DNA from: Malus domestica
Taxonomy: Eukaryota > Streptophyta > Magnoliopsida > Rosales > Rosaceae
Direction of reading: 5' to 3'
Length of the DNA: 64,000 nt
Assembly (NCBI RefSeq): GCF_042453785.1
Contig: NC_091672.1
Span: 2,733,001-2,797,000 of the forward strand
Shown: positions 1-64,000 of the stretch, piece after piece
How the letters are laid out: each line of letters opens with the position of its first letter
Position numbering within the stretch: position 1 is the stretch's first letter
Made by a program: the position numbers and the translations under genes
Notes under the pieces: model-generated
Databases searched by the model: none
What the model saw: the letters and a program-made list of their open reading frames with translations, nothing else
What the model was told of the DNA's origin: nothing

Positions 1-32
1 AGAAAAATGGCGGCGAGAATTCGTGTAAGAAG

Positions 33-737
33 ATGTTGAATTGGAGCCCCAGCGTAAAAGGGTCGCCTGTTGCGGCGAAAAGGCAAAGCTTTGGCAGCGA
101 TTCGTCGCAGAGGAGTTTTAGTCCCCTGTTTGATCCGGAACTTGTTGCTTCTTACGAAAAGGAAATATCTGAGGAGAAAGAGCAGATCAAGAGGATGGTT
201 CCGCCGTCACCAAGGCCCCGAAAATTGAGGAATTCGTCCAAGGATTCGGAGTCTATGCTGCAATTATTCGAGAAAAAATGCCCACCGGGGGGAGAAAATG
301 CTGTGGTTGTGTACACAACTACACTCAGAGGAATTAGGAAGACTTTTGAGGATTGCAACAACGTCAGATCCATCGTGGAGTCACACCTCATTCATGTCCT
401 CGAGCGCGATATATCTATGGATTCGGGTTTTAAGGAGGAGATAAGGGGACTAATGGGTACCAAGGAGGTTAAGGTTCCACTTGTGTTTGTGAAGGGGAGG
501 TTGATTGGTGGCGCCGACGAGGTGGTGAAGTTGGAGGAGGAAGGGAAGCTTGGGGTTCTGTTTGATGGGATTCCAAGGGCGGTCATGGGATGCAAGGGCT
601 GTGCCGGAATGAGATTCGTGATGTGCATGGTATGCAATGGAAGCTGCAAGGTTTTGGATGAGTTGCGAAAGAGGATGGTAAAATGTGGTGAATGTAATGA
701 AAATGGTTTGATCCACTGCCCAATTTGTTGCTGCTAA
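33..737 (+). CDS. Glutaredoxin-domain protein with C-terminal CxxC zinc-finger-like cluster
   Basis: Intronless ORF of 234 residues. Residues about 90-165 form a glutaredoxin fold: the strand VVVYTTTLRG followed by IRKTFEDC, then VPLVFVKGRLIGGADEV, which matches the cis-Pro/GG glutathione-binding part of glutaredoxins. The usual CPYC/CGFS active site is replaced by a Leu-Arg-Gly stretch, as is typical of this plant-specific family (known of the family), so disulfide reductase activity is doubtful. The last 50 residues carry paired cysteines (187/190, 198/201/205, 218/221, 229/232-234) that probably bind zinc or iron. The N-terminus is Ser-rich and basic. The start at 33 is the first ATG in frame, but the frame stays open to base 3, so the true start may lie upstream of the window. 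No signal peptide is visible; the protein is probably cytosolic or nuclear. Confidence 0.85.
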   Translation: MLNWSPSVKGSPVAAKRQSFGSDSSQRSFSPLFDPELVASYEKEISEEKEQIKRMVPPSPRPRKLRNSSKDSESMLQLFEKKCPPGGENAVVVYTTTLRGIRKTFEDCNNVRSIVESHLIHVLERDISMDSGFKEEIRGLMGTKEVKVPLVFVKGRLIGGADEVVKLEEEGKLGVLFDGIPRAVMGCKGCAGMRFVMCMVCNGSCKVLDELRKRMVKCGECNENGLIHCPICCC

Positions 738-960
738 TTGTAATTCTATTGACAGATTTTCAGGTTTTCGTGTTTACGAAATCTTTGGTTTTCTGAAGGC
801 AGAACAAGGATTTTTTTTATTTGATTAGTGGGATTCTAAAGTGTGTTTTAGGCCCCTTTAGATGCTGGATTTGTAGTTCAAGATTTTTTTTATTTTTTTT
901 TAACTTAAGATGCTGGATTTCCACGAATTATATACAGTTTCCTGTTTTGTAAGTTGAAAT
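738..960. other. 3' flank of the glutaredoxin-like gene
   Basis: T-rich sequence after the stop codon, containing runs of T and no ORF. It presumably holds the 3'UTR. No other feature was recognised. Confidence 0.4.
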
Positions 961-1112
961 CCTGCTTTGTTGGATTTTTCTGGTGTTGTGAAAAAGGGCA
1001 AGTTACAGGGTTGGTTTCTATCCGAGAAGGTTTTGGGTCTCGTCCATGGCGGCCTAACTTGGAGTGATGGATTCAGTCGTCATGTTAGGAGTCAAATTCT
1101 TCCCACCAAAAC
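961..1112 (+). pseudogene. Inverted fragment of a subtilase last exon
   Basis: The translated stretch includes LDFSGVVKKGK, then GLVHGGLTWSDG and VRSQIL. This is the end of the fibronectin-III-like C-terminal domain of plant subtilases, which usually ends in a TWSDG..H.VRSPI motif (known of the family). The same segment lies on the opposite strand at 1770-1930 in the larger subtilase pseudogene, clearly similar but with many substitutions and small indels. The two form an inverted pair separated by about 0.65 kb. No catalytic part is nearby, so this is a gene scrap rather than a gene. Confidence 0.6.
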
Positions 1113-1169
1113 CCCCATTACTATGAGTAATTCTTTCCAAGAAATGGGAACGTGTGTGGTGTTGTAGCA

Positions 1170-1750
1170 GTCCCCTATTAGATTTCGATAAGGGTGGTGA
1201 TGATCAGGAAAGCCTTGATTATCGAGACAACCTACGCGATCAGCATAGAAAGTTCATCAACATCTTGATAACATATTTGGAATGTTGCGGGAATGACAAG
1301 AAAAGAAGAAGCTGAAGTTAGATAATTGAGGCTTCATATGACGGGGTAGATACAATCAAAGAGTTAAGATACAATCCTTCGATTTGGTAGATTATTTCAG
1401 AGGATCGACCTGAGAATTGAGAAAACTATTATTGCTTATCTTGAACGACCTTTCTTGATGCAAAATCTAAATGATCTTCGATTGAAATGATTGTTTGTAG
1501 TCGAATGAGGATTCAGAAATTGAACAGTTCCGATAATTGATTTATTCAATTAAGATACGTTATTTGTAAATGTAGGGATATGTGCATCTCCACATTCGGG
1601 GATGCAAGTACTATCCATAGCTAAAAGAATTTTTTAGAACCAATTACTCTTCCTACCTAAACATAAAAGAAAACAAATCCGAAAATCTCCCTAGTTTACC
1701 TTAAATTCCTACACAGATATCAATCTAAAAAAATATATGCAACTTCTCTA
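1170..1750. other. Spacer between the inverted subtilase fragments
   Basis: AT-rich sequence with no ORF of note and no recognised repeat. It separates the two inverted copies of the subtilase C-terminal exon and would form the loop if both were transcribed together. Confidence 0.3.
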
Positions 1751-3140
1751 ATACTTATTCCTTAACAAGGTTAAGGAGAATTGGACTCCTAACAGGATGA
1801 CTGGGTCCATCACTCCAAGTTAGACTGCCATGGACGAGACCCGAAAATCGTCTTGGATAGAAATCAACCATGTAATTTGCCTCTTTTACCCGACCAGAAA
1901 AATCAAGCACCTCAGGTAACATCCGGAGGAGAATCAACAGAGACTTTGAATATCTGTGGGTCCTTTCGTCCGCCTTTGAAGGTCACCGTTCGATAAATTG
2001 ACATATGTCCGCTCATAGCTCCAATGCCGATGGAATGGTAGTTGAGAAAGTATGGAGGAACAGGTACAGAACTGCAAGGTATAGGCTTCCCTGTAAGCGT
2101 TTCGAGTTGGGGTCTAGAATGACTGGGAGCATAAAAATGCAGCAGGTCGTCCAGTTCAAAATCGACAGTAAGCCGGGATTGAATGCGTTATCAGGGTTCA
2201 AGTGCCCGGATCCTATGTCTCAGGGTGCTGCTTCAGTTTTACCAGACCGATCGCGAATGGTATTTCCGTTGTTATCCTTGGTTTTAGCTGCATAAGAATG
2301 GAAATCTGATAACATGTTAGACAACCGCTAGACAAGTAGACAGCGGAAGTTAAAGTTGTTAGGAATTTGATCAATAATTTTTATCAAGGTGACAAATACC
2401 TCCATTTCTAGTATTAAGCTTTTAGAACTGCTGCAACACCCGCGACATGCGAACACACCATTGAAGTACCTGAATGCATGTTGTACGAAAGTGCATCGAC
2501 GGCTTGATTTTTACTCGGTGGCGCTGCTGCTAAAATGTTGACTCCTGGTGCAGTGATGTCAGGCTGGACATAGAGATCAAAAAAATCACAAGACTGCTTT
2601 TGCAGCAAGAAAATTTCAACTCTAATAGTTCTTTTATTCCTTGGTAAACAAGTAATTGCAAGCTAACTTTGATGATGTCAGGTGTTACAGAATTAGGTCC
2701 TCTCGACGAAAACAACGCCATCTTTGGTGCCAGTTCTACACCAATTACTTCCCCGAGTCTCCAAGATACTTGCAATCGGGCCTCTGGAAAATCAAACAAT
2801 TAGTCAAACATAGTTCAAACTATTATGCATCTGCAAACAAACCACTATAAATATGAATGAAATGCTAACCTTATCGTAGCCATATAATCAGAAAGTTTGC
2901 GTCCTTCCACGCTACAAATTACCGAAGTAGGGAGATCAAAAGAAGGAAGCTGCTCGTTGAAGTTATCAAATTGATCAATGAGAATCATTCCAACTGCTCC
3001 GCCTTCTTTTACGACCTTTGCTTTCTCCATTACATCGTCGTCGATTTTATCCATGATACAAACCACAATCTTTCCTCTCATCATGATTGAGTGTACCATT
3101 TCGGCCAAATCTGTAAATAACATACTGTCAATAAGTATTG

Positions 3141-3378
3141 TGTTGAATATCAGAATACGCAACAAACAAGACTAACAAAATAATAGGAATATTATTAAAC
3201 TAACTGATAATGCCGGAACGGCTACAAAACCCTAAGAGACTACATTGTGAATAACTTGATATCTAATGAATAACAAAGCACTCTATTTATAATAAACTAA
3301 CCCTAAACCCTAATGCTAACGGGCTAAGCCCAGAAAACAAAACATTAAAGTAAACCTAAATACTAATATTTTCCAACA
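3141..3378 (-). repeat. 3' LTR of the 1.57-kb element
   Basis: 238-bp terminal repeat with TG..CA ends, nearly identical to the copy at 4471-4708. Confidence 0.92.
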
Positions 3379-3449
3379 CCCCCCGTCAAACTCATGGCGG
3401 TATACGACATGGGGTTGCAAACAAGCAGATGCGGACTGGCTCCGTTAGG

Positions 3450-3560
3450 CGGACAGACAGACAGGCAGGCTCCGCAACGCGGACAGGCAGGCTCTGCAAC
3501 GCGGACAGACAGACAGGCAGGCTCCGCAACGCGGACAGACAGACAGGCAGGTATGCAAAC
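3450..3560. repeat. Minisatellite inside the non-autonomous LTR element
   Basis: About three imperfect units built on GGACAGACAGACAGGCAGGC followed by TCCGCAACGC. It is followed at 3560-3640 by irregular CTTGACTTGATTCTT repeats. Confidence 0.7.
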
Positions 3561-4470
3561 TTGACTTGACTTGATTCTTAACTTGACTTGACTTGATTCT
3601 TGATTGCAAACTGGCAAACTGGTTCTTGATTCTTGACTGGCTAGTGTTGAGAGTATGAAAAGAACCCGTCACTAAACGGACGAGATTTTCATATTTCAAT
3701 TCTAGCAACGAACAAACAAACACAAATACTATCACTCGAATGGTCACAATTCCAAGTACTCGAATGACGATCACAAAACAATTCCAAACAGGCCAACCAA
3801 CAATTCATGGAGGCCTAAAACAAACTTAACCATACTTTCCCTGCCCGTGTGGGCCCATAAACAAACAGCCAATTTTTTTTTTCTTTCTCCTGGGACTTTT
3901 CGAATGCTTTCCTCCAACAAACAACATAACTTTTTCTTGCATTGGACAACAGTTTTTCTTTTTCTTTCTTTTCCTTTTTAATAGAAAATTAACACAGCAA
4001 AAGCAAGAATGGGTACTGGTGAATGGTTCAGACGAACGGCTGGGACTGGGTCAAGTTGCAGCAATGCGGGTGTGAGTCGGGTTGATCTGATATGGTGCAT
4101 GTATGGTTCTGTCGGTGCTGGTGCTAGGCTTATGCGAGCAAATGTAGCGAGGATGGAGAGATTTAGGACTGAGTTGCAGGTGATGGGTCGGCGCCGGAGA
4201 TTCAAGTGGGTCTGGCAACGGGTGGTGGTGCGGCTGGTGTTGGATACGAACGGCAGATGTGCTGGGTTTCTAGTTGCAGACCTGGTACGAAGGTTGATGG
4301 CTGGGTGACGATGCAGCGGAAGTGGGGCAGATTCTGGTGAGTCGTCCGAGCAAACATAATCAAATTTTTTTCTTTTCAAAACGAACACTGAAAACTATTA
4401 TCAAACAAACGACATGGATACCTATCAAGAACAAATTAAATCCCGAAAGATCAAACCTGCTCTGATACCA

Positions 4471-4708
4471 TGTTGAATATCAGAATACGCAACAAACAAG
4501 ACTAACAAAATAATAGGAATATTATTAAACTAACTGATAATGCCGGAACGGCTACAAAACCCTAAGAGACTACATTGTGAATAGCTTGATATCTAATGAA
4601 TAACAAAGCACTCTATTTATAATAAACTAACCCTAAACCCTAATGCTAACGGGCTAAGCCCAGAAAACAAAACATTAAAGTAAACCTAAATACTAATATT
4701 TTCCAACA
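4471..4708 (-). repeat. 5' LTR of the 1.57-kb element
   Basis: 238-bp terminal repeat. A TATAAATA box on the minus strand (4614-4621) is the likely core promoter. The tRNA-Met primer site abuts at 4459-4470. Confidence 0.92.
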
Positions 4709-5035
4709 TATTGAAGTTACTAACTTGACGAACAAAAATAATGTGTGTGCAACTGTGCAAGAAAACATACCTTGCCTCGACGTGCTTCACCCCGTCGACG
4801 AAGTTTACCCCATGAACTGCGGCATCATTTGCTGATAGGAGTTCGTAAGGACCCTATGAATATTGCCAATGGCGAAGCCATAAATTCTCGAGGAGAGGGG
4901 AGAAATTTAAAAAGTTTAGGGTCCTGGAAAAATGTGAACATTTATTTGAGATCTAAGTCCAGGGTTACCCGTAATATTTATAGGAGAATTTGCATTAACC
5001 GAAATATTCAAGAGGATTTGGACTACTCAAAATAG

Positions 5036-6960
5036 TCGAAGTAGTGTTTGAACAACAATATTATTTGAAGGATGATTTAGCACCGTTTCTTGTTGTATCG
5101 TCCTATTATTTAACTGTATAATTAGCAAAGTTTAAAAAGATGCAAAGCTCTAGTCGGGTGGTGAACATGACTTTACACTTAGGCAAGGACCTAGGCAAAT
5201 TTGAACAAATTTATTATATACCATATAAATAATTGTCTATTTATTATACACCATATAATATCCAAAAAGCATTGATTATAAAATATATAATATAAAAATA
5301 TTAACAAATTTTCTTTATTACTTTGTTGAATTTGATGGTAAGAGAAAAAAAAACAAATAATTATGAGTTATTAATATTTTACAAATTATTTTTTGAAGCT
5401 CATATAAATTTATAGTGAATTTTAAGATAAATAACAGTGTTAAATAAGTGGCTTAAAAAATATTGGAAGAGTGATCAAATTAATTGGACAATAATTAAAA
5501 AACAAACAAATTCCAATATAAATAAGTAATAGCAAGTTAGGTGGCACAAATTGATTGGCCACTAGTTTAAAAAAAAAACAAAAAAACAAATTGTAATTGC
5601 ACGTGGGGTGGTATGGGAGAGAGAGAAAGTCTCTCTCTTCTTCCTTTCTCTTCTTCTCCATCAAAACCTCTCCATTTGCAGAAGCTGCAAAATGCAGATC
5701 TTTGTTCCTCCTTTCTTTGGCCTAGGTATTTCCTTTTTTGGAAAAAAGAGAGCTCGCGATCAGCCTATGGTGCGATAGAGCAGGGAAACTCAAAGCGCCA
5801 GAAAACCACACGAAATTTCATCACTTCCGATGAGACCAAAGGGGCGGAACCACCGCTCCTGGGCTTGATTTCCGACGTGGGGAGGGGCGGCGGCCACTCC
5901 TCGCCCTCTCGTAGCTTCGCCACTGAATGTTGCAGGTTGAATCCATAACCCTACAATTTAGTATACAGATTAATCATGGATTTTCGACGCGATTAAACGA
6001 AGTTAACGTTTCTTTAAAAAAAAAATTAGTTACCTTTATTTCTTCTTTATTGCCAAGACGTACAAAGCTATAAACTTCTCGATCAATTGTACTAGCAACA
6101 ACGGTAAGAACCCAAGGAGCAACAATAATAGCTACAACAAGAAGCTAAAGGAGCAACAATAATAGCTACAACAAGAAGCTACGACAATTTACCTTTCTAC
6201 TATTATAAATAAAGGTACAATGAGGTGAGATAACACACTTTAGAATACACCTCAAACTAACCCAATTCTCTCTCTCCTTGCCGCCGCACCCCTCCCCTCT
6301 CTCCCTTTGAATAATTTCTCAGTTAAATAGGCCTACCACAATCTTATCAATATTAGTCAAAATTTAGTCAATTTTGCTTCAATAATAACTAAATTTGGCC
6401 CACTTCGTAACATATCCTACAAAAATTTTGATCAAATTGAAAAATAGTTCAGTTATTAATTTTTATTTTATAAATAGACAAACATAGTAATTAATCTATA
6501 AATAATGAAAAATATTCACAACAATAATCAAATGAATTTTTTAATTTTATGCAAGGAAAATTTACAATATGGGGTTGGCAGGTTGGTTTCAAACTTGCTA
6601 TCTACGAGATTCAATCGTAAGATTTATAAGTAAAGAGGAATACCCGAACGTGGTCAAATTAATGACGTGATTTTTGACTTTGATGAATTTTTAACCGAAT
6701 ATGATAACTTCAAAATCAATTGTTCGAACTATGATTTTACATTGCTCAAATAAGACTACTTTATTACGTAGCTTAACTCAAATTTTCACTGACAAGATAT
6801 TTCCGCGCGCCCAAGAATAGTGTCGGTTATATTTTTACATGAAAAATAGATTAGGATTCTTTTTCTTCTTATTCCTATTCCCTTTTCTTTTCTCTTCTCA
6901 TAATTTGCTTTTTGTCTTTATAAAAAAAATCAATATAAAATATCGACGTGATTTAATCGT
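5036..6960. other. AT-rich intergenic region, no convincing gene
   Basis: Long A/T stretches with a roughly 34-bp unit repeated twice at about 6115-6183 (GGAGCAACAATAATAGCTAC...). An ORF at 5613-5948 has low-complexity Ser/Arg content and no recognisable domain. Nothing else was identified. Confidence 0.4.
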
Positions 6961-7419
6961 AACTATTCAAGTAGAATGAAAGAGTTTAAGACACAGATTA
7001 GGACGGCCGCCCTCCATGCGAAACGGTTGTAGTCAGTTTGTTGTGTAGTACAGTAATTCTGACAATCAACAGCGCCCATACAAAAACGAACGGCACACTC
7101 ACTCACACAGACACGGTAACAAGACGGCATCCGATTCCACTGATTGTACTGCGGTTCTTTCACCTGAGAAATCCTCCAAATTACCTCACGAGCTGCAAAC
7201 AATAAAAACCTGCCACATTATATAAATTAAAAATATTTTATATGTTGTCGCTTGGTGATTCGTGGTAGCCACTGTAAAACGTTGGAGACGCGTGCACCCG
7301 ATTCAGCTTGACCGACCAGCTCACACGTGTTGTTTTCTATGCAAGTGGTGCCGAGAGTGGTAATAATATAACTCACATCCCTCCTCCCCCAAACTCTCTC
7401 TCCTCTCACTCCCTGCGTC

Positions 7420-7441
7420 TCTCTCTCTCTCTCTCTCTCTC
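7420..7441 (+). promoter_or_regulatory. CT-rich 5' leader of the F-box gene
   Basis: A (CT)n run lies 29 bp before the likely start codon. Pyrimidine tracts are common near plant transcription starts (known). A CACGTGT element (G-box-like) occurs at about 7324-7330. The regulatory role is inferred. Confidence 0.4.
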
Positions 7442-7469
7442 TAAACGGCAGTGACATTGGGTTCTCGCC

Positions 7470-10009
7470 ATGGGCGGAAGAAAGAGGAAGCTGAAATCGT
7501 AAGATTTGAATTCTCAATTCTATATTTCTCAGTGAAAGCATTTCGTAATTTGCATGTTTCATTTCTTTGTTCTTTCACTTTGGATTTTGGAAATGATTGT
7601 GAGGATTTTAGGAATTGGATCAATTTAGGTTTTATGGTTGAAACCCAAATGTATTTAAGTCAACAATTAGGTTTAATTAATGAAAATTGATGTCAATTGT
7701 GAGAATTTTGATGGGTTTTTGGAGTAGGGTTTATGTCTGGCAAGATTGTGAATTTGGGGTCTTGGTGAAGATGGGGTTACGTGTGTTTTTTAATAGAATG
7801 TCAAATTGATTTAGGATAAAAATTAGGTTGAATTTGTTTAAAATTGGATTCAAGAGTCACAATTGAAAATTTCGACTCGGCTGTTAAATTTGTTAAAACG
7901 CCAGCCATTGTTAGGTCATAGGGTCTTTTAGGAATGTGGTAATATCAAGAAACAAAGGGTAGGCTTTAATTATGGAAAAATGTTAAATTGATTGAATTCT
8001 AAGCAATTTCATGGTTTTCGGTTTCATGTTGTGCTCATTTTAATTTTTTGATAAATTTGGGCATCCAAGGAAAGGGTTTTTAGTGGTTCATTAATTACTT
8101 GTTTGCCTATCCTGCTTAAGCAAAAGTACCAGTACGATCTTGTACGTTACCCAAAAAAATAGGGTAAAAGAATATGATAGTTGATTAGTTACAACCAGGA
8201 TTATCTCTTGTCGGTCGTGGGGATTGTGTGTTCGCTTGTCGGATTCGCACGTTGTATGTTACCTGAAAAGAATGTGATAGTTGATTAGTTACAACCAGGT
8301 TTTTCTCTTGTTGGTTTTGGGAATTATGTTTATTGGTTGGACTCGTACCATCCAGTACGTTACCCAGAAATGAATATGGTAGTTAATTAGTTACAACCAG
8401 GTTTTTTTCTTGTCGGTTGTGGGGATTGTGTTTATTTAACGGATTCATACGATCCTTTATGTTAGCTGGAAATGAATATGCTGGAAATGAATATGATAGT
8501 TGACTAGTGACAACCAGGTTTTTCTCTTGTCAGTTGTGGGGATTGTGTGTTTATTTGTCAGATTCGTACAGTTCAGTACAACTATTGACTTCTTGTGTGT
8601 TTCTCTTTAGTAGTTTTAACCTGAATCATATGTTATCGAAACAGTCCAACCTTTAGTATTTCCGAAATGACTTATATGCTTTTTTGTTTTGGGGTGGGTG
8701 TGGCTGTTTTGGGGAAGGGTTGCGTTTGGCATTTGGGTTGGCGGTTACATGCTAAAGAATTTGGATTGATAATAGAAAGGAATTTAAATATGCGGATGAT
8801 GTTGATTTATTCCTATCTGCGTCTTAATTTCATGGAAATAATTATTTTTCCTTTTGCGTTTCGTTATAGCATACTCAGCTCATATTTGTGTTGGAATTTA
8901 TGATGTATAGGTTAGCTGAAACAATCACGAACAGTAACAGAAAAGCAAGCAAGAAAAGGGAGAAATTGGAGCTGCAAACTTGGTCTTACCTTCCTGCTGA
9001 ACTTTTGGAACTCATTGTGTCTCGTTTAACCCTGCGGGATAATATTCGTGTATCTGTTGTGTGCAAGAGATGGCACTCAGCTGCCATTTCGGTGCGGGTG
9101 GTCAACCAATCACCATTGCTTATGTACTTTCCCAGATTTGGTGACCTGTATGAATTCTATGATCCATCGCAGCGTAAAATCTACTCCTTGGAGTTACCTG
9201 AGCTGACTGGGTCTAGGATTTGCTACACTAAAGACGGTTGGCTACTGTTATACAGACCCAGATCTCACCGTGTGTTCTTCTTTAATCCCTTCACTCGCAA
9301 GATAATAAAGGTACCAAGATTCGAGTTGACTTATCAGATAGTTGCATTCTCCTGTGCCCCAACTTCTTCCAGCTGCATACTGTTTACGTTGAAACACATC
9401 AGCCCCACAGTTGTTGCTATTAGCACTTGTCGTCCTGGGGAAAGAGAGTGGACTACTGTTAATTTCCAAAACCGCTTGCCCTTTGTGAGTAGCATCTGGA
9501 ACAAGCTTGCTTTCTGCAACGGAGTCTTTTATTGTCTGAGCCTCACCGGTTGGTTAGGGGTATTCAACCCCGAAGAACGCAGTTGGAGTGTTCTTGCTGT
9601 TCCTCCACCCAAGTGCCCAGAGAACTTTTTTGCCAAAAATTGGTGGAAAGGTAAGTTTATGGCAGAGCATGAGGGAAACATACTAGTTATATATACTTGT
9701 TCAAGTGAAAACCCAATTATATTTAAGCTGGATCAGACAAACATGGTTTGGGAAGAAATGACGACCCTCGATGGTGTTACACTCTTTGCGAGTTTCTTGT
9801 CGTCTCATGCAAGAACCGACCTCCCTGGAATAATGAGAAACAGTGTCTACTTCTCGAAAGTCCGCTTCTACGGAAGGTGTTGCATATCCTACTCTCTCGA
9901 CTCTTGTAGATACCACCCTCGCAAGGATTGCCATGACTGGGGAGAGCAAGATCCTTTTAAGAAGATTTGGATTGAAGCACCCCAAGACTTCTCAACCTTA
10001 AATTGGTGA
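7470..10009 (+). CDS. F-box protein (F-box plus C-terminal beta-propeller/DUF295-like region)
   Basis: Two coding exons, 7470-7498 and 8911-10009, joined across a 1.4-kb intron (donor TC|GTAAGA, acceptor GATGTATAG|G), give 375 residues. The start at 7470 has a good context (cgccATGGG), and exon 1 joins in frame to give MGGRKRKLKS-LAETIT. The alternative ATGs at 8888-8905 lie in the intron. An F-box spans about residues 34-75 (SYLPAELLELIVSRLTLRDN, VCKRW). The rest resembles F-box/kelch or DUF295 proteins, with GWLLLYRP and FFFNPFTRK. The F-box should dock on SKP1 in an SCF ubiquitin ligase, with the C-terminal part choosing the target (known of the family). The basic N-terminus (RKRK, KKR) could be a nuclear signal (inference). 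The substrate is unknown. Confidence 0.8.
8171..8580 (+). repeat. Tandem repeat of about 100 bp within the F-box gene intron
   Basis: Four diverged units, each containing GATAGTTGATTAGTTACAAC, then CCAGG and a TCTCTTGTCGGT..GTGGGGATTGTGT stretch, ending in GTACGTTACC-like sequence. They lie in the last third of the 1.4-kb intron. Confidence 0.8.
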
Positions 10010-10618
10010 AAGTTGTAGTGAATAATTCGCGACAGCGCGATCAATTGGATGTTGTGCAATAGTATAGATGGTTTTATGTGTAACAAGTTGCTTATTGGGG
10101 TCAATCATACTCCTTAAGAAACTCATTCAAATCCGAACTTCCTTCTTAATGTGCAAGTTAATCTCCAGTTATGTAAACATTTTCAGACATGATGTACAAA
10201 TGCTTCATTTTCTAAGTTCGTAAACTTTAGCTTCTCTCTGTGTTTTTACCAAGTTTTCTTGGAAACTTATTCACAAAGCACTTTTGTACACCGACTTTTC
10301 GGCTATGATTTTTTTCTTTTCCATAACTGCTGCTGAGATTACATTTTTACGACAAAATTCGGGATGAAGAAGAGCTTGAATCGTACGGAAAAGCAACGAA
10401 ATTCAACGGCACAAAATTCATAGTTTAACTAAACCTTGTTTTAGTTTAAGCATACTACACGGGCATCGGCATGAATCAAACTACATTTGATTTTGTAACT
10501 TAAAACCAACTGCACAACCACAAATGTGTGCACTCCTTCATACGCCCAAAGTACTGATTGTCAATCCAAGATGCCATCTTCGTTCCGTTTTCTCGAAACA
10601 AGAGCCAGAACTCACAAA
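10010..10618. other. Convergent 3' flanks of two genes
   Basis: Contains the 3'UTR of the F-box gene (plus strand) and of the hnRNP Q-like gene (minus strand), which face each other. No further ORF or repeat was recognised. Confidence 0.5.
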
Positions 10619-13352
10619 TTAATACGGGTTGTAGCGAATGCGGCCACGACTGCTCTCACCGCTTTGCCTTCCACCACTTGAGCTGCCACCACCACCACTT
10701 CTTCCACCTCGGGATTGCAGTGGAGGCATCTGTGGTTGTACTCCCGGCTGTTGCCTAGAGAAAGAAACGCAAAGTTCAACTTCGGATGCAGAGTACAAAT
10801 ATGAACTTGAAAAAGTGTAAAATTCTATATGCAAGAGATCAGCAGGCAATATATACGAGACTGATTTGTACAGGCCCGTAAATTGACTATGAGACGGTAC
10901 ATGCAGCGAACAAATACCAAAAGAAACAATACTTACAGGACATATCCAATCCTTCCGTCAGGTAAAAGCATAGGCATCATTGCCATGCCAGCAGGAGTTG
11001 GTCCCCTACCGTATATCAGTGGCTGCAAGAAATTGAGACCTATATCAGCAAACATATCCAGAGAAAGTTTGCTATAAACTGAGTATCGACATAGGAAGCA
11101 TCGTAGGAAATTAAACGAGCAAATTTTTTCCTTTTTGAAGTTTGTCTCACGGGAGAGACGTGTAGTTGCTGTTGTCAAAATTGTTACATAAACAAAGATA
11201 CTTTTAATTTGTGACTAACTTTATTATAATATACAAATGCAGTTTCCCCGTATGTTCAATGTGTCATCAGATTAACAGACAGTTAACCCTATTTATTTAT
11301 TTTATGCCACAATAATACTATAATTTAAACCTTACTTGCGCAATTCCCGGACCACCATATCCAGCACCTAAGCCACCACCATAAGGACTACCCCCTACCA
11401 TGCCATAACCAAAACGTGGTGGGTAGGTCGGAAGTAAGGCTGACCGTTGTTGAGTTGATGATCCAGAAGACTTCTGATCTGATTGTGGTTTTGCAAGAGA
11501 ACACTCCAAAACTTGACCTATGACACATAAGATTATGAATTAAGATTCTCTACTGAAAATTTGGTTTGACTACTGAGAATAGTAAAGGAACATAAGAAAG
11601 CTACCATCAATTTCATATTTTTCAGTGTTCTTCAATGCCTTCATGGCACATGCCCTTTCCGCAAAGTGCACAAAACCAAATCTGCTCTTTTCCTGTCCCG
11701 CTTTTGCAGGTGGGAGAACCACCTTTGTGATCTTTCCATGATGTTCAAACAGATCCTTCAGCTGATCCTGAGTAATGTCTTTTGGTAAATTCTTGACATA
11801 CACTGCCCTAACCTGTATCAATCAAAACAAAGATGTCATGACTCAAGCAAAATCCACAAGTAATAATGCAAAGGGAGAACCAAGTCCACACGCGTAATGT
11901 TGCACATAGAAGTCAGAGGTCTAATGTGGTGGAGATCTTGGAATGGAGTATTCAGATATGAGGACAGATGCGTACGAGATGCAACCTCCCACAAACAGGA
12001 AAGATAATTAGGAACCGTGATAGAATGTTGTGGAAGAAAAACATATATATATATATATAATAGCAGATGTGTAGAAAAAGGCATCAACAGCTAACCTGAG
12101 AAGCAGCAGAGGATTCTGTATTTCTAGGATCAGCCCAGCTAACAGTTGGAGCATTGGTGTCAAGCTTAAATTTTGGGGTTGACATCTTTTGTCTTGAGTA
12201 TTCTGCACAGGCATGATTATAATACTCGATGAACGCAAATCCCCGATTTCGGCTGGAGTTCTGTGGGTCCTGTATAAAGAAGATTCAACCGAAAACTGAA
12301 TTAGATCAAGATACAAGAAAAATCATCAAGAAGCAAAACAAAAGATTAAAGAATATATCTCAAACCTTCAACAATTCCACAGAAATGACTCCTGGTCCAA
12401 TATCTGTTACAGCCTTCTTCATATCTTCCTCTCCCCAACTTCTTGGAACATTTCCGATGAACAACCGATGCTTTGCTTGAGATGTCGAACATTTAATCCT
12501 TTTTCCCTATAAATGGAAGACAGCAGAAAAGTTAGTGTTGCAATAAATGAAAACATTAGTTCTAATTTCCATTAAAGATAAGGAAAGCAAGTAATTTATC
12601 TCAAAAGGAGAAGTGCGGATGAAAGTAGATGCACAAATTAGTAGTGCCACAAACCTGAGTCGATAATTTACAGAAGCAGTGTTTGCAGAAAAGAAGTGAC
12701 CAAAAGTGAGTTGAGATTACCTTTAACTCCGAATTATTCAGTTCCTCAATTGCCTTAGAGGCCAATTCTTTGTTTCTGAAGGTTACAAAAGCATAGCCTT
12801 TGGCCTCACCAGAATCTTTTCCCTTCATTATTCTAACCTGTGAACATATATAGATTTCTATGAGCCTAAATGTAAAAGACACAAGCAGAGCTTTACAATC
12901 AACAATATATGTCTTACCTCAGTCACTTCCCCAATAGATTCACAAAATCCCCTCAAATCCACTTCGGATGCATCATGAGGAATGCCACCAAGATACACCT
13001 CTGACCCATGCGGAGGACGAGCAAGAAGCTCAACATGCTTCCTTTTCTCCTCCTCGTCCTCCGCATCAGCAACAATCATCTCTTCATCACCATCTGAGCT
13101 TTTCTGTGCATTAGATTTTGTAGCAGGTCGCTTGTTGTCATCCTCTTCCTCACCCTCCTCTTCAGGATCTTCTTCTTCCTCTTCCTCCTCTTCTTCCACC
13201 TCGACTTCCTCCTCCTCCTCTACTTCTTCATACTCAACCTCCTCTTCTATTGTTTCCTCGGGATCATTGTCTCCCTCCAGATCCACCCGCTCGTCAGATT
13301 CTACAAGCCTTTCAGATGCATCCCCAGAAACATTTGTCCTTGTTTTCGGCAT
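10619..13352 (-). CDS. LIF2-like: hnRNP Q-like RNA-binding protein, three RRMs (LIF2-like)
   Basis: Eight coding exons on the minus strand: 13352-12918, 12837-12721, 12506-12366, 12269-12096, 11812-11605, 11517-11336, 11022-10937 and 10754-10619. All junctions are GT..AG and the sum is 1,479 nt (492 residues), fully in frame. Residues about 20-75 are an acidic Glu/Asp tract. RRM1 starts near residue 118 (EVYLGGIP, KGYAFVTF), RRM2 follows (RLFIGNVP, RGFAFIEYY), then RRM3 (AVYVKNLP, RFGFVHF). A Gly/Pro/Met-rich tail contains MLLPDGRIGYVLQQPG and ends RGRIRYNPY. Length, order and tail match plant hnRNP Q/LIF2 proteins, nuclear RNA-binding factors. Arabidopsis LIF2 partners the Polycomb protein LHP1 and regulates flowering and defence genes (known). 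Which of the few paralogues this is cannot be fixed here. Confidence 0.93.
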
Positions 13353-15000
13353 CTTATATATCTAGAAAGAAAAGCTTGCAAGGCAACTGTGAAGAAAGCA
13401 CAGAGGCCCAGAAGAAAGAATACAGATATGGAAAGGTGGAAACAACATGAGAGGCCAAACGAAGTTGCAGGGTAAGAATTTCGAAAGAATCTGTGCCATG
13501 AGGTATGGATTCGAGGACTTGCAAAGTCAATGATTTTCAATTAAGGGGTCATTATATTGTAAAAATAGTAAGAGACAGCAACAGAAGAATTCTGCATGAT
13601 TTATCAAGGGGATGGTGATGCTCAGCAGGCGAAACAAACAATGAAGCAGTGAATTTCTCGAATATTTAGATATCGACATTTGACAGTAAATGGATGGTGT
13701 AATTGTTTATCTATCTATCTGGAGAGGTTCATGCACAAAGAGGACAAAAACAAAAAGGAAAAAAACATGAATAAGAAATCAAACAACATATAGTGGAAAT
13801 CATAGATATATGATAACACATTGTAGATTACAGCTGAAACAGTAAGAGGCTGACATGTTGCAAAGCACTGAAATTTTCAGATTCTAGCATTCCCTTCGAT
13901 ATAAAGACGGCTATTACTTTCAATAAAGCAAGATTATACAGAAGCTTGAGAACAAAATGAAAACCCAACCCCATCCCACTTTTTCTTTTTCTTTTTCTCT
14001 TATACAAGCAATATTGGGAGAGGGGGAATTGAACTCGTGACCTCCGGAGCAAGGGGGAATGCTATTAACCGACCAAGCTACAAGCCCCTTGCTTAATCCC
14101 ATCCAATTAAAAAACAACTAAATGCCTCAAATTTTAGAACTTGTAAACAATTCCAACCACCCCAAAATTACCTTAATTTCCCTAGAGTGCTGTTATTCCC
14201 ACCCCGTGTTTATCTCCCCGCCCACTTTTTAATTAAAATTTTAATTACAAGTTTTCCCATTTGTAAAATGACCGATAACGACCTTAAAAGATATATAATG
14301 ATAATAGGTTGGGCACGAATAGGTAACAGGAGCCCTAGACTCACATTGGGTTGTGAAAGGAATGGACAATATGTAAGCGGAATTCGCAAAAAAGACAAAG
14401 GATGAAGACAGAAGGAATTCTGGAACGAAAAGGTGGATGCCCTTTCTAGTTAAAGGGCAACAAGCTATAGCAACTGACGATGGTTGGATATTGACTAGTT
14501 ATTGGAATGAATAATCACACAACAGCAGAGCATTTGAAGGGTCATTTGTTTTCTGATAGATTATCGTCAGAGGAAACTTCGTTGTTGGGGAAATAGCATT
14601 TCAATCTTCTAACATTGGCTCTTTTTCCCTAAACCCACCAACATTTAATTCGTTTCGATTCGAACCCTTTCTCGGCAAAATATTTTACTTTCAGGTTCCC
14701 TCTTTACATTTCTACACAGAAATAACACTACCCAAGTAATCAAAAACCATTCATTTGCATTTTTAGTTATCCAATTAAGAAATGAGAACAGAAAATTGAA
14801 TATTTCAACGAAAATAAGCCCAAAAAAAGACAAAAATTGGAGAGAAAAATCCAATTAAAAACAGTGTAGACTTTGATAGTACCTGGTTCGGTGATTCGAA
14901 CAATTAATTCAGCTGCGGAACCAATTTGTTCAATTTGGAAACCCTAACTCGGTGCTCTGAGCTTTTTACTGAGCTCGAACCCAACGAACGAAAACGAAAA
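13353..15000 (-). other. 5'UTR and 5'UTR intron of the hnRNP Q-like gene
   Basis: A leader exon at about 14883-15000 (donor ACCAG|GTACTATC) appears to be spliced to the start exon (acceptor TTTCTAG at 13362, 9 nt before the ATG), leaving a 1.5-kb intron. This is inferred from splice consensus and the lack of other coding sequence. The intron contains a SINE-like unit. Confidence 0.5.
13985..14095 (-). mobile_element. tRNA-derived SINE-like element in a 5'UTR intron
   Basis: The minus strand begins GGGGCTTGTAGCTTGGTCGG, which contains an A-box-like TAGCTTGGTCGG. About 35 bp later comes a B-box-like GAGTTCAATTCC, spacing typical of RNA polymerase III internal promoters. It is followed by an (AAAAAG)n tail at 13980-14000. 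The sequence is too degenerate for a working tRNA. I could not find a clean target duplication. Confidence 0.5.
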
Positions 15001-15212
15001 GGAAAAGGGAATCGCTTTTGAGGTTTGAGTGTCGTCTTGCGCATTTTCGACAGGGATATCTTCAAAGGTTATTGGATATGTAATCTTTGATATTGGGCCG
15101 TAGTTGTGGGTTTTCGGCCCATAATTTATGTGACATGGACAACTTATGGACTTCCAGCCCATTATTTCACATCTTAGATATTCATGATGAACCGTAGTGA
15201 GTTAAAAATAGG

Positions 15213-15366
15213 GAGTTTTAACGAAGAGCCCACGGTACTGTTCACTTTAACGAAAAACCATATTTTTACACTAAAAAGTCAAACCTGGTACTATTCACTT
15301 TACCCTTTTTTTGTCCTTATCATTAAAACTCTAAGTTTTCAAACTATTTTCATTAGTTTTCCTTTA
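15213..15366 (+). repeat. Dispersed repeat of about 153 bp, copy 1
   Basis: Sequence beginning TTTTAACGAAGAGCCC and ending TTCATTAGTTTTCCTTTA, with the internal phrases GGTACTGTTCACTTTAACG and ACACTAAAAAGTCAA. The same unit occurs at 24154-24307, 30285-30438 and 50012-50163. It is short and non-coding, probably a miniature element. I recall it as very frequent in apple and pear, which is not checked. Confidence 0.85.
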
Positions 15367-15960
15367 AAAATATTCATGATGAACCGTAGTGAGTTCAAGA
15401 TATTCATGATCAACCGTGACTGTATCGTTGTAAGTTAAAATATTCATGTTAAACCCTCTATTTCATTTTTTAATGACGAAACGATGGATTCATAACAATG
15501 ATCTTCAAATAAACATTAAAATTTTGAAAGTTCAATTATAAAATTTACACCGTGAAAATACGTTGTTTGCAAAAGATAGGACAAAGTCCTCCGTCAATTA
15601 GACAGCCCAGCTCACAGTATTTGCATAGATTAGGCAAACTTGCAGCTCAAGGCATCAAAAAAATATGAAGTCGAAATAAAAATTGAAGGGTAAAGTATTG
15701 AATCTGCAAAACATGAAACAAAAAACTCAACACAGCAATGTCGCGGTTAATGAATCGCATGAAGTTTGAAGGACTAGTAAAATCTGAATATCTGAGACTT
15801 CTGCATATGTCAGATAGCGAAGATCTTAATCGCTTCGCTGCCATAAAATTCGAAAAACTGCGAAATCTAGTGTTAAAACTACATGACCAACTACATTATT
15901 TGTCCCATCATGATGTAACTAGGAAGCGCATTCCCGCTTACAACTGAATCTCGTTGTAAC
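15367..15960. other. Intergenic region between the dispersed repeat and RPA14
   Basis: AT-rich sequence. It includes a 69-codon plus-strand ORF (15738-15947) running towards the RPA14 stop. The ORF has a protein-like composition (SRLMNRMKFEGLVKSEYLRL) but no recognised domain and no sign of a promoter, so it is not called as a gene. The region probably holds the RPA14 3'UTR. Confidence 0.35.
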
Positions 15961-17741
15961 TCAGACGAACAAGATTTTATATTCCCCATTTACAATCTGA
16001 CAGAGCTGATTGTAAGTGTATGTATCTGCAAATAGGTGAAGTAAAAATTGAATTATATCAGAACCTGCAACAGAACCTGGACTAATAGACTCTAATGCCC
16101 AAACGATTAAGCACTAAATAGACCAAAAAGATGAACGGTGGCATGGACACCAAAGAAGGGGTACATTTCGGGTTTCTCAAATTTATAACTATTTCTGAAC
16201 ATAGTTCATTGGTTCCAAAAGATTAAACACCAGAGTTTGATGACAGCTTTTGGGATGCTAAATTAACGCAAGCATTCTATAGAAGTTTCATGTAAAATAA
16301 CCAGTTTGAAGAAGTAACATACCCCGCGATTAGAATGGAAACTCACTTTTTAAGGTTATGTTGATGCATGTTTAAGCTCCAGTTTATTTTGCTTTTAACA
16401 GTTAGGCAGAAACTGTATATTTCGGTTCCAAAAAGTGTCGATAAAATGAACTGTTTTCTGGCAACTTTAAGCAGAAGCCCCTTTCTAAAGATTCAACTTC
16501 ACCCAATCCCAAATCCAAGCACCATAAGCTTCCGACAGTAACAATTACATATTTATTGTGAACCCTAGGTAGAAATTGAAGAAGGCTGGGGAAAAAGGAG
16601 GCATACCAGCTGTCTCTCCGAGGTTGGTCCACATGTCAGCCTGGATGGACGTATCACTGTCAGCAAGGCCTATGACCTCAACAAATTTTGTAAGAGGAAA
16701 CGTTGGGATGCCCTTCACAACTAGCTGGCTTTCATCAGTAGAATTTCCAATGATAGTTTCACCCTCAACTCGCACCACCTGAATCAGTGCCCGAACCCGA
16801 CTTCCAACATACGATCGCAACAACTCTGCATTGACAAAAACTGCAGGATTCATATCCTGCAAAACGAAACAAAGGTTGATTTGCTCATAAGCTCGCCAAA
16901 ATCATAAACTGTTCATTGACTAAATAAATAAGTTGCATACAAGATGCAAAATCATCTCCAATTTTACAAAAACCCAAAACCCCTTATGCAATTAGATGGT
17001 ACAGAGAAAACCCCTAAGAGAGCTGCAATAAAGTAGTTAAAGGGCTCGTTTGAGACCTGCTTCTATAGGAAACACTTCCTTGACACTTCTGTTAGAAGTA
17101 CTTTTAATATAAACATGTCAAAATTTTTATTAAAAAAACCAAATGCTTCCTGAAAAAGCACTAGAAAGCGCTCCCTCAAGACCAGGTGATTCTTGAAAAA
17201 GCACTAATGGGTCAGAAGTTTTTCACCCAAACGAAGTTAGAAGTGCTTTTGGTTATCATAAACACGTTTAGCCCTTCCATAACAAAATCCCTAACAACCC
17301 AAAAATTGAATATTTTCGGCATTCTTTATCTCATCACTCCCATGTGGATGTCAATTGAAATCATTAGAATATTTTCTTTTTAGTGAAATTCGTAATCGAT
17401 TTCGAAAATCAAACAATCTTGCGTAGACCCTAATATAAACAACATCAACATGAAATTATTCTAACAGCACCCTGCTCAATCCAATTCCATACATAATTAA
17501 ATAAAAAATGAGGACAAAATCAACGCAGTAAATCAGCACTCGAAAACAATATTTAAAATCGAACAAAAAAAGGAAAAAAAAAGCACATTGAATCACTGCG
17601 TTTGGTTACTGAGAAACCAAAACCGAAAGTGAAATGAGCTTTCCCTTTCGACGGTTTCTCCGTAAGAGCCAAACGGTGGGTTTCTCATTTGAGAGAGAGA
17701 GAGAGACGGATTCGAGATCTTACTCGACGACGGGGAGGCAT
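15961..17741 (-). CDS. RPA14: Replication protein A 14-kDa subunit (RPA3/RPA14)
   Basis: Three exons on the minus strand: 17741-17724 (18 nt, MPPRRR), 16856-16607 and 16025-15961, with GT..AG junctions, give 110 residues. The core NPAVFVNAELLRSYVG, then QLVVKG, FVEVIGLADSD and WTNLGETA-DTYTYNQLCQ..GEYK at the end, matches plant RPA14 almost throughout. The protein is one OB-fold and is the smallest subunit of the heterotrimeric single-strand DNA-binding complex needed for replication, repair and recombination in the nucleus (known). The 18-nt first exon is in frame, but Arabidopsis homologues start next to NPAVF. Translation could therefore start at the ATG at 16853, with exon 1 then being leader. 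The last exon is only 65 nt and is missed by simple ORF calling. Confidence 0.9.
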
Positions 17742-17944
17742 CGCCGGAAAATGGAGTGGAAAGAGAGAAGTAGGGTTGGAAATTGGGAGGTTGAGCGACA
17801 GAAAGGGCTGGACTCCAAGCGCGGCAAAAATGAAATGATCAAAGGGATTTCGGAGTGTGAGGATTTTATGGGAGTGACTTCACCGCCAACCCTACAACAC
17901 GTGGATTCAACTTTTGTAAAACAATTTCATGCATAATCTCTATT

Positions 17945-18580
17945 AATTAATGAAATTTTTTTTGTCAACTAAAAGATGATGAAAAGACTATTTAGTATCA
18001 CATAAAAAAATTAATGGGCAATAATATAATTTCACAGGTCCAAATTTTACTGTTTTTGATTGAATCCTCATATACATGTGATGTTAAAATACCTCAAATA
18101 TTAAAAAAAAATTAACCAGCAACAAAAACCTCTCACTCCCCCCCCCCCCGGTTCTCTCTCTTCCTCTCTCCTTCACATTTTATAAAAAAATGTGCTCATA
18201 CACACAAAGTGTGTGGGTAAATGCTAGTCTAAAACTACATTAATGAAAGTTTTTTTGTCAATAAAAAATGAGTGAAAATATATCTTTATATTTATCACAA
18301 AAAAAAAATTAAGATAGTAACGTAATTTCACAAAACAAATTTTTTTTTAAACCTTATAAACATGTAAGTTTATCATCTCTAATTTAAAAAATAAAAATAA
18401 AGAACAACCTCACTCTCTCTCACTATGTTCCTTTCCCCTTCAATTTTAACAACCAAAGCAAAATGGGCATACATTGGTACTCATAACAGTTAGGTATTTT
18501 TATATAGTTATTTGTTAATTTGATCGAATAAAAAATATCACGTGTATTTGTTTTTTAAAATCGAATAAAAATTAATAACA
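17945..18580. other. AT-rich spacer before the LINE
   Basis: Poly-A/T rich sequence with a C10-11 homopolymer at about 18137-18149 and CT-rich stretches. No gene was seen. Confidence 0.4.
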
Positions 18581-18972
18581 TGTTCATTATTATGTGTAAC
18601 TCCGCCTATGTCTTACATGGCCGGTCCCAAGCCCGGATAAAGGAGGAGGGGGAGGGCGTCAGGTAGTCGACAGCCGGCACTCCATGATCACGTCGAATCC
18701 TTATGAACATGAATCCAGAACAAAATCGCGCTAAAGCTAGGGCGTCACCCGTAAGTGGCGCGCTGTGTGGCCCGAGCACAGTGATAAGTGAGCAAGGGTC
18801 ACTGTATCTCCATCGGCACCCGGATGCAGTGTTAAATGAGCAAGGGGGCCATAGAAACTTCTTTTCGAACGACTCCACTCAAAGTTGTTTGGGAGCATAT
18901 GCTCCTATCAACTTTACCCGGGACACACAAAAGAAGTACTTTAATCCTATTAGACGGGGGATGGTGAAGAAG

Positions 18973-21657
18973 CTAGGACAGAAGGGTAGAGTTCAAGAGA
19001 GCAAAATGCGTTTAGGAACGTGGAATATAGGAACCTTATCGGGAAAATCTATGGAAGTAGTGGAAGTTATGGTGAGGAGAAGGATAAATATTATGTGCCT
19101 ACAAGAAACTAAGTGGGTTGGTAGTAAGGCAAAGGATCTAGAAAACTCATGGTTTAAACTTTGGTATTCGGGCACAAATAAAACGAGAAACGGTGTTGGC
19201 ATCATCGTGGACAAGACCTTGGTACAAGATGTTGTAGATGTCAAGAGGGTAGGAGATAGAATCATGGCAATCAAGATTGTAATAGGACAAGAACTTATCA
19301 ATGTGATTAGTGCGTATGCACCTCAAGTAGGGTTGGATACGAGTTCGAAGGAGAAATTTTGGGAAGATCTTGGAGACTTGGTGCAAGGAATTGCTCAGAC
19401 GGAGAAGTTATTTATATGAGGAGATTTAAATGGACACGTGGGCAGGGAGACAGGCAACTATGGAGGTTTTCATGGTGGCCATGGTTTTGGGGAGAGAAAC
19501 GAGGATGGGGAAGCTATCTTGGATTTTGCAATGGCATATGATCTCTTCTTAGCCAACACCTTCTTTAAGAAGAGAGAAGAACATGTGATCACCTACAAGA
19601 GTGGGTCGTCAAAAACACAAATAGATTTTTTTCTAATGAGGAAAGGGGATCGTATAACTTGTAAGGATTGCAAAGTTATACCAGGAGAGAGCGTGGCTAA
19701 TCAACATCGCTTGTTGGTGATGGATGTACATATCAAAAGAGTAAGACAAAAGAACAAGACTTAGAAGTGCCCAAGGACTAGATGGTGGAATCTAAAAGAA
19801 GAAAAACAAGCCATTTTCAAAGAGAAGGTAATCACCCAATGTGTGTGGGATAGAGAGGGGGAAGCTAGCCAAATGTGGGATTCCATGGCTAGTTGTATCC
19901 GAAAAGTAGCAAAAGAGGTATTAGGAGAGTCCAAGGGCTTTGCCCCACACCAAAAGGAATCTTGGTGGTGGAATGAGGAGGTACAAACGAAGGTGAAGGC
20001 TAAGAAGGAATGTTGTAAAGCCTTATACAAGGAGAGGACCGATGAAAATGGTGAAAGGTATAGAAAAGCGAAGCAAGAGACGAAGAAAGCTGTCAGAGAA
20101 GCTCAGTTAGCGGCTTACGACGATATGTATAAACGACTAGATACCAAAGAAGGAGAGTTGGATATCTATAAACTATCTAGAGCAAGGGAAAAGAAGACAA
20201 GGGACCTAAACCAAGTGAGGTGCATCAAGGATGAGGATGGAAAGGTTCTTGCTACAGAAAACGCGGTTAAAGACAGATGGAGAGGTTATTTTCATAATCT
20301 TTTCAATGAAGGACATGAAATGAGTGCTTCTTTAGGGGAGTTGAGTAACTTAGAAGAGTGTAGAAACTACTCTTTTTATCGTCGAATCCGGAAGGAAGAA
20401 GTGGTTGTAGCTTTGAAGAAGATGAAGCATAAAAAAGCAATAGGCCCAGACGATATACCAATCGAAGTGTGGAAACTTTTGGGAGAGACAGGTATAACAT
20501 GGCTCACTAACCTTTTCAATAGGATTTTGAAAACGAAGATGCCAAACGAGTGGCGAACGAGCACTTTGGTGCCTACCTACAAGAATAAGGGCGACGTACA
20601 AAATTGCATGAACTATAGGGGTATTAAGCTAATGAGTCATACAATGAAGCTTTGGGAGAGAGTCATTGAGCATAGATTGAGGCAAGAGACACGGGTTCGG
20701 ACAACCAATTCGGGTTCATGCCAGGGCGCTCAACCATGGAGGCAATCTATCTCTTACGAAGATTGATGGAAAGATATAGAGATGGGAAAAAGGATTTACA
20801 CATGGTCTTTATAGATTTGGAAAAAGCGTATGATAGGGTCCCAAGAGACATTCTTTGGAGGATTTTAGAGAAGAAATGAGTACGAGTAGCATATATCCAA
20901 GCTATAAAGGATATGTATGAAGGAGCAAAGACTGCCGTAAGAACTCATGAAGGACAAACCGAAAGCTTTCCTATAACTGTAGGATTACATCAAGGCTCAT
21001 CCTTAAGTCCTTACCTTTTTGCGTTGGTAATGGATGAGTTAACAGGACATATTCAAGATGATATTCCTTGGTGTATGCTTTTCGCAGACGATATAGTGTT
21101 GATAGATGAAACTCAGGAAGGGGTAAATGCAAAGCTTAACCTTTGGAGAGAAGTGTTGGAATCTAAAGGTCTTCGCCTAAGCCGATCAAAGACAGAATAT
21201 ATGGAGTGCAAGTTCAGTGCAAATGGAGGCCAAAACGAATTAGGGGTGAGGATCGGAGATCAAGAAATACCAAATAGCGACCGTTTTCGTTACCTAGGAT
21301 CTATCTTGCAAAAGAACGGAGAATTAGATGGAGATCTCAACCATAAAATACAAGCTGGATGGATGAAGTGGAAGAGTGCATCCGGCGTGTTGTGTGACCG
21401 TCGTATGCCACTGAAGCTCAAGGGAAAATTTTATAGGACGGCAATAAGGCCGGCGATGTTGTATGGCACAGAATGTTGGGCGGTGAAACATCAACACGTA
21501 CACAAAATGGGTGTAGCGGAGATGAGGATGCTTCGTTGGATGTGTAGGCACACGAGAAAGGATAAGATTAGGAATGAGGATATCCGGGGTAAAGTAGGAG
21601 TAGCCGAAATTGAAGGAAAGATGAGAGAAAATCGGTTACGGTGGTTTGAACATGTGC
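18973..21657 (+). pseudogene. LINE endonuclease/reverse transcriptase ORF (inactivated)
   Basis: Endonuclease motifs are TWNIGTLSGKS, QETKWVGSKA, DLNGHVGRE and SSKTQIDFFL. Reverse transcriptase motifs are [42 protein letters not shown] and FADDIVL. The reading frame is broken by an in-frame TGA at 19417-19419, a TAG at 19762-19764, a frame change near 20695-20705 and a TGA near 20877. No intact enzyme can be made. The last part repeats the C-terminal LINE domain that is duplicated at 22.7 kb. Confidence 0.88.
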
Positions 21658-22682
21658 AAGACAAGGAGAAAGAGAGCAATCAGTCAGCACTTGGAATCAA
21701 GCTTCCAGCCAGGAACTGACTGCCTGGAACCCCTTACCTGATTACTTACCTGGCATTGCTCTCGAGTACTCATCTTCAACATCTTATGTTTCCAGGGAAG
21801 ATTCTGCATCTGCTTGAGGAACAGATAGGGCAAGTGCGAAGGATACAAGGAAGCATGTGGAGACAAGCGTAACAGCACACGTGCCGATACATCCATTACT
21901 CTGTCAAAAGCAAAAGTATCCCATATCAGCAGGGTGGAACGTACTCTAGATTTGATGGACTTGTTTTGACCCTCAAATTCTTCAGTCGGCCTTATACTCT
22001 GAAGGAAACCAGAAAACCCTCCAGCTCAGTTCAAGAATAAGCCTGTGGAAAGTTACTTCTTCAAAAGCAAAAGTATCTCATATCATCTCTTCTCATTTTT
22101 CTTCTCTTTATCCTTCATGCTGTTGCAAGATGGGGAGAAGGTGAACAATCAGTCGGAGCTCTGATTGCTTCCCTTGTCTGTCACCTCTTTCAGTAGACCT
22201 CCTAGCTCGGCGACTTGGGGGACTCCTACTACATGGTTTGTATCGCGCTTGACCAAGCCTGAAACTACAAGTAAGCTTCAAGTGAAATTGATACATTACC
22301 TTGTGCATCTCCACCAGTTAAAGATACCACCCCTGGATGGAGGAAAAGTACTTCCAGAGAAGATGCCACATCTACCTATGAGACAGATAAGGCAAGTCAA
22401 GACGACACCACACTCCGATACTTAGAAGTTTCGTGATTACGAGATCATTCTCCCACAATATTTCCTAATGTCATTTGTACTAAATCATTCACTTGTACTC
22501 ACTAAAGGAGAGCTTGAACCTATGTACTTGTGTAAACCCTTCACAATTAATGAGAACTTTTCTATTCCGTGGACGTAGCCAATCTGGGTGAACCACGTAC
22601 ATCTTGTGTTTGCTTTCTTATCTCTATCCATTTATATACTTATCCACACTAATGACCGGAGCAATCTAGCGAAGATCACAAA
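21658..22682 (+). repeat. LTR-retrotransposon fragment inside the LINE
   Basis: Not LINE-like. The stretch about 21790-21920 (GAGGAACAGATAGGGCAAG, GTGGAGACAAGCG, CACGTGCCGAT, CAAAAGCAAAAGTATC) matches, in reverse complement, the interior of the Gypsy-derived element at about 57500-57660. The right part (about 22430-22680, with CAATTAATGAGAACTTTTC and ending ATCACA) looks like the end of an LTR. It is therefore the 3' part of a related non-autonomous Gypsy-type element. Boundaries are approximate. Confidence 0.55.
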
Positions 22683-22685
22683 AAG

Positions 22686-23290
22686 TGACCATTTTCGCTA
22701 CCTAGGATCTATCTTGCAAGAGAACGGAGAATTAGATGGAGATCTCAACCATAAAATACGAGCTGGATGGATGAAGTGTAAGAGTGCATCCGGCGTGTTG
22801 TGTGACCGTCGTAGGCCACTGAAGCTCAAGGGAAAATTTTATAGGACGGCAATAAGGCCAGCGATGTTGTATGGCACAGAATGTTGGGCGGTGAAGCATC
22901 AACACGTACACAAAATGGGTGTAGCGGAGATGAGGATGCTTCGTGGGATGTGTGGGCACACGAGAAAGGATAAGATTGGGAATGAGGATATCCGAGGTAA
23001 AGTAGGAGTAGCCGAAATTGTAGGAAAGATGAGAGAAAATCGGCTCCGGTGATTTGGACATGTGCAAAGAAGGCCGACTGATGCTCCGGTTCGAAGATGT
23101 GACTACGGGACAGAGGTTCAGGGCCGAAGGGGTAGAGGAAGACCTAGGAAAACTTTGGAAGAGACTCTAAGAAAAGACTTAGAGTACTTGGATCTAACGG
23201 AGGATATGACACAAAACCGAGCGCAATGGCGTTCTAGGATTCATATAGCCGACCCCACTTAGTGGGAAAAGGCTTTGTTGTTGTTGTTGT
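22686..23290 (+). repeat. Second copy of the LINE 3' end
   Basis: Repeats the reverse transcriptase C-terminal region ([20 protein letters not shown]) with scattered substitutions relative to 21280-21657, then continues to the true LINE 3' end with GADPTxxGKGF-like coding and the (TTG)n tail. Confidence 0.85.
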
Positions 23291-23358
23291 TGTTCATTAT
23301 TATGTGTGATATTACATTGTTAGAGATGATATGATAAAATATAGGTAATGTTAAAAAA

Positions 23359-23655
23359 ATTAATTAGTTTGTGCGATATTACATTATTGTCCATAATTTT
23401 ACGATGTAGTAGAAACCAAATTATCTGAAAAAAAATTAATTAGTTTGTGCGATATTACATTATTGTCCATAATTTTACGATGTGGTAGAAACCAAATTAT
23501 CTTAAAAAGATTAATTAGTTTGTGCGATATTACATTATTGTCCATAATTTTACGATGTGGTAGAAACCAAATTATCTTAAAAAAAATTAATTAGTTTGTG
23601 CGATTACATTATTGTCTATAATTTTACGCTATGGCAGAAACCAAATTATCTTTTC
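23359..23655 (+). repeat. Four tandem units of about 76 bp
   Basis: Each unit starts ATTAATTAGTTTGTGCGA and contains TTACATTATTGTCCATAA, TTTTACGATGTGGTAGAAAC and CAAATTATCT. Unit starts are at 23359, 23435, 23510 and 23586. The units are nearly identical, so the expansion is recent. Confidence 0.9.
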
Positions 23656-23850
23656 ACCCTTTGTTTGTAGACAAAGAAGATTTTATTAATGGGTAGTACC
23701 TATTCACACACTCATTTTTACTTATCACATACTCCTCTCAATTTTTTGTTGGCAGATCGAATGAATTGAGAAAGATTACTTGCAAAAATTAACAAAACGT
23801 GTAACAAGTAAAAATAGGTGTACTAATAGGTAACATGGTAATTAAGTAAC

Positions 23851-24434
23851 GGGGTGTATTCAATTGAGAATTTAAGAGATTTTAATGGATTTATAAATCC
23901 ATGGATTTTTATAGAGTTTAACTGATTTGTAGAGATTCCATATAAAATTTTGATTCAATTCCTTCAAAATCTCATGAAGAGATATGAGATTTGTGGATGC
24001 TTAAAATATACTACAAAATCTCTCCAATTCCCTCTAATTCCTCAACTTTTCCAAATTCTTTAAATTCCAATTCTAATTAAATACACATGGAATGTTATAA
24101 TTTTTTTTAAAATTATAAATAAATACATTCAGATTTCTATAAGGATTTTAATAAAGGAAAACTAATGAAAATAGTTTGAAAACTTTGAGTTTTAACGATA
24201 AAGACAAAATAAAGGGTAAAATGAATAGTACCATGATTGACTTTTTAGTATAAAAATATGGTTTTTCATTATAGTGAACAGTACCAGGAGTTTTTCGTTA
24301 AAATTCCATTTTAATAAACTATCTTAAAATCCTAATTGAATACACATTTTATTGAATTTCAGAGAATCACTTAAAATCCTGATTGAATACTCCTAAATTC
24401 ATTAAAAGAATTAAAATCTCAATTGAATACGCCC
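23851..24434. mobile_element. Possible TIR (DNA transposon-derived) element containing a nested repeat
   Basis: The left end GGGGTGTATTCAATTGAGA and the right end (reverse complement GGGCGTATTCAATTGAGATT) form an imperfect terminal inverted repeat of about 25 bp. The interior is AT-rich and non-coding and includes dispersed-repeat copy 2. I could not identify a target duplication, so the class is open. Confidence 0.5.
24154..24307 (-). repeat. Dispersed repeat of about 153 bp, copy 2
   Basis: Reverse-oriented copy (AAGGAAAACTAATGAAAATA ... GTTTTTCGTTAAAATTCC), inserted within the TIR-bounded element. Confidence 0.85.
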
Positions 24435-24539
24435 TTTATATTTTTTTATAAAAAATACGCGGCCCAATCTCATGAGAAAAAGGAAAAATTTCGCACACAT
24501 GTAGTTACTAGTCAATTTATAATAATTTTAATTACAAGT

Positions 24540-25210
24540 CATCTTCTTCCACCCGCGCATACAACTCTGAAACCTTTCCGCCGTCTTCCTAACGTGCCCG
24601 GAGATGAATGACCCACCGTTGGCAACTGTAAACAAGCGAAGGCCATCGATCGAACCAGTGCAGAATACGATAAGCATCTGAATGCGCCAAGCTGTATCAG
24701 AGCCGTATTTCAGCTGCTCCGTGCCGCTCCCATCCGCACCAACGCGGGAGATTCCGGCCGATCCGGATCCCGCTCCCGTGCTTCATAGGTTTTCTTTAAT
24801 TTACCTTTTTTTTATAATAAAAATAATATAAAAAATCCCCTACAGTTTTTAGGGTTTCGAGGGCAGTGTTTAAAAAACCTACACTTTTCAGTTGTGTTGA
24901 GTGCCACATTGCCGCAGGCTACTTGGAACGGAGCCATCTCTTGACCAATTACCTTGTTCATCAAGCAGTAAACCCTTTGAGTTAGCCCATGCATATACTA
25001 TTACTTCGAGTTTTTATTTGATTCCATGATTTTGTTCTATACAATTATTAACCCTTCATAAACTATATAGATTATGCACATAATCCCTTAGGGTTTAGGT
25101 GCTGTTCATAAGTTCGTGTCGTATGTTTACACGATTTCTGTTCTTATGTCCTTAATCAATTCCTTGTAGGTGTAAGGTCCTCTTATACAAAAACTAAAAG
25201 GAACCAAGCG
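24540..25210. other. Upstream region of F-box copy 1
   Basis: A GC-richer patch at about 24590-24790 (CGGGAGATTCCGGCCGATCC) stands out from AT-rich surroundings and may be a gene or leader remnant; I do not recognise it. A likely 5'UTR intron acceptor TTCCTTGTAG ends at 25169, 43 bp before the start codon, as in the two paralogues downstream. Confidence 0.35.
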
Positions 25211-25212
25211 CC

Positions 25213-26653
25213 ATGGAACACAAACGTAAGTCATTGGCAACTGCAATTTCTCAATCTCAAGGTCCTCGTCACGAGAGATTAATAGACAGATTTAGTAATC
25301 TTCCAGAAGAAGTTGCTCATCACATTCTTTCCTCCCTCACTTTAAGAGATATCTGCCGAGTGGGCTGTGTGTCAAAAAGGTGCATGCAGTTTTATTTATC
25401 CACTCCGTCTTTGAACTTTGATGTAAGGACTTTCAGTAGGCAGAAGAGATTGAAGTTGTTAGGTTATTTGGATAGGTTCTTGAGTCAACGTGGCGATAAT
25501 AAGATACAACATTTTCGTATACGTTGGTTATGTCGAGATGATGATGCAAGCAGCTATTATGATGAGTATTTTCGAGTGATCAACTGGATGTATACAGCTG
25601 CAAGTTGTAATGTTGAAGTACTTGATCTTTACTTTCCAGGTAAATATGAGCTAGGGAGACCAGTACTAGAATTACCGTCTTGCATCTTTCTCTGTCAATC
25701 TTTGAGGTCACTAATGGTGGATTTGCACGGGGATAAGCTTCTTAAAACTCCCTCCTTTGCTTGTTTCACTACTCTACAATGCCTAAAATTGAGCAGTGTT
25801 ACGATAGATGAGGAGTTTTGCAAATGGATTTCATGTTCATGTAAATGCATTAAAGAGTTAGGGCTTGAATCCGTTGTTGGGATAGAAAAAATATGCATTG
25901 AAAGCTCATCTTTAGAATCATTTCGATTTGTGCCTAGTTACCGTCATGTTTGCCATCTCAATATCTCCGGGGAAAAACTTGAAAATATACAAATGTACTG
26001 GATTTATCAATCAAGCAAGCTAAATATTTTCGCTCCCAATCTTAAAAGTTTGAAATGGAAAGGGAGGGTGGCAAGTCACCTAAATCTGGAGAAGGTCATG
26101 TGTTTGGAAAAAGCTGAGATTTTTCTCCAGCCTAGGATAAGGGCTGATTTTGGCAATTTATTTGAGGCGTTTTGCAGTATTCAGAGAGTTGAAGTTCTTA
26201 TGCTAAATGTAGCGACCATGAAGGTACGGAACACTTCCCTTACCCTAGCTATACCCTTTTCAAACCTGCTTATTTTTATCTCAATTCAGTATCTAAACTA
26301 CAATTAGAAATGTACTAAAAATCAATTCAGAATCAAACGTTTGGAAGGTTTGGAATCCTGAACCTAGCCTGCTCGTTTTTATCTCTATATAAAATAATGT
26401 GGCCTTTATAACATTGCAGGCTCTCGTTCTTTCTCGATATAAAATGTTGTCTTTATAACATTGCAGGCTCTAATTTGGAAGGGTTCCATGCCGGGATTAT
26501 TAGCTCATGTTGGTCACTTTTGTGTGCGTGACATGAGTTTGACGGATCACCTAGTCAAAGTAATGACCTCTCTGCTTAAACGAATGCCTAACTTGCATAC
26601 TTTGCACGTTGTAACCTCAAAATCTGTTTGCTGTGTAAGTAAAACTTGTGTTT

Positions 26654-26711
<58 letters not shown>

Positions 26712-27163
26712 AGAGATTATCCGATGTCTTAGATGATTCCTGTAGTAATTCGATTGTACTAAATATATAATTGGAAAACTATTGCGTGGTGTTTTTTTCT
26801 TTTTCTTTTTAAGAACTTCAATATATTTGCCTGTTATATCTTTTGCAGGAATCTGGAAAGTTTGGTAGCAAATATTGGAAGCTCAAAAACCTAGCTTGTA
26901 TTAATCAGCTTAAAGAAGTAACATTTGAGATTTCCAATAATGGGATGAATGAATGGGAGTTAGCAAGGTATATCATCGAGAATGCTAAGAATTTGAAGAA
27001 ACTGTTCATATATTATTTGCCCAATCAGTTTACTCTCTTTAGGGAGATAACTGAAAGCGCGACGAACTCCCCAGCTACAGTTGAGTTTAAGGTATATGAT
27101 AAATCCAGAAGAGTTTACAATGATGATCTTATTAGTCCTGATGTACAACAGAAGACCAATTGA
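25213..27163 (+). CDS. F-box/LRR/FBD-type protein, array copy 1
   Basis: Three coding exons, 25213-26223, 26467-26634 and 26849-27163, all phase 0 with GT..AG borders, give 497 residues. The F-box is at about residues 25-65 (DRFSNLPEEVAHHILSSLTL, SKRC). Leucine-rich repeats follow (VEVLDLYF, LRSLMVDL, LQCLKLSSV). The C-terminal exon matches the FBD region (LACINQLKEVTFEI, ELARYIIENAKNLKKLFIYY). Such proteins are substrate receptors of SCF ubiquitin ligases, often in fast-evolving clusters (known); the target is unknown. The last codons and the TGA come from a 620-bp retro-insertion at 27148. Without it the frame would end HAM-stop at 27779-27790. A (CT)n tract lies in intron 2. Confidence 0.82.
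26657..26707 (+). repeat. CT microsatellite in intron 2 of F-box copy 1
   Basis: About 25 uninterrupted CT units, directly after the exon 2 donor. The same position in copy 2 holds a longer tract at 33114-33178. Confidence 0.95.
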
Positions 27164-27767
27164 ATCGTCTTCCCGAATAAAAAGCAGAGGTTTCTCTCCT
27201 TATTTGCCAATTCCAGCTACTTCTTTCTCATCTCCTTTGCCTCTTTGCATTTCTATTTCATTTTTGGCCCTTAATTTCGTGTGTTCTTTGAGCTTTTGTC
27301 TCAACTTTCCTAAGCTTGTCTCAATTTTAGGCTTTTATGGACCCTTTTCCTCATATGTAACTTCCCATTGTCAGTCTTCCACCTCCAATCTCTGCTACTC
27401 GGCCCATCAGGTGTCTGTCCTCGACGGTGTACTTTGGTGTTGGGTGGTTGTTAGAGTGGTATTAGCACTGTTTGGTAGGATTCTGGGAGCGCTTTTTGCT
27501 CGAGTGGCTCACTCAGCCCCATTTTCTATGCATCCAATTTGTTCATAGGTTCTCCTTCTTGGTGGTGGATTTACGATGGCGTCGCAGTTGGTGTGGTGGA
27601 GACAACAATCTTCCAGATCTAAGGTTTTTTTGTTATTGTGGGTTTGCACTTTTTAGACCTATCCATTGTATTTCCTCTTGAGCTATGCTTGTATTAGAAT
27701 TGCCTTTTGAGCTTTTTATAACTTTCTTAATTAATGAAAGTTATCTTTTTTGAAAAGAAAAAAAAAA
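27148..27767 (+). mobile_element. 5'-truncated LINE 3' end inserted in the last exon of F-box copy 1
   Basis: A 620-bp non-coding insert ending in an A-rich tail (27752-27767), after a 3' region with CTTAATTAATGAAAGTTATC, typical of plant L1 3' ends. The flanks repeat TCCTGATGTACA at 27136-27147 and 27768-27779, a perfect 12-bp target duplication. It supplies the current stop codon of the gene, and probably its 3'UTR and polyadenylation signal. Confidence 0.85.
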
Positions 27768-27779
27768 TCCTGATGTACA

Positions 27780-29040
27780 TGCAATGTGAAATTTCAATGG
27801 ATAGTGATATTTTACTTGATATCAACAGTTTTACTACTGATGGAATTATGCTCACTAATACCTAAAGCACAATGCTCTTCGAGAGGTCCTCTAACCCTAT
27901 GTCATGCATCTTTCTTAATTTAGTTTGGGGTCTTAATATGCTAGTATTAATTTAAATTCAACATAACGAGATTTTGCTGATTTTGAAGTTTTGAACTTTA
28001 ACCCCAGACATTACTATAAACAACGTGAACATGCATGTGAAACTGGTGTATTGGCCCCGAACATTACTATAAACATTGTGCAAACATATACATGATGAGC
28101 ATATAAATGGTATAAAAGATCATGCCATAGTCGGATTCACAATACTCATAAACAACAATATCAATTTTCTATGTAAAAGACATGGCATGATATACCCGTA
28201 TTCAAAAAATAGTTATGGAAACCATATATAATAAATATAATTTGAAAACTAAAGCCCACTCACTGATACGTCATAGGGTCGTAGCTATCTTGCCTTGTCT
28301 GCCCTTTAAAATCCTCGAGATAAGCCTGCTCTATATGCATTTCAAACAATTAAGGAAAACACTCGAAAGTTCCTTTTTGTTAACTTATTTTGGGAGTTAG
28401 AAGTGTTTGAAAAAGGACTCACGGGCTTCCGCTTGCCGTACATAAGATTTTTCATAAGCATGAGGCAAATAACAATGTACTTGAAGTTTTTGTAGTACCT
28501 ACAAGGTTAAAGTTCTTATTAAGCGGAGAGACAACCAAGATAAAATAGTTGAAATAGGGATTCTACGAATTTCTATTGCTAAAATTATCAAAATCAAATA
28601 ACAACAACACCAAACAATACTCAATCCATCTGTTCACGAATATCCACAAAATCTCGAAATAATCATTTCACCAATCTATATTAGTGTTATCATAATTTTT
28701 CCTATAATCCCAAAAAATATAACCTTACAGCACCTTACAGCATCTCCAAAGGAAATGTCAAAACTTCTTCATAGGCAGTAAAAAAAATTCTCTCCAACCA
28801 ATCCTTCAATTTCTTACGTGACGCTGAGTCAATTAAAAGCAAAGCATTTTGCTGTCAAATTTGACAGCAGCTGCCAAATTCATTTAATAATTATTTTAAT
28901 AGATTTAATTCAATATATAATAAATATTGTTGTCTAGTCTAAGAATTTGATTGGTTGTCTTCACAAATGGACCCCACAACGTGATAAAAAAATATTTAGA
29001 ATGACATTGTTATTTAACACATCGGGTAGAACAAAAAAAT
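27780..29040. other. Spacer of F-box unit 1
   Basis: AT-rich, no gene. The stretch about 27915-27995 (TAATTTAGTTTGGGGTCTTA) matches 54675-54760 after copy 3. The stretch about 28540-28740 matches 50655-50850 before copy 3. These are the shared spacers that define the tandem duplication unit. Confidence 0.6.
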
Positions 29041-29232
29041 ATACAAAGGGGGTGTAGTCAATATGGATTTCATGGGATTTTAATGGATTTTTTTAAGTGA
29101 CAGATTTTAAAGGATTTTAATAGACTCAACAAATCTATATGGATTTTAACAAATTGGGATTTTATTACAAATTTATACGGATTTGTATGGACTTTTTTCA
29201 TAGATTTTTATGGATTTATAGTTGATTCCTAC

Positions 29233-29445
29233 GAACTAGGATTCTCTCCTGAGCATTCCCTAGGGATCCCGCAATCTTGTCCGTTCATTTTATATCGTGC
29301 GGTCAGTTTTCGTTAAGTACTATTCATATTTGAATTTTAAAATTTAAATTTTAAATGATTTCTGACCGCACGATACACGATGAACGGACAAGATTGCGGA
29401 ATCCCTAGGATCCCTAGGGAAATGCTCAGGAGAGAATCCTGGTTC
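29233..29445. mobile_element. Mutator-type MITE (long hairpin)
   Basis: A 213-bp element whose two ends (GAACTAGGATTCTCTCCTG and reverse complement GAACCAGGATTCTCTCCTG) continue as complementary arms of about 80 bp, leaving a loop of about 50 bp. A perfect 9-bp target duplication GATTCCTAC lies at 29224-29232 and 29446-29454. A 9-bp TSD with long TIRs starting with G is the signature of Mutator-like elements (known). It is non-coding. Confidence 0.88.
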
Positions 29446-29454
29446 GATTCCTAC

Positions 29455-30284
29455 AACATAAACAATATAGAAATTTGAGACACAAAGTAGAAATTCAGAT
29501 AAAGTAACCACAACAAAAACACATTGTAAAAAATCAAGGTCATGTACTGATTTGCTATGCATCAATATCCTCATCACCCAATATTTGTCAATGAAAATAC
29601 TAAATAGATAAATACACAATCAACCATTAATTATATTCTACACACAACTTTCAAATGGTGAGAAATTCAACGTGAAAGATGCTCTGAGTTAATTGCTCAA
29701 AGTAAAAGTTTGTCTTCATTTCCTTTGAGGAAGAGTTGTGAGCAATTGGATGTCCATAGTCAGGTGTTTTTCTTTTATCCCTCGACGATCATGTTTCAAT
29801 GTGAAATATGTTGTTAACGCTTTAAAATCAAATCCAGCAACAACTGCAACGGTACCTCTCTCAGACGATGTCGCACCGCACCTTGACTGCTCCAGTCTTC
29901 CTTCCTTACTCCTTCAGTCTCTATAAACCCCTGCTAAAACCAGCGTCGTGGTGCAGACACTGACAGGCCCCTCAAAACCCCGCGACGGCAGCTACCAAGC
30001 TCAAGGCTGAAGATGTAATTTGCCAAGGTGGACGCCTCGGAGAAGAACAAGGTGTCGCAGGAGTACGGCATCGAGAGCGTGATAAGAGAGAAGCCAGTTT
30101 GAAGAGAAGCTTGAAAGAAATCCTAGGGTTGGAGATGAGATTCTTCATAGCCTTTGTTATGCATAAATTGGCTCTCAAATCCTACAAAACCCAATACTAA
30201 TGAAATCCTTCAAAATCTATTACATTTTGAATACCTATAGAATCATAAATGACTACACCTGAATTTAAATGTATTATTTTAAAT
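29455..30284. other. Spacer, with a possible scrap of a protein disulfide isomerase-like gene
   Basis: Mostly non-coding. At about 30010-30080 the plus strand reads AKVDASEKNKVSQEYGIES, resembling the strand-helix of a thioredoxin/PDI domain (AKVDA.E..L...YGI). It is short and surrounded by stops, so it is at most a gene fragment. Confidence 0.3.
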
Positions 30285-30438
30285 GAACTTTAACGAAAAG
30301 TTCCATGTACTATCCATTTTAACAAAAAATCACATTTTTACACTAAAAACTCAATCCTGGTACTATTCACTTTAGTCTTTATTTTGTCCTTATTATTAAA
30401 ACTCAAAGTTTTCAATTCATTTTCATTAGTTTTCCTTA
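30285..30438 (+). repeat. Dispersed repeat of about 153 bp, copy 3
   Basis: GAACTTTAACGAAAAG ... TTCATTAGTTTTCCTT, clearly the same unit as at 15213 and in the same orientation. Confidence 0.85.
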
Positions 30439-30920
30439 TTTTAAATCATGTTAAATCTTACTTGGACTACACCAGGATTTTAATGTCCTTTAAAATCCTA
30501 ATTGACTATAAGCTGATTTTAAAATTTTTTAAGAAATTTTCAAATCTTAATTTGATTACACCTCAAACAATATCTAATTACCGCATAAATCATCAAATAT
30601 TAATTTAGTATTTTAAAATTTACATCTCTTTTAAAAATGTTCTTACGAAGCCGAGGGCCCAAACCCAGCCCAAACACATAACAGTAGGCCCACCCAAGCA
30701 AGAAAAATGTCTCTCATGTTAACTAGGCGGTAGCCAAATGAAGAAACGCGCACATTTATTTTCATTTTCCCTCTCCTAATAAATAGCTTTTTCCAGAAAT
30801 TTCGACTTAAATAGCTTTTCTGACAGCGGCTTTTCCAGAAAATTTTGATGGGGTTGTTTCTTGTTTGCGTGCGATTAACCGCGATTTCGAACAGAGGCTT
30901 TTGCGGTGAATGACTTCTGG

Positions 30921-31302
30921 GTAAGCCCATCTTCTACTTGTTTTCTGCTTCTGCTTTTCTTTTTGGTAATCAATTGGAAGATTTGGGATGCCATTGATGG
31001 ACAAAGCTTCAAACTTTATTTCGTTTTATTTATATTTGTGATACGCGTGATATTGACGACGTCGGACAAATGGGTAAACGCTCTTATGGTGTTTTCTGTA
31101 TCACAAATTTTTGAATTTAATTTACAGATGGTATGTGAGGCTTTTTTACGATTTGTTGCAAGTATTTGTCTCCTAAATTCATTCAAAGAAACCAAAATTC
31201 CCCTGAAAAATTGACACATTTGTGTTCAGATTATATCTAGATTAGAGAGGAAATACTCAAATATTTGCATTAATCTTGTTTTCTTGTCCTTAATCTTTGT
31301 AG
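30921..31302 (+). other. 5'UTR intron of F-box copy 2
   Basis: Donor CTGG|GTAAGCCC at 30921 and acceptor TCTTTGTAG ending at 31302 flank a 382-bp intron 54 bp before the start codon. The same pair occurs before copy 3 (donor about 51077, acceptor about 51424), which supports the assignment. Confidence 0.6.
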
Positions 31303-31356
31303 GTGTAGCTACTAGGTAGGTGCTCTTACCAAAACAGAAGGAAATCTTAGTGTGTC

Positions 31357-33111
31357 ATGGAACGCAAGGATAAGTTATTGGCTATTGCGAATTCTCAAGC
31401 TCAAGGAGCTTGTCCCGAGAGTGTAGTAGACAGGTTTAGTAATCTTCCAGATGAAGTCGCTCATCAGATTCTTTCACTTGTCTCTTTAAAAGAACTCATT
31501 CGAGTAGGCAGCCTGTCTAAAAGATGCAGAGGGCTTTATCTCTCAACCCCGTCATTGAAATTTTGGTCATCGTACTATGGAGGAGATAAGCAGGGCCAAT
31601 TAAACTTGCTGAATTCTTTCGATAGGTTTTTGATTCTTCGCGGAGGTAATAAGGTACAGAAGTTTCAAGTACATTTGAATCTCTGTTCAAGCTTACCTGA
31701 TGAGATTTTCCGAGTGATCACGTGGATCCACATTGCAGCAAGGTGTAATGTTGAAGTGCTTGATCTTCAGTTGAGGGTATACAAAAATGATATGGCTTCG
31801 TTTGAATTACCATCTTGCATCTTTCTTTGCGGGTCTTTGAGATCTCTGATTGTGACTCTGTATACAGTTCTTAAAGTTCCCTCCTTTGCCGGTTCCACTA
31901 ATCTCCAACACTTAAACTTGAGTTATGTTCAAATAGATGACAGCTTTTCCAAATGGATCTCAAATTCGTGCAAATGTATCAAGGAGTTGCAGCTTTATCA
32001 TGTTGCAGCAGTAAATATCACCATTGAAAGCTCATCTTTGGAATCATTTAGGTTTGTTTCGGCTCATAATGACACCTGCCATCTTAATATCTCAGGTGAG
32101 AAACTTGAAGATATACATGTTAAGTGGGAATATTTTCATCCTGGCAGCAGATCATTAACTATTTCTGCTCCAAATCTCAAATATTTCAAATGGATTGGGA
32201 ATTTATTGAACCGCCAGAATCTCAGGGAATTAATGTGTTTAGAAAAGGCAGAGATTTTTTTGAAGCCTAGGAGAGATATCTGTGATAACTTTGACAACGC
32301 ATCCGAGTTTCTTTGCAGTATATGCAGGGTTAAAGTTCTTCTTCTAAGCCACGAGACCATTAAGGTAAAGATGCACTACCCTGCAGACTAATATTCTCTT
32401 TTGGCCATAACAAGAAATTTGATTGAGCACATTGTATTTGTTTTGGGATCTATAATAGGATATTACATGGAACATATCTTGGCTATGGGGTTATGACACG
32501 CCGATAATAGATAGCTAATTTGTGTTTCTTAAACTACAAAGTGGTTTTAAAATTGAATATCTTTGGTTTTACTATAGTAGAGACATCGAACGGAATGAAA
32601 ATTAATGGAGTAATGCCCGTGCACAGGGTTGAAGAGAGGGACGAAGAATAGATTGCATTGTTATCTATGGTTCCGCTTCTCTTCCTCATGTCTCTCATCT
32701 CAAAGTATAAACCTTACAAAAAGTATGAAGCAATTGATTTGACCTATGAATTTGGAAGTATTATATGGGCTTGAATATATGAACAATTGATGATTAGGCA
32801 TATTTCTTGAACAATTGTGTTTTGCTCAACTTTGTAGCTTTGCTGCTGTATTATCTTATAGGCTTTAAGGGATACTTTCATCTGTTTAAGAGTCGCCTAT
32901 ATAATATTGCAGGCTTTGTTCAAGGAAGTTTCCATGCCCCTGCCGTTCGATAATGTTTCTTACTTGGGTTTGCGCATTACGAGCTTGAGTGATGACCTAG
33001 TCCCAGCAATGGTATCTCTTCTGAGAGGAATTTCTAATTTGAATACATTGCAAATAGAATCTGACCTTTCCTTACTCTTCCATAAACCTAAAGTAAGTTA
33101 AAAGTCGAAGT

Positions 33112-33180
<69 letters not shown>

Positions 33181-33574
33181 ACACACACACACACAAATGT
33201 ACGCTAGTTCAGGGACTGGCACTTCCTTGTTTCATAGTTTGTATTCATATTGCTACTTTTCGTGTATTTTGGAATGGTTTTTTTTTTTTCCCCTATTGAT
33301 TTGGCTTTTGTGTTTTCAGGCACGCGGATGTAATAGGAAATACTGGAAATCCCAGAACCTGAATTTTACAGATCAGCTTAAGGAGGTAACAATAGAGCTT
33401 TCCAACGGGTTCAATGCCATGGAGTTAGCAAGGTATATTCTTGAGCAAGCTCGGCGTTTGGAGAAAATGTTCATATTCTATTTACCCCACCAGTCATATG
33501 TCATAAAAAGAGTAAATCAAAGCAAGAAAGTCTCCGCTGCCAAAATTGTCTTTCGGAAGAAACAGCAGAGATGA
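31357..33574 (+). CDS. F-box/LRR/FBD-type protein, array copy 2 (apparently intact)
   Basis: Exons 31357-32364, 32913-33092 and 33320-33574, all phase 0, total 1,443 nt (480 residues). The F-box is near residues 27-67 (DRFSNLPDEVAHQILSLVSL, LSKRC). LRR-like strands follow (VEVLDLQLRV, LRSLIVTLYT, LQHLNLSYVQ), and the last exon is an FBD-like region (LNFTDQLKEVTIELSNG, ELARYILEQARRLEKMFIFY). The predicted role is as a substrate-selecting subunit of an SCF ubiquitin ligase (known of the family). It is much closer to copy 3 than to copy 1, and intron 2 has long CT and CA microsatellites. It appears to be the only array member with an unaltered reading frame. Confidence 0.87.
33114..33196 (+). 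repeat. (CT)n(CA)n microsatellite in intron 2 of F-box copy 2
   Basis: About 32 CT units followed by about 8 CA units. In copy 3 the equivalent tract is short and abuts the broken exon 2. Confidence 0.95.
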
Positions 33575-33949
33575 TGTGCAAAGGTGGTTCTGTATTTTTC
33601 AAAAGATTTTGTGAACAGAAGCTTAAACCTTGTAAATTTTGCTTTTAAGGTTTTGAACAAACTTGGAGCTGTATCGTTGTGTTTGGTACACTTGCAAATT
33701 TGGTATCAGGTGGAAATTGATAGATCAAATTGTGCAAATAGTGTTAGTGTTTTGGATAGTTTTAGGCTTAATTGTATTTGTAATCAATTCAACAAGTAAT
33801 TGAAATGAGATTGAAGAAGATATATGGAAGATGAAATTCATAGAAGAAAGGAGTACATATCTCCTTGAATCTACCTTGGATTCGATACACCAAAGTCGGC
33901 TTACATGGTGGGATTTATAGCCATTGCATGCCCATACACACACACTTGC

Positions 33950-34426
33950 AGTGTGACTGTTCACATGCACAACACATGTTTCCATTTAACTTTTAGCAAA
34001 CTAGACATGTGGCAAAGTATACACCATAGAGATGATATAATCCTATTCGTACATTACATTATTTGAATATCAACTGCTCTAGCACTTAGAACCATTTGAA
34101 CTCCATTTCCTTCTTCCATTCTTCAGCTGCTATGCATCTGCGATCCAGCTACCATGCTTATCCACCAACACTCCCTTCTAAGCTAGTAGCTGGTTTAACT
34201 CCAAGCTTCTCTTTGAGTGTGCAGAATCGATCTTTGGGAAGTGCCTTGGTGAAAAATATCAGCAAGCTGATCTTCTAATTTACAATAGATTAGCTTGATG
34301 ATGTTTGACTGCAGTGTTTGTCGAATGTTATGATATCTTCTTCCAATGTGCTTTGTTCTTTGATGGAACACATGATTTCTTGTCAGAGCAATGGCATATG
34401 TATTATCATAGTAGAGATGAGTATGA
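33950..34426 (-). pseudogene. Old Copia 3' fragment after F-box copy 2
   Basis: Matches 53890-54310 after copy 3, where the sequence continues into a recognisable Copia RNase H domain on the minus strand. Here the similarity stops abruptly at GTAGAGATGAGTA (about 34427), where the L1-type LINE begins. The fragment therefore predates the F-box duplication. Confidence 0.7.
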
Positions 34427-34826
34427 CGGCGACGGTGGCTTTGGCAATTGGGGGGAAGATTGGCACGATATTAACGCTGGATAAATCAGCAAGTCGGGAA
34501 TGTATTGGTAGGTTTTTACGTGTTCGTATTCGATTCAATCTAAGGGAACCATTGATGAGAGGTCTGATGGTTACGTTCTCGTTGAAGGTCGGGTGTGGGT
34601 TGAATTTCGATACGAAAGATTGCCCAATTATTTCTTCTATTGTGGAAAGCTTAGACATGGGGGTAGAGCATGTGCGGCGCATGGGATTCGTGGGCAGCAA
34701 GGTATGGATAAGGTTGGGGACAACCGAGGTCTAGAGGGTACATTGCCGTATGAAGGCTTGGAGGCGCGGACTGATATGCGGGGCAAAGCAATTAGATCAC
34801 CGTCACAGAGGTCTGGTAGCCATAGC

Positions 34827-35117
34827 TGTTAGACCAAGTCAGTGTGAGACTCTTGCTTCCGAGACTTCAGGCAGTTGTGATCACTCTAAACTCTTATCCA
34901 TGCAGAGTTAGCTTAGGTTACAACTCTTTCAAATGTTTGTTGTTTTTCTGGGATATATATCCTTTGTATAGTTTGTTGTAATCTTTGAAGTTTTGAATAG
35001 CCTTGTAAATAGGATTGCTTTCCATGATGTAATCTGAAATGGAATATAAATACATGCAGCCTCTATTTGAAAAGGTATGCAATTAAAGTGAACTCTATAG
35101 CGTTCTTAAGTTTTACA
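34827..35117 (+). repeat. 5' LTR of Copia 1
   Basis: 291 bp with TG..CA ends, followed at once by the tRNA-Met primer site. Confidence 0.93.
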
Positions 35118-35168
35118 TGGTATCAGAGCCCTAGCGAGTCCAACGACACAGATCCAATTTTTTTTCCA

Positions 35169-38100
35169 ATGGCTGATAGTTCCAACGGTGCTGCAACCCT
35201 AGACACCTCCATTCCCAACCCTCCCAACCCCACAATACCTGCTATGAACTCCTTCTCGTCCATGACTACAGTCGTCAATATCAAACTGGATCGAACCAAC
35301 TATCCTCTATGGTTGGCTCAGATCCTACCAATCCTCAGGAGTCGTGACCTGATGGGTTATGTAGATGGGTCCATCGCATGTCCTCCCAAACAGCTTCCTG
35401 GTGCTGCTGCCATCAATCCCGCATACACAACCTGGGTCCATCATGATCAAATGATACTGAGTTGGATAAATGGCTCCCTCACGCCATCTGTGCTGTCTGT
35501 CATGGCCAGCAAGCGATGCTCTCGTGATACCTGGGAGGCTCTCGAGCAAAGGTATGCTTCCTCGTCCCAAAATCGCATCTTGTTTCTTCGGAATGAACTG
35601 ATGCAGACAAAAAAAAAGGTGATATGTCTATTGATGATTACCTGGATCGAATGAACTCGATTTCTGATAACCTTGCCCTAGCTGGGCAACCAGTGAATGA
35701 TGATGAGCTTGTCTAGATTATCTTGAACAATCTGGGTCCTGCCTATGAAATGACTGTGAGTGCTGCACATGCACGTGACACTCCAATCACGTACCCTACA
35801 CTTGACGCTCTCCTACTCACCACGGAGAGGAGAATGGCTTAGCAAATGGCTCATGCTGTGGAGACTGCTCCTGTGAATGCATTTGTGACTGCAAGAGGTC
35901 GTGGTGGACGACTTTGAGGTAATGGACGCGGTGTGTCTCCGTCTGCACGAGGTGGTGGTGCTACCCACCAGCGAGGTTTCTTTCCTCGCAACAATAATCA
36001 AAGGCCCAACTCGGCCTGCAATGGTGAGAATATCACGGCTACAGGTGACAGACTCACTTGTCAAATCTGTGGAAAACAAGGGCACCCTACCCTAGATTGT
36101 TATCAAAGAATGAATGTAGCATATGAAGGGCGCATTCCAGCTAAGAGACTTACTGCTATGGCCACATCTCCGGTCACCATCAACAAGCAACCTAATGGAC
36201 AGTGGCTGCTTGACACAGGTGCTAATGCACATGTGACTCCAGATCTTCAAAATTTGATCAATCCGAAATAATATAATGGTAATGAGAATGTTGGTGGTGT
36301 AGGTAATGATATTGGTCTTTCTATCTCTCATCTTGGTTTAAATAGAATTCAAACTCAGTCTTGCTCATTTGAATTAAAAAATATTTTAAGATGTCCCACT
36401 GCCTCAACCAATATTATTTCTGCCCATAGGTTTACTCTAGATAATAATTGTTATTTACTTATCTTTCCTCATTTTTTCCTTGTTAAGGACCTCAAGACCC
36501 GGAAGACGCTTTTCCACGGGAGATGTGAGAATGGCTTATACCCATTTTCTGATGGCGGTGGACAGTTCAATTACCCTATTGCAGTGTGTGTAGGCATTCG
36601 AGTCTCGGCCTAAAAATGGCATTCACGCCTTGGTCATCCTGCGTCGTCTATTATTAAGTATTTGGTTTCAAATAAACGAGTACCAATTCATGGTACTTCT
36701 GATGTAATGTTTTGTCAATCATGTCCCTTAGGAAAGAGTACTAAACTCCCATTTAGTGCTTCTGAGTCTGTTTCCCAATTTCCTTTCCAAATTTTACATT
36801 CAGATGTTTGGTGTTCTCCAGTTGTTTCAATTGAAGGTTTTAAATATTATGTTTTGTTTGTGGATGATTTTTCTCGATACTCTTGGATTTTTCCCATAAA
36901 AAATAAGTCTGAAGTGTTTGACATCTTTGTCACTTTTAAATCTAAAGTGGAAAATATGTTCAATACGTCCATTAAAATTTTTCAGTGTGATGAAGGAGGA
37001 GAGTACAAAAGTCGTGTTTTTCAAAATTTTCTTGCAAAACATGGAATTTCTCAAAGGTTTTCGTGCCCAAAACATCCTGAGCAAAATGGTATTGCAGAGA
37101 GAAAACATCGACATATTGTCGAAACTGGTATTGTCATGCTTTCTCATTCTCATATTTCAAACAAATATTGGTCTGACGCTTGTTTAACGGCAACTTATTT
37201 AATTAATAGACTGCCAACGCGGATTTTGTCATATAAATCACCCTATGAAAAATTGTTTGGCAAATTTCCAAAATATGAGACGCTTAAGGTATTTGGTTGT
37301 AAGTGTTTTCCTTGGCTTGTGCCTTATTCACAAAATAAACTTCAACCCAAGTCAAAACCGTGTGTGTTTTTAGGTTACTCACTGAACCATCAAGGGTACA
37401 AATGTCTGGACTTGTCCACGAGACGAATATATTTGTCTCGCCATGTTCTATTCGATGAGGATTCATTTCCATTTAAGGAACTCACATCTCCACGGGAAAA
37501 CGTTGATCAAATAGGTACTGCTACATCTCCTGATCTTTTGTTTACTTTTCCTATTGTAGTGTCCGCCTCTTCCACCAACTCGCTGACTTCATCCCATAAC
37601 TTAGTGTCCTTGCCTCAATCAATTACCACTGCCATTGATTTGACAAACCCTCCACAAAGTCCAACATTATCACAGCCTATAAATCCGCTACCTACCTTAT
37701 CTTCACCGTACCCCATCTCCACTAATCCTAATTTAAATGAGCATGCACTAGTTTCTGAACCAACCGTACATCCGCCCATACCATCTTCAGAGCGTGCCCA
37801 TACCCAGATGAGTCAGCCCTCTGCACCACTGCAACGAATGACAACTCGTTCGCAGTCAGGAATACTAAAACCTAATCCTAAATGTGCGTTGCATGTTTCT
37901 ACTGACGCTTCTTCTGTTGAACCAACGTGTTTTAGTCAGGCAGTGAAGAATAAAGCATGGCAGGATGCCATGGTTCAAGAGTTTAATGGTTTGCAACGTT
38001 GTGGTACGTGAAAACTTGTTCCTTATCATCTTAAAATTAATCTGTTGCCAAACAAATGGGTGTTCAAGATACAAAAATGAGCAGATGGCTCGGTGGAGAG

Positions 38101-39130
38101 GCACAAGGCCATGTTGGTTGCCAATGGATTTCATCAACAGTCTGGAATTGATTACACAGAGACTTTTAGTCCTGTGGTCAAGCACATCACCATCCGACTT
38201 GTCCTCAGTTTAGCAGTTTAAAAAAGGTGGCATATAAAACAACTGGATGTACAGAACGCCTTTTTGCATGGATTTTTAAAGGAGGATGTATATATGCGCC
38301 AACCTACTGGCTTTGTTGATCAGCAATATCCAAATCATGTGTGTAAATTACAACGCAGCATATATGGCTTGAAACAAGCTCCCCGAGCGTGGTTCCATCG
38401 ATTTTTAGAGTTTCTACTGCAATTAGGGTTTCACGGTTCAACTTGTGATTACAGTTTATTTGTTTTCAATCACCATGGGGTCTATTTGATCTTATTGATT
38501 TATGTAGATGACATCCTGTTGACAGGAAATAGTTCTTGCCACATGTCGAGCTTGATCAAGAAATTGGGTACTTTATTCTCAATGAAGGACTTGGGTCCAC
38601 TCCATTATTTTTTGGGGGTGGAAGTTAATTATTTTGGTCAACAAATGCATCTCAATCAGGCAAAATATGCTTTGGATTTGCTGAAATGTACAAAATTTTT
38701 GGATGTCAAACCAATTTTTACTCCAGTTCCTAGTGGCCACAAGCTTAGTACCTATGATGGTGAGCCACACAACAATCCAGAGATGTACCGTAATGTTGTG
38801 GGTGCCTTACAATATTTGACAATCACGCGACCGGACCTTTCCTATGCTGTGAACCAGGTATGTCAGTTCATGCATTCTCCAAAGACTACACATTGGCAGG
38901 CAGTAAAGAGGATTCTTCGTTATGTAAAAGCCACCTACAATCATGGTCTTGTCTATAACCCTGGTTTTGCTCATCTCATAGCTTATTCTGATGCTGATTA
39001 TGCTGGTAATCCAGATACCCGACATTCAACTGGTGGTTTCTGTGTTTATTTTGGGTCCAATCTCGTGTCGTGGAGTTCTAAGAAGCAAAAGACTGTTAGT
39101 AGGTCCAGTTCTGAAGCTGAATATAGGTAG
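35169..39130 (+). pseudogene. Copia 1 gag-pol polyprotein (broken)
   Basis: Gag (INIKLDRTNYPLWLAQ-like start, WEALEQRYAS), CCHC knuckle (CQICGKQGHPTLDC, about 36060-36100), protease (WLLDTGANAHVT), integrase (36662 onward; CDEGGEYKSR, CPEQNGIAERKHR), reverse transcriptase (QLDVQNAFLHG, LLIYVDDILLTG) and RNase H (SWSSKKQKTVSRSSSEAEY, ending at a TAG at 39128-39130). The frame is interrupted near 35620, 35716, 35840, 35917, 36270, 36613, 38010 and 38080. It cannot make its own enzymes. Confidence 0.9.
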
Positions 39131-39456
39131 CTTGCTTACACAACTGCAGAAATTTCGTGGCTCAGGTCTCTATTTTGAGATTTGTACTTGCATCTTGACA
39201 CACCCACAATTTGGTGCGACAATATTTCTTCAATTGCTTTTGTTTCTAATCCCGTGTTTCACTCACGGACAAAGCACTTAGAGGTTGATTATCATTACGT
39301 TCGAGAGAATGTGGTTCGACGTCAGTTACTTGTTAATTACATATGTTCTCAAGATCAGGTTGCTGATCTGTTCACAAAGGGATTGTCATCAACAAGGTTC
39401 AAGCTTCTTGTTTCCAAGTTTCCAGTTGTTCCTTCCCCTGTCAGCTTGCGGGGGGC

Positions 39457-39746
39457 TGTTAGACCAAGTCAGTGTGAGACTCTTGCTTCCGAGACTTCAG
39501 GCAGTTGTGATCACTCTAAACTCTTATCCATGCAGAGTTAGCTTAGGTTACAACTCTTTCAAATGTTTGTTGTTTCTGGGATATATATCCTTTGTATAGT
39601 TTGTTGTAATCTTTGAAGTTTTGAATAGCCTTGTAAATAGGGATTGCTTTCCCTGATGTAATCTGAAATGGAATATAAATACATGCAGCCTCTCTTTGAA
39701 AAGGTATGCAATTAAAGTGAACTCTAGAGCGTTCTTAAGTTTTACA
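39457..39746 (+). repeat. 3' LTR of Copia 1
   Basis: 290 bp, about 98% identical to the 5' LTR by eye. Confidence 0.93.
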
Positions 39747-39912
39747 ATAGCACGGGGGAAGACAGTGGGAGAACATGGGAGTTGTGGCGTGGTGGGGAAG
39801 TGAACCACGAGAAGGTGCATGAGGAAGAGGGATTACGATATGCAGGAGGTCGCGTGAGGCAGAAGGGTAGACGGTCTGATCGTACATCTGGGGGAAAGTT
39901 GGATGATACTGC

Positions 39913-40510
39913 TGTTAGGAATGTCGGTACTACAAGATAGAAAATGCACAAAGTAAAGTAGAAAATGGACACCAAAAATTTATGTGGTTCGGCAATTTAT
40001 GCCTACGTCCACCAAACAAGGATCAATCTTCACTATATGAAAAGATGAGTACAACAAGAGTAGTCTTACCAAGCCAAAGACAAGGCTTGATGGATACAAG
40101 AAAGTAGGACACACACTTTCTATCACACTAAACTTCACTCACACAATGTGTAGTGGAACACTCTCACTCTCACTCTTGGAGTGGAACTCTAGCTTTGGAC
40201 TTGATCCTTTGCTACTCACTACTCTCTTGATTTGTTGTTTCACTACAACATCACACCCATATTTATAGGTGAGGGTTTGGCATTCTACTAGTTTCTAGTG
40301 TATTCTTCAAACCTCTAGCATAGAAAAATCTAGACTAGCCACATACTTGTAGCTTCTAGATCTTTCCATTTGCAACCAAGGAAGCTAGTACTCTCTAGCT
40401 TTTTCCATCAACTTAATAACATGCTAGAATTGTCTAGCAAGCTCCAGCCTCATCTCTTGCTTACTAGAATAATCTAGAACATTGATCATGGGCTGGACCA
40501 TATACCAACA
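39913..40510 (-). repeat. 3' LTR of Copia 2
   Basis: 598 bp, visually identical to the 5' LTR. Confidence 0.95.
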
Positions 40511-40558
40511 ATCTCCCCCTCCAGTCCATGAGGGAGGAATTCCGATCATGACTCCAAG

Positions 40559-43500
40559 TTACCTGGAGTCCATCCCAGCAGCCTTAATGCAGAATTCCAA
40601 CTTTGATTTTGTGACCACCTTTGTCAACATGTCTGAAGAATTATTATCGGTATGAATCTTCTTCAGCTGTAGCATCTTGTTCTCGATAGCATCTCTAATC
40701 CAGTGATAACGAATATCAATGTGCTTGGTGCGTGAATGGTATGCAGTGTTCTTGCTCAAATCCAGAGCACTCTGACTATCACAATAAACGCCATAATCAC
40801 TTTGTTTCAAACCCAACTCTTGGAGAAACCGCTTCAGCCACAACAACTCCTTGCATGCTTCTGTAACGGCTATGTATTCAGCCTCGGTTGTAGACAAAGC
40901 AACACACTTTTGCAACTTGGATTGCCAAGACACGGCTCCCCCTGCAAAAGTAAACAAGTACCCAGACGTAGATTTTCTACCATCCAGGTCACCTCCCATG
41001 TCAGCATCTGTAAATCCTTCCAAGATTGGTTTGGAACCGCCAAAGCACAAGCACATCTTAGAAGTCCCCTTCAAATATCTGAGAATCCACTTAACAGCTT
41101 CCCAATGGTCTTTCCCTGGATTAGAGAGAAACCTGCTCACCACACCTACTGCATGAGCAATATCTGGCCGTGTGCACACCATTGCATACATGATACTTCC
41201 TACTGCTGAAGAGTAGGGAACAACTGCCATTTTCTCCTTTTCTTCATATGTTTTTGGACACGACTCTTTGCTCAACTTGATATGATTGGCTAAAGGTGAG
41301 CTTACCGATTTGGCTGCTTTCATGTTGAACCTTTCAAGCACCCGTTCAACATACTTTTCTTGTGACAGCCACAACTTCTTGGATTTTCTGTCACGAATTA
41401 TCTCCATGCCCAAAATCTGCTTGGCTGGCCCTAAGTCCTTCATGTCAAAGGACTTAGATAACTCTTCTTTGAGCTTTTTAATCATAAAAGCATCTTGACC
41501 GACAATCAACATGTCATCAACATAAAGCAACAAAATGATGAATTTACCTCCAGAAAATTGTTTGATATAGACACAAGAGTCAGCATGAGTTCTCTTGTAC
41601 CCATTACTCACCATGAATGAGTTGAACTTCTTATTCCACTGTCTCGGAGCCTGCTTAAGACCATATAAACTTTTCTTGAGCTTGCACACCAAATTTTCTT
41701 TACCTTTGACTTCAAAGCCTTTGGGTTGCTCCATGTATATCTCATCTTCTAAATTGCCGTGGAGAAATGCAGTTTTAACATCTAACTGCTCGAGCTCAAG
41801 ATCCATGCTTGCTGCCATACCAAGGATAACTCGAATGGAAGTCATCTTCACCACCGGTGAGAAAATCTCATCAAAGTCAACTCCTTTCTTTTGACCAAAA
41901 CCTTTGACAACCAAACGAGCCTTGTACCTTGTCATGTTGTCGTCTCTTTTCAATTTGAACACCCACTTGTTTTTCAATGCTTTCCTGCCCTTTGGAAGCT
42001 CCACCAGCTCATAGGTATCATTCTTTGATAAGGAATCCATCTCCGACTCCATTGCCTTCATCCATTTGTCACTGTCGTTATGAGCTCTGGCCTCCTCATA
42101 TGTTTCGGGCTCTCCATAATTAGTCAACATGATATACTCTGATGAAGAATACTTGGTAGACGGTCTTCGACTTCTGATGGATCTTCTGACCTGATCTTCA
42201 TTCTCTTGTAGGGCTGGAGGCTCCCCCTGATTGGGTTCTCCTTGAATCTGCTCTTCTTGACTAGGCTCCCCCTGATCAGCAATCTCATGGTCTGGCACAT
42301 CTTGATCAGGCTCCTCTTGATTAGCATTATCTGATTCTGCAGGCACTTCATTGGCAGTTGCTTCAGGGATGTCATCGTGACTTTCTTCATCTGAAACTAA
42401 TGGATCAACTCCTCTGACTGCGCCATCTGGTTGTGCCTCTTTATCCGAATCCCCAATTGTTTGATCTTCATAAAAGACCACGTCTCTACTTCGGATAAAC
42501 TTCTTCTGGTATGGGTCCCATAATCTGTAACCAAAATCTTCACCGCCATAACCAAGAAAGATGCACGGTGTAGCTTTGTAGTCTAACTTCGATCTCTGCT
42601 CTTTGGGCACATGCACAAAAGCTTTGCAACCAAACACCTTCAGATGAGAGTAAGACACATCATTACCAGTCCATACTCTCTCTGGAACATCAAGACCTAA
42701 TGGTACTAATGGAGATCGGTTGATCAAATAGCAGGCTGTCCTTACAGCTTCACCCCAAAACTGCTTAGATAACTTTGCAGTCCTCAACATACACCTGACT
42801 TTCTCCATGATGGTTCGGTTCATTCTTTCAGCAACACCGTTATGTTGTGGAGTTCCAGGAACTGTCTTCTCATGACGTATGCCATGTTTTACACAATACT
42901 CTCTAAACTGGTGAGATGTGTACTCGCCGCCGTTGTCGCTACGAAGGCACTTGAGAGGTTTCCCAGTTTCCCTCTCCACCATGGCATGGAACTCCTGGAA
43001 TGTCTGAAACACCTGGTCTTTGGATTTCAACAAATACACCCACACCCTTCGTGAAGCATCATCAATATAAGTAACAAAATATTTATTTCTTCCAAGTGAC
43101 TCGACTTCCATGGGACCACACACATCTGAATAAACAAGATCTAACAAGTTTCCTTTCTTTGTAGATGGAACAGAAAAACTAACTCTTCTTTGTTTTCCGA
43201 ATAAACAATGCTCACAAGAGTTTAACGACGTACCTTTGGCAAAGGGAATATGAGACTTCTTTGCCAAAACTTGTAGGCCTTTCTCGCTCATGTGGCCTAG
43301 CCTCTTATGCCACAAGTCTAGAGATGAGTCTTCCACAGCATTCAACTCACCTTTCAAAACCTTGGCATTTGACCGGTACAACGTACAACAAAGTCGTGCT
43401 CTTGCTACCACCATTAAGCCTTTAGTAAGCTTCAATTTTCCTTCGCCAATATGGTGATAATATCCTTGTCGATCAAGGGTACCGATGGATATCAGATTGA

Positions 43501-44572
43501 GACGTATATCAGGAATATGTCTCACATCTTTCAACATCAATTGGCAGCCGAGATTAGTTCTTAGACATATATCACCAATTCCAAGAATTTTGGAATAGCT
43601 TTCATTCCCCATCTTCACTATGCCAAAGTCACCTTCTTTGTATGTACTGAAGAATTCCCGTTTGGACGTAGCATGGAAGGAAGCTCCATTGTCAAAGATC
43701 CATTCAATGTCTCTGTCAGAGTTGCCCATATGCAGACATTCACCAACAGACAATATTTCTGGTACATCACCACATATGACAGCAGTGGTATTGCCAGTAT
43801 CATCTTTCTTCTGATTGTTTCCTTCCCTTTGCTCTCTCTTCCAAACTCGACAATTTTTCTTCATATGGCCTTCTTTGCCACAATGGTGGCATGCACCCCT
43901 GAACCTTGACTTGGATCGGCTAGGACTCCTGCCATGACCTCTAGGCCCTCTACTCTTGCTTCTTCCGTGGTTCTCTGTGACAAATACTTGGCTGCTATCT
44001 GTGCCAGAAGTCTTTCTCCTTGTTTCTTCATTGAGCATGCTATTTTTAACATTATCAAGAGTAAGAACACCATTAGAAGCAGAGTTACTTATACTCACCA
44101 CAAAGGTCTCCCAACTGTCTGGCAAGGATCCAAGTAACAAGAGCGCTTGTAGCTCGTCCTCGATCGTCATTTTCATAGTAGCCAACTGGTTGATGATATT
44201 CTGGAAATTGTTCAAGTGTTCTGCTACACTTAAACCATCCTTGTACTTCACATTGATGAGCTCTTTGATCAAGAAGGCTTTCTTGGCTGGGGTCTTCTTC
44301 TCGAACAAGGACTCAAGCTTCGTCCAAAACTCGCGAGCATTGGTTTCATTAGACACATGGTGAAAAACACTATCATCCACCCATTGTCTAATTGTGCCAA
44401 TAGCCTTGCGATTCATCTTCTTCCACTCGGCATCGGACATGCTCTCGGGCTTAGCGGCATCTCCTTCAATTGGCTCATGCAAATCCTTGCAATAGAGAAT
44501 GTCCTCCATCTTTGGCTTCCATGTTACCCAATTGGAGTTCGTGAGTTTGATCATAGTGCCACTTCCTTCCAT
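40559..44572 (-). CDS. Copia gag-pol polyprotein, intact
   Basis: An open frame of 1,337 residues if started at the ATG at 44572 (MEGSGTMIKLTNSNW). The frame runs 24 codons further upstream into the LTR, but that part is unlikely to be used. Domains in order: gag (residues about 1-220), CCHC knuckle (CHHCGKEGHMKKNC), protease (WIFDNGASFHAT; Asp followed by Asn where Ser or Thr is usual), GAG-pre-integrase (WHKRLGHMSEKGL), integrase core with its DDE residues (YSDVCGPM, CLRSDNGGEYTS, TPQHNGVAERMNR), reverse transcriptase (QLDVKTAFLHGNLEDEIYM, LLLYVDDMLIVG) and RNase H (WQSKLQKCVALSTTEAEY, YCDSQSALDLSKN). Length is normal for Copia. It probably encodes all functions for transposition. Confidence 0.95.
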   Translation of the reverse strand: MEGSGTMIKLTNSNWVTWKPKMEDILYCKDLHEPIEGDAAKPESMSDAEWKKMNRKAIGTIRQWVDDSVFHHVSNETNAREFWTKLESLFEKKTPAKKAFLIKELINVKYKDGLSVAEHLNNFQNIINQLATMKMTIEDELQALLLLGSLPDSWETFVVSISNSASNGVLTLDNVKNSMLNEETRRKTSGTDSSQVFVTENHGRSKSRGPRGHGRSPSRSKSRFRGACHHCGKEGHMKKNCRVWKREQREGNNQKKDDTGNTTAVICGDVPEILSVGECLHMGNSDRDIEWIFDNGASFHATSKREFFSTYKEGDFGIVKMGNESYSKILGIGDICLRTNLGCQLMLKDVRHIPDIRLNLISIGTLDRQGYYHHIGEGKLKLTKGLMVVARARLCCTLYRSNAKVLKGELNAVEDSSLDLWHKRLGHMSEKGLQVLAKKSHIPFAKGTSLNSCEHCLFGKQRRVSFSVPSTKKGNLLDLVYSDVCGPMEVESLGRNKYFVTYIDDASRRVWVYLLKSKDQVFQTFQEFHAMVERETGKPLKCLRSDNGGEYTSHQFREYCVKHGIRHEKTVPGTPQHNGVAERMNRTIMEKVRCMLRTAKLSKQFWGEAVRTACYLINRSPLVPLGLDVPERVWTGNDVSYSHLKVFGCKAFVHVPKEQRSKLDYKATPCIFLGYGGEDFGYRLWDPYQKKFIRSRDVVFYEDQTIGDSDKEAQPDGAVRGVDPLVSDEESHDDIPEATANEVPAESDNANQEEPDQDVPDHEIADQGEPSQEEQIQGEPNQGEPPALQENEDQVRRSIRSRRPSTKYSSSEYIMLTNYGEPETYEEARAHNDSDKWMKAMESEMDSLSKNDTYELVELPKGRKALKNKWVFKLKRDDNMTRYKARLVVKGFGQKKGVDFDEIFSPVVKMTSIRVILGMAASMDLELEQLDVKTAFLHGNLEDEIYMEQPKGFEVKGKENLVCKLKKSLYGLKQAPRQWNKKFNSFMVSNGYKRTHADSCVYIKQFSGGKFIILLLYVDDMLIVGQDAFMIKKLKEELSKSFDMKDLGPAKQILGMEIIRDRKSKKLWLSQEKYVERVLERFNMKAAKSVSSPLANHIKLSKESCPKTYEEKEKMAVVPYSSAVGSIMYAMVCTRPDIAHAVGVVSRFLSNPGKDHWEAVKWILRYLKGTSKMCLCFGGSKPILEGFTDADMGGDLDGRKSTSGYLFTFAGGAVSWQSKLQKCVALSTTEAEYIAVTEACKELLWLKRFLQELGLKQSDYGVYCDSQSALDLSKNTAYHSRTKHIDIRYHWIRDAIENKMLQLKKIHTDNNSSDMLTKVVTKSKLEFCIKAAGMDSR

Positions 44573-44607
44573 CTCGTAGTACGAGCCAACCGGGCTCTGA
44601 TACCACT

Positions 44608-45205
44608 TGTTAGGAATGTCGGTACTACAAGATAGAAAATGCACAAAGTAAAGTAGAAAATGGACACCAAAAATTTATGTGGTTCGGCAATTTATGCCTA
44701 CGTCCACCAAACAAGGATCAATCTTCACTATATGAAAAGATGAGTACAACAAGAGTAGTCTTACCAAGCCAAAGACAAGGCTTGATGGATACAAGAAAGT
44801 AGGACACACACTTTCTATCACACTAAACTTCACTCACACAATGTGTAGTGGAACACTCTCACTCTCACTCTTGGAGTGGAACTCTAGCTTTGGACTTGAT
44901 CCTTTGCTACTCACTACTCTCTTGATTTGTTGTTTCACTACAACATCACACCCATATTTATAGGTGAGGGTTTGGCATTCTACTAGTTTCTAGTGTATTC
45001 TTCAAACCTCTAGCATAGAAAAATCTAGACTAGCCACATACTTGTAGCTTCTAGATCTTTCCATTTGCAACCAAGGAAGCTAGTACTCTCTAGCTTTTTC
45101 CATCAACTTAATAACATGCTAGAATTGTCTAGCAAGCTCCAGCCTCATCTCTTGCTTACTAGAATAATCTAGAACATTGATCATGGGCTGGACCATATAC
45201 CAACA
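44608..45205 (-). repeat. 5' LTR of Copia 2
   Basis: 598 bp with TG..CA ends. It is rich in CTAGA/TCTAG motifs (about 45000-45180). Confidence 0.95.
44955..44962 (-). promoter_or_regulatory. TATA box in the Copia 2 5' LTR
   Basis: TATAAATA on the minus strand, about 350 bp upstream of the LTR/internal border. This is the expected core promoter of the element. Confidence 0.6.
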
Positions 45206-45929
45206 ACTGCTTCATCACTGGAAAAACAAAATAAAAATGGCTACAAGGCTGGAAAATGAGTGGGGAGTAAAGCAGGTTCTATAACGCATCGGAATAGAGA
45301 GGCAAATGAGGCTCGAAAGGCAAGGGAACATGTTTTTGATGCCAGACTCATAGGACAGGGAGGGGAAATAGTGCCGAAAGCTGAGAATGTTGTGCTATTT
45401 GATTTTGTGGAACCGGTGGAGTATATTGATGGGGGTGTAGGCGGGAGGCAGCAGGGTCTGATGGTAAATTTGAATGATCCAGTTAGTATGGAAGATGGTG
45501 AGGGTGCATCGGGGGTGCAACAAGTGGATGATGATGGTGTTGAAGCTTCTGCAGAAGCTGGGCAAAGTGAGACTCAAGACTCAGACTCGTTTAAGTTAGG
45601 TCCTATCATTGTTGTCGTGTATAGGGAGAGCAGAAGACGGAAGAGACGAATTGCGGAGGTAGATGAGGAAATGGAGGGGACGGGGGATGATGATAGTAGT
45701 AGCTGGCTGGCCAACCTTTTTCTCAACGTCGAAGTAAAAAGAAGGTGCATACGTGTCTAGTCTAGCCTAACAAAACTTAACCCGACTAGCTATTTAGTTA
45801 AAAACTGCAATCGCTTATGCTTGTATGCTCGATCAGAGATATGAGAGAATTCCTTTTCTGGCTACAAGCGTGCTCTTATTTTTTTTTAGGCAGAGGAGAC
45901 CAACCGTGAGGGGCCTCCACGGTCACCAT

Positions 45930-48900
45930 GAAAACATTATGCTGGAACTGTCAAGGAATTAAGGGTTCCTTGACAGTTGATGCCTTGGTGGAGTAGGCGA
46001 GGCTTCACAACCCCAGGGTAGTGATCTTATTGGAGACGAAGAATAAGAGTGATCGCTACAAGTATTTACTTAAGTTGTTATGAATGGATTTTATGCAACC
46101 GGTGGAACCAAAAGGTATTGGAGGAGGACTATGCGTTTTTTTTTTTGGAAAGATGAGGTGAATATATCTAGTGCTGTGTGGAATAGTTTCTTTATTGAGC
46201 TGGGCTTTAGTGGTGATCCGTTACATTCGGATTGGAGGATGTTAGCCGTGTAGATGATAAACGGAGAAGAACTCAATGGTGTGAGCTTACTAAGAGGATT
46301 AGTAGTTCACAGGGGAAATGTATAGTGATTGGCGACTTTAACGACATTGTGGATGATGATGAAAAAGAAGGGGGAATTACTGATCTATGGCGAGTACAAG
46401 GGACTTTAGAGAGTTCCTGGCAGATAATGAGCTTTTTGATTTGGGCTTTGAGGGATACCCCTTTACGTGGGGGAACAAACAGAATGATGGGTTGATACAA
46501 CAAAGGTTGGATAAAGGGGTGGCGAACCAAGGTTGGATGTATATGTTTCCGCTGGCGAAGATTAGCCATGTAGTGGTGGAGGGTTTAGACCATTCTATGC
46601 AAATTCTTGCCTCTGACGGTATAATTCTGAATGTACTGTGACAGTTTATATATGATTCTAGATGGGGAAAGAAGTCAGAGTGTCGAAAGATTATTATGGA
46701 AGCGTGGAGGGAACCGGTGGAAGGATATTTGGCGTTTAAAGTAAGTAAGAAGTTGAAAAGGACATGATACCGGCTCAGGACGTGGAAGAAGACTACAAAA
46801 CTGAACTCGTGGCGGAGAATTGAGGAGCTTAGGGAAGAAATACGGAGGGGGAGTGTGGATCCAAGGGTGCGGCATGATTATATTAAGGGGAAGGAAAATG
46901 AGTTGGAAGTGGCACTTAAAGAAGAAGAATACTATTGGAAGGTGAAATCAAGGAATACATGGCTTCTAGAAAGGGATAAAACGGTACAACGGAGGAGGAA
47001 TAATCAGATTCAGGGGCTGAAAGATACTTCCGGAGTATGGCATAAAAATACGGAATGTATGCAAGACATTGCAGTCAATTATTTTGTTTCCCTATTTAAG
47101 TCTAGTGCTACTAGCCAAGGAGGGGAGGTGGCGGGGTGTGTAGAGATGAAGGTAAATGATCAGGATAATGAGGAGCTTATTCGGCCATTCTTAAGCGAGG
47201 AAATCAGGGAAGCAGTGTTTCAGATTCCAGCTACTAAGTTTTCTAGACCTGATGGTTTTACGGATGGATTCTTCCAGGATCATTAGGAGGTGGTGGACGG
47301 TGAGATAATTCATATGGTGCAAGCCTTTCATCGTTCAGGATGATTGTTAAAAAAATTAACCATACTCATATAATCTTAATTCCAAAGGTGAAGGCTCCAC
47401 AGAAGATGACGGAGTTGAAACCTATTTCCTTATGTAATGTAGTATATAAGATTATTGCTAAGGTCTTGACGAGGAGGTTAAAAACGATGATCGATCAGGT
47501 TATTAATCTTAATCAGTCGGCTTTTGTACCGGGTCAGCAGATTCATGACAATATTATGGTAATGCATGAAATTTTACACCCTCTAAAACAAGGTGTAGAC
47601 GGGGAGGAGGGGAGGATGGCGATTGAATTGGATATGGCAAAAGCTAATGACCGGGTGGAATGGGGTTTCTTGATTGAGGTTATGGGCAATTTGGGATTTC
47701 ATCCTAAATTTTGTGAGTGGATTCGTGAATGCATCTCCACGGTATCATATAGTGTCATGGTGAATGGTGTACCATCCAGTTACTTCCGACCTGAAATGGG
47801 GTTAAGGCAGGGGGATCCAATGTCTCCATTTTTATTCCTTATATGTGCGGAAGCGCTTTCGTCATATAACCAGAAACATGAGATGAAGGGCCAGATTAGT
47901 AGGGTTCTGGTGGCGACGGCTGTTACTCCAATCACTCACCTATTTTTCGCAGATGACTCGGTGGTCTTTTGTAAAGCGGATGGAACGGAGGTGGATCGGG
48001 TGAAGATTTTGGAGGACTATGGTATGGATTTTGGCCAGATTATCAACTTGGAGTAAAGTTCTATATTTTTTTTGTAAGGGTTGTTCGAAGAAGAAAAAAA
48101 AGAATATTGTGGCGAGAATGAACATTCAGGCTAGGGATGGTCTTGGTAAATATTTGGGGATTCAGGCTGATTTTGGGCACTTTAAGAAAGCGGTGTTTGA
48201 ATCAGTTCGGCGAAGGATTGAGAGCCGTATTGATGGATAGGCCGATCAATTCTTGTCCCCGATAAGGAAGGAGATTTTGATTAAATCTGTTGCTATAGCA
48301 ATGCCAAATCATGCTATGGCGATGCCGAATCATGCTATGACGTGTTTTAAATTGCCAATGAGGTACCTGTAAGGAAATGGAATGTGTTATTGCTCAATTT
48401 TGGTGGAGAGGACATGCGAATACGAAAGGTTGTCATTGGGTGGCGTGGGATAAAATGACTGCAAGTAAGAAGTTGGGAGGCTTGGGGTTCCGAGACCTTA
48501 TGGGAATTAATTTGGCTATGCTTGCCAAAATCAGTTGGCAGGTGTTACATACTCCAGATTGGTGCTTGGTGTGATATTAAGGGATAAGTATTTTCCTAAT
48601 TCATCAATTTTTTAGGCAACAAAACAAAATAAATCGTCTTAGGGATAGAAAGGTATCCTATTAGGGAGACAGGTTCTGAACCGTGGGCTTCGGTGGCAGG
48701 TGGGTAATGGAGAATCTATCAGGATTGCTAGTGACACATGGATCCCTAAGCCTCATTCATTCAAACCGTTGATGCAGAATAAGGCGCCTAATTTGAAGGT
48801 GAGTGAGTTGATCTCTCATGATAGGAAGCAATGGAAGATAGATGAAGTTGAAGCACTAGTGGTTCCAGAGGACCTAGAGTTGATTCATACTATTCCGATT

Positions 48901-49660
48901 AGCAGAAGTAGGTGCCAGGATAAAAAAATATGGCATTATACGAAGAATGAGATGTATTCGGTGCAGTCGAGTATTTTATGGCAAAGGAAATGATGAAAAA
49001 CGACGAGTTTGGCCGTAAAGGAGGGGGAATGCCGAGCTCCTCGAGTGTGTTGGGAGAGACGTGGAAAAGTATATGGTTTATGTTGGTGCTGAATAAGATT
49101 CGATTTTTTTTTTTGGAAGGTCAGTCGTAAGGGGTTGGCGGTGAGGCATAATTTGGAGTGACGTCGGATTCGGGTGGTGAACAAGTGTGGACTTTATGGT
49201 AAGCCTGATGAAAGCTCACCTCTTCTTTGGGTGTGAGTTTAGTCGAGCATTTTGGTTTGGGACGATATTGCAAATCAATATGATGGACATGGGGGTATTG
49301 GATTTTCTAGAAGGATGGCAAAGAGTAGTAGGGATAATAGAGAAGGGATGAAGGTAACTATAGGGAGTGATTGTATGAAGGCTGGGTTGGGGTTGGTGGT
49401 GGAATCAAATTTGAAAGGGTTGATTCAAAGAGGTCACGGCTGAGGTGACTTCAGAAGTTTATCTCTAAAACATTTGGAGGATGGCGAGCTTATTCCAGTT
49501 GGTAAAGTTTTGCTTTATCCCTCGGCAATGCAATCGTGCGGCTCATTTGGTGGTGGTGTACGTCGTTAAGCATGGCGGGAGATTTAGTTGTGATGAATTA
49601 GGACCAGAGTTTCTGTTTAATATTTCAGCACAAGATGCAAATGTAGCTATTCATATTTAA
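45930..49660 (+). pseudogene. L1 ORF2 (endonuclease, reverse transcriptase, RNase H) remnant
   Basis: Coding pieces include 46232-46641 (endonuclease), 46855-47286 (thumb-side region, KVKSRNTWLLERDK), 47340-48056 (reverse transcriptase with LIPKVKAPQKMTELKPISLC, SAFVPGQQIHDNIMV and FADD) and 48377-48993 (zf-RVT region). Stops interrupt it at about 45996, 47284 and 48054 among others. Confidence 0.8.
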
Positions 49661-49740
49661 TTCAATTCAATAAAATCCTACCTTTTGACAAAAAAAAAAA
49701 AAAAAACTTATGCCCACTCGGGTTAACTACCCCACTCAAG

Positions 49741-49911
49741 TTTTTTTTTTTCTTCAACAAACAATATTATTTACACTAAATAGAGAGAGCGGACTTAACC
49801 TCACAATTAGCTAGTAATAATGTGGTTTAAATTCGCCTTTGGTGAGAATCGAATCTAAGACATCTCACTTCCAAATGAAGAACAATACCACTAGACCCTA
49901 GTACTAAGTGG
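49741..49911 (-). mobile_element. SINE (tRNA-derived type)
   Basis: The minus strand starts CCACTTAGTACTAGGGTCTA, contains the A-box-like TAGTGGTATTGTT and the B-box-like TTCGATTCTC, and ends with a run of A (plus-strand T run at 49741-49751). The flanks repeat CCCACTCAAG at 49731-49740 and 49912-49921. It belongs to a SINE type I remember as common in Rosaceae and other dicots. It sits just beyond the L1 A-tail. Confidence 0.8.
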
Positions 49912-50011
49912 CCCACTCAAGTTTTCTTGGTTCCAAAGTTTTATACTTACACTTGTAGCACACAAGCACCAGTAATGCTCCTTTCTCCACGTTGGTTTCC
50001 AGATAAATAAA

Positions 50012-50163
50012 AAGGAAAACTAATGAAAATGCTTGAAAACTATGAGTTTTAACGATAAGGACAAAATAAAGGGTAAAATGAATAGTACTAGGATTGACTT
50101 TTTAGTGTAAAAATGTGATTTTTCGTTAAAGTAAACAGTATCGGGAGTTTTTCGTTAAAGTTC
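50012..50163 (-). repeat. Dispersed repeat of about 153 bp, copy 4
   Basis: AAAGGAAAACTAATGAAAAT ... GTTTTTCGTTAAAGTTC, in the same orientation as copy 2. Confidence 0.85.
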
Positions 50164-50169
50164 TCTGAA

Positions 50170-51470
50170 TAAAATGCATCTTTAATTGTATGTCTATGTT
50201 TATTAGTTTTTGAATCAATCGTCAAGTATGAAGAGGTATAAAAGTGATAATTCTAATGTTAAATTTGACAACAATATATAGTTTTTTTTAATTTTTTAAT
50301 TTTTATTTTTAATAATCTTATATTACATTATTTATCCTATCACTCATCAATTCAGAAGATGTAGTTTTATTTATTTATTTATTTATTTATTTTATGAATC
50401 TTATATTAGTTTTTAAACTGCAAAAGAAAAATTATACTTGGTTTCACAATTGATGATGAGATGGATACCCATTAACCCGGTGGGGGCTAGACTCGGGTGG
50501 CTCTATTCCATCTGAATTTTCAATTTTTAGCTACTAAATACTTATTTTATGATACTTCGACTTGGATATCTACGTGGACACCGAAATAGAGGAATGTTGA
50601 TCTACATCCAAAGTAATATATTCCCAGAAGGGAAACTTAGAAGGTCCATCATTGCCAGAATAAAATAGCTAAAATAGAAATTTTACAAATTTCTGTTGCT
50701 AAAGTGATGAAAATCAAATAACGACACCAAACAACAATCAATCTAACTCTTCACGGAATATCGACAAAATCTCAAAAAATAATCATTTCACCAATCTATA
50801 ATCCATTTGTGTTATCATAATTTTGCCATTATCCCCCAAATATGTAACGTTAGGAAAAAAGTCTCAGGTGAACTTGGCGGTTTAGCCAAATGAAGAACCG
50901 CGCGCATTTCTTTTCATTTTCCCTCTCTTATTAGCGCTTTCTGATGGCAGCTTTTCCAGAAAATTTCGACTTAAATAGCTTTTCTGACAGCGGATTTTCC
51001 AGAAAAGTTTGATGGGGTTGCTAAGTGCTAACCCCTGATTTCGAACAGAGGCTTTTGTGCGGTGAATGAATTCTGGGTAAGCCCATCTTCTACTTTTTAT
51101 TTTTAATTTTTTTTATTTTTTCTGCTTCTGCTTTTCTGTTTGGTAATTAATTGGAAGATTTGGGATGCCATTGATGGACAAAGCTTCAAACTTTATTTTG
51201 TTATATTTATATTTGTGATACCAGTGATATTGGGGACCTAAATTTTATGATTTATTGCAATTATTTGTCTAAACTTTTGTGAGTTGAGTCTCCTAAATTT
51301 CATAAAAAAAAACCCTAAATCCCACTGAAAAATTGACACAATCGTGTTCACATTATATCTAGATTAGAGAGGAAATACTCAAATATTTGCATTAATCTTG
51401 TTTTCTTGTCCTTAATCTTTGTAGGTGTAGGTACTAGGTAGATGTTCTTACCAAAACAGAAAGAAATCTT
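50170..51470. other. Upstream region of F-box copy 3
   Basis: AT-rich, with a (TTTA)n run at about 50367-50392. From about 50655 on it is similar to 28540-28740 and from about 50870 to 30700-31350, so it carries the duplicated promoter, leader and 5'UTR intron of the F-box unit. Confidence 0.6.
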
Positions 51471-51478
51471 AGTGTGTC

Positions 51479-53047
51479 ATGGAACGCAAGGGTAAGTTAT
51501 TGGCTATTGCTTGTCCCGAGAGCGTAGTAGACAGGTTTAGTAATCTTCCAGATGAAGTCGCTCATCACATTCTTTCGGTTGTCTCTTTAAAAGAACTCAT
51601 TCGAATAGGCACCCTGTCTAAAAGATGCAAAGGGCTTTATCTCTCAACCCCGTCATTGAAATTTTGGTCATCGTACTATGGAGATAAGCAGGGCCAATTA
51701 AACTTGCTCAATTCTTTCGATAGGTTTTTGATTCTTCGCGGGGGTAATAAGGTACACAAGTTTGAAGTAAATTTGGAACTCTGTTCAAGCTTACCTGATG
51801 AGATTTTCCGAGTGATCACGTGGATCCACATTGCAGCAAGGTGTAATGTTGAAGTGCTTGATCTTCAGTTGAGGGTACTAAAAAATGATATGGCTTTGTT
51901 TGAATTGCCATCTTGCATCTTTCTTTGTGGATCTTTGAGGTCTCTAATTGTGAACCTGTATACAGTTCTTAAAGTTCCCTCCTTTGCCGGTTCCACTAAT
52001 CTCCAACACTTAAAGTTGACTGAGGTTCAAATAGATGACCGCTTTTTCAAATGGATCTCAAGTTACTGCAATGCATCAAGGAATTGCAGCTTTATGATGT
52101 TAGAACAGTAAATATCACCATTGAAAACTCATCTTTGGAATCATTTAGGTTTGTGTCATATAAAAGTGGCATCTGCCATCTTAACATCTCAGGTGAGAAA
52201 CTTGAAGATATTCATGTAGATTGGGAATATTATCAACCTGGCAGCAGATCATTAACTATTTCTGCTCCAAATCTCAAATATTTCAAATGGATTGGGAATT
52301 TATTGAACCGCCAGAATCTCAGGGAATTAATGTGTTTAGAAAAGGCAGAGATTTATTTGAAGCCTAGTAGAGATATCTGTGACTTTGACAACGCATCCGA
52401 GTTTCTTTGCAGTATATGCAGGGTTAAAGTTCTTCTTCTAACCCATGAGACCATGAAGGTAAAGATGCACTACCTTGCAGACTAATATTCTCTTTTGGCC
52501 ATATTGTATCTGTTTTGGGATCTATAAAAGGATATTACAGGGAACATATCTTGGCTATGGGGTTATGACGCGCCGATAATAGATTATAGATAGCTAATTT
52601 GTGTTTCTTAAACTACAAAGTGGTTTTAAAATTGAATATCTTTGGTTTTACTATAGTAGAGACATCGGACGGAATGAAAATTAAAGGAACACTTTGTATA
52701 TTGTTCCGCTTCTCTTCCTCATGTCTCTCATCTCAAAGTATAAACCTTACCAAAAGTATGAAGCAATTGATTTGACCTATGAATTTGGAAGTATTATATG
52801 GGCTTGAATATATGAACAATTGATGATTAGGCATATTTCTTGAAAATTTGTGTTTTGCTCAACTTTGTAGCTTTGCTGCTGTATTATCTTATAGGCTTTA
52901 AGGGATACTTTCATCTTTTCAAGAGTCGCCTTTATAATATTGCAGGCTTTGTTTAAGGAAGTTTCCATGCCCCTGCCGTTCGATAATGTTTCTTACTTGG
53001 GTTTGCGCATTACGAGCTTGAGTGATGACCTAGTCCCAGCAATGGTA

Positions 53048-53080
<33 letters not shown>

Positions 53081-53456
53081 AATGTCCGTTAGTTCAGGGA
53101 CTGGCACTTCCTTGTTTCATAGTTTGTATTCATATTGCTACTTTTCGTGTGTTTTGGAATTTTTTTTTTTTCTTCTATTGATTTGGCTGTTGTGTTTTCA
53201 GGCACGTGGGTGTAATAGGAAATACTGGAAATCCCAAAAACTGAATTTTACAGATCAGCTTAAGGAGGTAACAATAGAGCTTTCCAACGGGTTCAATGCC
53301 ATGGAGTTAGCAAGGTATATTCTCGAGGAAGCTCAGCATTTGGAGAAAGTGTTCATATTCTATTTACCCCACCAGTCATATGTCATAAAAAGAGTAAATC
53401 AAAGCAAGAAAGTATCCGCTGCCAAAATTGTCTTTCGCAAGAAACAGCGGAGATGA
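51479..53456 (+). pseudogene. F-box/LRR/FBD-type protein, array copy 3 (pseudogene)
   Basis: A close paralogue of copy 2 with the same exon plan (exon 1 51479-52458, exon 2 from 52946, exon 3 53202-53456). Two lesions are visible. A 1-bp deletion at about 52068-52072 (TGCAATGCATC against TGCAAATGTATC in copy 2) shifts the frame and gives a 210-residue product ending in CSFMMLEQ. Exon 2 is also cut after its ATGGTATCTCT, which runs straight into a CT/CA microsatellite, so the last third of exon 2 and its donor site are gone. The F-box itself is preserved (SNLPDEVAHHILSVVSL). A truncated F-box-plus-partial-LRR protein could still be made. Confidence 0.88.
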
Positions 53457-53889
53457 TGTGCAAAGCAGGTTCTGTATTACTCAAAAGATTTTGTGAACAG
53501 AAGCTTAAACCTTGTAAATTTTGCTTTTAAGGTTTTGAACAGACTTGGAGCTATATCGTTGTGTTTGGTACACTTGCAAATTCGGTATCAGGTAGAAATT
53601 GATAGATCAAATTGTGCACAGTGTTAGTGTTTTGGATAGTTTTAGGCTTAATTTCTCTGTGTATTTCTAATCAATTCAACAAGTAATTGAAATGAGATTG
53701 AAGAAGATCTATGGAAGATGAAATTCAGAGAAGAAAGGAGTACATAGCTCCTCCAATCTACGTTGGATTTGATACACCAAAGTTGGCTTACATGGTGGGA
53801 TTTATAGCCGTTGCATACCCACACACACACACACTTGCAGCGTGACTGATCACGTGCACAACACATGTTTTCATTTAACTTCTAACAAA

Positions 53890-54660
53890 CTAGACACGTG
53901 GCAAAGTATACACCATAGTGATGATATAATCCCATTCGTACATTACATTATTTGAATATCAATTGCTCTAGCACTTAGAACCATTTGAACTCCATTTCCT
54001 TCTTCAATTCTTCTGCTGCTATGCATTTGTGATCTAGCTACCATGCTTATCCACCAACATTACCTTCTAAGCTAGTAGTTGGTTTAACTCCAAGCTTCTC
54101 TCTGAGTGTGCATAATCGATCTTTGGGAAGTGCCTTGGTGAAAAATATCAGCAAATTGATCCTCTGATTTACAATAGATTAGCTTGATGATGTTTAATTG
54201 CAATGTTTCTCGAATGTTATGATATCTTCTTCCAATGTGCTTTGTTCTTTGATGGAACACATGATTTCTTGTTAGAGCAATGGCATATGTATTATCGTAG
54301 TAGAGATGAGTAGCTTCAGTTTATTCTTCACCAAAATCTTGAAGTACAAACCTCAACCACACAGCTTGTGTGGTTGCTTTTGTAGCACTCATGTACACAA
54401 CTTCAGCTGTTGACAATGCAACATTGTGTTGTTTAACTGAGGCCCAAGAGAAAACCCCACTTCCAAATGAGAAAGCATAACCAGACGTGCTTTCCATATC
54501 AATTTCATCTCCACTCCAATCATTGTCACAATAGCATATGAGAATTGATTCATTGCCTTTCTCATACTCAATTCCGTAATCTAGTGTGCCTTGTATATAT
54601 CTGAGAACTCTCTTAGCTGTTCCCAAGTGCTTCTTTGATGGTCCATGCATAAATTTAGCA
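53890..54660 (-). pseudogene. Copia RNase H/3' fragment after F-box copy 3
   Basis: The minus-strand reading at 54321-54650 gives HGPSKKHLGTAKRVLRYIQG, CDNDWSGDEID, STSGYAFSFGSG and ALSTAEVVYMS, a Copia RNase H domain. The following part to about 53890 corresponds to the C-terminal region and 3' end. No LTRs are intact. The same fragment, cut by the L1, follows copy 2. Confidence 0.85.
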
Positions 54661-54665
54661 AGTAA

Positions 54666-55649
54666 TTTAAGTTAAACTTAATTTAGTTTGGGGTCTTAAT
54701 ACGCTAATAATTTAAGTTAAACTCAAGGAGATTTTGCTGATTTGGAAGTTTTGAACCTTAAAAGCATGAACAGAGCTAACTTGCGCCCACTCGTCCTCGT
54801 GAGGAGGGTTTAGTTCGAGAAAGTCAGAGCAAATAGTCTGGGAGTTTTTCATACTTATATGTATGTCTTCTTAGTTTTTGCCTATACAAATACTATATTT
54901 TATTTTAATTTTGGACAACAACATGTTAAGTAAAATTGATCATGGTAATGATAATAAAGAACTCTCATAATAAAAATAAATAATGACTAAAACTTTTTTT
55001 AAAAACTTATATAGAATAATAATACAACCTTTTTTATATAGAATAATAATATAAAACTATATATTTAATATAGAATATATTGTATATATTAATATGGCTA
55101 TTGTATTTTATAATAAATTTTTTAGTAATTGAACTTTAAAATTATCAAAATAAATTTTTTTCTTAATGGGTCGAAACGGGTTACCCACGTATTACCCGCG
55201 TGTATACTTGTTAAGAACCCGTTATTTACAGGTTCTTCACGGGTCACCCGATAAGGACCCGATAAGTTATCGTGTTGATCCGAAACCCGTTATTTTCGTG
55301 TCGTGTCAGAAACTACCAGGTTTACTTCCGTCCCACATTTTCCCTCATCATTAGTGCTGGTACTGCAGATGCAATTATATACTATAATTTGGATCTATAG
55401 CGTACAATTTGGTGAAGTGGGCATCCATATAAAGGCACATTACCAGATTTTCAATACATATACGATAAAGAAACTTTTAAAAGTGAGACTTTTTATGGAT
55501 TTTCTGTTATTTTATATTTTTAGCATAATGTTTTATAACGGTGGTATGTGAATTAACGTTAAATTGTCAGGTGACAGAGAGTCCATAAAGAGCCACACGT
55601 CTTCTTAGCATTCTCTTTGCAAAATTGCTTTTGTTGCTAGAGAAAGCAG
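54666..55649. other. AT-rich spacer before the Gypsy-derived element
   Basis: Contains the duplicated spacer phrase TAATTTAGTTTGGGGTCTTA (54675 on). At about 55168-55310 it holds a repetitive patch built on ACGGGTTACCC, TTACCCGCGTG and AACCCGTTATTT, which looks like a degraded dispersed repeat. No gene was seen. Confidence 0.4.
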
Positions 55650-56603
55650 TGTAAACACGGAAAATTCCTGAAACGAAAGAGACAAGAACAACGTGCACAA
55701 ACAAATATTTGTATTTAATGATTTTGGGTTACAATCTCTCTCAATTTTGATCCTCTGATTCGATCTCCGTAAGGTGTTGATTTGTGGATGTTGCGTTGAT
55801 CCAAGGGTCGTTGAGGCTTGATCTTGGATGAACTGTTGGAAGTTTCTTCAAATGGCCGTGGGCTTGATCTTTGAAGGTGGATTTGAACGGATCTTCAAGG
55901 AGCCGTTGGGGCTTGATCTTGAGGATGAATGTTTCTTCAAGGGCCGTTTGAGGTTTGATCTTGAATAACGGTGATGAGCGGATCTTCAAGTGCGTTTGGG
56001 CTTGATCTTTGAAGAACGGTTGGATGTGTGGATTTGTCGACGTTGTTGATCCAAAGGGCCGTTGGGGCTTGATCTTGGATGAACGGATGATGAACGATGG
56101 TGCTTTCTCGAAGGGCCGTCGGGGCTTGATCTTGGAAGAACGATGAACGAGGAACGAATAACACTTTCTTCAAGGGCCGTCGGGGCTTGATCTTGAATTG
56201 GTGGATGATTGTTGATCCAAAGGGCCGTTGGGGCTTGATCTTGGAAGAACGATGAACGAAGAACGAAGAACACTTTCTTGATTCTTCGGGAACCTGGATG
56301 CTTGAGAGCTTCGGAGTTTCAGAGCTTCAGAGCTTCAAGGTGTAATATGAATTGGTTCCTCCCCTCAAATGAATGAATTAGCCTTCTATTTATAGAAATT
56401 TCCAAGGCCTAATTTTGAATATAATATTCCAGATGAAATAAGTCGTTTCTGCCAGGTGTTGACACGTGTCATGTTTGATGACTTTTCCAACTTATTTCGA
56501 TTTTTGTTTAGACACACGCTACGTGTAAAATTTATGTAATACATGAGCGTTGAAACTTTAATTTATCGGTCAACATTTATTTACCGAAATTTCGATGTCT
56601 ACA
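55650..56603 (-). repeat. 3' LTR of the Gypsy-type element
   Basis: 954 bp. Between about 55840 and 56250 it contains eight or nine copies of a core close to GGGCCGTTGGGGCTTGATCT. Confidence 0.95.
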
Positions 56604-56689
56604 AATGCCCCCACTTCAAGACGCGTTGTATACATGTGCTTGTCGTGTGTAGGAGATGCGTTTTGAAGTCCCTTATTGTAGATGTCGAT

Positions 56690-57250
56690 CCAAGGGCCAT
56701 TTGAGGCTTGATCTTGAATTGGGCCGAAGATTTCTTCAAGGGCCGTTGAGGCTTGATCTTGAATTGGGCTTGAGATTTCTTCAAGGGCCGTTTGAGGCTT
56801 GATCTTGAATTGGGCTTGAGATTTCTTCAAGGGCCGTTGAGGCTTGTTCTTGAATTTTTTGTTTGAAATTTCTTCAAGGGCCGTTGAGGCTTGTTCTTGA
56901 ACTTTTGTTTGAAATTTCTTCAAGGGCCGTTGGGGCTTGATCTTGAAAGTTGAAATTGGACCACAAGGAGCTTCATGTGGTAGATGATCCTTGGCTTTGG
57001 TAGTGGATGAATCGGCACGTATTTGTTTTTGCGCTTTGTTGACTTTCCACAGCTTTGATCTTGAACTGGGTTGGAGGATTTTCTGGATTCCTCCAATTGT
57101 TGATTTTCCACAGCTTATTCTTGAACTAGGTTTTGATTCAAGAGTGGTAGACACTTGATCTTGAATCGGACTTGTGATTTCTTCCAGGGTCGTCGAGGCT
57201 TGATTTTGAATTTGGCTGGAAGCTTCTTCAAGGGCCGTTGAGGCTTGATT
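56690..57250 (-). repeat. Minisatellite in the 3' interior of the Gypsy-type element
   Basis: About eight units of about 45-60 bp, each with TTTCTTCAAGGGCCGTTGAG and GCTTGATCTTGAATTGGG. The same core fills the LTRs. Read on the minus strand it gives the peptide repeat IQDQASTALEEI within an open frame at 56570-57451 (293 codons). Confidence 0.85.
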
Positions 57251-58344
57251 CTTGAAGGTTGACTCGAACATATTGCAAGCAGGCACGAGGTGAAGGTGAC
57301 GATTTGTTGCTTTGTTCAATCTTTCTAATTCACACCTGAGCAGTTTGGTCAGCGGTATGATCTTCAAGATTGATGGGGTTTTCTTCCAGTTGATGACTTG
57401 ATCTTTAAGGATTTGATTCAAGGGTGGTGAATCGGCACGTGCAGCCCACAACGCTTAGTAAGTCGACCCAAGAATTTGAGGGTCAAAACGAGCTCACCGT
57501 CCAGAGTGATTGCAACCCTGATGATATGAGATACTTTTGATTTTGAAGAAGTAGCGGATGAATCGGCACGTGCTTTGTTGTGCTTGTCTCCACATCCTTC
57601 AATGTATTATTTTCCCTTGCTTTATCTGTTCCTCAGGCAGAATGTGGCATCTTCAAGAGTTCTTCATCTCAAACTCTTTCTGCTGAGTTGACTATGCATG
57701 CTGCATTCTTCTCTGCTTGTTTCTTCAGGCAAATGTGGCAGCTTCTCGAGTTCCTCAGTTCGGACTCCTTCTGCTGAGTTGACTGTGCAGACCGCATTCT
57801 TCTCTGCTTGTTCCTTCTGCACGTTGTCTCCACATGCTGCAACGTATCATTTTCACTTGCCTTATCTGTTCTTCAGGCAGATGTGGTAGCTTCTTTGGAA
57901 GTACAGCAGCAGTGGGAGACGAGTACTCGAGAGCAGTGCTAGGTAGGCAATCAGGGAAGGGTTCCAAGCAGTCGGTTCCTTACCCGAGTTTGAGTGGAAG
58001 TTCCGGCATATTGCTTTCTTTATCCTTGTCTTTGCAGGTAAGAACAAGGACAAAGGAAAGGACAGGGAGAACGCATGATATGAGATACTCTTGCTTTCTA
58101 CCCTAGTGATATGAGATACTTTTGCTTTAGTGTCATTTGTTTGCAAAGGTACCCCAATGAATAAGGAACACTGAGTAACTCGAGAGGCTTCGTTGGGAAG
58201 GCATTCTCAGAGATGAAGAAAGGTCTGTATGTCTGCCTTGCTATGGAGGGTGAAGGTGGACAGTTATAGGAAGTTCTTTAACACCTGTAGAGGTAATATT
58301 CTTTCACTCGTGTCGGCAACCGTTGGATGTTTGAATAGTAAACT

Positions 58345-58620
58345 TCACGTGCTTTCTCCTTCACCCAAAAATCTTCGACAAATTGTCCGTGATTTGCGCA
58401 AAGTTGAGTGTGCATATGACAGGTGTTGACGAGGCTGAAAAAGACTGGCGCCTCTTCGATATCTGGGATCGGCGATTCGAAAACTTGCCCGTGATTTCCG
58501 CAAAGCTGAGTTTGCGTGTGACGGGTACCGACGCGTCTGGAAAAGCAAGATGCTTCTCCGATTTCTGAGCTTGCCTCTTCGATTTTTGAATGGCCTCTTC
58601 GAATTCTGAGCTCGCCTCTG
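58345..58620 (+). repeat. Two diverged units of about 110 bp before the antisense ORF
   Basis: AATTGTCCGTGATTTGCGCA and ACTTGCCCGTGATTTCCGCA begin two imperfect copies. They may be part of the leader or promoter of the antisense ORF (inference). Confidence 0.5.
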
Positions 58621-58760
58621 AAATCTCGTCAAGTGCTAATTTTTTATAGAGGCATGCAGTTCGTTTCAAAACACACTTGAATTTTCGCTTGTGAAAACTC
58701 CCCTCTTGTACTTCTAAGATCTTGATTTGTCCGATCTCTTCTTCCTTTAACACTTTGAAA

Positions 58761-59372
58761 ATGTCTGGACACTCCGACCGTCGTTTTGACTTGAATCTTG
58801 GTGAAGAGGCAGTCCCGCCTTCTCCAGACAACATATGGCGCCCATCCTTCATATCCCCCACTGGTCCTCTTACCGTTGGGGATTCGGTGGTGAAGAATGA
58901 TATGACCGCTGCGGTGGTGGCCCGAAACCTTGTCACTCCCAGAGATAACAGACTACTTTCCAAACGATCTGATGAGTTGGCTGTTAAAGATTATCTGGCT
59001 CTCAGTGTGCAGTGTGCAGGTTCTGTGTCTAATATGGCCCAACGCCTATTTACTCGAACCCGTCAAGTTGAATCATTGGCGGCTGAAGTGATGAGTCTCA
59101 AACAGGAGATTAGAGGGCTCAAGCAGGAGAATAAACAGTTGCATAAGCTCGCACATAGCTATGCGACAAACATGAAGAGGAAGATTGACCAGATGCAGGA
59201 ATCTGATGGTCAGATTTTACTTGATCATCAGAGGTTTGTGGGTTTGTTCCAGCAGCATTTACCTTCATCTTCTGGGGCTGTACCGAGTGCTGAGGCTTCA
59301 AACAGTCAACCTCCGGCGCCTTCTCTTCCTGGAGCTCTGCCGAGTTGTGAGGCGCCACCTGATCGTCCTTGA
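58761..59372 (+). CDS. Antisense ORF of the Gypsy-type element: coiled-coil protein of unknown function
   Basis: A 203-residue ORF on the strand opposite to the element's own transcript. The start at 58761 (gaaaATGTCTGG) gives MSGHSDRRFDLNLGEEAV; an ATG 39 bp upstream is also in frame. Residues about 85-150 have heptad spacing (RQVESLAAEVMSLKQEIRGL, then QENKQLHKLAHSY), predicting a coiled coil, and the tail is Ser/Pro-rich. The N-terminal FDLNLGE resembles an EAR-type DLN motif, but only weakly. I recall similar ORFs annotated in Rosaceae repeats, not in named gene families. The frame is uninterrupted although the rest of the element has no intact enzyme genes, which suggests it is retained. 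Function unknown. Confidence 0.55.
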   Translation: MSGHSDRRFDLNLGEEAVPPSPDNIWRPSFISPTGPLTVGDSVVKNDMTAAVVARNLVTPRDNRLLSKRSDELAVKDYLALSVQCAGSVSNMAQRLFTRTRQVESLAAEVMSLKQEIRGLKQENKQLHKLAHSYATNMKRKIDQMQESDGQILLDHQRFVGLFQQHLPSSSGAVPSAEASNSQPPAPSLPGALPSCEAPPDRP

Positions 59373-59479
59373 AGATCCCCTCTTGTAAATTTGATTTAAT
59401 TTGATTTTTTTTTATGACATGTGGAATGCGAATTTATGTAAATTTTTTAGAGAAATAAATAAAAGATGGACTTTACTAA

Positions 59480-59487
59480 ATGCATTA

Positions 59488-59530
<43 letters not shown>

Positions 59531-59870
59531 GTTTCTCATGATGCCAGATGCACCATCACTTCCCTTTTAATCATTTTTTTCTTTTTTTTTCTTTTCTTTT
59601 CCATGGTGCCAGATGCACCATCAAAATTTTCTTTTATTTTTTTGTTTCTTTCAGCGGTGCTCACACCCACCACAATCATGAACCTCTTTTTTTTGTTTAA
59701 TTAATTAATTTATTATTATTATTTTTTTTTTCCGGTGCCACATGCACCTTCCCTATTTTTTTTTCACGTGGTGCTAGCACCACTTTCCTCCACTATCCCA
59801 TTTTCTATTATATTTTTTTTGTATAAATTTCGATGATGGGCTGGGCGAATTTGCAGGGAGCGGAGCAAGA
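59480..59870. repeat. (TA)n microsatellite and T-rich spacer
   Basis: A (TA)n run at about 59488-59528, then T-rich sequence with three repeats of a phrase close to GGTGCCAGATGCACCAT (about 59540, 59605 and 59735). Confidence 0.8.
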
Positions 59871-59997
59871 AGGCCGAGAAGATGGAGGAGATGTGGACAG
59901 ACGGTGCCAACGCTTTGGAGCTGGGTTCTTTGCTGGGCTTAGGCGTTGCGCAACGGAGAGGGTGCCTAGATGATGTACTGCATCACCACCGCTTGCA

Positions 59998-60235
59998 CCA
60001 TGAAGATCTCTCTGTTAAAAGCTTTGAGCAAACTCCACAAGACTGCAAATCTATGGAAGGAGAACATGAGAACCTGCTGCTGGATCCAGTTAGCTTTCCA
60101 TGGATAGAACCAAAGTTCTCACTGTCAAAAGACCATTTTTCCCTTTGAGAATAGGCCACGAGCTCAGAAAAGGTAGCACCAGCCATCAGAAGACCCACCT
60201 AGAGATCCAGTCGCCAAGTCATTGCTGCAAGTAGA
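59998..60235 (-). pseudogene. Captured fragment of a RING-type zinc finger protein gene
   Basis: The minus strand reads LSTCSNDLATGSLGGSSDGW, then after a 1-2 nt shift TFSELVAYSQREKWSFDSEN, and finally SPSIDLQSCGVCSKLLTERS. This order matches a plant RING/U-box family in which a Ser-rich region (STCSNDL..GS.GGSSDGW..RTFSELVA) leads into the first RING cysteines (CG.CSKLLTERSSW). It breaks off after the second cysteine of the RING. The source assignment rests on my memory of the family. The frame shift and truncation mean it is not functional. Confidence 0.55.
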
Positions 60236-60680
60236 GAGAGTCAGAGGTGGCGGAGACAGAGCCTGTCCTCCAATGCTGGCGATGAGAGAGCAGATGAGTG
60301 CCACGTTGAAGATGTTTTATCTCGGATGCTGCTGCTCTACCATGGTTCAGAACGACGACGAGGTCGTAAGTTTGGAGACGCAGGTTTGCACAGAGGATGA
60401 GCGGAGGATAAGGGCTGACGTGAAGGTCCACTTGCTCCGGGTGTGCACACCATGTGCAGCAGGCCGGGTTTGGTGGAGTGAGGCAGCAGAGAGCAGCACA
60501 AAGACCGGTGAAGATGACGGCGGAGAACAAGGATTGCTGAGTCTGGTTGCTCATGAAAAGCTGCGGGTTCAGAATCTACGGCTTCTCATCCGGGCTGCTC
60601 TCAAATTGCTGCTGTCGTTCGAAAACCCCAAACCGGCGAACCCGAAATTTGGGACCGAAACGCCGCTGCCCCAATTAGAT
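60236..60680. other. GC-richer segment between the two captured fragments
   Basis: Clearly richer in G+C than the rest of the element, with overlapping ORFs on both strands (60219-60554 minus, 60222-60689 plus). It may be further captured exon sequence, but I recognise no domain. Confidence 0.35.
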
Positions 60681-60945
60681 CGAAATTAGGGCCCTGATCA
60701 ACGATTCCCAACCCGGCGTTGCTGTCGAAATCAATGGGGCTGTTGTGGTGGTTGCCCTTCCCGCTCTGCAATAGCTGCTTGAGTCCACACGACATGTCAT
60801 CCACATCCCCGGCTATCCACCTCAGCAGAGACGTCGATTTATCACCGCCACCACTGCCGTTGTTAAAAGACGGAGAGAGAGTGGAAGCCAAAGTGGGTGG
60901 GCTCGGGTTTCTTCTCATATGAAGAACAGAATTGGGCTCACCGCG
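60680..60945 (-). pseudogene. Captured fragment of a GRAS-family gene (SCL6/SCL27, HAIRY MERISTEM-like)
   Basis: Within a 162-codon minus ORF (60601-61089), residues about 50-135 read GEPNSVLHMRRNPSPPTLAS, then LLRWIAGDVDD, GLKQLLQSG and NAGLGIVDQGPNFD. This resembles the variable N-terminal half of HAM-type GRAS transcription regulators (EPTSVLD..RSPSPPTS.STLSSS, EQS.LR.I.GD, FG.VD.G.GF). The expected stretch between the Ser-rich part and the LR.I part is missing, as in a rearranged copy. The GRAS domain and the miR171 site are not present. Source assignment is from memory of the family. Confidence 0.5.
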
Positions 60946-61699
60946 GAAAGCTGTTGAGGTGGAGGAGTCGCAGCGGATGTGCGGGAGAAAGATGAGAGTT
61001 AGCTGAGAGACGGGCCTGGATTCCAGCTTGAGATCCGTGAGCTCGCCCGACCTGGATTTGGGTGCCCTCTGGGTGCCCCGAAGTTCCACAGAGACGGAGG
61101 GAGAGGGAGGAGAGATTCACGAGGGTGGTAGTGCTGTTGCGCCGTCATCGGGGTGGCTCTGGTACCTCGTTATGTGGGTGCGGGCTCGATCGGCGAGAGA
61201 GGGAGATCCGAGAGAGTGCGAGAGATGAGAAAAGATCCGAGTGGAGATGGGCTTTGAGAGCTGGGCCTGGATCTGTGCGTTGTGGAGATGGCGGAGAGAC
61301 TGGGCTTGGGCTTGGTGTTGAAAGAGGGCAGCACCGCAGATGGGTTCGACGAGTCTTCGTTGTGGGTCGTAGTGGCCTTTACACTGTGTTGTCTGGATTT
61401 GCACATCCTCCAATTGTTAAGACCTTAGAGTCCATTCTTATATATATTTGTTTTTTTGTGTTTTTTTTTTTTTGTAAATACATAATAACATATGTATTCA
61501 TTTTTTTTAACTGTAATCTAATTTTGTACAAAGAAATTGTAATAACATAAAAAAAAAAATCTTATTCTTCATTTTGATGTGACTGAACTCGAAGTTGAAT
61601 GTTCGAGATGCCTACGTACCCCTCCAATGAAGAGATCAAGTCATAACGTAGTTCAAAAACATACATATTTTTGGTATTTTCGTTTTGTGCCGTTTGCAG

Positions 61700-62235
61700 T
61701 TTTAACTCATGCAGGCAAGGAATGTTGGTGTCGTTTGCAGTTTCAACTCGTGCAGGCAAGGAGCATTTGGTGCCGTGTTGCAGTTTCAGCTCGTGCAGGC
61801 AAGGAGAGTTGGTGTTGCCTTTTATGCTCGTGCAGACCAGGAGTGTTGTGCCATGCAGTTTAGGCTCGTGCGAACAAGGAGCATTTGGTGCCGTGTTGCA
61901 GTTTTAGCTCGTGCAGGCAAGGAGCGTTGGTGTTGCCTTTTATGCTCGTGCAGACCATGAGCGTTGTGCCATGCAGTTTAGGCTCGTGTAGGCGAGGAGC
62001 GTTGTGCCATGCAGTTTAGGCTCGTGTAGGCGAGGAGCGTTGTGCCATGCAGTTTAGGCTCGTGTAGGCGAGGAGCGTTGGTGTTGCCTTTTATGCTCGT
62101 GCAGACCAGAAGCGTTAGTGTTGCCTTTTATGCTCGTGCAGACCAGGAGCGTTGGTTCGTGCAGTTTAGGCTCGTGTGAACAATGAGCTTTGGTTCGTGC
62201 AGTTTAGGCTCGTGCGAACAAGGAGCATTGGTTCG
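61700..62235. repeat. Minisatellite of GCTCGTGCAGGCAAGGAGCG-type units
   Basis: About a dozen units of 40-50 bp built on GCTCGTGYAGRCRAGGAGCG followed by TTGGTGTTGCCTTTTATG or TTGTGCCATGCAGTTTAG. It lies just downstream of the gag stop. Confidence 0.85.
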
Positions 62236-62940
62236 TCAAGCGATCTGAGAGAGTCGTTCCTCGCAATCTTCATAGCAAGGAGCCTTGACCGAGTGATTGA
62301 AGAAGTCTTCAGGAAAGAAATCGCGCATCGTGATGGGGATGGATGATCTATGTGTCGAAATTTCATCATCTTCAACACTTTCATGTTGCTTTGAAGGTTG
62401 ACAAGAGCTGCTTTGCCTCCTTTTCGATTGGCGGACATGTGGAGGAGACGTATGCTTCTTGTGCAATTTCTTAGGAGTGACTTGAGTCCATCCTTCAACT
62501 TTGCTTGTCTTGGAGGATGCCCCCAGCGGTTGAGGTGAAAACTTTGAGTCGGAAGAGCCAGAAGTGAAGGTGGTATAGTTTGACTTCACCACATCGTCAA
62601 GATCTAGCTCGATGATTCCTTTCTGAGCCAGCTTCATGATGAGATCTTTCAGCACGAAACATTTTTCTGTCGGATGACTGATGAAGCGGTGGAATTTACA
62701 GTACCTTGGACTGTCAGTGCGATCCATCTCTTCTGGCCGTTTGCACTCAGGCAAACCAATCACCTTCTTTTCCAGCAAGTCTTCTAACATGGCAACCACA
62801 TCAGAGTCGGGGAATGGATAAGTCATCTCCTCAAGCTCCTTCAAAGTGCGTCTACGCATCTCTTGATCACGAAAAGCTTCGGTTTGAATCGCCTTGCCTC
62901 GTGTAGGGATTTTGACGGGAAAGAGATGAGAGGCAAAGAT
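62236..62940 (-). pseudogene. Gypsy gag C-terminal remnant
   Basis: A minus-strand frame, also open into the LTR, with TLKELEEMTYPFPDSDVVAM, LPECKRPEEMDRTDSPRYCK, FHRFISHPTEKCFVLKD and LAQKGIIELD. This matches the part of plant Ty3/Gypsy gag that follows the retrotrans_gag domain and contains a Cys-His pair region (YCKFHR..HPTEKC). The N-terminal gag domain is missing, and there is no pol after the stop at 62236. The C-terminal 100 residues are Lys/Ser-rich and unique. It could still yield a short protein. Confidence 0.7.
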
Positions 62941-62975
62941 GAGAGGCAGAGATTGTCCCACTGGGCGTGCCAATT

Positions 62976-63929
62976 TGTAAACACGGAAAATTCCTGAAAC
63001 GAAGAGACAAGAATAACGTGCACAAACAAATATTTGTATTTGATGATTTTGGGTTACAATCTCTCTCAATTTTGATCCTCTGATTCGATCTCCGTAAGGT
63101 GTTGATTTGTGGATGTTGCGTTGATCCAAGGGTCGTTGAGGCTTGATCTTGGATGAACTGTTGGAAGTTTCTTCAAATGGCCGTGGGCTTGATCTTTGAA
63201 GGTGGATTTGAACGGATCTTCAAGGAGCCGTTGGGGCTTGATCTTGAGGATGAATGTTTCTTTAAGGGCCGTTTGAGGCTTGATCTTGAATAGCGGGTGA
63301 TGAGCGGATCTTCAAGTGCGTTTGGGCTTGATCTTTGAAGAACGGTTGGATGTGTGGATTTGTCGACGTTGTTGATCCAAAGGGCCGTTGGGGCTTGATC
63401 TTGGATGAACGGATGATGAACGATGGTGCTTTCTCCAAGGGCCGTCGGGGCTTGATCTTGGAAGAACGATGAACGAGGAACGAATAACACTTTCTTCAAG
63501 GGCCGTCGGGGCTTGATCTTGAATTGGTGGATGATTGTTGATCCAAAGGGCCGTTGGGGCTTGATCTTGGAAGAACGATGAACGAAGAACGAAGAACACT
63601 TTCTTGATTCTTCGGGAACCTGGATGCTTGAGAGCTTCGGAGTTTCAGAGCTTCAGAGCTTCAAGGTGTAATATGAATTGGTTCCTCCCCTCAAATGAAT
63701 GAATTAGCCTTCTATTTATAGAAATTTCCAAGGCCTAATTTTGAATATAATATTTCAGATGAAATAAGTCGTTTCTGCCAGGTGTTGACACGTGTCCTGT
63801 TTGATGACTTTTCCAATTTATTTCGATTTTTGTTTAGACACACGCTACGTGTAAAATTTATGTAATACATGAGCGTTGAAACTTTAATTTATCGGTCAAC
63901 ATTTATTTACCGAAATTTCGATGTCTACA
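62976..63929 (-). repeat. 5' LTR of the Gypsy-type element
   Basis: 954 bp, nearly identical to the left copy. A TATAAATA box on the minus strand at 63713-63720 is the likely promoter. Confidence 0.95.
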
Positions 63930-64000
63930 AGCAGTTACCTCTATTTGGTCACCAATTGATTGGGTTAGCTTATGAGATAAATGCCACACGCATGCCTTTC

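Follow-up and report, generated by a model that had tools for sequence, protein, structure and literature searches.

A high-copy family of apple LTR elements that carries pieces of host genes in a variable slot

The capture of host genes by plant LTR retrotransposons has an early example in the maize element Bs1, which captured three host genes (PMC13317346). The family described here is like Bs1 in that LTR elements hold pieces of several host genes but differs from it in that many copies carry different gene sets. Genome-wide, 672 LTR-captured genes have been reported in rice and 1,343 in sorghum (PMC3726574); these are likewise host genes located within LTR pairs, but they are annotated genes counted across a genome, whereas here a single family combines a variable slot with multi-gene patchworks. 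With respect to mechanism, reverse transcriptase has been proposed to jump from one packaged RNA to another in plant LTR elements, among them VejuL and BARE-2, template-switch chimeras of the Triticeae for which the proposed RNA jump is the same as here (PMC1950507). However, VejuL and BARE-2 are described as having taken in unknown or other-element sequence (PMC13317346), whereas the donors in the present family look like spliced host mRNAs. In apple itself, the high-copy LTR repeat HODOR (9,716 bp; sequence KX869746) has been described (PMC13334179); the likeness to the present family lies in similar size, high copy number and the presence of LTRs, and the two may be related. The non-autonomous LTR elements of the TR-GAG and LARD types have LTRs and gag with no detected pol, as is the case here. 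To our knowledge, the definitions of TR-GAG and LARD do not include variable host cargo. Host-gene capture by LTR elements is already known from Bs1 and from the genome-wide counts, and it is the variable-slot family that is new within the literature searched, where neither this family nor any LTR family with a variable multi-gene slot is described.

The window analyzed here is a stretch of 64,000 nucleotides (C12:2733001-2797000 of the searched genome, which comprises 651 Mb in 19 contigs). An LTR element spans window positions 55650-63929, with the minus strand as its sense strand, and shows the paired LTRs, TG..CA ends and short target duplication of Ty3/Gypsy-type elements; the two LTRs differ by 9 substitutions and 2 gap columns (K2P 0.0095, ~1%). 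In element sense, gag is followed by a minisatellite, a GC-richer block, an AT/T-rich tract, an ORF on the opposite strand and the 3' LTR:

63930..63934, no strand: target-site duplication AGCAG, right copy
62976..63929, minus strand: 5' LTR, 954 bp
62236..62920, minus strand: gag remnant, shortened compared with relatives
61684..62230, no strand: minisatellite on the gag side of the slot, repeat families D3 and D7
59860..61550, minus strand: variable cargo slot
59373..59859, no strand: AT/T-rich tract
58761..59372, plus strand: antisense ORF, counted from its ATG, with weak coiled-coil-like matches, high copy
55650..56603, minus strand: 3' LTR, paired with the 5' LTR
55645..55649, no strand: target-site duplication AGCAG, left copy

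Approximately 1.3 kb of sequence found in relatives such as L009-L011 is absent from the window copy between 62920 and 62937, and the window gag ORF yields no Pfam match at E<=1. The gag of one relative, L011, matches Retrotrans_gag (PF03732, E 1.1e-13) as well as, below the cut-off, Ty3_capsid (8.4e-4), and it is by way of this relative that the gag is assigned to the Retrotrans_gag/Ty3 capsid type. No pol domain was detected in 8 window ORFs or in the cargo ORFs of at least 90 aa from 22 slots. The genome search with the antisense ORF produced 3,855 first-look candidates, from which 40 were scored, namely the window and 39 other copies with 95-98% identity over almost the full length; the copy number of the family is therefore to be read as a number of first-look candidates, mostly unscored. 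Outside the element, the window contains, by eye, an ORF resembling a Ty1/copia RNase H fragment (54321-54650, minus strand) and two overlapping ORFs resembling an F-box/LRR protein gene (51479-52485, plus strand).

What does the slot of the window element contain? The original prediction recognized a fragment of a RING-finger gene at 59998-60235 and a fragment of a HAM/SCL6-like GRAS gene at 60680-60945, both in element sense. When 59870-61420 was searched against the genome, the 40 candidates that were scored yielded 58 matches, which fall into 39 places; 32 of these (20 + 12) were examined and 7 left out. Both parents were found, and the GC-richer block (59860-61420) proved to contain 244 bp of a RING gene and ~430 bp of a GRAS gene, both of which read sense on the minus strand:

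59995..60238, minus strand: RING-gene exon piece (L021 4950-4702, 229/249 identical, 92%)
60826..60965, minus strand: GRAS piece, N-terminal block (L022 5158-5299, 128/142, 90%)
60605..60832, minus strand: GRAS piece, middle block (L022 4729-4957, 216/229, 94%)
60535..60614, minus strand: GRAS piece, downstream block (L022 4454-4533, 78/80, 97.5%), also in L009-L011

The RING piece lies inside an exon ORF (L021 4381-5391) of its parent on C3, and this ORF has RING Pfam matches under curated cut-offs (best E 2.6e-5). The GRAS assignment held as well, but the extent is larger than predicted (60535-60965 in total) and is broken by internal deletions: the three blocks are collinear with L022 at 90-97.5% identity, and ~195 and ~200 bp of parent sequence are skipped between them, at short imperfect repeats. 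The parent L022, on C4, is an intronless, uninterrupted ORF of 801 aa with a GRAS domain (E 4.2e-93). It carries an exact miR171-type site, consistent with a HAM/SCL6 identity; the site falls outside the captured span. The window shares 87 21-mers with L022 and 20 with L021. The original prediction also considered that small RNAs from the captured fragments might act on the parent genes. Matches of 80-249 bp at 90-98% identity are not due to chance. Thus, as in Bs1, pieces of host genes with parents in the genome are found between LTRs. Neither piece spans a parental intron, given that the RING piece sits inside one exon and the GRAS parent is an uninterrupted ORF. When the element was compared by BLAST with the 32 places, further element sequence came up at 28, and none was found in the stretch examined around L021, L022, L031 and L037.

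Could the two pieces be old element sequence that merely resembles RING and GRAS proteins? Such an explanation would fit the remaining blocks of the slot, which are common to family members and for which the genome search gave no host gene as source:

59875..59994, minus strand: block X, common to other members
60239..60534, minus strand: block Y, common to other family members, with ~60412-60483 repeated at many short places
60966..61420, minus strand: block Z and its neighbour, shared pieces, parts of which are repeated at many short places

The original prediction suggested that the neighbouring unassigned sequence might be captured as well; parts of the blocks recur in various relatives, but none of the blocks could be traced to a host gene. 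A possible source of block Z is L031, which shows 85% identity to window positions 61013-61230. At L031 (C14:31086500-31089200), an ORF that looks lectin-like by eye adjoins the block-Z-like sequence. For the RING and GRAS pieces, the notion of long-standing element sequence is refuted by the collinear 90-98% nucleotide identity to single host loci and by the patchy presence in the family, the RING piece being absent from 24/33 and the GRAS piece from 27/33 family loci, and we consider it practically untenable.

The captured pieces have a history within the family. The RING piece is present in 9/33 and the GRAS piece in 6/33 family loci, so that neither is common to all members, and both have host counterparts; all of these occurrences (9 RING, 6 GRAS) belong to the set of 28 loci that were chosen for sharing some slot piece with the window, and the other 5 loci, which were reached via the antisense ORF, have neither. 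One end of the RING piece, at L021 4950, is common to the window, L009-L011, L012 and L024, and the other, at L021 4702, to the window, L009-L011, L014, L015, L016 and L018; the copies of this piece form three groups, each with a different internal deletion. Because relatives have identical breakpoints, the RING piece of the window is inherited and was not captured by the window copy. The divergence of this piece from its parent is ~8%, far in excess of the ~1% between the LTRs, and therefore the capture is older than the window insertion, provided that the rates are similar. The original claim that an LTR element with no detected pol captured host genes is supported by the presence of both parents in this genome and by the sense orientation of the pieces, except that the RING piece was not this copy's own capture. 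The GRAS gene is represented elsewhere by 82 bp at 100% identity in L009-L011, by 264 bp in L028 and by 435 bp in L039/L040, the last of which includes 200 bp missing from the window copy. By eye, L036 126-680 (plus strand) and L056 961-1272 (minus strand) are pieces of another HAM-like GRAS gene. The HAM-like GRAS gene family seems to have been captured repeatedly.

Comparison of the relatives identifies the slot as a hypervariable mosaic. Among 15 relatives with both anchors (L013, L014 and L017 left out; outliers kept, namely L026 with 0.14 in the left flank, and L020 with 0.15 and L023 with 0.72 in gag), the median coverage of the window parts is 0.99 for the left flank, 0.21 for the slot and 1.00 for gag. 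In 120 slot pairs, the window included, the median shared fraction is 0.11, and 58 pairs share less than 10%. Both sets of figures overstate the sharing because the relatives were chosen for cargo in common with the window; L037, where 2.5 kb of sequence gave no further match to the element, was kept outside the family sets. The cargo of the relatives' slots, mostly sense, includes P450, PLAC8, JmjN, amino-acid transporter, aquaporin and thioredoxin sequences. The members that were selected via the antisense ORF and not via cargo (12 in all, of which 5 were examined) comprise L052-L055, with a nearly identical cargo set, and L056, with a different one; in our own reading of the genome matches, a 2-kb stretch of the L056 slot is made up of about eight pieces from different sources. 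At the left edge of the slot, the match ends at 59857-59860 in 13 of the 24 relatives that match there, and beyond this point the members have at least 5 different continuations (by eye); the recurrent stop hints at a preferred switch point. An intron-free piece of the amino-acid transporter (query 946-1270) is found unbroken at six more places (C7:24892066, C14:24097808, C1:15279987, C9:18813933, C13:23717483 and C16:31778583). It seems that one captured piece of this gene has been amplified.

The cargo is strongly biased in orientation. In 22 slots, at Pfam E<=1e-4 and for ORFs of at least 90 aa, 21 families were detected in 112 sense ORFs vs 3 in 86 antisense ORFs, a count to be read with the provisos that the sense ORFs add up to more sequence (15,465 vs 10,984 aa), that several Pfam families come from one gene and that some slots are partial; the near duplicates L010, L011, L020, L026, L033 and L040 are omitted, as is L014, which has no right anchor. 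The sense families include P450, Aa_trans, HSP70, PLAC8, LRR and aldolase along with CCCH, JmjN, ankyrin, plant zinc cluster, tocopherol cyclase and POX, and the antisense ones are Histone, NAD-GH and GUB_WAK_bind. In L052 and L056, 10 ORFs were picked by hand, and a Pfam match was obtained for 4/5 sense and 0/5 antisense ones. One piece of L018 (query 1005-1191 of L018:5030-6900:-, corresponding to L043 390-576) is antisense and comprises the terminal part of an ORF that looks kinase-like by eye, together with sequence past its end; the other parents with assigned orientation are sense. Such an antisense piece could result from a switch during plus-strand synthesis.

Did the cargo come from DNA or from RNA? 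The cargo of five members (L009, L018, L032, L035 and L056) was searched against the genome and the parent loci were then compared. All 14 parental introns examined, from 7 genes in 5 relatives and all GT..AG in element sense, are absent from the cargo, as in RNA-mediated capture of the Bs1 kind, and not a single one is kept, as would be the case in Pack-MULE or Helitron capture:

L018: pectate-lyase-like (label by eye), 3 introns absent
L009: PLAC8, 3 introns absent
L032: SMG1-like (label by eye), 1 intron absent
L032: second gene, parent L050, 2 introns absent
L035: amino-acid transporter, 2 introns absent
L056: NPH3-like (label by eye), 2 introns absent
L056: nucleoredoxin-like, 1 intron absent

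Twelve of the 14 were scored by script: the GT..AG split fits no worse than any other in 9, and for the three L018 introns another split beats it by one base; the third PLAC8 intron and the nucleoredoxin-like intron were read by eye. Pfam supports the labels PLAC8, Aa_trans and thioredoxin-like, and the WRKY piece of L032 was labelled by eye. Because introns had been sought only where the parent split into separate genome matches, the unbroken parents were checked for open frames. Five of them (L042, L046, L047, L048 and L051) are stop-free in element sense over 95-100% of the match, and therefore no retained intron shows there; L043 is non-coding in element sense. We infer that the RING and GRAS pieces of the window entered by the spliced-mRNA route too.

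The best explanation, to which we would assign a probability of roughly 0.87, is template switching onto spliced host mRNAs followed by deletion and exchange among copies. Under this scenario, the elements, a high-copy LTR family that has gag and, in the place expected for pol, a variable slot, would obtain reverse transcriptase in trans from a partner element that presumably encodes the enzyme. During DNA synthesis, probably of the minus strand, the reverse transcriptase would leave the element RNA, copy segments from one or more spliced host mRNAs, which are likely to be co-packaged, and return to the gag side of the element. Each new copy would then start with the cargo of its predecessor, some of which would be deleted or swapped with that of other copies; the window copy carries an inherited RING piece and, with two internal gaps, a GRAS piece. 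Two junctions between unrelated parents have bases in common, 6 bp (AGGACG) in L018 and 11 bp (AGTGCCATTGC) in L032, in the latter case with the cargo now differing at 2 bases; combined with the intron loss, the sense bias and the side-by-side arrangement of gene fragments, these overlaps fit template switching. In our own reading, several internal-deletion junctions show an exact overlap of 0-3 bp only (the mean for a simulated random join is 0.67), and because other junctions thus show little exact overlap, microhomology is used as supporting evidence only.

The short overlaps bear on capture at the DNA level, whereby a nested Helitron, a Pack-type DNA transposon or filler DNA at a break brought in genomic pieces. 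A mosaic built of many short pieces is what Helitrons typically show, and the overlap at several junctions does not exceed the length expected by chance; nevertheless, with 14/14 introns missing, a strong sense bias of the cargo and 0 inverted-repeat pairs of at least 30 bp in window 50000-64000, we find this route highly improbable. The intron-free state of the copies would be equally expected of processed pseudogenes that a LINE inserted singly into the element and that were later fragmented. We give this scenario very little credence, considering that the pieces are internal gene fragments, adjacent in one slot and mostly sense, and that two junctions have bases common to unrelated parents.

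Returning to template switching, a more specific version can be entertained in which the element has a built-in capture site, such that reverse transcriptase would repeatedly exit at 59859/59860, sample several spliced mRNAs and re-enter at the gag-side repeat. The candidate exit point comes after TTTGCAGGGA (plus strand). We put this version forward tentatively and consider it to have appreciably less than an even chance of being correct.

For genome annotation, the slot carries a risk, namely that the chimeras could be called as genes while containing stretches identical to real regulators. At the same time, the different intron-free, mostly sense patchworks amount to many natural events in which switch sites, the choice of mRNAs and the rules of junction formation could be measured. 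Should the built-in capture site prove to be real, this family, which has gag and thousands of candidate places, would be a continuing machine for exon shuffling at the RNA level, the copies of which exchange their cargo.
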